Below are positions 1 through 45,570 of a DNA stretch of 45,570 nt, piece by piece. Origin of the DNA: an uncultured Lachnospiraceae bacterium (lineage in GTDB: Bacteria; Bacillota; Clostridia; Lachnospirales; Lachnospiraceae); the NCBI GenBank assembly GCA_947174495.1, contig CAMWJC010000020.1, positions 1 through 45,570 on the forward strand. Reading direction: 5' to 3'. Made by a program: the position numbers and the translations under genes. Numbering within the stretch: the stretch's first letter is position 1; each line of letters starts with the position of its first letter. The notes beneath the pieces were generated by a model that was not told the origin of the DNA, searched no databases, and saw only the letters and a list, made by a program, of their open reading frames with translations.

Positions 1-28
1 TTGAAGAACATATTTTCCCTTTTTCTAA

Positions 29-160
29 AATGTCCTTGACAAGGGGTACACTTCACTTCTAACAGAGGCAGGACGGAGCGACGAATTCTTAAAGTCCCTG
101 TCGGATCGGGAACTCCAGAAGAAGCTGTTCGTAGAGTTTGGGATGGAGAAAGGTGAGTAG
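29..160 (+). pseudogene. Unrecognised open reading-frame tail without a start codon
   Basis: From 29 to the TAG at 158-160 one frame stays open and reads like real protein, ending in SDRELQKKLFVEFGMEKGE. The frame is closed by a TAA at 26-28 and has no ATG, GTG or TTG start. It could be the 3' remnant of a decayed gene, or a gene entering the window with a frameshift. The family is not recognised. It lies 55 bp upstream of the methyltransferase start at 216. Confidence 0.2.
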
Positions 161-215
161 AAAAGTAACATAATTTTAAAGTTTTGATTTGTGGGAAATG
201 GAGCGGAGAATTGCC

Positions 216-1574
216 ATGTTGCCGGAGCAGTTTTTAAATAGAATGGAACAAATGCTTGGGGAGAATTATCCCTCTTTTTTGGAGAGCTATGAGAAACCGA
301 AATATCGGTCTCTTCGCATTAATCATCAGAAGGATCCCTTGGAGAATGTTCGGAAAAAAGCGGAATTTTGTGAGGAGCCAGTTGTTTGGGCAGAAGGCGG
401 ATATTATTACAAGGAAGACGTACAACCGGGAAAGCATCCCTTCCATGAGGCAGGGGTTTACTATATTCAGGAACCAAGCGCTATGGCACCGGTTACGGCG
501 CTTGACGTAAAGCCGGGGGAGCGGATTCTGGATCTTTGCTCTGCACCGGGAGGAAAGAGTACGCAGATTGCAGATGCAATGAAAGGAGAAGGTCTTTTAG
601 TCTGCAATGAGATTCATCCGGGGAGGGCAAAGATCTTGTCGGAGAATCTGGAGAGAATGGGAGTTACCAATGCCCTTGTGATCAGTCAGGAACCGGCTTA
701 TATGGCAGAGAGATTTTCGAAGTTTTTTGATAAGATTTTGGTGGATGCGCCCTGCTCAGGGGAAGGCATGTTTCGAAAAAACGAGGAGGCAGTGCAGGAG
801 TGGAGCACGGAGAATGTGCATATGTGTGCACAACGCCAGAGTGATATCATGGAAAGCGCCGCTTTGATGCTGCGTGATGGCGGACGGATGGTATATTCTA
901 CGTGCACTTTTGCGCCGGAGGAGGACGAAGGAACAATAGACCGCTTTTTGAAAGCGCATCCGGAATTTTCTTTAGAAGAGATACAGAAATATCCGGGCAT
1001 GGAGCCGGGCAGACCGGAGTTTATTCCGGAAGGAAGCGAAGAGCTGGCAAAGACTGTGAGACTTTGGCCCCATAAATTAAAAGGGGAAGGACATTTTATG
1101 GCTCTTCTGAAAAAGGAAGGAAATACAGAGAGTACACCTGCCCCTATTTACAGAACCGAAAAAGGAATAGAAAAGAAAGACTATAAAGAATGGCAGGAAT
1201 TTCAAAAGACATATCTTAAAAAGTGCTTTGAAGGGACTTATGTGAAGTTTGGGGATCAGCTTTATCTTGTTCCAGGGGAATGCCCTTCCCTAAAAGGACT
1301 TAAGGTGCTTCGGGCGGGGCTTCATCTCGGCGCTATGAAAAAGAATCGTTTTGAACCTTCCCATGCGCTGGCGCTTTCCTTAAGGCCGGAGGAGGCAGTG
1401 TTTGTTTTGAATGTCAACGAGGAGCAGGCACGGAAATATTTAAAGGGGGAAACCCTTATGGCGGAAGGCGAAAAAGGGTGGTATTTAATCTGCATGGAAG
1501 GATATTCATTGGGATGGGGGAAGTTGTCCGGAGGCATGATGAAAAATCATTATCCCAGAGGATTGCGGAAGTGA
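216..1574 (+). CDS. rsmF: RsmF-type 16S rRNA (cytosine-5) methyltransferase (NOL1/NOP2/Sun family)
   Basis: This is a SAM-dependent m5C methyltransferase acting on rRNA, 452 residues from the preferred start. The SAM-binding motif LDLCSAPGGKSTQ lies near residue 106. The two family cysteines are visible: Cys180 in DAPCSGEGMF (motif IV, release) and Cys230 in YSTCTF (motif VI, nucleophile). A C-terminal RsmF/PUA-like region follows from about residue 300. The ATG at 216 (protein start MLPEQFLNRM) is preferred because GGAG/CGGAG sits 7-9 nt upstream; the in-frame ATG at 198 and TTG at 189 have poor ribosome sites. The family assignment is firm, but the exact rRNA position modified cannot be read from the sequence. 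Confidence 0.9.
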   Translation: MLPEQFLNRMEQMLGENYPSFLESYEKPKYRSLRINHQKDPLENVRKKAEFCEEPVVWAEGGYYYKEDVQPGKHPFHEAGVYYIQEPSAMAPVTALDVKPGERILDLCSAPGGKSTQIADAMKGEGLLVCNEIHPGRAKILSENLERMGVTNALVISQEPAYMAERFSKFFDKILVDAPCSGEGMFRKNEEAVQEWSTENVHMCAQRQSDIMESAALMLRDGGRMVYSTCTFAPEEDEGTIDRFLKAHPEFSLEEIQKYPGMEPGRPEFIPEGSEELAKTVRLWPHKLKGEGHFMALLKKEGNTESTPAPIYRTEKGIEKKDYKEWQEFQKTYLKKCFEGTYVKFGDQLYLVPGECPSLKGLKVLRAGLHLGAMKKNRFEPSHALALSLRPEEAVFVLNVNEEQARKYLKGETLMAEGEKGWYLICMEGYSLGWGKLSGGMMKNHYPRGLRK

Positions 1575-1578
1575 GTTT

Positions 1579-2586
1579 TTATTTCATAAACTGGTTCTGC
1601 ATCTTTTTTAGCAATTTCTTTTTTATTAGCATTTTCCGTTTTCCTGTCAAAGCACGTTTCCATAATATATCTACACCTGCTTTGCCTCTAAGAATACAAT
1701 ACCACCGCTCGGGGATATTAGAGAAACCAAAACAAATTCCTGCGAGGCCGCCGGTTACACACGCTGTTGTATCGGTATCATCCCCTAACATAATTGCACG
1801 TTTTACGGCATCTTCATAGTTAGCGGCACATTTCATAATCATAAAGGCGCTTCGCAGACAGTCCACCACATAGCCTGAGCCTTTGCCCTCCCACGGTTCA
1901 TCCGGCCGAATACTCCATTCCAACTCTTGTTCATATTCCGGCATCTCACTGTAGATATCCCGCAGTGAGCAAATAGCTTTCTTGAGTGCTGCATCAAAAT
2001 CAAGTCCTGTTAATAATGAGCGTGCAACAATGCAGTATAATGCACAGCAGACTTGATTGCACAGGTTGCCGTGAGTGATCAGACATTGGCTATGAGCATC
2101 TAAAATAAGTTCTTTATCTGTTCCTTCATGCCAGAGAGCGAGAGGAAGTACCCGCATAAGAGCGCCGTTTCCTTTGCCATTAGGACGCAGGAGACCACAT
2201 TCTTCCGGCGGCATACCCGAACTATAAGCGTTTAATGCTTCGCCAGTCTGTATACCTACATCAAATACAACGCCGTCTACCGCCCATTTTCCCTCATGAT
2301 ACCATGCTAAAAGCTTATCCGAAAAGTCTTTCAGGGAAAACTTTCCGCAAGTCACAATACTGTCCAACAAACAAAGTGCCTGAGCACCGTCATCTGACCA
2401 CGTACCGGCATCTATGCCTGCGTGCGCCCTCTGAAAGCCGGCCGGAGGTATCATCTCGATTTCTTCATAGGGCGGGATTTCTTCAGCAATATGAAATTCA
2501 TACGGAACTCCCAAGGCATCGCCAATGAGTAATCCGAATAATCCGCCAGTTAAATTATCATAGTTTTTCATCAGTCTATTAATCAT
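1579..2586 (-). CDS. ADP-ribosylglycohydrolase family protein (DraG/ARH-like)
   Basis: The 335-residue protein belongs to the ADP-ribosylglycohydrolase fold, which uses two Mg ions to cleave ADP-ribose from proteins or small molecules. The metal-binding signatures are visible: GDALGVPYEF near the N-terminus, TWSDDGAQALCLLD around residue 64, and MLGDDTDTTACVTGG near residue 265. The ATG at 2586 has GGGGA 5 nt upstream and is preferred; the in-frame ATG at 2598 has almost no spacer to its GGTGG. It converges on the methyltransferase with only 4 bp between the stops and no terminator visible there. No ADP-ribosyltransferase partner is nearby, so its substrate is unknown. Confidence 0.88.
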   Translation of the reverse strand: MINRLMKNYDNLTGGLFGLLIGDALGVPYEFHIAEEIPPYEEIEMIPPAGFQRAHAGIDAGTWSDDGAQALCLLDSIVTCGKFSLKDFSDKLLAWYHEGKWAVDGVVFDVGIQTGEALNAYSSGMPPEECGLLRPNGKGNGALMRVLPLALWHEGTDKELILDAHSQCLITHGNLCNQVCCALYCIVARSLLTGLDFDAALKKAICSLRDIYSEMPEYEQELEWSIRPDEPWEGKGSGYVVDCLRSAFMIMKCAANYEDAVKRAIMLGDDTDTTACVTGGLAGICFGFSNIPERWYCILRGKAGVDILWKRALTGKRKMLIKKKLLKKMQNQFMK

Positions 2587-2689
2587 TTTAATCCCCATTC
2601 CACCATTAAGCCCGATTTTAACAATGTAATTATAATCTATTTTTAACTGGTAAACAATTTAATCGTAAAAATAATAATGAGAAAACAGG

Positions 2690-2717
2690 TTGAAAAAGCA
2701 AGGAGAAAAAGTATAAT
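2690..2717 (+). promoter_or_regulatory. Sigma-A type promoter for the TPR lipoprotein
   Basis: TTGAAA at 2690-2695 and TATAAT at 2712-2717 are separated by 16 bp, in an A+T-rich stretch 48 bp upstream of the lipoprotein ATG. This is a good match to the housekeeping consensus; use is inferred. Confidence 0.6.
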
Positions 2718-2764
2718 AATATAGTAGATAGTAAGGCAGACAGATTTTTACATGGAGAAATCAG

Positions 2765-3808
2765 ATGAAAAAGAAATGGTACATAGCGATAGTGGCAGCT
2801 CTTGTGGCAGTCGTTTTTTCTGGTTGCGGCAAAGCGAGCAATGAAAATATAAGTGCAGGAATGGAAATGATAGCGGCATTGGAATATGACGGTGCTCTTG
2901 CAAGCTTTCAAACAGCGCGGGAGGCAAAAGAAGATGAGAGGCTGATTCTTCGGGGAGAAGGACTTGCCTATATGGGTAAGACCATGTATGAGGAGGCTTC
3001 CCAGTCTTTTGAGCAGGCTCTTTCCTTAAGTAATGGAAGAGTAGTGGGGGTGGATTATGATATCAACTATTATCTTGCCACAACCTATTATAAGCTTGGT
3101 GAGAAGGATAAGGCGGCAGGTGTCTACGATGCCATTACTGCGCTTAAAAGTGATGCCAGAGATGCCTATTATCTTCGGGGAGTTATCCGGACAGAACAGG
3201 GAAATCTGGATGCTGCCAGGGAGGACTTTGATCGTACAATTGCATTAAACAGCAAAGACTATGACAGACTGATTGAGATATACAGTGTGCTGGCGGCAAA
3301 CGGCTTTCGGGAAGTGGGACAGGAGTACCTGCAGGCTGCCATGGATGCGGGAACTAAGGATATGACAAACTATGAGAAGGGTCGAATTTGTTATTATCTG
3401 GAAGATTATGAGAATGCCAGAACTTATCTGGAAAAGGCCAGAGACGAAAGTGGTTATGAGGCAGTTTTGTTCTTGGGAAAAACCTACGAGATTTTAGGGG
3501 ACAATAATTATGCCATCAGCGTATACAATAGTTATCTGGATAGCGGTGAAACGAATCCCCAGGTTTATAACCAGTTGGGACTTTGTAAGATGAATATGGG
3601 AGATTATCAGGGAGCGCTGAATGCTTTCCAGGCAGCAATGAAAGTGGAAGAGAACGGAATGATGCAAACCCTGAAGATGAATGAGATCATTGCCTATGAA
3701 TATCTTGGAGAATACCGTCAGGCGGAAGTGCTGATGGGAAGCTATTTAAAGACCTATCCCGATGACCAGATGGCGCAGAGGGAGCATACCTTTTTGAAAA
3801 CAAGATAA
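2765..3808 (+). CDS. Tetratricopeptide-repeat lipoprotein
   Basis: The 347-residue protein has a basic, hydrophobic signal peptide ending in a lipobox, FSGC, with Cys21 as the lipidated residue, so it should be anchored outside the cytoplasmic membrane. Several TPR units follow across residues 30-340, with the typical A-x(2)-Y-x(2)-G and ALSLSN/ALNAFQ patterns. TPR proteins act as docking surfaces; no catalytic domain is seen. GGAG lies 9 nt upstream of the ATG. The TAA stop (3806-3808) is shared with the left end of mobile element A: TA is flanking DNA and the third base is the first base of the element. The specific role is unknown. Confidence 0.85.
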   Translation: MKKKWYIAIVAALVAVVFSGCGKASNENISAGMEMIAALEYDGALASFQTAREAKEDERLILRGEGLAYMGKTMYEEASQSFEQALSLSNGRVVGVDYDINYYLATTYYKLGEKDKAAGVYDAITALKSDARDAYYLRGVIRTEQGNLDAAREDFDRTIALNSKDYDRLIEIYSVLAANGFREVGQEYLQAAMDAGTKDMTNYEKGRICYYLEDYENARTYLEKARDESGYEAVLFLGKTYEILGDNNYAISVYNSYLDSGETNPQVYNQLGLCKMNMGDYQGALNAFQAAMKVEENGMMQTLKMNEIIAYEYLGEYRQAEVLMGSYLKTYPDDQMAQREHTFLKTR

Positions 3809-3848
3809 ATTAACGTTTAGCTGGTTTATCCATATAACCTAAACGACC

Positions 3849-3949
3849 ACTCGGATAAGAAACAAATTCTACGCGCCATACTGGCGCTAAGCACTGCTCG
3901 ATAAAGCGTTCGCGAATTGCTTCCTTAAGAATTTGTTTCTTATCCGAGT
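3849..3949. repeat. Hairpin 1 of element A (22-bp perfect stem)
   Basis: Arms 3849-3870 (starting ACTCGGATAAG) and 3928-3949 are perfect reverse complements over 22 bp. The 57-nt loop carries a small hairpin, GCGCCA-tac-TGGCGC (3873-3887), and the 22-mer 3896-3917, which is the perfect reverse complement of 4116-4137 in hairpin 2. Confidence 0.9.
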
Positions 3950-4084
3950 TAGTTTTTGGCTGACGGAAAACCAGCTAATGACTCTGCTATAGTTGCCTAG
4001 TTCACGGTCTGGCTATTTGCTAAAAGGTAGAACATTTGACCTTAGTAGAGTTACCGGTTGGGCTTTGCGTCATTCAATAACCCA

Positions 4085-4168
4085 GCTCAGATGAAAAGAA
4101 ATTCTAAAGGAGTCCATTCGCGAACGCTTTATCGAGCGTGACGACGTAGAATTTCTTTTCATCTGAGC
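4085..4168. repeat. Hairpin 2 of element A (22-bp perfect stem)
   Basis: Arms 4085-4106 (starting GCTCAGATGAA) and 4147-4168 are perfect reverse complements over 22 bp. The arm sequence is a diverged version of the hairpin 1 arm, and the loop contains the 22-mer 4116-4137 complementary to 3896-3917 in hairpin 1. The whole element is therefore a quasi-palindrome. Confidence 0.9.
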
Positions 4169-4227
4169 GGACGTCTTACATACGCATACCCAGCTAAACG
4201 TTAATTTAACAATATAGTGATAAATAG

Positions 4228-4274
4228 CACAACATATTATGTTAATTATTTTATGTCAACACAATATGTTGTGT
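4228..4274. promoter_or_regulatory. Tandem NrdR-type operator upstream of nrdD
   Basis: ACACAATATGTTGTGT at 4259-4274 matches the known NrdR box consensus (ACACwATATATwGTGT) at 15 of 16 positions. A more degenerate partner, with the inverted repeat AACATA-t-TATGTT at 4231-4243, lies about 30 bp upstream, close to the usual tandem spacing. The pair ends 6 bp before the -35 element at 4281. NrdR represses ribonucleotide reductase genes when dATP is high, which fits nrdD downstream. The two boxes also pair with each other as a 16-bp stem (one mismatch) followed by T6 (4274-4279), so this segment may double as a terminator for upstream transcripts. Confidence 0.75.
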
Positions 4275-4280
4275 TTTTTA

Positions 4281-4309
4281 TTGACTTTTATTTGCAGGAA
4301 TGCTAAACT
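4281..4309 (+). promoter_or_regulatory. Sigma-A type promoter for nrdD
   Basis: TTGACT (4281-4286) and TAAACT (4304-4309) are spaced by 17 bp, directly after the NrdR boxes and about 60 bp before the nrdD ATG. The leader contains AAGGGGGA as ribosome site. Confidence 0.6.
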
Positions 4310-4369
4310 CTTAGTGTACGGCGGTTTTACAGATTATGTAAACCAATAGAAATTTAAGGGGGATGTTTC

Positions 4370-6760
4370 ATGTTTCAGGTAATCAAAAGAGAAGGAGAAA
4401 TGACAGATTTCACACTGACTAAGATCAGTGACGCAATTATGAAAGCGTTTAACGCCACAGATGTACAATATAACAATGACGTGGTGGATCTGCTTGCCCT
4501 TCGTGTTACGGCAGACTTTCAGGGAAAGGTGAAGAACGACGGAATCCACGTAGAGGATATTCAGGACAGTGTAGAGAAGGTTCTGGAGCAGGCCGGTTAC
4601 GCGGAAGCTGCCAAGGCATATATTTTGTACCGGAAACAGCGCGAAAAAATGCGCACCATGAAATCCACCATTTTAGATTATAAGGATGTTGTAAACAGCT
4701 ATGTAAAGATTGAAGACTGGCGGGTAAAGGAGAACTCTACGGTTACATACTCAGTAGGCGGATTGATCCTGAGCAATTCCGGCGCGGTTACCGCCAACTA
4801 CTGGCTGTCTGAGATTTATGATGAAGAGATAGCGGAAGCTCATCGTAATGCGGATATTCATATCCATGACCTGTCCATGCTTACCGGGTACTGCGCAGGC
4901 TGGTCGTTAAAGCAGCTTATAACGGAAGGTCTTGGCGGAATTACAGGCAAGATCACATCCGCTCCGGCAGCGCATCTTTCCGTGCTCTGCAATCAGATGG
5001 TTAATTTCCTGGGCATTATGCAGAATGAATGGGCAGGCGCACAGGCATTTTCTTCTTTTGATACCTATCTTGCTCCTTTTGTGAAGGTGGACAATCTTTC
5101 TTACAAAGAAGTAAAGAAATGCATTGAAGCGTTTATTTACGGTGTAAACACTCCTAGCAGATGGGGAACTCAGGCGCCTTTTTCCAATATCACGCTGGAC
5201 TGGACAGTTCCGTCAGACTTAGCGGAATTACCGGCAATCGTAGGCGGCGAGGAAATGGATTTTAAATATAAGGACTGCAAGAAGGAAATGGATATGATCA
5301 ATAAGGCGTTTATTGAGACCATGATCGAGGGTGACGCCAACGGAAGAGGCTTCCAGTATCCGATTCCTACCTATTCCATCACCAGAGATTTTGACTGGTC
5401 GGATACGGAGAATAACCGCCTTTTATTTGAAATGACAGCTAAGTACGGGACACCGTATTTTTCAAACTATATTAATTCTGATATGGAACCCAGTGATGTG
5501 CGGAGTATGTGCTGCAGACTTCGGCTGGATCTTCGGGAACTGCGTAAAAAGACCGGCGGATTCTTCGGGTCGGGAGAGAGCACGGGAAGCGTGGGGGTTG
5601 TCACCATCAATATGCCCAGAATCGCTTACCTTTCCGCCACCAAGGATGATTTCTACAAACGCCTTAACAAGATGATGGATATTGCGGCAAGATCGCTTAA
5701 AATGAAACGTGACGTCATCACCAGACTTCTTGATGAAGGACTTTATCCTTATACAAAACGTTATCTGGGAACCTTTGATAATCATTTTTCAACTATTGGT
5801 CTGATCGGTATGAATGAGGTGGGGTTGAATGCAAACTGGCTTCGTGCGGATATGACCGACAAGAGAACTCAGGAATTTACCAAAGAGGTTTTAAATCATA
5901 TGAGAAACCGGCTTTCCGATTATCAGGAGCAGTACGGAGATCTGTATAATCTGGAAGCAACACCGGCGGAGAGTACCACTTACCGCCTTGCAAAGCACGA
6001 CAAGAAGAAATGGCCGGCGATTAAGACTGCGGGTAAGTTGGGAGATACGCCGTACTATACCAATTCTTCCCATCTTCCGGTTGATTTTTCTGAGGATATT
6101 TTTGATGCTTTGGATATTCAGGATGAACTGCAGACCTTATATACATCAGGAACTGTATTCCATGCATTTTTGGGAGAAAAGCTTCCTGACTGGAAGGCAG
6201 CAGCAGAGTTAATACGTACCATAGCAGAGAATTATAGGCTTCCTTATTACACTTTGTCACCGACTTATTCAATCTGTAAAGAGCACGGTTATCTGACAGG
6301 AGAGCAGGCTGTGTGCCCGCATTGCGGAAAGAAGACAGAAATATACAGCCGTATTACAGGTTATTACCGGCCGGTGCAGAACTGGAATGACGGAAAGCTT
6401 CAAGAGTACGCAAACCGTACTACCTATAATATTCAGAAGTCTGTTTTAAAGAAGCCGATTACCAGTGTGGTTACTTTATCTGACTACGAAAACGAGGTAA
6501 AGGTATCTGTTAAGGCACCGGAGCAGATCGCTTATCTGTTCACTACAAAGACCTGCCCCAACTGCAAACTTGCAAAGGAATATTTAAAGAATTTTAAATA
6601 TATTCTGATTGACGCGGAAGAAAATATTGAATTGGCGAATAAATATGGAGTTATGCAGGCTCCTACACTGGTTGTGGCGGATGGAGACGGCGTTCGCAAA
6701 TATGTGAATGCATCCCGCATTAAACAATTTGTGGACAGTCAGATGCAGGTACTTGTGTAA
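4370..6760 (+). CDS. nrdD: Anaerobic (class III) ribonucleoside-triphosphate reductase with fused C-terminal redoxin domain
   Basis: The 796-residue glycyl-radical enzyme reduces NTPs to dNTPs under anaerobic conditions. It starts with an ATP-cone (residues about 3-95, allosteric site). The finger-loop cysteines are Cys381-Cys382 (SMCCRLRLD). Near the C-terminus are the metal-site cysteines Cys636, Cys649 and Cys652, and the glycyl-radical motif RITGYYR with Gly664. After residue about 715 a thioredoxin/glutaredoxin-like domain is fused, with the redox motif TCPNC (Cys729, Cys732) and cis-proline region MQAPTLVV. The fused redoxin is probably the electron donor (inference; redoxin-dependent class III enzymes are known). 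The activase gene nrdG is not adjacent or elsewhere in the window. An NrdR operator lies upstream. Confidence 0.95.
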   Translation: MFQVIKREGEMTDFTLTKISDAIMKAFNATDVQYNNDVVDLLALRVTADFQGKVKNDGIHVEDIQDSVEKVLEQAGYAEAAKAYILYRKQREKMRTMKSTILDYKDVVNSYVKIEDWRVKENSTVTYSVGGLILSNSGAVTANYWLSEIYDEEIAEAHRNADIHIHDLSMLTGYCAGWSLKQLITEGLGGITGKITSAPAAHLSVLCNQMVNFLGIMQNEWAGAQAFSSFDTYLAPFVKVDNLSYKEVKKCIEAFIYGVNTPSRWGTQAPFSNITLDWTVPSDLAELPAIVGGEEMDFKYKDCKKEMDMINKAFIETMIEGDANGRGFQYPIPTYSITRDFDWSDTENNRLLFEMTAKYGTPYFSNYINSDMEPSDVRSMCCRLRLDLRELRKKTGGFFGSGESTGSVGVVTINMPRIAYLSATKDDFYKRLNKMMDIAARSLKMKRDVITRLLDEGLYPYTKRYLGTFDNHFSTIGLIGMNEVGLNANWLRADMTDKRTQEFTKEVLNHMRNRLSDYQEQYGDLYNLEATPAESTTYRLAKHDKKKWPAIKTAGKLGDTPYYTNSSHLPVDFSEDIFDALDIQDELQTLYTSGTVFHAFLGEKLPDWKAAAELIRTIAENYRLPYYTLSPTYSICKEHGYLTGEQAVCPHCGKKTEIYSRITGYYRPVQNWNDGKLQEYANRTTYNIQKSVLKKPITSVVTLSDYENEVKVSVKAPEQIAYLFTTKTCPNCKLAKEYLKNFKYILIDAEENIELANKYGVMQAPTLVVADGDGVRKYVNASRIKQFVDSQMQVLV

Positions 6761-6781
6761 AATCTTAGAACCTATAAACTC

Positions 6782-6811
6782 AAAAAGACGTTGTACAAGC
6801 AGCGTCTTTTT
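6782..6811 (+). terminator. Rho-independent terminator after nrdD
   Basis: A 12-bp stem (6782-6793 with 6800-6811, one G-U pair) has a 6-nt loop, with AAAAAGACG on one side and CGTCTTTTT on the other. It lies 22 bp after the nrdD stop and separates nrdD from pyrF. Confidence 0.75.
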
Positions 6812-6873
6812 CCGGTAGAAAAAGGTACTACTGGGGAACTTTATAAACGGCAGTATGGAAGTGGAGGATTGCA

Positions 6874-7806
6874 ATGATCAACAAACTGGTAGAGAAGATT
6901 CAAAAGACGGGAGCACCCATAGTTGTAGGACTTGATCCTATGATGAAGTTTGTGCCGGAGCATATTCAAAAGAAAGCATTTTCGGAATACGGGGAAACTC
7001 TGGAAGGCGCTGGTGAGGCGATCTGGCAGTACAATAAGGAACTAGTGGATCACATTTACGATTTGATTCCGGCAGTAAAGCCGCAGATTGCCATGTATGA
7101 GCAGTTCGGACTTCCGGGGCTTGCGGCTTTCAAGAAGACCATTGATTACTGTAAGGAAAAGGATCTGGTGGTGATCGGCGATGTCAAGAGAGGAGATATC
7201 GGCTCCACTTCGGAGGCTTATGCAGTAGGACATCTGGGAAAGGTGCAGGTAGGAAACAATTTTTACCGTGGGTTTGATGAGGATTTTGCCACAGTGAATC
7301 CGTATCTTGGATCTGACGGGGTGAATCCGTTTCTCAAGGTTTGTAAAGAAGAGCATAAAGGAGTATTTATTCTGGTAAAAACCTCCAATCCAAGCAGTGG
7401 TGAGCTGCAGGACCGTGTAATCGCAGATGCGAACAGACCGCTTTATGAAGTGGTGGGAGAGCAGGTTGCCGGCTGGGCCCAGGAACTGATGGGAGATACT
7501 TACAGCTACGTAGGAGCGGTAGTAGGAGCTACCTATCCGGAAATGGGAAAAGTACTCCGCAAGGTAATGCCCAAAAGCTATATTCTGGTTCCGGGCTATG
7601 GTGCTCAGGGCGGAAAAGGAAAGGACCTGGTTCATTTCTTTAATGAAGATGGACTGGGGGCAATTGTCAATTCTTCGAGAGGCATTATCGCTGCTTATCA
7701 GCAGGAAAAATATGCCGGTTTCGGCAGCGAAGGTTTTGGTGAGGCAGCTAGAGCGGCGGTGATAGATATGAAGGAAGATATTGCACAGGCATTAGATGCA
7801 CGGTAG
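6874..7806 (+). CDS. pyrF: Orotidine 5'-phosphate decarboxylase (type 2)
   Basis: This 310-residue enzyme converts OMP to UMP, the last step of de novo UMP synthesis. The substrate-binding motif VGLDPM is at residue about 18, and the catalytic Lys-Asp-Lys-Asp cluster is visible in VIGDVKRGDIGSTSEAYA near residue 102. The length (about 310, versus about 230-240 for the common form) and the insert NPYLGSDGVNPF place it in the longer type 2 subfamily. GGAGG stands 8 nt before the ATG. pyrE follows 64 bp downstream. Confidence 0.95.
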   Translation: MINKLVEKIQKTGAPIVVGLDPMMKFVPEHIQKKAFSEYGETLEGAGEAIWQYNKELVDHIYDLIPAVKPQIAMYEQFGLPGLAAFKKTIDYCKEKDLVVIGDVKRGDIGSTSEAYAVGHLGKVQVGNNFYRGFDEDFATVNPYLGSDGVNPFLKVCKEEHKGVFILVKTSNPSSGELQDRVIADANRPLYEVVGEQVAGWAQELMGDTYSYVGAVVGATYPEMGKVLRKVMPKSYILVPGYGAQGGKGKDLVHFFNEDGLGAIVNSSRGIIAAYQQEKYAGFGSEGFGEAARAAVIDMKEDIAQALDAR

Positions 7807-7837
7807 ATATAGTAAACGATATAACAAATTGCTCTAA

Positions 7838-7851
7838 TGTAGTTAACTACA
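7838..7851. promoter_or_regulatory. 14-bp perfect palindrome between pyrF and pyrE
   Basis: TGTAGTTAACTACA is a perfect 14-bp palindrome lying directly before the pyrE ribosome site (AAAAGGAG). It is a possible operator or short RNA hairpin. No regulator is recognised, and chance occurrence cannot be excluded. Confidence 0.3.
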
Positions 7852-7870
7852 GAAAAGGAGAAACAGACAT

Positions 7871-8545
7871 ATGGAGAGCTACAAGCAGGAATTTATTGAA
7901 TTTATGGTGGACAGTCAGGTGCTTAAATTTGGAGATTTTACCTTAAAGAGCGGACGGAAATCCCCCTTTTTTATGAATGCGGGCGGGTATGTGACCGGAA
8001 CCCAGCTGCGGAGACTGGGTGAGTATTATGCGAAGGCCATCAAGGAGAACTACGGACTTGATTTTGATGTATTATTCGGACCTGCTTATAAGGGAATTCC
8101 GCTTTCGGTAGCAACGGCTATGGCCATCAGTGAGCTGTATGGAAAAGAGGTACGTTATTGCTCAAACCGAAAGGAAGTAAAGGACCACGGAGATGTGGGA
8201 ATCCTACTGGGAAGCAAGCTAAAGGATGGGGACCGTGTGGTTATCATTGAGGATGTGACCACTTCCGGCAAGTCCATTGAAGAAACCTTCCCGATCATTA
8301 AGGCACAGGCGGATGTGGAGATCAAAGGTCTGATGGTTTCCTTAAACCGCATGGAGAAGGGACAATCCGAAAAAAGCGCGCTTGCAGAGATACAGGAAAA
8401 GTATGGATTTGGTGCGTGTGCCATCGTAAATATGCGGGAGGTTGTGGAGTATCTCTATAACCGTCCTTATAAGGGACAAATTTACATTAATGAAGAACTG
8501 AAAGCGTCAATTGACGCATATTATGAACAATATGGCGCAAAATAA
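7871..8545 (+). CDS. pyrE: Orotate phosphoribosyltransferase
   Basis: The 224-residue enzyme joins orotate and PRPP to form OMP, the step before PyrF, so the two adjacent genes make consecutive enzymes. The PRPP-binding loop VVIIEDVTTSGKSIEE lies near residue 124 and the N-terminal KSGRKSPFF motif near residue 27. AAAAGGAG stands 9 nt upstream of the ATG. Length and motifs are typical. Confidence 0.95.
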   Translation: MESYKQEFIEFMVDSQVLKFGDFTLKSGRKSPFFMNAGGYVTGTQLRRLGEYYAKAIKENYGLDFDVLFGPAYKGIPLSVATAMAISELYGKEVRYCSNRKEVKDHGDVGILLGSKLKDGDRVVIIEDVTTSGKSIEETFPIIKAQADVEIKGLMVSLNRMEKGQSEKSALAEIQEKYGFGACAIVNMREVVEYLYNRPYKGQIYINEELKASIDAYYEQYGAK

Positions 8546-8569
8546 CTTCTGATTCAGAAAGGAGCGGAC

Positions 8570-8722
8570 ATGGAAGAAAAGACATATAAGATCATGAACG
8601 GTGCCGGAGCAATGAGCATTGCGGTTGGCGTGGTAACTTTAGTGACGGGGATTGTCTGTGGAATTTTAATGATTATCGGCGGTGCAAAGCTGCTTGCAGG
8701 CAAATCAAAAATTTTGTTTTAG
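8570..8722 (+). CDS. 50-residue single-pass membrane peptide
   Basis: ATG at 8570 follows a strong ribosome site (AAAGGAG at 8558-8564) and opens a 50-codon frame ending in TAG at 8720. The peptide begins MEEKTYKIMNGAGAMSIAVG and then carries one long hydrophobic helix (about residues 15-43) followed by a basic tail, GKSKILF. It lies 24 bp after pyrE, in the same direction. No function is known. The good start site and sensible charge pattern support a real gene, and it is short enough to be missed by routine calling. Confidence 0.65.
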   Translation: MEEKTYKIMNGAGAMSIAVGVVTLVTGIVCGILMIIGGAKLLAGKSKILF

Positions 8723-8728
8723 GGATAA

Positions 8729-8754
8729 GGGGCGTTCCGGGAGTGGAATGCCTC
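8729..8754 (+). terminator. Possible weak terminator hairpin
   Basis: GGGGCGTTCC (8729-8738) pairs with GGAATGCCTC (8745-8754) using G-U pairs, followed only by TTTG. It lies just after the 50-residue peptide stop. The T-run is short, so termination would be partial at best. Confidence 0.35.
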
Positions 8755-8769
8755 TTTGTGGTGTAGAAT

Positions 8770-9096
8770 ATGTTTAGGAATAAAGGATACATTTTTACCA
8801 ATCGCAAATATTCCAAGGTGGGAATTATGTCAACCATTTTGGGGATACTGTCCAGTATAACGTTAGGGAGTGCTGTTTATTTATCCTATCAGAATGGAGG
8901 AGAGAGCTCTCCAAGGTATGGTACGGCAGCTCTGCTGGCAGAGATTTTTATGTTTGTGGGCTTTATTCTGGCAGTTTACTCTTTAACGGAAAAGGACAAA
9001 TTTAAACTATTCACAGTGTTTGGCATTCTCGCTAATATTATGGCGTTTGGAGTGCTGAGCCTAATTTTGTATGCAGGAGCGTATGTAGAAGGATGA
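8770..9096 (+). CDS. Small three-helix membrane protein (DUF6142-like)
   Basis: The 108-residue protein has a basic N-terminus (RNKGYIFTNRKYSKVG) and three predicted membrane helices at about residues 19-40, 54-73 and 80-104. It resembles short Lachnospiraceae proteins of the DUF6142 kind; that match is from memory and not verified. Its last codons overlap the next gene by 4 bp (ATGA), so translation of the two is probably coupled. No catalytic residues are apparent. Confidence 0.7.
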   Translation: MFRNKGYIFTNRKYSKVGIMSTILGILSSITLGSAVYLSYQNGGESSPRYGTAALLAEIFMFVGFILAVYSLTEKDKFKLFTVFGILANIMAFGVLSLILYAGAYVEG

Positions 9097-11156
9097 TGAA
9101 AGAAAGATTTGTATTGGCGAAAGAACGTCTGTCAATGATAAAGGAAGAAAAGATTCTTCAGGGAAAATACGGGGATTATTTTGAAAAAACGGCTGATTTT
9201 CTTACTATGGTATGTGGAATCTATGAGGAGATTGTCGAAGGGAAATACCAGAGCAGGACGCTAACAGAATTAAAAGAAAGCAATTACAAATTGTACGAAG
9301 ATATTCTGCCGGAGAATTATGAGAACAGTTATGCAAATCCCACGTACACAGACGCCTGTTTTGGGGAGGAATACGGAAAGCTATTGTGTTTTCTGTCAGC
9401 GGAGCTTAGAAGCGTTATCGTCCCGGCATTTGAGGAAAGACTGGAAGATCTGGTTATCCGGCTGGAGCTTTTTTTGGAGGTCTATGGTTCTTTTTGCTGT
9501 GAAAAAGAGGAAAATGACAGATTGCCCGAAGCTCAGAATTTGAGAGAAATCTTGTATTATTATGTTAATGATTATACGCGGGATGCTTTTGAGCGAAAGC
9601 TTTATGATATGTTGGAGCCTTCATCGAATTTTGCCCTTAAGATTATTGAGGGAGACATTTCCGATCCCCGATATCTGTATTTTTTTGGGGAGTATGTGAC
9701 AGAAAATCAAATTGCAACATGGAAGCATTTGCAGAGTCTGAATCCGGATACAATCCAGAAGATGGCAGACACTTATACAGAAGGTTACCGGATCGGCTTT
9801 CAGGTAGGAAACAAGGATATTACCAAAAAGAAAACGGTAAATATTCGTTATTGCCTGGGGTTTGAGCCTATGATCCGTCAGGCAGTGGAGAATTTCAGGA
9901 AAATAGGACTTGAGCCTACGATTTATCGGGCAGCTTCCAGCATTTTGCAGGGGAAAGGCTTAAACCGGATTGGATACTACGGGGCAATTCCTAATAAGCA
10001 GTATGACTTTGATCACAAGGATGATCAGGCGCTTGTGCTTAATAAAAAGCTTATTCAGGTCCGGATGGAGGCATGGAAGGAAGCTTATGAGAAGTATAAA
10101 GAGCAGGCAGCTTATTTTGGTGGGCCGGCAGTAGTGGAAATATTCGGAGAAGCACCGGCGCAGCTACATGAAAAGCCGGAAGCCATCCATCTAACCGAGA
10201 ACCAGCAAAAGCTGACTGTAGAATATATGGCGGCGGCAGGAGAATTACAGAACCAGTACATTAAGGGAGAAGAACGCAGCTTTACCATTATTGCATTTCC
10301 AGTGCCGGAGATCGGTCCGGATTTCACAGAAATTTTTGATGAGGTTATCAGGATTAATACTCTTGATTATAAGCTTTATCAGAGAATGCAGCAGACTATC
10401 ATAGATACATTAGATAAGGGAAGCTATGTCCTGATTCGGGGAATGAAAGGAAATCGTACCAATTTAAAGGTAGTGCTTCATGAGCTTGCAGATCCGGCGA
10501 AACAGTCTAATTTTGAAAATTGCGTGGCAGATGTAAATATTCCGGTAGGAGAAGTGTTTACCTCGCCTGTGCTTGCCGGAACGGAAGGTATTCTGCATGT
10601 AAGCAGAGTCTTTTTAAATGAGTTGGAGTACAGGGATATTGAACTGACCCTAAAGGACGGTATGGTGACGGATTATGATTGTGGGAACTTTGACAGCCGG
10701 GAAAAGAATCAGAAATATATCAGGGATAATGTGCTTTTCCATCATGAGAGTCTTCCTCTTGGCGAATTTGCCATAGGAACCAACACCACAGCGTTTACGG
10801 TAGCCAGAAGGTTTGGGATAGAAGATAAGCTTCCGATCTTAATTGCAGAAAAGACGGGACCGCATTTTGCAGTGGGCGATACCTGCTATTCCCATGCGGA
10901 GGATGTGGCAATGTACAATCCTGACGGCAAAGAAGTGATTGCGAGAGATAACGAATGTTCCATAAAGAGAAAAGAAGATCCGGCAAAGGCATACTTTAAC
11001 TGCCATACGGATATTACGATCCCTTATGATGAATTAGGAGAGGTCAGTGTGGTTACACCGGACGACGAAGTGATTCCCATTATCATAGAAGGAAGGTTTG
11101 TGCTGTCCGGGTGTGAAGAACTGAACCTTCCCCTTGATAAGGCAGGAATTTTATAG
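9093..11156 (+). CDS. M29-like metallo-aminopeptidase with long N-terminal extension
   Basis: The 687-residue cytosolic protein has in its C-terminal half the features of M29 (thermophilic) aminopeptidases, a two-metal family. Examples are LPLGEFAIGTNTTAF near residue 553 and KTGPHFAVGDTCYSH near residue 585, with the Glu and His expected as metal ligands. The N-terminal 300 or so residues are extra compared with the usual length of about 400 residues and match nothing I recognise. Start is ATG 9093 (or the adjacent ATG 9096) with AGAAGG upstream, overlapping the preceding membrane-protein gene by 4 bp. Peptide cleavage is inferred from family; substrate is unknown. Confidence 0.8.
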   Translation: MMKERFVLAKERLSMIKEEKILQGKYGDYFEKTADFLTMVCGIYEEIVEGKYQSRTLTELKESNYKLYEDILPENYENSYANPTYTDACFGEEYGKLLCFLSAELRSVIVPAFEERLEDLVIRLELFLEVYGSFCCEKEENDRLPEAQNLREILYYYVNDYTRDAFERKLYDMLEPSSNFALKIIEGDISDPRYLYFFGEYVTENQIATWKHLQSLNPDTIQKMADTYTEGYRIGFQVGNKDITKKKTVNIRYCLGFEPMIRQAVENFRKIGLEPTIYRAASSILQGKGLNRIGYYGAIPNKQYDFDHKDDQALVLNKKLIQVRMEAWKEAYEKYKEQAAYFGGPAVVEIFGEAPAQLHEKPEAIHLTENQQKLTVEYMAAAGELQNQYIKGEERSFTIIAFPVPEIGPDFTEIFDEVIRINTLDYKLYQRMQQTIIDTLDKGSYVLIRGMKGNRTNLKVVLHELADPAKQSNFENCVADVNIPVGEVFTSPVLAGTEGILHVSRVFLNELEYRDIELTLKDGMVTDYDCGNFDSREKNQKYIRDNVLFHHESLPLGEFAIGTNTTAFTVARRFGIEDKLPILIAEKTGPHFAVGDTCYSHAEDVAMYNPDGKEVIARDNECSIKRKEDPAKAYFNCHTDITIPYDELGEVSVVTPDDEVIPIIIEGRFVLSGCEELNLPLDKAGIL

Positions 11157-11193
11157 TATGATGGTATAGAATAGTGGGAAATATTTACTCTAC

Positions 11194-11209
11194 CCACAAG
11201 AATTTGTGG
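11194..11209 (+). terminator. Short hairpin between the aminopeptidase and purE
   Basis: CCACAA (11194-11199) pairs with TTGTGG (11204-11209) with a 4-nt loop and is followed by TTTTG. It could be a weak terminator or part of the purE leader. A second tiny stem, CCTG/CAGG, follows at about 11216-11229. Confidence 0.35.
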
Positions 11210-11264
11210 TTTTGTCCTGTTTTGGCAGGAACAAATGACTGACCAAAGAGAAGCGGAGGTAAAG

Positions 11265-11768
11265 ATGGCACAGGTAGGAATCGTCATGGGAAGTGACTCA
11301 GATATGCCGGTAATGGCAAAGGCGGCAGAAATCCTTGAGGAACTTGGCGTTAGTTTTGAGATGAAGATTATATCCGCCCACAGGGAGCCGGATGTGTTTT
11401 TTGAGTATGCAAAGACTGCAGAGGAGAAAGGCTTCAAAGTTATCATAGCAGGGGCAGGTATGGCAGCGCATCTTCCGGGAATGTGTGCGGCGATTTTTCC
11501 CATGCCGGTGATCGGAATTCCTATGCATACTACTTCCTTAGGGGGAAGAGATTCCCTGTATTCTATTGTTCAGATGCCTTCCGGAATTCCGGTGGCAACG
11601 GTGGCAATCAACGGAGGAACCAACGCAGGATTGCTTGCAGCAAAGATTCTTGCAACTTCCGATGAGGAGCTTTTGCAGAAACTGAAAAATTACAGCAGAT
11701 CTTTGAAGGAAAGTGTTCAAAAAAAGGACGCAAAGCTTGCAGAGACAGGATACAAGAACTATCAATAA
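11265..11768 (+). CDS. purE: N5-carboxyaminoimidazole ribonucleotide mutase
   Basis: This 167-residue class I PurE converts N5-CAIR to CAIR in purine synthesis. The substrate-binding motif [11 protein letters not shown] lies at the N-terminus, with SAHREPD near residue 43 and [11 protein letters not shown] near residue 70. The ATG at 11265 is chosen because GGAGG (11255-11259) precedes it and the family starts just before the GSDSD motif; the in-frame ATG at 11235 would add 10 unrelated residues. It heads purE-purM-purN-purD with close spacing. purK is not in the window. Confidence 0.95.
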
Positions 11769-11784
11769 AGGAGCGTCACAGGAA

Positions 11785-12810
11785 ATGGATTATAAAAAGG
11801 CTGGAGTAGATATTGAGGCGGGTTACCGCAGCGTGGAGTTGATGAAGAAATATGTGCGGGAAACAGTACGGCCGGAGGTTTTAGGAGGCCTGGGCGGCTT
11901 TTCGGGGGCATTTTCCCTCTCAGCTATTAAAAATATGGAGAATCCGGTTCTGGTGTCAGGAACGGATGGAGTAGGAACCAAAATTAAGCTTGCTTTTGTG
12001 ATGAACAGGCATGATACGGTGGGAATTGACTGTGTTGCAATGTGCGTCAATGATATTGTATGTGCAGGCGGGGAACCGCTGTTCTTTTTGGATTACATTG
12101 CCTGTGGCAGAAATTATCCTGAAAAGATCGCTTCCATTGTCAAGGGAGTTGCCGAAGGATGTAAGCAGGCAGGAGCTGCACTGATTGGCGGTGAGACGGC
12201 AGAGCATCCGGGACTGATGCCGGAAGAAGAATACGATCTGGCCGGCTTTGCAGTGGGTGTGGTAGATGAGAAAGACCTGATCACAGGGGAGAACATAAAG
12301 CCCGGTGATGTTTTGGTGGGAATCGCATCTTCCGGTGTTCATAGCAATGGTTTTTCCTTGATTCGAAAGATATTTGTTATGACCAATGAGAGTCTTAATA
12401 CATATTATGATGAATTAGGCAAGACATTAGGGGAAGCCTTGATTGAGCCTACCAAAATATATGTGAAGGCAATGAAAAGTATTAAGGAAGCAGGGGTTAT
12501 TGTTAAGGGTTGCAGCCATATTACCGGCGGCGGTTTTTATGAGAATATTCCAAGAATGCTTCCTGATGGAGTTACGGCTGTTATTGAAAAGAACAGTTAT
12601 CCGATTCCGCCCATTTTTGAACTGATGAAAAAGAATGGTGATCTGGAAGAAAAGATGATGTACAACACTTATAATATGGGGCTTGGGATGGTTCTTGCTC
12701 TTGATCCTGCCGATGCCGATAAGGCGATTGAGGCCATCACGGCAGCCGGCGAGAAAGCTTATGTTGTAGGCAGTATAAAGGCTGGTGAAAAGGGAGTATC
12801 CATATGCTGA
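11785..12810 (+). CDS. purM: Phosphoribosylformylglycinamidine cyclo-ligase (AIR synthetase)
   Basis: This 341-residue ATP-dependent enzyme closes the imidazole ring, turning FGAM into AIR. Family motifs are GGFSGAF near residue 38, [14 protein letters not shown] near residue 58, and [11 protein letters not shown] near residue 134. The start [14 protein letters not shown] at 11785 has the normal family N-terminus and AAAGGAG upstream; an earlier in-frame ATG at 11713 lies inside purE. Its 3' end overlaps purN by 7 bp, indicating translational coupling. Confidence 0.95.
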
Positions 12811-13400
12811 ATATTGTAGTATGTGTTTCCGGAGGCGGAACCAATCTTCAGGCAATTATTGACGGTGTCAAAAATAGAACAATTCAAAATACAAAAATAG
12901 CAGGTGTGATTAGTAATAATGTATCTGCTTATGCGTTAAAGAGAGCGGAAGCAGAGGGAATTCCGGCATTATGTGTTTCTCCGGGAAAGTTTGAAAATCG
13001 AGATGAATTCAATGATGCCTTTTTATCAGAGATAGACAAGTTGAATCCTGACTTAATTGTATTGGCAGGATTCCTGGTGATCATTCCGCAAAAGATGATT
13101 GAGAAATACCGGGACAGAATTATTAATATTCATCCATCATTGATTCCATCCTTTTGCGGAACTGGATTTTATGGTTTAAAGGTACATGAAGAGGCCTTAA
13201 AGCGTGGAGTTAAAATTACAGGCGCTACAGTTCATTATGTAGACGAAGGAACGGACACGGGAAGGATTATTTTACAAAAGGCAGTGGAGGTGCTGGAGGG
13301 AGATACACCGCAGATCCTTCAGAGACGGGTTATGGAACAGGCGGAATGGATCATTCTTCCGCAGGCAATCAATGAGATTGCAGCCGGATATCGTGAATGA
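12804..13400 (+). CDS. purN: Phosphoribosylglycinamide formyltransferase (GART)
   Basis: This 198-residue enzyme transfers a formyl group from 10-formyl-THF to [18 protein letters not shown] at the N-terminus is the phosphate-binding loop. [11 protein letters not shown] near residue 109 contains the catalytic His, with the conserved Asp in [10 protein letters not shown] near residue 144. GGGAG lies upstream of the ATG, which overlaps the end of purM. Typical length. Confidence 0.95.
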
Positions 13401-13434
13401 AATAAATCTTGAACTTTAGAAAGGAATGAAGCAG

Positions 13435-14706
13435 GTGAAGGTTTTAATCGTAGGAAGCGGCGGCAGAGAACATGCCATAGCTGTCAGTGTGGCAAAAAGT
13501 CCGAAAGTAGAAAAGATTTATTGTGCACCCGGAAACGCAGGTATTGGGCTTATTGCTGAGTGTGTTCCCATCGGGGCAATGGAGTTTGATAAGCTGACTG
13601 CTTTTGCCAAAGAAAAAGAAATTGATCTTGTTGTGGTGGGGATGGATGATCCTCTTGTGGGAGGACTTGTAGATAAGCTTAAGGAAGCAGGAATCCGTAC
13701 GTTTGGTCCGGAGAAGAAAGCAGCGATTCTGGAAGGAAGCAAAGCATTTTCGAAGGATCTGATGAAAAAGTACGGAATTCCAACAGCTGGCTATGAGACC
13801 TTTGATAATGCGCAGGATGCTTTGAATTATCTTGAGATGGTTGAGTTCCCTATTGTGTTAAAGGCGGATGGACTGGCGCTTGGAAAGGGTGTTTTGATCT
13901 GTAACAATCTGGAAGAGGCAAGGCAGGGTGTCCAGACAATTATGCTGGATAAACAATTTGGTGATGCCGGAAATCTTCTTGTGGTTGAGGAGTTTATGAC
14001 AGGCAGAGAGGTGTCAGTTCTTTCTTTTGTAGATGGCAAAACCATTAAGACTATGACATCCGCACAGGATCACAAGCGTGCGTATGACGGAGATCAGGGG
14101 CCGAATACAGGCGGAATGGGAACATTTTCTCCCAGTCCTTTTTATACCAAAGAGATTGATGATTTTTGTCAGAAATATATTTATCAGGCAACAGTGAATG
14201 CTATGGCCCGTGAGGGGAGAGAATTCAAGGGAATTATTTTCTTTGGGCTGATGCTTACGGAATTTGGTCCCCGGGTATTGGAGTATAATGCCAGATTTGG
14301 AGACCCGGAAGCTCAAGTTGTGCTTCCGCGAATGAAGAATGACATTATTGAAGTCATGGAAGCTTGCATAGACGGAAGACTTGATGAAATTGATCTACAG
14401 TTTGAGGACAATGCGGCAGTTTGTGTGGTCCTTGCTTCGGAAGGTTATCCCGTGAAGTATGAGAAGGGATTTTTGATTCATGGGCTGGAGCGGTTTGAGG
14501 GAGAGGATTCTTACTTCTGTTTTCATGCAGGAACCAAAATGTCCGATCAGGGGATTGTGACAAACGGCGGCAGAGTTCTTGGAATCACAGCAAAAGGCCG
14601 GGATTTGAAGGAAGCCAGGGCAAATGCATATGAGGCAGCGCAGTGGGTGTCCTTTGAGAATAAATATATGCGCCATGATATTGGAAAGGCAATTGACGAA
14701 GCATAA
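13435..14706 (+). CDS. purD: Phosphoribosylamine-glycine ligase (GAR synthetase)
   Basis: The 423-residue ATP-grasp enzyme joins phosphoribosylamine and glycine to form GAR, the substrate of PurN next door. The family N-terminus KVLIVGSGGREHAIAV, the ATP-grasp core (VLKADGLALGKGVLI near residue 140) and EYNARFGDPEAQ near residue 285 are clear. GTG at 13435 is chosen: AGAAAGGA (13418-13425) sits 9 nt upstream, whereas the ATG at 13426 abuts that site with no spacer. This start also gives the usual M-K-V-L beginning. purF, purC, purL and purH are absent from this window. Confidence 0.93.
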   Translation: MKVLIVGSGGREHAIAVSVAKSPKVEKIYCAPGNAGIGLIAECVPIGAMEFDKLTAFAKEKEIDLVVVGMDDPLVGGLVDKLKEAGIRTFGPEKKAAILEGSKAFSKDLMKKYGIPTAGYETFDNAQDALNYLEMVEFPIVLKADGLALGKGVLICNNLEEARQGVQTIMLDKQFGDAGNLLVVEEFMTGREVSVLSFVDGKTIKTMTSAQDHKRAYDGDQGPNTGGMGTFSPSPFYTKEIDDFCQKYIYQATVNAMAREGREFKGIIFFGLMLTEFGPRVLEYNARFGDPEAQVVLPRMKNDIIEVMEACIDGRLDEIDLQFEDNAAVCVVLASEGYPVKYEKGFLIHGLERFEGEDSYFCFHAGTKMSDQGIVTNGGRVLGITAKGRDLKEARANAYEAAQWVSFENKYMRHDIGKAIDEA

Positions 14707-14726
14707 GAAAGTGGGGGATTTAAGTT

Positions 14727-15185
14727 ATGGCAGAGGATATGGAAAAAATATGGATGCCAGGTGGCTATCAGAAGCCCACATTGTGTTCTATATGCGGAGG
14801 GGTTCTTGTATATAAAGGGATAGGAGAATATCAGTGTGAGGACTGTGAAGCATTTGAATATGATGATTACGGCAAGGTACGTAATTATCTGGATAATCAC
14901 AGAGGCGCTAATGTAGCACAAATATCTGATGCTACAGGGGTTACACACAAAGTGATACGGGAAATGATCAAAGAGAACCGTTTTGAGGTAATCGATAATC
15001 CCGGTGGCTACATACGCTGTGAAATGTGCGGCGTGGATATTAAGAGCGGAAGACTTTGTGCAAATTGTGAAGTTGTCTATCACCGCAAAATGGAAGATAA
15101 GGTTCGAAATGCCAAAAAGAAGAACATTTCAGGATACGGAGATGCGTTACAGGGCGAAGAGGGAAGTATTCGTTTTACAAGATAA
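14727..15185 (+). CDS. Zinc-ribbon / HTH protein resembling flagellar-operon YvyF-type regulators
   Basis: The 152-residue protein has two cysteine pairs near the N-terminus (CSIC about residue 20, CEDC about residue 37) and two more at the C-terminal side (CEMC, CANC, about residues 98-113), suggesting two zinc ribbons. Between them GANVAQISDATGVTHKVIRE resembles a helix-turn-helix. The arrangement recalls the small TIGR03826/YvyF-like proteins found near flagellar genes, but no flagellar operon is here. GGGGGA precedes the ATG. It is followed 19 bp later by the SH3-domain gene. Confidence 0.7.
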   Translation: MAEDMEKIWMPGGYQKPTLCSICGGVLVYKGIGEYQCEDCEAFEYDDYGKVRNYLDNHRGANVAQISDATGVTHKVIREMIKENRFEVIDNPGGYIRCEMCGVDIKSGRLCANCEVVYHRKMEDKVRNAKKKNISGYGDALQGEEGSIRFTR

Positions 15186-15204
15186 AGATAAGGGAGAGAA
15201 CAAA

Positions 15205-16539
15205 GTGAAAAGGTTTAGAACAGGCAGAGAAAATTTTGGATGGTTAAAGTACTTTACAGCTTGTGTCATTGCAGTAGGAGTATTTTGGATGACGGCATTT
15301 ACGGCACTGGCAGCGGAAGGAGAAATTACCGCTGATACGGCTTATATTCGTTCACAGGCGAACAAAGAAAGTGAAGTAGTGGGCAGTACGACAAAGGGCA
15401 AAAAGGTTGATCTGATCGAATCCGTTAAGGATAGTGCGGGAATGACATGGTATAAGGTTCCTGTTGCTGGTGGCGGATATGGCTATATTAGGGGAGATCT
15501 TGTGAAGACCAGCGATACGGTTCCAGCAGCTTCTACAGCATCGCAGACTAACGATCAGCCAGCAGCAAACCAGCCAGCGGAAACGGTACCTACCTCCATC
15601 GGAGAACAGGCAGCAGTGATTCAGTGTGATACAAATGCGATAATTCGCTCGGGAGCTTCCAAATCACACAGTGTGGTTTCATCTTTGCCCAACGGTACGT
15701 CAATTACTTTGATTGGTGAAGCAAATGACAACGCTGGAAATAAATGGTATCAGATAACCTCCAATTATAATGGCAGAAACATAGAAGGGTACATTCGGTC
15801 AGATCTGATTGCAATCGGCGCTCAGGGCGGTGATAATTCTTCTGAAGGAGAAGGTGGCGGTGAAGCTCCGGCAGAGGGAGAGAACCCCGAGGGCGGAGAA
15901 GGTGAAAATCCGGAAGGAGAAGGACAGGCACCAGAAGACTATGATCAGGAATCTGCACCGGAGGAATCCCATTCAGATTATGATGTTGTCTGGGAGAATG
16001 AAGAGTATTATCTTTATGATTATCCCGCAAAAGGGAAAACCAAGATTTCATTGATAAAAGAAGCCATCGACTATGTCAATGTGCAAGTGCCAAAGATGGA
16101 GAAGACAATAAAGACAAATAAGATTATCATTTTTGTGCTTGCAGGTGTCATTGTAATTTTGTTCATTATTATGACCATATTGATCTTCAAGATTCGGAGT
16201 CTTTATTATGAAGATTATGATGAGGATGAGGAGGAAGAAGAGGAAGAGGAAGAGCCAGAACCAGTTCCCGTAAAGAGAAAAGTTGTTCGCCGGAAGGTAG
16301 AAGAGGAAGAGCCGGAGCCCGTTCCTGTTAGAAAGAAAAAAGTTGTTCCCAAGGATGAGACGGCAGGAAGAAGCAGTGAGCGTCCGACACGTCCGAAAAG
16401 AGAAGCGGAGCCGGAGATGCGTGCAGCAGAAAGAAAAGAAGGCACAAAGAAACCGGCAGCCAGAAAATCGCAGAATTTTTTGGTAGATGATGACGAGTTT
16501 GAGTTTGAGTTTTTAAACATGGATGATAAAGATATGTAA
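15205..16539 (+). CDS. Exported SH3-domain protein with one membrane helix and a charged cytoplasmic tail
   Basis: The 444-residue protein starts at GTG 15205 (AGGGAGAG 6-7 nt upstream), which gives a clean signal-peptide-like N-terminus ending TALAA near residue 37. Two bacterial SH3 domains follow (about 40-105 and 132-205), each with the NxRSGAS/YIRSQAN and GYIRxDL signatures, likely to bind peptidoglycan. A Glu/Gly/Pro-rich linker, a membrane helix (about 306-330) and then an acidic run plus repeated EPEPVPV-basic segments complete it. The long frame open to 15004 overlaps the previous gene and is not used. The tail is probably cytoplasmic; function is unknown. Confidence 0.82.
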   Translation: MKRFRTGRENFGWLKYFTACVIAVGVFWMTAFTALAAEGEITADTAYIRSQANKESEVVGSTTKGKKVDLIESVKDSAGMTWYKVPVAGGGYGYIRGDLVKTSDTVPAASTASQTNDQPAANQPAETVPTSIGEQAAVIQCDTNAIIRSGASKSHSVVSSLPNGTSITLIGEANDNAGNKWYQITSNYNGRNIEGYIRSDLIAIGAQGGDNSSEGEGGGEAPAEGENPEGGEGENPEGEGQAPEDYDQESAPEESHSDYDVVWENEEYYLYDYPAKGKTKISLIKEAIDYVNVQVPKMEKTIKTNKIIIFVLAGVIVILFIIMTILIFKIRSLYYEDYDEDEEEEEEEEEPEPVPVKRKVVRRKVEEEEPEPVPVRKKKVVPKDETAGRSSERPTRPKREAEPEMRAAERKEGTKKPAARKSQNFLVDDDEFEFEFLNMDDKDM

Positions 16540-16574
16540 ATAATAGAATCGAAGGTACTATTGTCAGGAACAAA

Positions 16575-16600
16575 AGAGGGATAGCGTTAGCTATTCCTCT
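16575..16600 (+). other. Stem-loop upstream of the GntR-clpC pair
   Basis: AGAGGGATAGC (16575-16585) pairs with GCTATTCCTCT (16590-16600), with one G-U and a GTTA loop. It is followed by TGCG rather than a T-run, so it is a poor terminator. It may be an mRNA leader structure for the regulator or an RNA end for the upstream gene. Confidence 0.4.
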
Positions 16601-16626
16601 TGCGTCGAATATGAAAGGATGCCAAA

Positions 16627-17001
16627 ATGATAGTAGAGATAGATTTTAACAGTGAGGAGGCATTATATCTTCAGCTTAGAAATCAGATCATTCTGGGAAT
16701 TGCTACGGCTAAATTTCAGGAGGGTGATACATTGCCCTCAGTGCGTCAGCTTGCGGAGGATATCGGTATTAATATGCATACGGTTAACAAGGCATATACG
16801 GTGCTGAAACAGGAAGGATTTCTGAAAGTGGACAGGAGAAAGGGTGCAGTGATTGCACTTGATCTGGATAAATTGCGGACACTGGAAGAAATGGATGAGG
16901 AGCTCCGTGTGATACTGGCAAAAGCAATCTGTAAAGGAATTTCCAGAGAAGAAGTGCATCAGATGATAGAAGAAATTTATGAAGAATATGGAGGAGCCTG
17001 A
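16627..17001 (+). CDS. Short GntR-family (YtrA-type) transcriptional regulator
   Basis: The 124-residue protein has a winged helix-turn-helix in residues 10-75, with LPSVRQLAEDIGINMHTVNK as the recognition region and a short C-terminal helical tail instead of a large effector domain, typical of the YtrA subfamily. YtrA-type regulators usually control ABC transporter genes, but here the next gene is clpC, whose start lies 1 bp after this stop with its ribosome site inside this gene. It may therefore regulate clpC or its own operon (inference). Confidence 0.85.
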   Translation: MIVEIDFNSEEALYLQLRNQIILGIATAKFQEGDTLPSVRQLAEDIGINMHTVNKAYTVLKQEGFLKVDRRKGAVIALDLDKLRTLEEMDEELRVILAKAICKGISREEVHQMIEEIYEEYGGA

Positions 17002-17002
17002 A

Positions 17003-19459
17003 TTGAGCAGTCAGAAATTTGGTTTTACGGATAAAGCAAAAACAGCCCTTAAGCTGGCGGAAAAAACGGCTGTGCGGATGCATGCAGGATATGTGGGAAC
17101 AGAGCATATTCTGGTGGGACTTTTAAAAGAAAATACAGGGGTGGCAGCCAAGGTTTTATCGGATAATGGTACGGATGAGGCTAAGATTATAGAAATGATA
17201 CAGGAGCTTATTGTACCGGATGGACTGGTGGCTGTTCTGGATAAGGAAAGTTATTCTCCAAGGGCACAGTTTGTCCTGGAGGAGGCACATAGACAAGCGG
17301 ATCGTTTCGCGGCAGAAAGAACAGGAACCGAACATATTCTCCTGGCTCTTTTGAAAGAGGGAGAGAATGTTGCGGTAAGATTATTAAACACCCTTGGAAT
17401 ATCTGTGCAGAAGCTTTACGCAGATACTCTTATTGCAATGGGAGAGGATGGAAATCTCTACAAAGAGGATTTGTCCAGAAAGCAAAGCCGGAAAAGCAAA
17501 CAGACTTCAACATTGGATCAATATAGTCGTAATCTTACAGCGCTTGCAGCAGAGGGAAAACTGGACCCCGTGATCGGCAGAGAAGATGAGATAAAGAGAG
17601 TTATTGAAATTTTAAGCCGAAGGACCAAAAATAACCCCTGTTTGATCGGAGAGCCCGGTGTGGGAAAAACAGCAGTCGTGGAAGGTCTGGCGCTTCGTAT
17701 TGCATCCGGAGAAGTACCGCTTACGGTACAGAATAAGAGAGTGCTGACACTGGATCTGTCCGGAATGGTGGCAGGCTCTAAGTACCGGGGTGAGTTTGAG
17801 GAGAGGATCAAAAAAGTAATTCGCGAAGTGCAGGAGGATGGAGATGTTATTTTGTTTTTGGATGAAATGCATACGATCATCGGTGCTGGCGGAGCGGAAG
17901 GAGCGATTGATGCTTCCAACATCTTAAAACCTTCTCTTGCAAGAGGAGAATTGCAGCTGATCGGGGCAACCACAGTAGCAGAATATCATAAGTATGTGGA
18001 AAAGGATGCGGCACTGGAGCGGCGTTTCCAGTCCGTGTATGTGGAGGAGCCTTCTATCGAGCAGGCGATTGATATATTAAAGGGGATTGCACCTAAGTAT
18101 GAAGAGCATCATAAGGTTGCGATTACCGATGAGGCAATCCGGGCAGCGGTTACGCTCTCCGAGAGATATATTAATGACCGGAATCTGCCGGACAAGGCAA
18201 TCGATTTGATCGACGAGGCGGCAGCAGCAGCCCGTCTTGCGAACATGCACGTATCGGAAAAGCTGAAGACGGCACAGCAGGCCATAAAAGAGATGGATCT
18301 TCAGATAGAAGAGTGTATTAAAGCAGAAGATTTTAAAGCTGCTTCAGAGCTTCGCGCGCAGCAGGATGAGATGATTCGCAAGTATGAGCGGGCAAGGGGA
18401 AAGAATCAAAGAAACCAGACGGAAAATAAGTTTTCTATTGGTGAAAATGAGATCGCTGAAGTAGTTTCTTCCTGGACAAAGGTTCCGGTAAAGAAACTGA
18501 CGGAAAAGGAAAGTGAACGTCTGCTAAAGTTGGAGAAGGTGCTTCATAAGCGTGTGATTGGTCAGAATGATGCGGTTACGGCAGTATCACAGGCAATCCG
18601 CCGGGGAAGAGTGGGATTGCAGGACCCGGGAAGACCGATTGGTTCCTTCTTGTTTTTGGGTCCTACCGGTGTGGGGAAAACCGAACTTTCCAAAGCACTT
18701 GCAGAGGCAATGTTCGGATCGGAAAATGCATTGATACGTGTGGACATGTCAGAGTATATGGAAGGACACTCCGTGTCGAAAATGATTGGGTCCCCTCCGG
18801 GATATGTGGGATTTGAAGAGGGCGGACAGCTCAGTGAGAAGATTCGAAAGAATCCTTATTCCGTGGTTTTGTTTGATGAAATTGAGAAGGCCCATCCGGA
18901 TGTGTTTAACGTTCTTCTGCAGGTGTTGGATGATGGGCATATTACCGATTCCAAAGGAAGAAAGGTAAGCTTTAAAAACACCATATTGATTATGACTTCC
19001 AATGCAGGTGCCCAGAGAATTGTAGAGCCGAAGAATCTGGGATTTTCCACCGAGACCAGCAAGGAACAGGACTATGAGAAGATGAAGACGGGTGTTATGG
19101 AGGAAGTCAAAAAGCTTTTCAAGCCTGAATTCATTAATCGTATTGATGAGATTATGGTATTTAAACCGCTTGGCAAGGAAGAGATGCATGAGATCGTAAA
19201 TTTACTATGTGATACGCTTGCTAAGCGCTGTAGGACGCAGATGCAGATAGAAATCACTTTCCGGCCGACTCTTAAGGAGCATTTGGTTACCAAATACTCA
19301 GATGCAAAGATGGGTGCGCGTCCTTTAAAGAGAGCAATACAGAATGTGGTGGAGAATCAGCTTGCGGAAGAAATCCTGGCAGGACGTATCAAATCCGGAG
19401 ATACGGTGGCGGTGGGATTCCGTAAGGAACAAGTTGCTTTTGATGTAAAAGAAAAGTAG
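17003..19459 (+). CDS. clpC: ATP-dependent Clp protease ATP-binding subunit ClpC
   Basis: This 818-residue Hsp100 unfoldase feeds substrates to ClpP. The N-terminal Clp-N double repeat covers residues about 5-145. AAA module 1 has Walker A GEPGVGKT near 216 and DEMHTIIGAGG. A coiled middle with a UVR motif lies near 430-455. AAA module 2 has Walker A GPTGVGKT near 553 and SEYMEGHSVSKMIGSPPGYVG. The start is TTG at 17003 with GGAGGAG (16990-16996) 6 nt upstream, giving MSSQKFGFTDKAK; ATG codons at 16979 and 16988 lie inside the regulator and upstream of that site. ctsR, mcsA and mcsB, common neighbours in Firmicutes, are absent. Confidence 0.95.
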   Translation: MSSQKFGFTDKAKTALKLAEKTAVRMHAGYVGTEHILVGLLKENTGVAAKVLSDNGTDEAKIIEMIQELIVPDGLVAVLDKESYSPRAQFVLEEAHRQADRFAAERTGTEHILLALLKEGENVAVRLLNTLGISVQKLYADTLIAMGEDGNLYKEDLSRKQSRKSKQTSTLDQYSRNLTALAAEGKLDPVIGREDEIKRVIEILSRRTKNNPCLIGEPGVGKTAVVEGLALRIASGEVPLTVQNKRVLTLDLSGMVAGSKYRGEFEERIKKVIREVQEDGDVILFLDEMHTIIGAGGAEGAIDASNILKPSLARGELQLIGATTVAEYHKYVEKDAALERRFQSVYVEEPSIEQAIDILKGIAPKYEEHHKVAITDEAIRAAVTLSERYINDRNLPDKAIDLIDEAAAAARLANMHVSEKLKTAQQAIKEMDLQIEECIKAEDFKAASELRAQQDEMIRKYERARGKNQRNQTENKFSIGENEIAEVVSSWTKVPVKKLTEKESERLLKLEKVLHKRVIGQNDAVTAVSQAIRRGRVGLQDPGRPIGSFLFLGPTGVGKTELSKALAEAMFGSENALIRVDMSEYMEGHSVSKMIGSPPGYVGFEEGGQLSEKIRKNPYSVVLFDEIEKAHPDVFNVLLQVLDDGHITDSKGRKVSFKNTILIMTSNAGAQRIVEPKNLGFSTETSKEQDYEKMKTGVMEEVKKLFKPEFINRIDEIMVFKPLGKEEMHEIVNLLCDTLAKRCRTQMQIEITFRPTLKEHLVTKYSDAKMGARPLKRAIQNVVENQLAEEILAGRIKSGDTVAVGFRKEQVAFDVKEK

Positions 19460-19527
19460 ATTTTTGAGAGAAAATATATTATACTAAGATTAATAAAGAC
19501 CAAAGAAATGTCAGGAGGACTTAAGAA

Positions 19528-19938
19528 ATGGCTGTTGTAGAGGAACTGCTTCGCTCGGAAGGAGACGGTACGATCAGCTTCGGCAATCATTTGCTGGAAA
19601 ACAAAGCGAAGGTAGAGGATTTTGAACATTGCGGGGATCTGTATAAGGTTAAGACCTACAAAGCAATGACTAAACTGGAACGGAACGGAATGTTTGCTTA
19701 TGAGTCAGTTCCGGGAACCAGTGTTCTTAACTTTTCAGAGACTGCGGACGGAGTCAGCTTTAAGGCAGAGGGTGTCGAGGATGCACAGATAACCCTTGGA
19801 CTTGAAGAAGACACTGAGTACGAAGTGTTCATTGATGACAAGAGTATTGGCAAAATGAAGACAAATCTTGGCGGAAAGATGAACATTAGTGTAGAGCTGG
19901 GGGCAGACAAAGAAGTGGGCATTAAAGTAACCAGATAG
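19528..19938 (+). CDS. Conserved 136-residue protein of unknown function
   Basis: The protein begins MAVVEELLRSEGDGTISFGN and appears all-beta, with two halves: about residues 15-75 (YKVKTYKAMTKLERNGMF) and 80-136, which ends in a strand-rich GGKMNISVELG segment. Similar short Lachnospiraceae proteins have sometimes been labelled 'endosialidase' in databases, but nothing here resembles a sialidase catalytic domain, so that label should not be trusted. There is no signal peptide or membrane helix. AGGAGG stands upstream of the ATG. It lies between clpC and radA, same strand. Confidence 0.7.
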   Translation: MAVVEELLRSEGDGTISFGNHLLENKAKVEDFEHCGDLYKVKTYKAMTKLERNGMFAYESVPGTSVLNFSETADGVSFKAEGVEDAQITLGLEEDTEYEVFIDDKSIGKMKTNLGGKMNISVELGADKEVGIKVTR

Positions 19939-19980
19939 AGATCAAAAGTGTATGTGTTACAGGCACTTTATGAAACAAAG

Positions 19981-20005
19981 GGGGAACTGCTTTAAGCAGT
20001 TCCCC
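19981..20005. other. Strong GC-rich hairpin between the 136-residue gene and radA
   Basis: GGGGAACTGCTT (19981-19992) and AAGCAGTTCCCC (19994-20005) are perfect complements. In RNA this gives at least 10 bp with a 5-nt loop. No T-run follows on the plus strand. It may act as an RNA stability or pausing element. Confidence 0.55.
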
Positions 20006-20037
20006 GTCTCATATAATAAGAAAGTAAAGGACGAGTT

Positions 20038-21408
20038 ATGGCAAAAGGGAAATCATCTACCATATTTTATTGTCAGAATTGCGGATATGAATCCGCAAAA
20101 TGGATGGGGCAATGTCCGGGATGCCATCAGTGGAACACCTTTGTGGAGGAGACGATCTCTTTGGCAGGGAGCGGAAAGTCTGGAACTATGCGTACTGCGC
20201 AAGTATCGGGTAAACCAGTATCTCTCAAAGAGATTTCTTTAGAGGATGAGGATCGTCTTACAACTCATAGCGGAGAGCTGGACCGGGTCTTGGGAGGCGG
20301 ACTGGTAAGAGGTTCTCTGACGTTGGTTGGAGGTGACCCGGGTATCGGTAAATCCACACTTCTGTTGCAGGTGTGCAGAATGCTGGCGGCAGATGAGAGG
20401 GAAGTGCTTTATGTTTCCGGAGAGGAATCCTTAAAACAAATCAAACTGCGGGCAAACCGTATTGGAGAATTTAATGAGCATCTGAAATTGTTATGCGAGA
20501 CCAGTCTTGGAACGATTGAGGAAACAATACGTCGTATGAAGCCGGATGTTGTGGTTATTGATTCCATTCAAACCATGTATCAGGAAAGCATTTCTTCTGC
20601 TCCTGGAAGTATTTCCCAGGTCAGAGAGGCTACTGGTGTACTCCTGCAGCTTGCCAAAGGACTGAATATTTCTGTTTTTATTGTTGGTCATGTAACCAAG
20701 GAAGGAACCGTAGCCGGCCCCAGAGTTTTGGAGCATATGGTAGATACGGTTTTATATTTTGAGGGAGACAGGCATGCATCTTATCGGATTTTACGGGGCG
20801 TAAAAAACCGATTTGGTTCTACCAATGAGATTGGTGTTTTTGAGATGGCGGCGGAAGGACTCAGGGAGGTAGAGAATCCGTCTGAATTTATGCTCAGTGG
20901 AAAGCCCGAACATGCCAGCGGTTCCGTTGTGGTATGTTCCATGGAGGGGACGCGTCCTATGCTGGTGGAAATACAGGCTCTTGTATGTCACAGCAGCTTT
21001 GGTATTCCCAGAAGACAGACAACCGGAACCGATTTTAACAGGGTGAATTTATTGATTGCGGTCCTGGAAAAGAGACTGGGACTTCAGATGGGCAATTGTG
21101 ATGCTTATGTGAATATAGCTGGCGGCATTCGGATACAGGAGCCGGCAGTGGATCTGGGAATTGTAATGGCGCTGGTTTCCAGTTTTAAGAATAGAAGTAT
21201 TGATGATAAGATGATCGCATTCGGGGAGGTTGGCCTTAGTGGGGAAGTGCGTGGAGTTAGTATGGTACAGGCACGGGTACAGGAGGCCAAGAAGCTTGGA
21301 TTTACCTCCTGTGTGATTCCCAAGGTATGCATGGAGGCAGTGAAGGATATTACCGGAATTAAAGTGATTGGGGCAGGCAGCGTAGCGGATGCCATTGATC
21401 TTTTGTAA
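20038..21408 (+). CDS. radA: DNA repair protein RadA (Sms)
   Basis: The 456-residue protein promotes branch migration in recombinational repair. It has the N-terminal C4 zinc finger (CQNC...CPGC, Cys12/15/26/29), a RecA-like ATPase with Walker A GGDPGIGKST near residue 98, the RadA-specific KNRFG motif near residue 262, and a C-terminal Lon-protease-like domain (DLGIVMALVSS, VGLSGEVRGV). AAAGGACGAG precedes the ATG. Length and motif order are normal. Confidence 0.96.
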   Translation: MAKGKSSTIFYCQNCGYESAKWMGQCPGCHQWNTFVEETISLAGSGKSGTMRTAQVSGKPVSLKEISLEDEDRLTTHSGELDRVLGGGLVRGSLTLVGGDPGIGKSTLLLQVCRMLAADEREVLYVSGEESLKQIKLRANRIGEFNEHLKLLCETSLGTIEETIRRMKPDVVVIDSIQTMYQESISSAPGSISQVREATGVLLQLAKGLNISVFIVGHVTKEGTVAGPRVLEHMVDTVLYFEGDRHASYRILRGVKNRFGSTNEIGVFEMAAEGLREVENPSEFMLSGKPEHASGSVVVCSMEGTRPMLVEIQALVCHSSFGIPRRQTTGTDFNRVNLLIAVLEKRLGLQMGNCDAYVNIAGGIRIQEPAVDLGIVMALVSSFKNRSIDDKMIAFGEVGLSGEVRGVSMVQARVQEAKKLGFTSCVIPKVCMEAVKDITGIKVIGAGSVADAIDLL

Positions 21409-21511
21409 AATGTGACAAAAGTATGACAAATTTTAACAAAATTATAAATAAAAGTATTCAAAACCTTCTGGTTGTGATAAAATAGTACAATCAGGATAAA
21501 AGGAGCGAAAG

Positions 21512-22621
21512 ATGGAAAAGAAGAAATGGGTGAAGCATATACCATTATTCATCATTGAAATACTTGTACTTGTGGCAGCAATTGCCGTATTGCTTGTGGT
21601 ACTGCGTACTACCGGAGAGCATGGCGTTAAAAAGGATATTATTGACGAGGAACAGATAGCAGTTAATGAGGAAGTAAAGAAAAAGGTAACGGAGTCAAAG
21701 GAACCGGATAAAGTAAATGAATACACGGGAATTTACAATATCGCCTTTTTTGGTGTGGATGCCAGGGATGAGAATCTTGGAAAAGGTAATAACAGAAGTG
21801 ATACCATTATGATCTGCTCTATTGATATGGACAAGCATGAAGTGCGTCTTATTTCGGTTTACAGGGATACTTACCTTAACATAGGAAATGACGTTTACAA
21901 AAAGTGTAACGCTGCATATGCCTTTGGCGGTCCAAAGCAGGCGCTTGGTATGATCAATATGAATACGGATCTGTATATTACGGATTATGTGACAGTAGGA
22001 TTTGAGGGCCTGAAGGAGGCAGTAGATGCTCTTGGCGGTATTGAAATGGAAGTGACCGAAGCGGAAATTCAACATTTAAATAATTATCAGATCAGTATGG
22101 TGGGAACTACTGAGGATGGTAAGACTTATGTGGCATCGGAAGGCGTGGATTATATTCCGGTCACAGAACCGGGGATGCAGACACTAAACGGACTTCAGGC
22201 AACTGCTTATTGCAGAATCCGGCACGTGGGGAATGATTTTCAACGTACGGAGAGACAGAGAAATGTTTTGATTGCTATGATGGAAAAAGCCAAAAAGTCA
22301 TCTTTAGGAACACTGATGGATGCAGCAAATGCGGTCCTTCCTCACATTGTAACATCTGTTGATGTGGAAGACATGCTTCCATTACTTAGTATGATCGGGG
22401 ATTATAAGGTGACGATCAGCGATGGATTTCCTTTCAGAAATATGTTGAACGGCGGACCGATCAGAACAGAAGGGGAATGTATTGTACCTGTTTCACTGGA
22501 GGATAATGTAGTGAAGCTTCATGAGCTGCTTTTTCCTGAGGAAGAATATGAACCCTCTGAGGAATTGAAAAGTTACAGTAAAATCGTAGAGGAAGACACA
22601 AAAGATTACCTTCGATATTAA
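21512..22621 (+). CDS. LytR-CpsA-Psr (LCP) family protein
   Basis: The 369-residue protein has one membrane helix near the N-terminus (about residues 12-30) and an extracytoplasmic LCP domain with the conserved segments FGVDARDENLGKGNNRSDTI, ISVYRDTYLNI and YCRIRHVGNDFQRTERQRNV. LCP proteins attach teichoic acids or other anionic glycopolymers to peptidoglycan from lipid carriers. The Arg and Asp residues that bind the pyrophosphate are present. AAAGGAG lies before the ATG. The gene precedes tRNA-Trp; the acceptor polymer cannot be told from this window. Confidence 0.92.
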   Translation: MEKKKWVKHIPLFIIEILVLVAAIAVLLVVLRTTGEHGVKKDIIDEEQIAVNEEVKKKVTESKEPDKVNEYTGIYNIAFFGVDARDENLGKGNNRSDTIMICSIDMDKHEVRLISVYRDTYLNIGNDVYKKCNAAYAFGGPKQALGMINMNTDLYITDYVTVGFEGLKEAVDALGGIEMEVTEAEIQHLNNYQISMVGTTEDGKTYVASEGVDYIPVTEPGMQTLNGLQATAYCRIRHVGNDFQRTERQRNVLIAMMEKAKKSSLGTLMDAANAVLPHIVTSVDVEDMLPLLSMIGDYKVTISDGFPFRNMLNGGPIRTEGECIVPVSLEDNVVKLHELLFPEEEYEPSEELKSYSKIVEEDTKDYLRY

Positions 22622-22673
22622 ATATCAGAAATAAATCTACAGATAAATTTTTGATTTGATATGGAATAATGTG

Positions 22674-22703
22674 TTGACAGGAAATGGACAGATAGGCTAT
22701 AAT
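22674..22703 (+). promoter_or_regulatory. Consensus sigma-A promoter of tRNA-Trp
   Basis: TTGACA (22674-22679) and TATAAT (22698-22703) are perfect consensus hexamers with an 18-bp spacer, about 32 bp before the mature tRNA. The short leader can form a hairpin, GGTGGTTG (22711-22718) with CAATCACC (22723-22730). Confidence 0.85.
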
Positions 22704-22734
22704 AGCATTCGGTGGTTGTAAGCAATCACCATAA

Positions 22735-22805
22735 AGGGGCATAGTTCAAAGGTAGAACAGCGGTCTCCAAAACCGTCGATGTGGGTTCGATTCCTACTGC
22801 CCCTG
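22735..22805 (+). tRNA. tRNA-Trp (anticodon CCA)
   Basis: A 71-nt cloverleaf: acceptor stem AGGGGCA (22735-22741) with TGCCCCT (22798-22804) and discriminator G22805; D-arm GTTC/GAAC; anticodon arm GCGGT/ACCGT with anticodon CCA at 22767-22769; T-arm GTGGG/CCTAC with loop TTCGATT. The 3' CCA is not encoded. A consensus promoter and a terminator flank it, so it is an independent transcript. Confidence 0.97.
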
Positions 22806-22829
22806 CTCAGGAAAATAAGAGATCATGGA

Positions 22830-22862
22830 GTGTTAGAAACTCAGGTTTTCTAACACTTTTTT
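22830..22862 (+). terminator. Rho-independent terminator of tRNA-Trp
   Basis: GTGTTAGAAA (22830-22839) pairs perfectly with TTTCTAACAC (22847-22856), followed by TTTTTT (22857-22862). It ends transcription just before the TIR-domain gene. Confidence 0.88.
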
Positions 22863-22885
22863 GCTTATAATGTTGAGAGGTGTAT

Positions 22886-25800
22886 ATGAAATATGATGCA
22901 TTTATCAGCTACCGCCATGCGGAGCTGGATCTACATATTGCGAAGAAGCTTCATAAAGGACTTGAAACCTATAAGGTGCCCAGAGCAGTTGCCCAAAAAT
23001 CCGGAAAGAAGAACATCAGGCGGGTATTTCGTGATCAGGAGGAGCTCCCAATAGGAAGTGATCTGGGAGATAATATCGAGACTGCCCTGACAGAGTCAGA
23101 GTTTTTGATCGTAGTCTGTTCGCCAAGAACCCCGGAGTCTTATTGGGTGCGCAAAGAAATAGAAACCTTTATCAAGCTGCATGACAGAGAGCATGTGCTG
23201 GCAGTGCTGATAGAAGGGGAGCCGGATCAATCATTTCCGGCGGAACTTCTGACAGATGATGAGGGCAATCCGGTGGAACCGCTGGCTGCAGATGTAAGAG
23301 GCGGATCGTGGCGCGAGATTAACAGAAAGCTGAAAACGGAAATTGTGCGTCTTGCAGCGCCGCTGCTTGGCTGTAGTTATGATGATTTAAGGCAGCGGCA
23401 CAGAGAGCGCAAAATGAAAAGAGCCGCAGTGGTACTGGCAGCAGTGACGGTGGCAGCGATATTGTTTGGCATTTACAGCGCTTATAATGCCGCGATGATC
23501 CGTCAAAATTATGAGGGAAAGCAGCGGAATCAGTCCAAGTATCTGGCGGACACCTCCCTTAATCTGTTAGAAGAGGGAGACCGCCGTGCAGCAGTGCTGG
23601 TGGCACTGGAGGCACTACCGGGAGAGGAAGGCGATAGACCCTATGTGGCGGAAGCCCAGTATGCATTAAGTCAGGCACTTTATTGCTATGATGGAGGACA
23701 TGACCTGAAGCCGGATCGTATCTTGCAGCATGATCAGCCGATCAGCGATTTTTGGCTCAGCCAGGATGCCGCCATGGCAGTGACGATCGATCAGGGAAAT
23801 AATGTGTATGTGTGGGATGTGAATAACGGAAAGAAGCTTTTGCAGATCGCCCCCACAGTGGAGGACACATTTGGCTTTGTGAATGAAGTAAGAGGGGTAA
23901 TCATCTGTGAGGATAGTGTCATTTTGAGTGAGAGTGAGAGTCTGCGGGCTGTTTCTCTTGATGGGCAGGAAAAGTGGCGTGTGGATAAATCGGAATGGAC
24001 GACGCTGTACTGCAAATTTGATGAAGAGGCTATGATAGCTGCCTGTGTGGGAAGTGATCAGGTGGATTTTTATAATATAAGCAACGGAGAACTGCTTGGC
24101 AGTATGCCTAATGAGCAGGAGACCTCCTACTCTTCAGTGATGGCGTTTAATATGGAACATACAAAATTTGCGGTTTGCCATCAAGCTTCCAGAGAAGGAA
24201 GGGAAGCAGGCTGCATCAGCATATATGATTTTGAAACCCGGGAAGTAACCAGTGTGGAGACGACTGCAAATTCTATCAGTGCAATTGCGTTTACAACTGA
24301 TGGTCACCTGGTGGCGGCTTCTCTGGAAATCAATGAACTTTTAAATTTTGACCTGGCATCGTCAGAGGGGTATATTGAAAAGATTAATTATAAGACGGGA
24401 GAGATCCTCTGGCAGAATACATATGAATATCAGATAATAGGGTATGAATCTGCTGTTGCGCTGATTAGATGCAGGGCTTATACAGAGAAGAAAACAGGGC
24501 AGCAGCATGATGAAGTTCTGATGTCAACAGATAATACCGCATATACATGGGATAATGCCACCGGTGACCTGATTGCGCAGGTACGGACGGACAGCGGAAT
24601 TGACAGCTTTCTCGTGGCGGCGGACAAGGGAACCGCATTCTTGGCGGGAAGCAACGGGACGATTGATATAGTGGATATGACGGAAGGTTTCCGGTATTCT
24701 GCGTTTGCAATCCAAACCAATTCAAACCTTAGGGATGTTTCCATTAAAAATAGCGTGATGGCAGTGCGTGCCTTTGCTTCTCCCGACCTGAAAATTTTTA
24801 GATATCATAAAAACCCCGGCAAGACAGAGCTGAAAGAATACGAGAGCAGCATTAGCAGCGTGCAAGTTTCTCCGGCGGAAACATATTATGCGGTGAGAGC
24901 CTATGATCCTTACTTAAAAATATTATTTTATCGAACACAAGACAATAAACTTGTGGATATGTGGACCAATGTAGAAGAAAAAGGGATTGAGGATTGTGTG
25001 TTTGTTGAGGATACGATTTATTTGATTGTTTGTTCCGACGGAAGCCTGTGCTTTTGTGATATAGAGTCAGGTGAAAAGGAAATTTTGCATGAGAATTCAG
25101 ATTTTAGAAATACAACGTGCTGTTTTGATAAAAGGAAATCCAAGGCTTTTCTATACAGCAACCGGCAGTATGTGGTCGTTGACTTAAAACAAAGGGAGAT
25201 AGTGGCTTTAGGTGAGACGGAAGGATATATTTGGGGAGGTGTTCTGGCGGAAGATGGAAAGAATGCTTTTTGCAGTATTAAGGAGAAAGGGGTGTGTATT
25301 TTTGATCCTGAAACAGGAAATGCTGACCAGATAGAAATTGAAGGGTATCAGGTATTGAATAGTAATAGTACGCACGTAGAAAAATCCTTTGCAGCCAGTG
25401 GAGATGGGATGCTGTTAGCAGTTAGCTGTCAGGACAATGTGATCCGGGTGCTGGACTTGGAAAAAATGGCAACGATAGCAGAAATTCCCTTTTCAGGGGT
25501 AAGCCGGTGTATGATAAAATTTTCCGAGGACTGCAGGCAGATCATGATGCAGGGGGACGATTATTATTTCCGGGTATATGATCTGGAAAAGAAGGAATTT
25601 ATTCATATCTCCATTGATCAGTATAATGAGATCAGTGAAATATTGACTGCTGAGGGACAAGGCACGATCAGTCTGCTGACATCCTCAGATATGATTATTT
25701 TAGACCGGAATGATTATGAAAGGATTGCGCAGATTGAGGGTGGCAGGGCATATTTGCCGGAAAATGCACGGATTTTGTGCGGATATCTTGGACAGTTGTA

Positions 25801-25906
25801 TCAGCTTCCTTATATGACCCTTGATATGCTGCGTGAGGAGGCGCAGGTTCAATTTGCGGGGGAGGAACTGACAGAACTGGAAAAGACGAGGTTCCATGTA
25901 GAGTAA
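22886..25906 (+). CDS. TIR-domain, single-pass membrane protein with a long WD40-like beta-propeller region
   Basis: The 1006-residue protein has an N-terminal bacterial TIR domain (residues 1-165: YDAFISYRH, VFRDQEELPIGSDL, FLIVVCSPRTPESYWVRKEIE). Glu91 in WVRKE matches the place of the catalytic Glu in NAD-cleaving TIRs. A basic stretch (RQRHRERKMKR, about 169-179) precedes one membrane helix (about 180-200), then a helical segment (SLNLLEEGDRRAAVLVALEALP), then about 750 residues of WD40/propeller-like strands. By the positive-inside rule the TIR is cytoplasmic and the propeller outside. ATG 22886 is chosen with GAGAGG 5 nt upstream over GTG 22880. NADase activity and a sensing role are inferences. 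Confidence 0.88.
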   Translation: MKYDAFISYRHAELDLHIAKKLHKGLETYKVPRAVAQKSGKKNIRRVFRDQEELPIGSDLGDNIETALTESEFLIVVCSPRTPESYWVRKEIETFIKLHDREHVLAVLIEGEPDQSFPAELLTDDEGNPVEPLAADVRGGSWREINRKLKTEIVRLAAPLLGCSYDDLRQRHRERKMKRAAVVLAAVTVAAILFGIYSAYNAAMIRQNYEGKQRNQSKYLADTSLNLLEEGDRRAAVLVALEALPGEEGDRPYVAEAQYALSQALYCYDGGHDLKPDRILQHDQPISDFWLSQDAAMAVTIDQGNNVYVWDVNNGKKLLQIAPTVEDTFGFVNEVRGVIICEDSVILSESESLRAVSLDGQEKWRVDKSEWTTLYCKFDEEAMIAACVGSDQVDFYNISNGELLGSMPNEQETSYSSVMAFNMEHTKFAVCHQASREGREAGCISIYDFETREVTSVETTANSISAIAFTTDGHLVAASLEINELLNFDLASSEGYIEKINYKTGEILWQNTYEYQIIGYESAVALIRCRAYTEKKTGQQHDEVLMSTDNTAYTWDNATGDLIAQVRTDSGIDSFLVAADKGTAFLAGSNGTIDIVDMTEGFRYSAFAIQTNSNLRDVSIKNSVMAVRAFASPDLKIFRYHKNPGKTELKEYESSISSVQVSPAETYYAVRAYDPYLKILFYRTQDNKLVDMWTNVEEKGIEDCVFVEDTIYLIVCSDGSLCFCDIESGEKEILHENSDFRNTTCCFDKRKSKAFLYSNRQYVVVDLKQREIVALGETEGYIWGGVLAEDGKNAFCSIKEKGVCIFDPETGNADQIEIEGYQVLNSNSTHVEKSFAASGDGMLLAVSCQDNVIRVLDLEKMATIAEIPFSGVSRCMIKFSEDCRQIMMQGDDYYFRVYDLEKKEFIHISIDQYNEISEILTAEGQGTISLLTSSDMIILDRNDYERIAQIEGGRAYLPENARILCGYLGQLYQLPYMTLDMLREEAQVQFAGEELTELEKTRFHVE

Positions 25907-25927
25907 GTTTAACGAGAGGAGAAGGGC

Positions 25928-27439
25928 ATGAGATTAAGTGATTTACTTGCGTATGATAATATTGTGGTGCAATGCCATGACAATCCGGATGCAGATGCCA
26001 TAGCAAGCGGTTTTGGAGTGTATACCTATCTGAAGGAGCAGGGCAAAAAGGTCAGGCTCGTCTATGGGGGAAGGTATATGATCCAGAAAAGCAATCTGGT
26101 TTTGATGGTTTCTACGCTGCAAATCCCTATAGAGCATGTAGAAGAGCTGGAGACTCCGGAACTGCTTGTAACGGTGGACTGTCAGTATGGGGAAGGAAAT
26201 GTGACGCGTTTTCAGGCGGAACATGTTGCGGTGATTGATCATCACCAGGTATCAGGAGAGCTTCCGGAAATGAATGAAGTGAGAAGTAATCTGGGGGCCT
26301 GTGCAACAGTGGTGAGGGAGCTTTTACAGAAAGAAGGCATTGATATCAATGACAACAGAAAGCTGTCCACGGCACTTTATTATGGACTTATGACAGATAC
26401 CAATAATTTTACAGAGATCTATCATCCGCTGGATAAAGACCTGCAGGATGATGCAATTTTTGAGAGAAGCACCATTGTTCGTTTTCGAAATGCCAATCTA
26501 TCTCTGGAGGAACTGGAAATTGCCGGAGTGGCGCTTCTTGGCTATGATTATAATGAGACTTACCGGTATGCAGTGGTAGAGGCAAAGCCTTGTGATCCCA
26601 ATATTCTTGGAATGATCAGTGACCTGATGCTTGAGGTGGATGCAGTTGATACTTGTCTTGTATACAGCGTGCTGCCCTTCGGGGTAAAGATATCGGTGCG
26701 CAGCTGTGTGAAGGAGGTTCGGGCAAGCGAACTGGCTGAATTTATTACTGATGAGATTGGCTCCGGAGGAGGACATTTAGAGAAAGCAGGAGGATTTATC
26801 CAACAGGAGCTATTGGACAAGGCGTATGAAAAATACCACAGAGAAAAGGAGGTTGGCAGCTTTTTGAAGTGGCGCATGGATGACTACTTTGATGATATCC
26901 AGATTATTCATGCAAGAGAATATGAGATTGATCTGACTGGAATGGAAATGTACCGAAAGAAAAGGCTTCCACTGGGCTTTGTGAAAGCGGCAGATGTTTT
27001 CAGCCCGGGCTCTACGGTCTGTGTACGTACACTGGAGGGAGATCTGGATGTGCAGATACAGGAGGATACCTACATTATGATCGGAGTGAAGGGAGAAATT
27101 TATCCGAATAAAAAGGAAAAATTCGATCGCAGTTATCAGATTATGGAAGAACCTTATCATTTTGAGGGAGAATATGCGCCTACCGTCAAGGATGTGATAG
27201 AGGGAAAGAATATTTCGTTGATCCCCTACGCCAGAGCATGTATTCCCACAGGAGAAAGTTATATTTACACAAAGCAGCTCGATCACAGGGTCAAGGTGTT
27301 TACCGAGTGGGATGATGAGAAATATATGCTTGGACGGGAAGAAGATTTCCTGGCAGTCCGCAAGGATGATCTTCATGATATTTATATTATTGAAAAAAGT
27401 ATTTTTGAGAGAACTTATGAGAAAACAGCCAGTGAATAA
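25928..27439 (+). CDS. DHH-family phosphoesterase with extra C-terminal region
   Basis: The 503-residue protein has the DHH motifs DNPDADAIASG (near residue 17), TVDCQYGEGN (near 78), VIDHHQ (near 102) and GLMTDTNNF, and the DHHA1 motif GSGGGHLEKAGGF near residue 278. This is the NrnA / oligoribonuclease-pAp phosphatase type, which degrades short RNAs or pAp. About 180 further residues (from 320) form an extra domain ending MLGREEDFLAVRKDDLHDIY, which resembles PGDYG-type sequences (tentative). GAGGAG is upstream. It follows the TIR gene by 21 bp on the same strand and probably shares its transcript. Confidence 0.87.
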   Translation: MRLSDLLAYDNIVVQCHDNPDADAIASGFGVYTYLKEQGKKVRLVYGGRYMIQKSNLVLMVSTLQIPIEHVEELETPELLVTVDCQYGEGNVTRFQAEHVAVIDHHQVSGELPEMNEVRSNLGACATVVRELLQKEGIDINDNRKLSTALYYGLMTDTNNFTEIYHPLDKDLQDDAIFERSTIVRFRNANLSLEELEIAGVALLGYDYNETYRYAVVEAKPCDPNILGMISDLMLEVDAVDTCLVYSVLPFGVKISVRSCVKEVRASELAEFITDEIGSGGGHLEKAGGFIQQELLDKAYEKYHREKEVGSFLKWRMDDYFDDIQIIHAREYEIDLTGMEMYRKKRLPLGFVKAADVFSPGSTVCVRTLEGDLDVQIQEDTYIMIGVKGEIYPNKKEKFDRSYQIMEEPYHFEGEYAPTVKDVIEGKNISLIPYARACIPTGESYIYTKQLDHRVKVFTEWDDEKYMLGREEDFLAVRKDDLHDIYIIEKSIFERTYEKTASE

Positions 27440-27448
27440 TAAGTATAC

Positions 27449-27478
27449 AAAAGCCTTGAGAGTATTCTCAAGGCTTTT
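27449..27478. terminator. Bidirectional terminator between convergent genes
   Basis: AAAAGCCTTGAGA (27449-27461) is the exact reverse complement of TCTCAAGGCTTTT (27466-27478), with a 4-nt loop. A and T tracts on both sides let it serve the phosphoesterase (plus) and the MFS gene (minus). Confidence 0.88.
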
Positions 27479-27502
27479 GCTGTAAAAGAGGAATTAATTC
27501 CA

Positions 27503-28825
27503 TTATTTTTCTTCGGACTTTTTGCCGACCATGGTGAAGCAGATGATAGCGGCAATGATGTAAAGAACAATAGTCACATACAAAACGGTTTGATATCCGG
27601 TAGGATTGACCATGATTGTTTCAACGCTTCCATCTGCAAGATTATGAGCAAGCTCTACTTCCTGACCAAAGTGTTTTACGATGAAGGCTGCCATCTGGTT
27701 ACCGGTAAGCCCGGCGAAGGCCCATGCAGAAAGAGTAATTCCATGGATAGCGCTGATATTCTTCATACCGTAATGATCCGAAAGAAGCGTGGGAACATTG
27801 CTGAAGCCGCCGCCGTAGCCTGCGTTTACAACAAACAGGAGTATCAATACCAGAATCATGATAAAGGTATTTTGGCCCATGTTGGTGATGCCCTGTGTAA
27901 GGATAACAAGTGCAGTGGCAGCAATGGATAACACAAAGATGATCTTGTAAATGGTATTTCTGTCCTTAAAGGTATCTGCCCAGGCAGAGAAGCCCAGACG
28001 GCCGCCGGCATTGAAGACAGCGGTTACAGAGGAGAGAATACCTACCACGCCCACAAGACCGATACATTTGATGATCATTTTTTCCTGAGAAATAAGTGCA
28101 AGTCCGCAGGTAATATTAATGTAGAACATAAGCCAGATGCCGATGAAGGTAACAGGTTTTGCCTTGATTACATCGATGGCACGGGCTCCCTTTTCATTGG
28201 AAGCAGGTTCATGCCAGCCTGCGGGTTTGGCAAGAAGAAGATGACCAACAAACATCATTACAAAGTACACTACTGCAAGGATCAGGAACATTTTGTAAAT
28301 TCCGCCGTTACCTAAAGAGTTAAGAAGGGACTGCATAATAGGGCTTGCAATTGCCTTTGCGGCACCGAAACCTGCAACCGCAAGTCCGGTAGCAAGACCC
28401 TTACGGTCTTCAAACCAAAGCATTAAGGTCTTTACCGGAGAAAGATAACCGGTTCCAAGGCCGATACCCATGATAAAACCGTAGCATACATAAATTCCGA
28501 TCAGTGCAAGCACGCTTCCCTTATGAGCGCCGCCGTACCAGATAAATAATCCGGTACCTGCCATACCTGCTGCAAAACAAATGCTGGCAATCAGAGAAGA
28601 CTTATGGATATCTTTTTCTACAATATTACCAAGGAAAGCAGCAGACATGCCGAGGAAAAAAATAGCAAAGCTGAAAGCCCACTCGGTAGCTCCTTTGGAA
28701 AAGCCAATATAATCGGCAATTTCCTGACTGAAAATGGACCAACAGTAAACTGTACCAATACTGCAGTGAAGTAATAGTGCGGGTATTGCAGCTCGTACCC
28801 ATTTGTTCTGTGATAGATTTTTCAT
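27503..28825 (-). CDS. MFS transporter, oxalate/formate antiporter (OFA) family
   Basis: The protein of about 440 residues has 12 hydrophobic helices and OFA-type features: GTVYCWSIFS in helix 1, LGTGYLSPVKTLMLWFEDRKG around helix 4/5, and GAAKAIASPI. OFA carriers exchange small carboxylates such as oxalate/formate or lactate; the substrate here is not determinable. The ATG at 28825 is preferred; an in-frame GTG at 28837 would add four residues. It is divergent from relA/spoT, with its own promoter at 28878-28906. Confidence 0.87.
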   Translation of the reverse strand: MKNLSQNKWVRAAIPALLLHCSIGTVYCWSIFSQEIADYIGFSKGATEWAFSFAIFFLGMSAAFLGNIVEKDIHKSSLIASICFAAGMAGTGLFIWYGGAHKGSVLALIGIYVCYGFIMGIGLGTGYLSPVKTLMLWFEDRKGLATGLAVAGFGAAKAIASPIMQSLLNSLGNGGIYKMFLILAVVYFVMMFVGHLLLAKPAGWHEPASNEKGARAIDVIKAKPVTFIGIWLMFYINITCGLALISQEKMIIKCIGLVGVVGILSSVTAVFNAGGRLGFSAWADTFKDRNTIYKIIFVLSIAATALVILTQGITNMGQNTFIMILVLILLFVVNAGYGGGFSNVPTLLSDHYGMKNISAIHGITLSAWAFAGLTGNQMAAFIVKHFGQEVELAHNLADGSVETIMVNPTGYQTVLYVTIVLYIIAAIICFTMVGKKSEEK

Positions 28826-28877
28826 GATGCAACTCACTTTCTTATGTTTATAATTTTGAATAAAATTCTCAAACTTT

Positions 28878-28906
28878 ATTATAACTTAGCTACTGATTTT
28901 TTCCAA
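28878..28906 (-). promoter_or_regulatory. Promoter for the MFS gene
   Basis: On the minus strand TTGGAA (28906-28901) and TATAAT (28883-28878) are spaced by 17 bp, about 53 bp upstream of the ATG at 28825. Confidence 0.6.
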
Positions 28907-28922
28907 GTAAAAAATCGGCTCA

Positions 28923-28951
28923 TTGACTATATTATTAAAAGAATATATAAT
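28923..28951 (+). promoter_or_regulatory. Promoter for relA/spoT
   Basis: TTGACT (28923-28928) and TATAAT (28946-28951) are separated by 17 bp. They lie 113 bp upstream of the start, leaving a leader of about 105 nt in which no riboswitch or attenuator was recognised. Confidence 0.7.
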
Positions 28952-29063
28952 ATTTGTTATTGATTCTTGCAAACAATGAGCAAGACGGATTCATTCTTTT
29001 GAGAATTGTGGATATTATAAACGCAGGAAGATATATAAAAGCAGTATCTGAGGGTGTAAATGT

Positions 29064-31385
29064 ATGACGGAAGAAAAAAACACAAACCGGCCAAAAAGTG
29101 AAATCGTATTTGACGACGGAAGAATTGAAGAGATCCGGGAATTTCAAAGCCCTGAGCAGTTATATGGGGATTTGATTCGGCGTGTCCGCAAATATCATCC
29201 GTCTGATGATATTTCTTTAATTGAGAAGGCTTATCATGTAGCCTTTAAGGCCCACGAAGATCAGGTGCGTAAGTCAGGAGAGCCTTACATTATTCATCCT
29301 TTATGTGTGGCAATCATTCTTGCCGATTTGGAAATGGATAAGGAAACTATGGCAGCAGGACTTCTGCACGATGTGGTGGAAGATACCATTTTGACCTCGG
29401 AGGAGATCAGAGAGCAATTTGGCTCCGATGTGGAGCTTTTGGTGGACGGCGTTACAAAGCTGCAGAATCTGCATTTTTCAAATGGAAGTGGAGATAAGCC
29501 GGACCGGTTTGAAATGCAGGCGGAAAATCTTCGGAAAATGTTTCTTGCCATGGCAAAGGATATCCGGGTGATTATTATTAAACTGGCGGACCGACTGCAT
29601 AATATGCGTACCCTGAAATATCAGAAGCCTGAGAGCCAGTTAAGGATTGCTAGGGAAACCATGGAGATTTATGCGCCCATTGCCCAGAGGCTGGGAATTT
29701 CCAAGATTAAGGTGGAACTGGATGATCTGTCACTGAAGTATCTGGAACCGGAGGCATATTATGATCTGGTTGAAAAAATTGCCGTGCGCAAAAGCGTTCG
29801 CGAAAAATATATACAGAACATTGTTGACGAGGTCAGCGAGCATATCAGCAATGCAGGCATCAAGGCGCAGATTGACGGACGTGTGAAGCATTTCTTCAGT
29901 ATTTATAAGAAAATGGTGAATCAAAATAAATCCATTGATCAGATTTATGATCTGTTTGCCGTCCGGATCATTGTGGATACCGTAAAGGACTGCTATGCAG
30001 CGCTTGGAGTAATTCATGAGATGTATAAGCCCATTCCAGGGCGTTTTAAAGATTATATAGCAATGCCAAAGGCAAATATGTATCAGTCACTTCATACTAC
30101 GCTCATCGGAAACAGCGGTCAGCCTTTTGAGATACAGATCCGTACCTATGAAATGCATAAAGCAGCAGAATACGGGATTGCCGCACACTGGAAATATAAG
30201 GAAGCTTCGGATGGCAAGAAGGTAGAAGCTTCTGAAGAGGAAAAGCTGGTATGGCTCAGACAGATCCTTGAGTGGCAGCGTGACATGTCTGATAATAAAG
30301 AGTTCATGAATCTGCTTAAGAGTGATCTGGATTTATTTTCTGACAGTGTATATTGTTTTACGCCCACCGGCGAGGTAAAGAATCTTCCGGCAGGCTCCAC
30401 ACCCATTGATTTTGCCTATTGCATTCACAGTGCCGTTGGAAATAAGATGATCGGTGCCCGAGTAAACGGCAAGCTTGTGACCATTGACTATGAGATCAAG
30501 AACGGGGATCGGATTGAGATCATGACATCTCAAAATTCCAAAGGTCCCAGCCGGGATTGGCTGAATGTGGTTAAGAGCACACAGGCCAAAAATAAAATCA
30601 ATCAGTGGTTTAAAAATGAATATAAAGAAGAAAATATTGTTAAAGGCAAGGAGCTTTTAAATAATTACTGCCGTGCAAAGGGTATCAACATGGCAGATCT
30701 TATGAAGCCGGATTACATGGATGTGATCATGCGCAAGTATGGCTTCAGGGATTGGAATTCTGTCCTTGCCGCGGTAGGACATGGCGGACTTAAGGAAGGC
30801 CAGATCATTAATAAGATGATGGAGCACTATACCAAAGATCATCAAAAGGAACTGACCAACGAGGAAGTCTTAGCTTCAGTTGCGGAAGGCGGGCTGAGCA
30901 AAAAGCCGGTCAAAATCAGATCAAAGAGCGGGATTGTGGTTAAGGGAATTCATGATCTGGCAGTTCGTTTTTCCAAGTGCTGTTCACCGGTTCCAGGTGA
31001 TGAGATCGTAGGTTTTATCACAAGAGGAAGAGGTGTTTCCATTCACAGAACAGATTGTGTTAACATGATGAATCTACCAGAACTGGAAAGAGAGCGTCTT
31101 ATCGATGCGGAATGGGAAGGCATAACGGAAGGAGAAACCGGAGAGAAGTATCTTGCGGAGATTAAAATCTATGCCAATAACAGGAATGGTCTTCTGGCGG
31201 ATATTTCCAAGGCCCTTACGGAAAAGGATATTGATATTCTATCTATGAACACCAGAGCTAATAAACAGGGACTTGCAACCATGTCGGTGGCATTTGAAAT
31301 CAGCAACCGGGATGAGCTGATTCGTATTATTGATAAGATCAGATCCATAGACAGCGTGATCGATATAGAGAGAACCACGAGCTGA
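29064..31385 (+). CDS. rel: Bifunctional (p)ppGpp synthetase/hydrolase (RelA/SpoT homologue, Rel)
   Basis: This 773-residue stringent-response enzyme makes and degrades (p)ppGpp. The HD hydrolase domain (about residues 50-200) keeps GLLHDVVEDT and ADRLHNMRTL, and the synthetase domain (about 240-350) keeps DLFAVRIIVDTVKDCY and GRFKDYIAMPKANMYQSLHT. The TGS domain starts near residue 425 (FTPTGEVKNLPAGSTPIDFA), a CC/zinc-finger-like CCSPVPGDEI lies near residue 640, and a C-terminal ACT domain covers about 695-773. Both catalytic halves look intact. GAGGGTG precedes the ATG. The MBL-fold gene follows within 16 bp. Confidence 0.96.
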   Translation: MTEEKNTNRPKSEIVFDDGRIEEIREFQSPEQLYGDLIRRVRKYHPSDDISLIEKAYHVAFKAHEDQVRKSGEPYIIHPLCVAIILADLEMDKETMAAGLLHDVVEDTILTSEEIREQFGSDVELLVDGVTKLQNLHFSNGSGDKPDRFEMQAENLRKMFLAMAKDIRVIIIKLADRLHNMRTLKYQKPESQLRIARETMEIYAPIAQRLGISKIKVELDDLSLKYLEPEAYYDLVEKIAVRKSVREKYIQNIVDEVSEHISNAGIKAQIDGRVKHFFSIYKKMVNQNKSIDQIYDLFAVRIIVDTVKDCYAALGVIHEMYKPIPGRFKDYIAMPKANMYQSLHTTLIGNSGQPFEIQIRTYEMHKAAEYGIAAHWKYKEASDGKKVEASEEEKLVWLRQILEWQRDMSDNKEFMNLLKSDLDLFSDSVYCFTPTGEVKNLPAGSTPIDFAYCIHSAVGNKMIGARVNGKLVTIDYEIKNGDRIEIMTSQNSKGPSRDWLNVVKSTQAKNKINQWFKNEYKEENIVKGKELLNNYCRAKGINMADLMKPDYMDVIMRKYGFRDWNSVLAAVGHGGLKEGQIINKMMEHYTKDHQKELTNEEVLASVAEGGLSKKPVKIRSKSGIVVKGIHDLAVRFSKCCSPVPGDEIVGFITRGRGVSIHRTDCVNMMNLPELERERLIDAEWEGITEGETGEKYLAEIKIYANNRNGLLADISKALTEKDIDILSMNTRANKQGLATMSVAFEISNRDELIRIIDKIRSIDSVIDIERTTS

Positions 31386-31401
31386 TAAGCGGAGGATAAG
31401 A

Positions 31402-32031
31402 ATGAAGGAATTGAAAATCGGACGGATCGTCCTTGGAATATGCCAGACAAACTGCTATTTTGTATACGAGGAAGGAAGCAGCCGTGTTATTGTTTTTGAT
31501 CCGGCGGATAAAGGAGACTATATTTTTAACGGATTGAAAGAAAAAGGCTTTGCGGTGGAGGCCATTCTTCTGACCCATGGACATTTTGATCACATTTGGG
31601 GTGTAGAACAGCTAAGAGAGTTATCCGGTGCAAAGGTTTATGCCTATGAAGGTGAAAAGGAGCTCTGCGAGGATGCTTCCCTAAATGTATCAAAGGGAGC
31701 AGGGCGGGCCTGCACGGTAAAAGCAGATGAGTATGTAAAGGATGGAGAGGAAATTACGGCGGCAGGAATTTCCTGCAGACTTATCGCTACGCCGGGACAT
31801 ACCGGGGGAAGCTGTTGTTATTATTTTGAAAATGATAAAATTCTCATCAGTGGGGATACTTTATTTCAGGAGTCTGTTGGAAGAACGGATCTTCCTACCG
31901 GCAGTATGAGTATGCTGGTGCGCTCCGTGAAAGAAAAGTTACTGCCTTTACCGGAGGAGGTAAAGGTTTATCCGGGACATGGGGAATCTACCACTATCGG
32001 ATATGAGAAGAAGTATAACCCGTTTTTGTAG
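31402..32031 (+). CDS. MBL-fold metallo-hydrolase (glyoxalase II-like)
   Basis: The 209-residue cytosolic protein has the metallo-beta-lactamase fold metal motif THGHFDHIWG near residue 58, then TPGHTGGSCCYY near residue 130, ISGDTLFQESVGRTD near 150 and YPGHGESTTIG near 190, all expected of hydroxyacylglutathione-hydrolase-like enzymes. The short length (about 210) fits the YcbL/GloB-like group. GCGGAGG precedes the ATG, 16 bp after the rel stop. The true substrate is unknown. Confidence 0.9.
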   Translation: MKELKIGRIVLGICQTNCYFVYEEGSSRVIVFDPADKGDYIFNGLKEKGFAVEAILLTHGHFDHIWGVEQLRELSGAKVYAYEGEKELCEDASLNVSKGAGRACTVKADEYVKDGEEITAAGISCRLIATPGHTGGSCCYYFENDKILISGDTLFQESVGRTDLPTGSMSMLVRSVKEKLLPLPEEVKVYPGHGESTTIGYEKKYNPFL

Positions 32032-32045
32032 AAAGGGGACATAAA

Positions 32046-33224
32046 ATGAAAAAGAATAAGTTGATAGGAGCAGTCCTGCTGGGGATAATGGTTTCCTGCC
32101 TGCTTTTTGGCTGCGGAAATAAAGAGATTGAAGACGAAACACCGGATACGACGGTAGAAGAAGTGCCGGTACAGTCACCCACACCATCTCCGGAGGCAAC
32201 ACCGGAACCGGAGGGATTTCCCATAATCGGCGAAAGAGAAGAAAAGGATGGACAGATACAGAGCTATCTTACCGGGGAATGGAAAGATAAGGAAGTGGCA
32301 AATCGTCGTCCCATTGCAGTGATGATACCCAATAATTCCCCGGCCATGCCTCAATATGGCATTTCCAGGGCAAGCATTATCTATGAAGCGCCGGTGGAAG
32401 GCCGTATCACCAGACTGATGGCTGTCTTTGAAGATTTTGATGATCTGGACAGAATCGGACCGGTTCGTTCCAGCAGGGATTATTTTGTCTATGTTGCTAT
32501 GGGCTATGAAGCAATTTACTGTAACTGGGGACTTGCAAGACCTTATGTGGAAGAACTGATTAACCGGGATACCGTACAGAATATCAGTGCCGGTGTGGCA
32601 GGAATTCATAATCCCGCCGATAAGGCTTTTGACAGAGTGAGCAGACCGGGCTATGCAGATGAGTTCAGAGGATATCTGTTTATTGATGGAATGCTGACAG
32701 AGGCTGAGAGGCTGGGTTATGACTGGGAATATGATGATGCCTATGTACCGCCGTTTACCTTTGTAGCAGACGGTGCTAAAGCCCAGGAAAACTACAAGGA
32801 TAACGAGGATGCGCTTACCATATATCCCGGCGGAACGGAAGGAAATAAAGGCGGTTATGGTGCCTACAATCCTCATTTTGAATATAATGAGCAGGATGGA
32901 CTGTATTATCGATTCCAAAATGGTGAAAAGCAGATCGATGAGATTGACAACAGTCAGCTTGCGGTAGCCAATGTGGTTTTCCAGTATTGCCATGGTGAAG
33001 TTCGTGACGACCATGATTATCTGGCATTTGGCGTGCATGGAGAGGGTGACGCAATTGTATTTACCGGCGGAAAGGTAATAAAGGGGACTTGGAAACGGTA
33101 TGATGGTGATGCAACTCCAGCTAAGTTTTATGATGAGAACGATGAAGAGATTCTGTTCAACCAAGGGAAAACCTGGGTTTGCAATATCTGGGAAGAATAT
33201 GGTGAATTTGTGAAGTATGAATGA
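32046..33224 (+). CDS. DUF3048 (YerB-like) lipoprotein
   Basis: The 392-residue protein has a signal peptide with lipobox LFGC (Cys23), then a Thr/Pro/Glu-rich spacer and the DUF3048 domain from about residue 75 (RPIAVMIPNNSPAMPQYGIS, RIGPVRSSRDYFV, GIHNPADKAFDR). A C-terminal part with GTWKRYDGDATPAKFYDEN matches the usual end of the family. It should be anchored outside the membrane. Biochemical function of the family is not established to my knowledge. GAAAGGGG precedes the ATG. Confidence 0.9.
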   Translation: MKKNKLIGAVLLGIMVSCLLFGCGNKEIEDETPDTTVEEVPVQSPTPSPEATPEPEGFPIIGEREEKDGQIQSYLTGEWKDKEVANRRPIAVMIPNNSPAMPQYGISRASIIYEAPVEGRITRLMAVFEDFDDLDRIGPVRSSRDYFVYVAMGYEAIYCNWGLARPYVEELINRDTVQNISAGVAGIHNPADKAFDRVSRPGYADEFRGYLFIDGMLTEAERLGYDWEYDDAYVPPFTFVADGAKAQENYKDNEDALTIYPGGTEGNKGGYGAYNPHFEYNEQDGLYYRFQNGEKQIDEIDNSQLAVANVVFQYCHGEVRDDHDYLAFGVHGEGDAIVFTGGKVIKGTWKRYDGDATPAKFYDENDEEILFNQGKTWVCNIWEEYGEFVKYE

Positions 33225-33246
33225 TCAGGAGATTCAGTGTATGAAG

Positions 33247-33287
33247 CAGCTGTCAAAAAGTATGATGCTTTTTGATGGCTGTTTTTT
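33247..33287 (+). terminator. Rho-independent terminator after the DUF3048 gene
   Basis: A 14-bp stem (33247-33260 with 33268-33281, two G-U pairs) has a 7-nt loop and is followed by TTTTTT at 33282-33287. It lies 20 bp upstream of element B. Confidence 0.9.
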
Positions 33288-33328
33288 AACATATGGACTG
33301 CATAAATAAATTAGCGTTTAGCGGAGGA

Positions 33329-33585
33329 AGGGGACTGAGTCATTTCAGCTTTCTGTGGCGATAGCGCCTTTCGGGATTTTGGGAACCCGGCCGTCACAAA
33401 TGCCTATTAACTGCCCAGAGCCGAAACTCATACCCTGAATAATAGTTTCTATAAGACGAAATTATTTGTTCAGGGTATTTCGGACAACGTCTCTGGGCAG
33501 CAGCATTTTTGTGACAGCCGTTTCTCCAAAATCCATCGAAAGATCACTATAAGCCATGCGAAAGCTGAAACGACTTCAGTCCCCT
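33329..33585. repeat. Left long hairpin of element B
   Basis: The outer arms 33329-33353 and 33560-33585 match over 25 bp with one bulge and one G-U. Further in, GTCACAAA matches TTTGTGAC, and CTGCCCAGAG (33411-33420) matches CTCTGGGCAG (33491-33500) exactly. CCGAAA and ATACCCTGAA near the apex also pair with the opposite arm. The result is one nearly continuous imperfect stem of about 257 nt. Confidence 0.85.
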
Positions 33586-33688
33586 AATCCCGCTTAAACT
33601 ATCGGCTAAATATGCTGACCGTCAGACTTTTCGTGGATTATTCAACATAGCTTCCGCATTTAGCATGTTACTACTTCTCAACGTAAAA

Positions 33689-33901
33689 TGAACTTCCCAA
33701 ATTAAATACGAATGTGAAAGACTTATAGAATTTTTAGCGTCAAAATCAAGAATCCGTCTCTCAGTATATGTGCAGCCTGTTTTCTTTGTTTGAACGTAGT
33801 GAGTTTGAAAACAGGCTGCTAATATCATTACTGAGAGCGGATTCTTAGATTATGCCTAAAAATTCTATCGTCTAAGCATCGTATTTAATTTGGGAAGTTC
33901 A
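33689..33901. repeat. Right long hairpin of element B
   Basis: The outer arms 33689-33710 and 33880-33901 are perfect over 22 bp. Middle blocks TAGAATTTTTAG, AAGAATCCG and CTCAGTA pair with the opposite arm. The apex arms GCAGCCTGTTTTC (33772-33784) and 33807-33819 are perfect over 13 bp. Confidence 0.88.
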
Positions 33902-33939
33902 ATTCTCACTAAGAAATAATATCCTTGCTAAACGTTAAC

Positions 33940-36531
33940 TTAAGATTCCATCAAAGGGAACGCCAGATTCACCTTAAACAAATCTCCATCCATCACAATC
34001 TCAAACGTACCATTCTGTATCTCAACCAGATTCTTCGCGATGGACAGTCCTAATCCGCTTCCCTCCGTGGTTCTGGATTCATCTCCTCGAATGAATCGCT
34101 CGGTAAGTTCTTCCGGATTTACCTTAAGGGGATTAGCAGATATATTTTTAATGGACAATGTCACCCACACTTCCTTAGTCTCCGCCTTTTTGAGCCCCAT
34201 ATCGATATATACCCGGGTTCCTTCCAACGCATACTTAAAAATATTATTAAATAAATTTTCCATCACACGCCAGATTCTTCTGCTGTCCGCCTGAATATAA
34301 ACAGGACTGCCGGGAGCATTGATCACCGGATACAATGCCTTTTCACGGAATTTCTCAGAAAATTCACCTAATGTCTGATTCAAAAGCTCAACCAGATTGA
34401 TCTTCTCCCATTGAAGAACAATATTTCCGGAAGAGATTTTTGAAGCTTCCACCAAATCATCCGTCAACTGTTTTAACCGCTGAGACTTTTCATCCAAAAC
34501 CTGAATATATTCACTGATCTTTGGATCCTGCACGTTTTGTCTCTTAATCAGATCCACATAATTTATAATCGAGGTAAGCGGCGTCTTTATATCATGAGAT
34601 ACATTAGTGATGAGATCCGCTTTCAGACGTTCATCCTTCATGCTGGTTTCCACCGCATTTTTTACACTGTCGCCAATACTGTTCACCGCTCTTGCCATGA
34701 CCAGATTGTCGCCATACATGCCATTTTCTTTTACCTTATGCTCTAAATCCCCTTCATTGATCTTTCGGATACATTCCAGAATCCGCTCTCTTGCCCGGGC
34801 AGAACGATACAGCAAAATACCGATCAACGCATCTGCCGCCAGCACAATAAACAAAATTAAAATCAATCTGCCAGTTGAACGTTTTCCTGCGAGATTGCCA
34901 AGTACTATCATGACTGCATGAAACAAAACCCAAAGTCCAAAGGGCACTCCAATGCGCATCATCACATCCCAATGCAGATATGCATACCGTATTCCTCTTA
35001 CTATTGCTGCACCCAGCCATCTAATCAGACTGTCTCTCCACAGATTATGAGCCTTAATCCTCCTGACCAAACTATAGTAAAAGAAAGAAAACAATAAGCT
35101 TACTGCCAGCGCTGATCCCCCAGCCAAAAGAATCATGATATTTTCTGATACAATCTGCCATATTGTATTAACTGCTTCTGCAATCAACAAATACATTCCA
35201 AAAGAAACCGCGCAGAATGCAGCTGCCATAATCTCCGTGGGAATCCGGTCTTCCCGATGGAGTCTTATAATAATTTCACCGCTCTCTCTTTTCCCTACGA
35301 CACCTTCCCGCATAGTCAGGATTACCAAAAGAAGAAGGTAAAGGACCATACAGGCAACTGCGGCTATAAGGTACTGAGTCGAATAAGGTGCATATCTGTT
35401 AAATCCATCAGCTGCTTTGGCAAAGCTATCCTGCGCATGGGACAAATCCTTTCGCACGCCGATCATGACCTGCGTATTTTCCGGATAGGCATATTCAAAA
35501 CCGTTCAAGATATATCGGAGTGTGGACTCCTCAATCTTGGTATTTGTTTCAAAACTCATATTGGATGGATCATAGTAAACTGACCTGGAGCAAAGATCCG
35601 ATAATTCTTTTTTTAAAGTTGTCAGATCCTTTGATTTCACTTCCATATTGGTATAAACATACGTCTCTTTTCTGATCGTCTTTCGAATAAAATACACTAT
35701 ATTTGTCTGATCGGATAGATACATATTTTGATATTTCTGATATTCATCATAATTTACCGCCAGATCCTCCGCTGTCTTTTTAATATTCTGGCAAAGTTCA
35801 TAGTACTCTTCCCAACTGGACACAAGGTTTTCTATATTCTTTCCTTCTATGGTGCGATAACGGTTTTTTAGTATTGTCGCATTCGTATCTTCCCTCTGAT
35901 ATTCACCTGACATAAATTGATTGCCCGACACATCACGTACCTTGTTCATCCGGTCCAGATCCGAGTTTAAATAATAGATATTGATATTCCCGCCGTTGTA
36001 ACCATTAACATCATTATCTAATACTGTCACAACACTGAACCTGCTTAAAAACTCATCAGCTTCCTCTCCCGTCATGTACTGTTCCTTATACTCAAAACCA
36101 TTCTTTGACCAATTAATCAAATCATCCAAGCAGTACTGCGCCGTAATATATTCCGGTTCCATGGTGCTATATCTTCCTGCATAAGCTGTGACATCCACTA
36201 CCTTCTTCGCATCGAATTTCCCGTCTGTTTCCATTTGACCTTTAATTACCCCATAACGGATCACATCCGCAATGCTGTTTCCCAAAAGTCTGTTAAAAAG
36301 TATGGAATCCGTGTAGTCTGTCCCTGGCTCTTCCTCTCTTAAATTATACATTTGAAGACCATTACTTCCTTCAATCCATAGAAATGAACTAAGAAGAACC
36401 GTTGCTGCCAGAATAACCGCCATCACAATGGAAATGTGCTGCACCAGATGCAAAAGAAAATTGATACCGCTTCCTGCATTCTTTTTTACTTTTCTAACTT
36501 CTTCTTTTTTTATCTCTTCCTCATTTTTCAT
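33940..36531 (-). CDS. Large multi-pass sensor histidine kinase
   Basis: The 863-residue membrane kinase has an N-terminal helix (about 30-52), a long extracytoplasmic part (about 53-390), about five more helices (390-590), a HAMP-like linker (KINEGDLEHKVKENG near 605), a HisKA dimerisation domain with phospho-acceptor His646 in NVSHDIKTPLTS, and a HATPase domain with GSGLGLSIAKNLVEIQNG near the C-terminus. The stop is shared with the end of element B. The response regulator gene lies just upstream with 11 bp between, so this is a two-component operon. The signal sensed is unknown; the extracytoplasmic domain is not recognised. Confidence 0.92.
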   Translation of the reverse strand: MKNEEEIKKEEVRKVKKNAGSGINFLLHLVQHISIVMAVILAATVLLSSFLWIEGSNGLQMYNLREEEPGTDYTDSILFNRLLGNSIADVIRYGVIKGQMETDGKFDAKKVVDVTAYAGRYSTMEPEYITAQYCLDDLINWSKNGFEYKEQYMTGEEADEFLSRFSVVTVLDNDVNGYNGGNINIYYLNSDLDRMNKVRDVSGNQFMSGEYQREDTNATILKNRYRTIEGKNIENLVSSWEEYYELCQNIKKTAEDLAVNYDEYQKYQNMYLSDQTNIVYFIRKTIRKETYVYTNMEVKSKDLTTLKKELSDLCSRSVYYDPSNMSFETNTKIEESTLRYILNGFEYAYPENTQVMIGVRKDLSHAQDSFAKAADGFNRYAPYSTQYLIAAVACMVLYLLLLVILTMREGVVGKRESGEIIIRLHREDRIPTEIMAAAFCAVSFGMYLLIAEAVNTIWQIVSENIMILLAGGSALAVSLLFSFFYYSLVRRIKAHNLWRDSLIRWLGAAIVRGIRYAYLHWDVMMRIGVPFGLWVLFHAVMIVLGNLAGKRSTGRLILILFIVLAADALIGILLYRSARARERILECIRKINEGDLEHKVKENGMYGDNLVMARAVNSIGDSVKNAVETSMKDERLKADLITNVSHDIKTPLTSIINYVDLIKRQNVQDPKISEYIQVLDEKSQRLKQLTDDLVEASKISSGNIVLQWEKINLVELLNQTLGEFSEKFREKALYPVINAPGSPVYIQADSRRIWRVMENLFNNIFKYALEGTRVYIDMGLKKAETKEVWVTLSIKNISANPLKVNPEELTERFIRGDESRTTEGSGLGLSIAKNLVEIQNGTFEIVMDGDLFKVNLAFPLMES

Positions 36532-36542
36532 AATGTATGCTC

Positions 36543-37235
36543 CTACTGTTTTTCAATTTTGTAACCCACGCCCCACACAACCTTTAAATATCTGGGTTCC
36601 TTGGGATTAATCTCAATCTTCTCCCTGATATGTCTGATATGAACTGCAACCGTATTATCAGCTCCGATCGCCTCTTCATTCCAGATATTCTCGTAAATCT
36701 GATTGATGGAAAAGACTTTTCCTTGATTTTTAACCAAAAGAAGAAGGATATTGTACTCAATCGGCGTAAGCTTTACCGGCTCACCATCCACTGTCACTTC
36801 TTTGGTCTCATCATTAATGCAGAGTCCTCCTGCTGTGAACAGCGCATTGTTTTCCACATTCAGATTTCCAAGCTGTGTGTATCTGCGCAAATTGGATTTC
36901 ACCCGTGCCACCAGTTCAAGAGGATTAAAGGGTTTGGTCACATAGTCATCCGCACCGATATTAAGTCCTAAGATCTTATCTGTATCCTCCGATTTGGCGG
37001 AAAGAAAAATAATTGGAATACTGCTGTACTCTCTAATCTTAAGCGTGGCATGAATACCGTCAAGCTTAGGCATCATGATATCGATTATCAGCAAATGAAT
37101 GTTTTGTTCCTTTAGCATCCGGATTGCCTGTTCCCCATCATAAGCCTTATAAATTTGATATCCTTCCTGATTCAAATAAATCTCAATGGCATCCACTATT
37201 TCCTTGTCATCATCACACACCAAAATATTTGTCAT
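36543..37235 (-). CDS. OmpR-family response regulator
   Basis: The 230-residue protein has a receiver domain (residues 1-120) with phosphorylation site Asp52 (IIDIMMPKLDG), acidic pocket CDDD (8-10) and the conserved Lys in DYVTKPFNP. A winged-helix DNA-binding domain follows (about 130-228, PIEYNILLLLVKNQGKVFS and VRHIREKIE-like motif). It partners the kinase downstream. GGGAG lies upstream of the ATG. Confidence 0.94.
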   Translation of the reverse strand: MTNILVCDDDKEIVDAIEIYLNQEGYQIYKAYDGEQAIRMLKEQNIHLLIIDIMMPKLDGIHATLKIREYSSIPIIFLSAKSEDTDKILGLNIGADDYVTKPFNPLELVARVKSNLRRYTQLGNLNVENNALFTAGGLCINDETKEVTVDGEPVKLTPIEYNILLLLVKNQGKVFSINQIYENIWNEEAIGADNTVAVHIRHIREKIEINPKEPRYLKVVWGVGYKIEKQ

Positions 37236-37327
37236 AGCAAGCTCCCTTTATTATTTTTCTTTTGAAACGTTACTTTTTGTTATAAACAGTAAAACATATA
37301 AATTTTAAGTGTTCCCTAGGAAAAATG

Positions 37328-38182
37328 TTAAGACTTTCTTAATTCCATAAAAGCGCCCAGATTTCCTCTTTTCCCCTCGCTGGCCCGATGAGAAAACATA
37401 ATTTTGCTGTTACAGCAAGTACAAATATCACTCACTGCAATTTGCTCCTCTGGCACGCCTGCATTTATAAGGATCAACTGATTTGCTTTCTGAAGATCAA
37501 GCTGATATTTACCTTCCTCTTTTCCGTTTTTTATAATATATTTCCACTCCTTAGGCGCTTTTTCCCGAAATGTCTCTGCTACATCCTCACTTACTTCATA
37601 ACATGCCTGACAGATCGACGGTCCTACAGCTGCCACCACATCTTCCGGCCTTGTTCCGTAAGCATTTTTCATCGTTCTAAGCATATGTTCTCCCATTCGT
37701 TCTACCGTTCCCCGCCAGCCTGAATGAGCCAGTCCGATTGCTTTCTTCCTAGTATCAACAAAATAAAGCGGCACACAGTCCGCATAAAAGGTGCCTAAAA
37801 TAATATCCGGAATATTAGTGATCAGCCCATCCACATCCTCATAATCCGTTTCTTTCACCGTTCCCTTTCCACAGTCCGCTTCCGTAACAAGACGTATATT
37901 GGTTGTATGAGTCTGTCTTGAACACACCATCCGCTCCGGCGAGGAATCAAAAACCTCCGCAATCCTTCTGAAATTTTCATCTACTGCTTCTTTTTCGTCT
38001 CCTCTTGAATAACTCAAATTCATGGAAGCATAAATGCCTTTGCTAACACCTCCTTCTCTCGTAGAAAATAAATGTCTGACCAGCCCGGTTTCTTCCAAAA
38101 TCGGAAAGGTCAGATAAGTGACTTCCTTATGCTGGCACACCCGCATTGGGTCTGCACCACTTTTTCTTACAAATTGAATCAT
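37328..38182 (-). CDS. pgeF: Polyphenol oxidase / purine-nucleoside-phosphorylase-like YfiH family protein (PgeF)
   Basis: The 284-residue YfiH/LACC1-family protein keeps the metal-binding motifs CSRQTHTTNI, YADCVPLYF and GLAHSGWRGTVERMG. The family has been linked to adenosine phosphorylase/deaminase activity and to preventing wrong residues in the peptidoglycan stem peptide (PgeF); which applies here cannot be told. GGAGG sits 6 nt before the ATG. Tail of a minus-strand gene run that starts at rplS. Confidence 0.9.
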   Translation of the reverse strand: MIQFVRKSGADPMRVCQHKEVTYLTFPILEETGLVRHLFSTREGGVSKGIYASMNLSYSRGDEKEAVDENFRRIAEVFDSSPERMVCSRQTHTTNIRLVTEADCGKGTVKETDYEDVDGLITNIPDIILGTFYADCVPLYFVDTRKKAIGLAHSGWRGTVERMGEHMLRTMKNAYGTRPEDVVAAVGPSICQACYEVSEDVAETFREKAPKEWKYIIKNGKEEGKYQLDLQKANQLILINAGVPEEQIAVSDICTCCNSKIMFSHRASEGKRGNLGAFMELRKS

Positions 38183-38195
38183 ATTTAACCTCCAT

Positions 38196-38558
38196 TTAGC
38201 CGCGACCTAAAATGTAATCAAACGCATTCTGATACCACCGAAGACTTTCTCCACAGATAGTAACCACATCATAGCGCACCTGCATATTCACATAGCCCGG
38301 ATTCTTAAGCCGAAAATAATCGGAAGTGCGGCAGATTCTTCGTTGCTTTTTTAAATCCACTGCCTCTTCAGGAAAACCGGTATTTTTGTTCCTTCGATAC
38401 TTAACCTCCACAAACACAAGCTGTCCCTTATGGATTCCAATAATATCGATTTCCCCCTGTCTGCTGTGAAAATTTCGCTCAATGATTCGGAAGCCATGCA
38501 TCTCTAAGTACTCTGCCGCTTTCTGTTCATAATCTGCACCGACACTTCGTTTATTCAA
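38196..38558 (-). CDS. YraN family (UPF0102) nuclease-fold protein
   Basis: The 120-residue protein has the UPF0102 signature: GADYEQKAAEYLEMHGFRII, then GEIDIIGIHKGQLVFVEVKYRR with the Glu-Asp...Glu-x-Lys pattern of the restriction-endonuclease-like fold. The start is TTG at 38558 with AGGAG 7 nt upstream. In many bacteria this gene neighbours rnhB, as here. Biological role is not established. Confidence 0.9.
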   Translation of the reverse strand: MNKRSVGADYEQKAAEYLEMHGFRIIERNFHSRQGEIDIIGIHKGQLVFVEVKYRRNKNTGFPEEAVDLKKQRRICRTSDYFRLKNPGYVNMQVRYDVVTICGESLRWYQNAFDYILGRG

Positions 38559-38580
38559 TAAAATCTCCTTTTACTAAACC

Positions 38581-38871
38581 TTATCGCGCCTTATCCATCT
38601 TTGCCTTGATCTTATCCATAGCATCCACAAAGACAAGAATTTCCGCTACCACTTCATACAGTTCCGGCGGGATCATTTCCCCAATTTCCAGCCGGGATAA
38701 GGTATCTGCCAGTTTATCATCCCGATGCACCGGAACTGCCGCTTCCTGCGCCTTTTCAATGATCCGTTCGGCAAGGGCTCCTTTTCCGCTTGCAATGACG
38801 GTAGGGGCATCGTCATTGGGATCATAGGCAAGGGCTACCGCCTGCTTTATTTTTTCTTTTTTCTCTGCCAT
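38581..38871 (-). CDS. FlhB C-terminal-domain-like protein (YlqH type)
   Basis: The 96-residue protein matches the cytoplasmic export-switch domain of FlhB/YscU: AVALAYDPNDDAPTVIASGK, then VPVHRDDKLADTLSRLEIGE and PPELYEVVAEILVFV. The autocleavage motif NPTH of true FlhB is replaced by AYDPND, so cleavage is unlikely. It lacks the membrane half. B. subtilis has a similar small protein, YlqH, next to YlqG and RnhB. No motility genes are present in the window, so its role is not that of a full flagellar export apparatus. Confidence 0.85.
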   Translation of the reverse strand: MAEKKEKIKQAVALAYDPNDDAPTVIASGKGALAERIIEKAQEAAVPVHRDDKLADTLSRLEIGEMIPPELYEVVAEILVFVDAMDKIKAKMDKAR

Positions 38872-38937
38872 TTTAGCTCACTCTTTTCCTAAAATCATTT
38901 TTCGTCTTCAATATTGAATCTGCCATCACTACTCTGA

Positions 38938-40587
38938 TTATGCCCTCGCATCAAAGGAATAGCCTGATAGAACGGAAATATTTTTATTCTGCTCCAGAAT
39001 TTCGTCCATTACATTGGTATCCTCCGGTTTATTGAGAAACTGCGCACTCATGGAATAGCCCCGTTTGTTTAGCCGTTCATTCAACATATCGATATGGTCT
39101 GAAATCAAATCAAGAGCACTGTCATCTTTCAAATAAAACTTTGTGGCAACCTTCTGATCTGTCAACGCCACATGAACATCCACACTCCCCAAATGCTCCA
39201 TATCCAAATGTAACAGTGCACTGACCGTTCCATCCTTTTTGGCAAGATTTTTTTTGTTGGTATATACAAATAATTCTCCGTGAGCTTCCTTTCCCTGCAT
39301 TTTTAGAGGCAGCTGTACGTAAGTAAACGCTTGATTCATCTGATTCATAAAATCAATATTATTGGATACATTCGTAATTGTTCTCGCCAGAGGCGTATCT
39401 CCTCTGGTGGTCTGTGCCAGTGACTGACTAAGCTGCTTCATCTGACTGTTTAATCTCTCATACAACTTATCTACACTGTGCTCCTCTGCCACTTCCTCAG
39501 GGGGAAGAAGCCATTGCCGGCTCATTTCGTTTTTCATAATGTTTTTAAATTCCTTGCCCTCCAGCAGAGAAAATAATGCACTTTTATCCTCGGCCCCATC
39601 TTCAGACAAGAGATGTACCACCTCATTTAAGAACTCCTGCGATGTTGTCTTTCCCGTAAGCACATTATTTACAAATCTATCGCTTGCTCCCGCCTGCTTC
39701 AGATTCTCCGCAAGCTTTGTCGTCTCTTCTCCAGATAGCAGCTCTGAAAGATTTGGGCTTGCCGTCAGTGTCAGTTTTTCTCCTGCCTCCCCCACTTTTT
39801 GATCTGCTATACCTTCCGCCATACCTTCCGCCGGTTTCGCCGTAACCTTTCCGTCTTCGGTTTGGAGCAGTGTTTCTGCATCGGTTTCCGGAGTTCCCTC
39901 CAAAAAGGTTGAAACAACATTTTTGTAAAATTCCAGTCCTTCCGCCATATTCCCGCTTCCGGTTATCTCCTGGAACGTCTGTGTGAAGGCATCCGCAATT
40001 TCCATAAGGCTGCCACTTAACTGATGCTGATAATTTTTGTATGCTTCAAACTGAAAAATATTCTCGGGGGTAACCGGCAAAGAAAGACGCTGCATTTGAA
40101 CCAAAGTCTGAATATCTGCCTGCGGATTTGAATTAATAAGCCGATTCATCTGATACAGTGACTGTCTGTCTATGGGAAGTCCCTCCTGCATCATAGCCTT
40201 AACCATTTGTGCTGTTATATTGTTTTCTGGAATACCTGCCTGGGAAAGCGCCTTGGAAATATTAGGATCCTGACTTAAATTCTCAAACAGCGGGGTTAAT
40301 ACCACCTTTCCACCAACGTTATTCCGAATTTGAAAAGTCATAAGCTGCCCCGGTTGAGCAGCCATACTTCCCTCCAGTTTTGCCTGAAGAAGCTGATTTT
40401 GTCCAAGTGAAAGCAATACCTCATTTCCGCTGCGGGAAAGAACTTCTCCGGTAATGGATTCTCCGGACTGTTTCCCGTAAATTGCTTCCATACCGTTTCG
40501 CAATCCCTGTTCCAAAGAAGCGCCGTCATTTCCCGGCATCTCCACAATATTTTGATTGATCTGTCCTATATAAGATGACAGCCTCAT
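38938..40587 (-). CDS. FliK C-terminal-domain protein (YlqG-like)
   Basis: The 549-residue protein ends in a hook-length-control (Flg_hook) type domain: LPLKMQGKEAHGELFVYTNKK and HLDMEHLGSVDVHVALTDQK, residues about 425-520. The N-terminal 400 residues are Gln/Glu/Ser-rich and variable. B. subtilis YlqG sits in the same gene order (ylqF-rnhB-ylqG-ylqH). Nothing shows a flagellum here. GGAAGGGAG precedes the ATG. Confidence 0.8.
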   Translation of the reverse strand: MRLSSYIGQINQNIVEMPGNDGASLEQGLRNGMEAIYGKQSGESITGEVLSRSGNEVLLSLGQNQLLQAKLEGSMAAQPGQLMTFQIRNNVGGKVVLTPLFENLSQDPNISKALSQAGIPENNITAQMVKAMMQEGLPIDRQSLYQMNRLINSNPQADIQTLVQMQRLSLPVTPENIFQFEAYKNYQHQLSGSLMEIADAFTQTFQEITGSGNMAEGLEFYKNVVSTFLEGTPETDAETLLQTEDGKVTAKPAEGMAEGIADQKVGEAGEKLTLTASPNLSELLSGEETTKLAENLKQAGASDRFVNNVLTGKTTSQEFLNEVVHLLSEDGAEDKSALFSLLEGKEFKNIMKNEMSRQWLLPPEEVAEEHSVDKLYERLNSQMKQLSQSLAQTTRGDTPLARTITNVSNNIDFMNQMNQAFTYVQLPLKMQGKEAHGELFVYTNKKNLAKKDGTVSALLHLDMEHLGSVDVHVALTDQKVATKFYLKDDSALDLISDHIDMLNERLNKRGYSMSAQFLNKPEDTNVMDEILEQNKNISVLSGYSFDARA

Positions 40588-40621
40588 TGATGCTCCCTTC
40601 CATCTGCTTTTTGCAGATCAT

Positions 40622-41380
40622 TCATAGTAAATTTTTGATAAAAGTCCGCCGGTGAATCGGCGTAGGACCATATTTTTTTAATGCATCCAGATGTGCTTTA
40701 GCACCATATCCTTTATTGGAGGCAAAACCGTACTCCGGATAAATCTCATCATAAGAGACCATTAACCGGTCTCTGGTCACCTTGGCAATAATACTTGCTG
40801 CTGCAATGGAAACACTCTTGGCATCTCCCTTAATAATTGGAACCTGTCTGATGTTTACCTGCGGAATGGTCACTGCATCATTAAGAAGAATATCCGGCTG
40901 CGGATCAAGCTTTGAAATGGCTTCCCGCATTGCCTCGTAAGTTGCCTGCAGGATATTAATCTCATCAATCCTCTCTGGTGCCACAAATCCAAGCCCCGTT
41001 GATACTGCCTTCTCCATGATCACAGCATATAATTCCTCTCTTCTTTTTTCGGACAGTTGCTTCGAATCATTTAGATAAAGGATTTTACAATCTTTGGGAA
41101 GTATAACAGCACCTGCAACCACCGGACCTGCTAACGGTCCTCTTCCCACCTCGTCAATCCCACAAATCCATGAAAAAGAATCATACTTTTTTTCATATTC
41201 CTTCATTTTTTCTGTGCGGGCAAGCTCCTTCTCATGATCCTCAAGCTGCTTCTGCGCCTTTTTGACAAGGGTAGCTACGCTGCTTCGTTCATCTTTCTCA
41301 TAGGTTTTGATAAAAGCAGGCAGCTCATTCAATTCGGCTGCCTGCAAAATATTTTTTATTTCACTAATCTTTTGTTCCAT
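40622..41380 (-). CDS. rnhB: Ribonuclease HII
   Basis: The 252-residue enzyme removes ribonucleotides from DNA and RNA/DNA hybrids. ICGIDEVGRGPLAGPVVAGA (about residues 72-91) carries two of the acidic active-site residues; YLNDSKQLSEKRR, ILLNDAVTIP and SIIAKVTRDR follow. An extra N-terminal region of about 70 helical residues is typical of Firmicutes RNase HII. GAGG lies upstream of the ATG. Confidence 0.95.
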   Translation of the reverse strand: MEQKISEIKNILQAAELNELPAFIKTYEKDERSSVATLVKKAQKQLEDHEKELARTEKMKEYEKKYDSFSWICGIDEVGRGPLAGPVVAGAVILPKDCKILYLNDSKQLSEKRREELYAVIMEKAVSTGLGFVAPERIDEINILQATYEAMREAISKLDPQPDILLNDAVTIPQVNIRQVPIIKGDAKSVSIAAASIIAKVTRDRLMVSYDEIYPEYGFASNKGYGAKAHLDALKKYGPTPIHRRTFIKNLL

Positions 41381-41423
41381 TCTATATGCCTCATTTTAAT
41401 TCCGTAATCATGGTAAGCTCTTG

Positions 41424-41963
41424 TTATTGATGCTTAATCATTCCCATCCGGTTAAGCGGCCAGATACGCATCCATGCTTTTCCGACAAATTCATCTCTAT
41501 GTATGTTTCCCACTACCGGATCACGGCTGTCTGAACTGTTATTGCGGTTATCACCCATAACAAAATATTCATCGACTCCTAGAGTAATCGGCTCATAAGC
41601 TCTCCCCGGATCGACAATCACTTCCTTACCGTAATGCTCCTCCAAAACCTCACCGTCAATATAGATACTTCCACTTTCATCGATATATATGGTCTCTCCC
41701 GGCAGCCCGATAATTCTCTTAATATAAAATGTCTTCTCCGCATAGCGGAAGGGAAATACAATGATATCAAATCTCTGTGGATCTTCGAAACGGTAAGATA
41801 ATTTATCCACAATCAGATTATCACCGTCACTCAGCATGGGTTCCATGGATGTTCCGATAACCATCGTACGCTGTCCAACATAATTAACCACCAAAAAGGT
41901 CGCTACAAGGACAATTAAAAAATAAAGACTTGTGCTTAATATCTCTCTTAATTTTCTGTTCAC
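41424..41963 (-). CDS. lepB: Type I signal peptidase (first copy)
   Basis: This 179-residue single-pass membrane protease cleaves signal peptides. Catalytic Ser is in GTSMEPML (about residue 37) and Lys in YIKRIIGLPGE (about residue 80); GDNRNNSSDSRD is the late box. The GTG at 41963 is chosen because GGAGG stands 7 nt upstream and it overlaps the rbgA stop as GTGA; the earlier GTG at 41969 has a 1-nt spacer only. A second copy lies at 42837-43421. Confidence 0.92.
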   Translation of the reverse strand: MNRKLREILSTSLYFLIVLVATFLVVNYVGQRTMVIGTSMEPMLSDGDNLIVDKLSYRFEDPQRFDIIVFPFRYAEKTFYIKRIIGLPGETIYIDESGSIYIDGEVLEEHYGKEVIVDPGRAYEPITLGVDEYFVMGDNRNNSSDSRDPVVGNIHRDEFVGKAWMRIWPLNRMGMIKHQ

Positions 41964-42811
41964 TGCCACTCCTCCGGATGCTCAAGCGTAATTTTACCGA
42001 TTCTGCCACTTCTGAAATCCTCCAACACCATGCCCGATGCTCGAAGGATGTCCGGTTGCTCCCCTTTTTGAAAGCATTTTCTGCTGATACAGATACTTTC
42101 CAATGTCTTATATGCATCCTCATCTATATTTATCTGATACCGCTCCTTAAGTGTCTGTGGATATTCTTTTTGCAAATAGGAAAGTAAGGCAACTGCCAAT
42201 TCATCTGCGTGTAAAAGTTCATCTTTTATGGAACCGATCAGGGCAAGCCTCTCGCCAACCTTCTGATCTTCAAATTTGGGCCAGAGTATACCGGGCGTAT
42301 CTAAAAGTTCCAGATTTTTATTTAATCTAATCCATTGCTTTCCCTTTGTAACTCCGGGCTTATTTCCTGTTTTCGTACATGCTTTACCTGCCAGCGCATT
42401 GATAAAGGTCGATTTCCCGACATTGGGAATTCCCACTACCATAGCCCGGACAGGCCGATTTAAAATTCCTCTTTTCTTATCCCGCTCAATCTTTTCTTTG
42501 CAGGCATTTTGCACAAGGCCCTGTATCGTTTTCAGTCCCGCACCGGTCTTGGAATTCATTTCCTGAACATAAAAACCTTTATCTTTAAAATACTCAGCCC
42601 AGAAATCATTCCACTTTTGATCGGCCAGGTCTGCTTTATTGAGTAAAATAATCCTTGACTTATTTCTTCCAATCTGATCAATTTCCGGATTTTTACTGCT
42701 CATGGGAATTCTGGCATCTACGAGCTCTATGACCAGATCAATCAGCTTGATATTTTCCTCCATCATCCGTTTGGCTTTCGTCATATGCCCCGGATACCAC
42801 TGATAATTCAT
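41960..42811 (-). CDS. rbgA: Ribosome biogenesis GTPase RbgA (YlqF)
   Basis: This 283-residue GTPase helps assemble the 50S subunit. It is circularly permuted: G4 LLNKADL (about residue 57) precedes G1 VGIPNVGKST (about 126) and G3 LLDTPGILWP (about 172). WYPGHMTKAKRMM is the N-terminal family signature. GGGAAG precedes the ATG. Flanked by two lepB genes, matching the usual rplS-lepB-rbgA-rnhB order. Confidence 0.95.
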   Translation of the reverse strand: MNYQWYPGHMTKAKRMMEENIKLIDLVIELVDARIPMSSKNPEIDQIGRNKSRIILLNKADLADQKWNDFWAEYFKDKGFYVQEMNSKTGAGLKTIQGLVQNACKEKIERDKKRGILNRPVRAMVVGIPNVGKSTFINALAGKACTKTGNKPGVTKGKQWIRLNKNLELLDTPGILWPKFEDQKVGERLALIGSIKDELLHADELAVALLSYLQKEYPQTLKERYQINIDEDAYKTLESICISRKCFQKGEQPDILRASGMVLEDFRSGRIGKITLEHPEEWQ

Positions 42812-42836
42812 TTCACTTCCCTTTCTGTTTCACGGT

Positions 42837-43421
42837 TCACTTGATAAACCCGAGAGTATCTTTCTCACATCCCAGGTGAAACCATGCTTTGCCTGTGATC
42901 GTATCTCTATTCACCGGTCCTATATTTCCCGATCGGCTATCCTCACTGTTGTTTCTATTATCCCCAAGCACAAAATATTCATTGCTTCCAAGTACAATCT
43001 CATTTTCAGCAATTCCCGGATCGGAAATCTTATCGTATGTTTCATCCTCCTCCAAAAGCACACCATCGATATAAACATACCCTCCTATAATTTGGACATG
43101 CTCCCCCGGAAGTCCCACCACTCGTTTCAGATAATAATGTGAATTTTGATTTCCATTTGGAAGAAACGCAACAATATCCCCTCTTCCCGGTGCAAATAAT
43201 TTATAAACAAATCGATTGATCAAAACCTCCTGCCCATTATAAAGCGCAGGTTCCATGGACACTCCGATCACACTGATCTTCATTCCTACCAGAAAAACAA
43301 TGACAAAGGCAACCAGTACAGCGGCGCAACAATAAAATCCTGTAGCTAATATTTCATGGATCAGTTCCTTACTGATTTTCTTTTCCTTCTCATAAAAGGT
43401 TAATCCCTTACGCCTTGCCAT
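42837..43421 (-). CDS. lepB: Type I signal peptidase (second copy)
   Basis: The 194-residue protease has a basic start (MARRKGLTFYEKEKK), one membrane helix (about 28-52), catalytic Ser in GVSMEPAL and Lys in YLKRVVGLPGE, and FVLGDNRNNSEDSRS. ATG 43421 with AGAGGA 8 nt upstream is preferred to GTG 43424. It differs clearly in sequence from the neighbour copy at 41424-41963, so it is not a very recent duplicate. Confidence 0.92.
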   Translation of the reverse strand: MARRKGLTFYEKEKKISKELIHEILATGFYCCAAVLVAFVIVFLVGMKISVIGVSMEPALYNGQEVLINRFVYKLFAPGRGDIVAFLPNGNQNSHYYLKRVVGLPGEHVQIIGGYVYIDGVLLEEDETYDKISDPGIAENEIVLGSNEYFVLGDNRNNSEDSRSGNIGPVNRDTITGKAWFHLGCEKDTLGFIK

Positions 43422-43475
43422 CACATTGTTCCTCTCGTATTTCCTTATATTCTACCACATCTTCAAACATAAGAA

Positions 43476-43503
43476 AAGGACAATTGTATAACCAATTGCC
43501 CTT
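43476..43503 (-). terminator. Terminator after rplS
   Basis: Arms 43476-43486 and 43493-43503 pair over 11 bp with one mismatch. On the minus strand the stem is followed by TTCTTATG. It lies just below the rplS stop, so it may only attenuate read-through into lepB. Confidence 0.5.
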
Positions 43504-43526
43504 GTGCTCTGTCACATAGCCAGAAA

Positions 43527-43871
43527 TTATCTAAGAATCTCTTTAACCTTTGCTCTCTTACCAACACGTCCTCTTAAGTAATTCAGTTTTGCTCTTCTTA
43601 CTTTACCTCTGCGGACTACTTCAATCTTCTCTACATTGGGTGAGTAAACCGGCCATGTCTTCTCTACGCCTACACCGTTAGAAGTCTTTCTTACAGTGAA
43701 TGTCTCTCTTGCTCCGGTTCCCTGTCTTTTAAGGACAACACCCTCAAAAACCTGGATTCTTTCACGGTTTCCTTCCTTGATCTTACCGTACACCTTAACG
43801 GTATCGCCTACGTTAAACGCATTCACTTCTTTTAACTGCTCATCTTCAATGCTCTTAATAATTTCGTTCAT
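43527..43871 (-). CDS. rplS: 50S ribosomal protein L19
   Basis: The 114-residue protein is a normal-length L19, located at the 30S-50S interface. The family segments [40 protein letters not shown] and [17 protein letters not shown] are all visible. GGAGG precedes the ATG. It heads the minus-strand rplS-lepB-rbgA-lepB-rnhB run; trmD, its usual neighbour, is just upstream with a serpin gene in between. Confidence 0.97.
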
Positions 43872-43974
43872 ATTAAACCTCCATTTGATTCATCAGATGT
43901 TCTTAATACATTCCGTAACAGAGGACCATCACAATTTCGCAACATTAGTAATTTACCATATCTTCCGATAAAAT

Positions 43975-43993
43975 GCAAGTAAAATTTTTACTT
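43975..43993 (-). terminator. Possible terminator after the serpin gene
   Basis: CAAGTAAAATTTTTACTTG is a 9+1+9 palindrome directly after the serpin stop. On the minus strand it is followed by CATTTTAT. It is A+T-rich with a short T-run, so the call is weak. Confidence 0.4.
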
Positions 43994-43994
43994 G

Positions 43995-45308
43995 TTATAG
44001 GTTATTGACATGACCCATAAACAAAATGATCCCCGTTTCCGTATCCTGTATCATAAATAAAAAAGGCTGGTCTACAATAAAATGGATAATTTCTATTTCC
44101 GACTCTTCATCAGCTGTTGCCCATGCTGAATCTGTTACTGCCGCCGCTCTGCTTCCAAGCTCATCCACTTCTATTTTTGCCTTATGCGCTACATCAGTCA
44201 CATAGACTTCCCCAATTCCCGGAAAATCCGCCAGTCTCTCATTAAAGGCATTTTCCATTCCCATTCTCTGTAACAGACTGCTCATCTGAGGAACACAATA
44301 TTCCAGGCTAAACTTTGGAAGCCTGATTCCCGAAATCCATTTCTTATCTCCTGTTAATAGATTATCCAAGAAGCTGTTCTTTTCCTCTGTGCTCATTGCT
44401 CCAAATATGCCTGCGGCCGACTGTTCAAAGTCCTTCGGCTGATCTTTCCCGCTTCCTACGGGAATCAGGATATTCATGACCCTGCTTCCGTTTCCATAAG
44501 GCAGACTGATTGCCCGAAGCCCGTCAGAGACATAGTAATGCATCCAGCAATCAGACAAAAACATCACATCTACCTCATTTTCCTCTTCGGTTCCATAAAA
44601 CACCCACTTATTTGTACCTGCCTCAAAGGGCCATTTCCATTCCCCATAAAAATAAACTGCATTCATTAATGCCAATGCAGTGTCGGCATCAAACTCTTCC
44701 CCACAGCTTTCAATCATTCCATCCGTATTTTCCGAAACCCACTGATCCATCTGTTTCTTTACCTCTGCGGAATTCTTTGCAAAATCCATCTGATACATGG
44801 ATGCACGGTAATAATTCTCCACAAGGGGAAGATAATTCTCGTATAACTCCTCCGACAATTCAAACCTTTGATCAACCCAGATAGAATTAGCACTAGTAAG
44901 CATGGCCTTCTTACTCTGTCCCGTCTCCATAAATAGCTCCATCTGCATATTCCAGTCCATAAGGTTTGATATCCCCATCAGCTGTTCCATCTGACTTTTT
45001 GTCTCTCCCTGTGCCGCATTATCAAGAACGCTTAGCGCCACGCAGATACTATATGGGGAAAAGAAATAATTTTCTCCGTTTTCTGCAAGATGTGTTGACA
45101 TGTTGTAGGCAAAATTATTGATCCCCTGCGTTAATGTCTGGTCAAAAAAACTTGCTCCTGGATAATCCAAGAGCCTTACATCTGCTTTACTTTGAAGCCT
45201 TATGGTCTCTTCTTCCCCTTCCTGTTGTCCGCATGCCGTCAAAATAAATGCCGCAAGAACCAAAGTCATTATTCTTTTAAATTTACGTTTCCTAAGTATC
45301 TTCCTCAT
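43995..45308 (-). CDS. Serpin-family lipoprotein (serine/cysteine protease inhibitor)
   Basis: The 437-residue protein has a basic signal peptide with lipobox LTAC (Cys26), so it is probably surface-anchored. The serpin fold follows: [48 protein letters not shown] and the C-terminal signature [19 protein letters not shown]. The reactive-centre loop region is [16 protein letters not shown] plus an acidic stretch. Serpins trap proteases by loop insertion; an Ala-rich hinge supports an inhibitory type. ATG 45308 is favoured, with GGGAG upstream; TTG 45329 is a poor alternative. It overlaps the 3' end of trmD by 17 bp. Confidence 0.88.
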
Positions 45309-45570
45309 CTGCGCTTTTTTCTCCCACAACCCCGTTTTGGCTCACGACCGTCTTCTGTTCCTTAAGCTTCTTTAGCAGCTTCTTCCTCTGACGTTCTTCT
45401 CTCTTTGCCTTCTTGTCAAAATATTCCTGATTTTCTCCTGCCCACTTTTCATATAATTCAGGGCGAAGCTGTCTGGTTCTCTCTAACGATTGCTCCAACC
45501 GCCATTCCTCTATCTTTTTATGATCACCGGAAAGTAATACTTCCGGCACCTTCTGCTCCCTCCAAACCTC
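45292..45570 (-). CDS. trmD: tRNA (guanine-N1)-methyltransferase TrmD, C-terminal part (cut by window edge)
   Basis: The frame enters from the window end and stops with TAG at 45292. [20 protein letters not shown] and [20 protein letters not shown] are the C-terminal region of TrmD, which makes m1G37 in tRNA. The SAM knot domain lies outside the window. A Lys/Glu-rich tail follows, longer than in many TrmD proteins. TrmD next to rplS is the usual order, here separated by the serpin gene. Confidence 0.9.

Follow-up and report, generated by a model that had tools for sequence, protein, structure and literature searches.

MITE-like elements in Lachnospiraceae with conserved ends and interchangeable large palindromes

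The BOX and RUP repeats of pneumococcus are small, interspersed and in some cases modular, and the two elements described here, A and B, are alike in this. To our knowledge, BOX, RUP and Correia elements contain no large nested palindromes like those of the A/B family, and their ends differ. In the available portion of one source (PMC2229807), RUP of Streptococcus pneumoniae is described as a MITE mobilised by IS630-Spn1 with a TA target, and the A/B family resembles it in being short, non-coding and present in many copies with terminal inverted repeats and a TA target. RUP differs in being 107 bp long with one sequence and in having an IS630-type partner, whereas members of the A/B family span 300–1090 bp, contain two large palindromes with variable, interchangeable interiors, and occur in draft genomes in which we detected no IS630-type gene (see below). 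The same portion of that source covers Correia elements, which are likewise small interspersed repeats, and describes the CIR elements of Caulobacter, which share with A and B an architecture of two long inverted repeats forming arms joined by a linker. CIR elements are presented there as having a partial resemblance to MITEs, with stress on a GANTC motif, and this description sets them apart from A and B, which have 15-bp ends with TA. Our search of the open-access literature, with subscription papers mostly outside its scope, found no description of these elements.

Elements A and B lie in a 45,570-nucleotide stretch of DNA from an uncultured Lachnospiraceae bacterium, here called the window (Table 1). 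All four of their ends read ARTTARCGTTTAGC with zero mismatches, and TA lies outside four of the four. At up to two mismatches the window contains four matches to the end, all of them from A and B, against 0.74 expected, and none of 100 shuffled sequences reached four. The interiors of the two elements have no BLAST match to each other at E ≤ 1e-3, and no open reading frame of at least 100 aa lies inside either window element. Both fold strongly, B at −283.6 kcal/mol (z −27.8, 20 shuffles) and A at −173.6 kcal/mol (z −15.8, 100 shuffles), and the self-match of the right palindrome of B extends beyond its tabulated length, to 274 nt at 73%. On re-reading, the coordinates, ends, TA flanks and hairpin sizes given in the earlier note were all correct, and so was its view that A and B are alike in ends and layout and unlike in their interiors.

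Table 1. Positions of elements A and B, their parts and their flanking genes in the window
Feature	Position	Strand	Remarks
Gene flanking A	2765..3808	+	Ends in TAA, formed by TA and the first base of A
Element A	3808..4206		399 bp; sister of B with the same ends
A left (alpha) hairpin	3849..3949		101 nt
A middle stretch between hairpins	3950–4084		135 nt
A right (beta) hairpin	4085..4168		84 nt
TA left of B	33307..33308		Outer A doubles as position 1 of the 15-bp end
Element B	33309–33940		632 bp
B left end, AATTAGCGTTTAGC	33309..33322	+
B left hairpin	33329..33585		257-nt imperfect palindrome; from self-match and fold
B linker	33586..33688		103 nt
B right hairpin	33689..33901		213-nt imperfect palindrome, as read from the sequence
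B right end, AGTTAACGTTTAGC (minus-strand reading)	33927..33940	−
TA right of B	33941..33942		Together with base 1 of B, supplies the TAA stop codon of the neighbouring minus-strand gene
Gene flanking B	33940..36531	−	863 aa; stop formed by TA and the first base of B; histidine-kinase-like by eye

Both elements belong to a mobile family that is numerous in gut Lachnospiraceae. The draft genome from which the window comes (G000; 2.89 Mb, 78% complete) contains 79 ends at up to one mismatch, compared with 3 for a reversed-pattern control, bearing out the earlier suggestion of a numerous family; this excess, together with further copies of B, excludes the possibility raised there that the shared 14-bp ends arose by chance and would have no further copies. 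We cut out 30 end-bounded elements with their flanks from this genome, comprising 25 full-length A-type, 3 short A-type and 2 B elements, the second full B copy being 90% identical to the first; partial B copies also occur, several of them cut by contig ends. The family thus shows the many dispersed short copies with conserved inverted ends expected of a MITE. In the congener G032, a 19-base pattern found 60 ends against a control of 0 and at least two B copies are present among the matches listed; a 14-base pattern at up to two mismatches gave 114 ends there and was set aside because its control was high (72), and we therefore rely on the 19-base count. The A interior occurs in 3 of 37 genomes of the genus, namely G000, G032 and, in diverged form, G028, in which related hairpins are accompanied by different, diverged ends, AAGTTYCGGTTTAGTTT (50 versus a control of 2). 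Lone ends (L058, L060, L063 and others) flank ordinary genes and are relics, and another lone end (L062 from 2501, on G000 contig C14) precedes an open frame whose product, on inspection, looks like a penicillin-binding protein or class D beta-lactamase.

We scanned 397 genomes of the family Lachnospiraceae with a degenerate 15-bp end pattern, TAARTTNNSGTTTAGY, which matched in 39 of them, with a count of 42 in G000. Exact degenerate ends numbered 29 in G270 (control 2) and 12 in G197 (control 1), and at two mismatches the counts were 164 (control 24) and 34 (control 13), so that the genera of these two genomes are clear outliers. The genus of G448 is weaker, as its 5 matches fall within control counts elsewhere (up to 6), and its case therefore rests on two paired, folded elements; the remaining genomes had at most 2 matches. 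BLAST matches of the interiors from G270, G197 and G448 to A or B are short at most and lie chiefly at the ends, and seven of seven elements from G270, G197, G448 and G028 fold strongly (z −12.6 to −42.2; 0/20 shuffles each). The halves of the G270 elements are palindromes, each an inverted copy of the other half, and the same is true of A. The ends and paired-hairpin layout, which the earlier note had proposed to profile across Lachnospiraceae, thus recur in other genera around unrelated interiors. Two pattern scans of viral contigs returned 7 and 28 stretches. Four G270 elements (L216, L217, L230 and L240) have a common flank, CAATTT(C/T)ATCTT, and may for this reason lie inside another repeated sequence.

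We consider it probable that the following account holds as a whole. B would be a non-autonomous, MITE-like element whose transferable core is the 15-bp, palindromically placed end (T)AAATTNNSGTTTAGY around two large palindromes, and it would be moved by an enzyme that acts in trans by recognising these ends, although the searches described below found no mobilising gene. The interior would be free to vary and could be replaced wholesale, which would explain the observations that one set of ends carries unrelated hairpins and that the hairpins of B also occur in another type of element. In the well-sampled A type, single events would rewrite one arm from the other, as the event counts given below suggest; the simplest mechanism would be template switching or gene conversion as the DNA replicates, and the hairpins would stay nearly perfect for this reason. 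Surviving copies would be those that landed just outside coding sequence, often at a stop codon.

When joined, the flanks of window A align at 92% to an element-free stretch of 301 nt in G032, and they are likewise contiguous and element-free in G028, G025 and G033 (81, 77 and 75%, respectively), although small indels at the junction in these relatives mean that the empty site is not exactly readable. A is therefore an insertion, with filled and empty sites as expected of a MITE. Some insertions are common to G000 and G032 (L059 corresponds to L154, and L070 to L127), so the family was active both before and after their split.

How the elements enter their sites bears on one alternative, in which they insert conservatively between a T and a purine, with stop codons preferred and without target duplication, using a recombinase or a single-strand mechanism in place of a TA-duplicating DDE transposase. 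The outer A is kept at 131 of 143 ends and the preceding T at 103, in a pool drawn from loci of several genomes that includes some chance matches. At four independent sites (L045, L053, L070 with its orthologue L127, and L140) the flanks rebuild an in-frame TGA that was opened behind its T, TA flanking one side and TG the other; for none of these TGA insertions did we find an exact empty site. The unequal decay of the outer A and the T, together with these TGA cases, argues against strict duplication of a TA target, but the 46 of 75 element junctions that read T|A suit TA duplication equally well. Six of 30 elements in G000 and 1 of 7 in G028 have an in-frame stop as their junction codon, as do, among the matches listed, 4 of 13 in G032, whereas the matches listed for G270 gave 0 of 22; the remaining two genomes gave 0/1 and 0/2. 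A stop-codon null yielded 60 of 726 pooled sites versus 9 of 41 observed, with a per-element expectation of 17.3 and a coding mask that was too greedy. Across 40 elements, 25 gene ends (open frames of at least 80 codons) abut an element, 15 of them in frame 0, 9 in frame 2 and 1 in frame 1. Window A lies at a TAA by the junction test, and in relatives that lack A the counterpart of its flanking gene stops at the same codon. The junction codon of window B is TAT, and so does not count as a stop in this test; in G010 the flanking gene carries a TAA of its own at the matching codon, and in G025 and G028 it ends within about a codon of that position. Weighing the asymmetric ends and TGA sites against the G270 elements and the T|A junctions, we regard conservative insertion as unlikely, though the strongest of the alternatives to the account set out above.

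Paired changes are the usual proof of selection on an RNA fold, and the earlier note had proposed that fold rather than sequence is under strong selection in this family. We aligned 33 A copies, consisting of 24 of the 25 full-length paired G000 copies (L088 was left out, and the three short copies L043, L046 and L072 were omitted) and 9 from G032, taken from the matches listed. Of the cells in the lateral hairpins, 98.9% are paired; both sides have changed in 20 of the 52 pairs, and double-changed cells number 133, against 38.6 in shuffles, none of 500 of which reached 133. Mapped onto a tree, the lateral stems show 62 double versus 31 single events (74 versus 30 on a tree built without the stem columns), counts of double events that recombination between copies could inflate, compared with 6 versus 89 in the central region. 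Sliding the partners abolished the signal, leaving 4–6 double and 145–154 single events.

An RNA explanation of these changes would have the hairpins act as functional RNA, or as terminator or RNA-processing structures, with compensatory selection preserving them step by step. It would account for the very low folding energies, for the abundance of two-sided changes and for the finding that 25 of the 33 copies, taken as whole elements, fold at lower energy on the aligned strand. However, 36 of 60 Watson-Crick double events in A are transversion swaps, without a wobble intermediate, so that transversions outnumber transitions, and among 1704 lateral cells there are 10 wobble pairs and 6 A-C mismatches. 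The hairpins favour opposite strands, 31 of 33 alpha hairpins being lower in energy on the aligned strand and 27 of 33 beta hairpins on the opposite one (6 on the aligned strand). The central region initially offered support in an excess of wobble over A-C (135 versus 26), but this excess recurs on the reverse-strand fold (70 versus 13), which identifies it as a folding bias, and we dropped the RNA reading of it. Nor did we observe the stepwise, strand-specific covariation of a structured RNA, and seven loci scanned against Rfam yielded no match to A or B above the gathering score. We therefore think a functional RNA improbable, and less so to be credited than conservative insertion.

The two-sided transversion swaps and the scarcity of wobble favour arm-to-arm correction at the DNA level by template switching. 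In the accessible part of one study (PMC8794818), template switching is described as forming and preserving hairpins and as yielding two-sided compensatory changes in single events; the cases there are RNA genes, as opposed to the mobile palindromes of the A/B family, and 61.0% of the instantaneous changes could be passed through wobble, compared with 24 of 60 in the A copies. The abundance of paired changes in the A lateral hairpins thus agrees with the earlier proposal, but in most of them both sides are swapped at once, in many cases by transversion, and neither strand is consistently preferred; because arm copying alone would give such changes, selection on the fold is not required. The coupling of arms varies across the family: 14 G270 copies among the matches listed have 151 single-changed and 91 double-changed cells, with 204 wobble pairs and 29 A-C mismatches, and this excess of single changes counts against its generality. 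Among four B copies, more than one Watson-Crick type occurs in 11 of 89 pairs of the right hairpin and 1 of 102 of the left.

The earlier note had also proposed looking for a transposase gene bordered by the same ends. We found none when we examined long end-to-end stretches in G032, G270 and G197, drawn from the ends listed; the transposase genes that do occur inside copies, two of the IS4 family (L138 and L150) and one of the IS1182 family (L240), belong to units with ends of their own (CAATGTCATT... or GG[C/G]CACTGAAAAA...), and we found no end shared between the family and an autonomous IS. That the elements are deletion derivatives of such IS4- or IS1182-type parents is highly improbable, even though L138 (G032) combines family ends with an IS4-family gene of 434 aa between inverted arms of about 115 bp each, and the family ends of L240 enclose, at the palindrome centre (393–2347, G270 contig C5), an IS1182-family gene scoring 332 bits against a curated cut-off of 270, since one end cannot have two unrelated transposase families as its parent, the L150 unit is surrounded by a 10-bp direct repeat within a hairpin loop, and 1 of 28 end-bounded G270 stretches among the matches listed has such a gene. 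The IS4 and IS1182 units are probably riders at palindrome centres. The repeats flanking the IS1182 unit of L240 are inverted, not direct.

As expected of a MITE, the elements generally lack a transposase gene of their own: among the matches listed, 27 of the 28 G270 stretches have no gene of transposase length, and the open frames in two stretches, of 155 and 226 codons, match no Pfam family. An IS630-type gene (DDE_3, E ≤ 0.001), with the same ends or otherwise, was detected in none of the six carrier drafts (G000, G032, G028, G270, G197 and G448), an absence that weighs little because all six are drafts and recent copies break contigs; the same search was positive in 3 of 14 named genomes. 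Large proteins beside the lone ends L208, L214 and L210, which we considered as mobilisers, were sugar enzymes or had no family.

A broader proposal, which we put forward tentatively and with more doubt than conviction, is that the elements form a superfamily spanning several Lachnospiraceae genera, with the 15-bp end as the sole common sequence. Any large DNA palindrome could then serve as the interior, with template switching during replication both renewing and reshuffling it, and some enzyme would insert the elements directly behind the T at T-purine sites, among them stop codons, without duplicating the target. Which enzyme recognises AAATTNNSGTTTAGY, and why large palindromes accompany this end, are questions that the family raises. 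As mobile DNA it provides natural replicates by the dozen, whose paired changes seem to arise in single events and without strand preference, and it could therefore be used to estimate the frequency with which template switching imitates the covariation of an RNA.

The interiors themselves are modular. Five type-C loci (L078–L082) each form one giant hairpin in which the right hairpin of B is nested in the left, and three of these (L078, L079 and L081) have inverted ends of another kind, resembling TTCAGNCTCATAATTTAA. At one locus on G000 contig C41, half of an A-type element is joined to half of a B-type one, and an identical 15-nt insert occurs at equivalent places in opposite hairpins, in alpha of window A and L086 and in beta of L040. 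The L138 locus in G032 (501–2238, contig C15) is symmetric, with the same alpha arm on each side of the IS4-family unit, as if the arm had been copied across. Adjoining the giant type-C hairpin of L078 is a match to 6S RNA (L078:2086–2293, G000 contig C1) that, at 53.3 bits, exceeds the gathering score.
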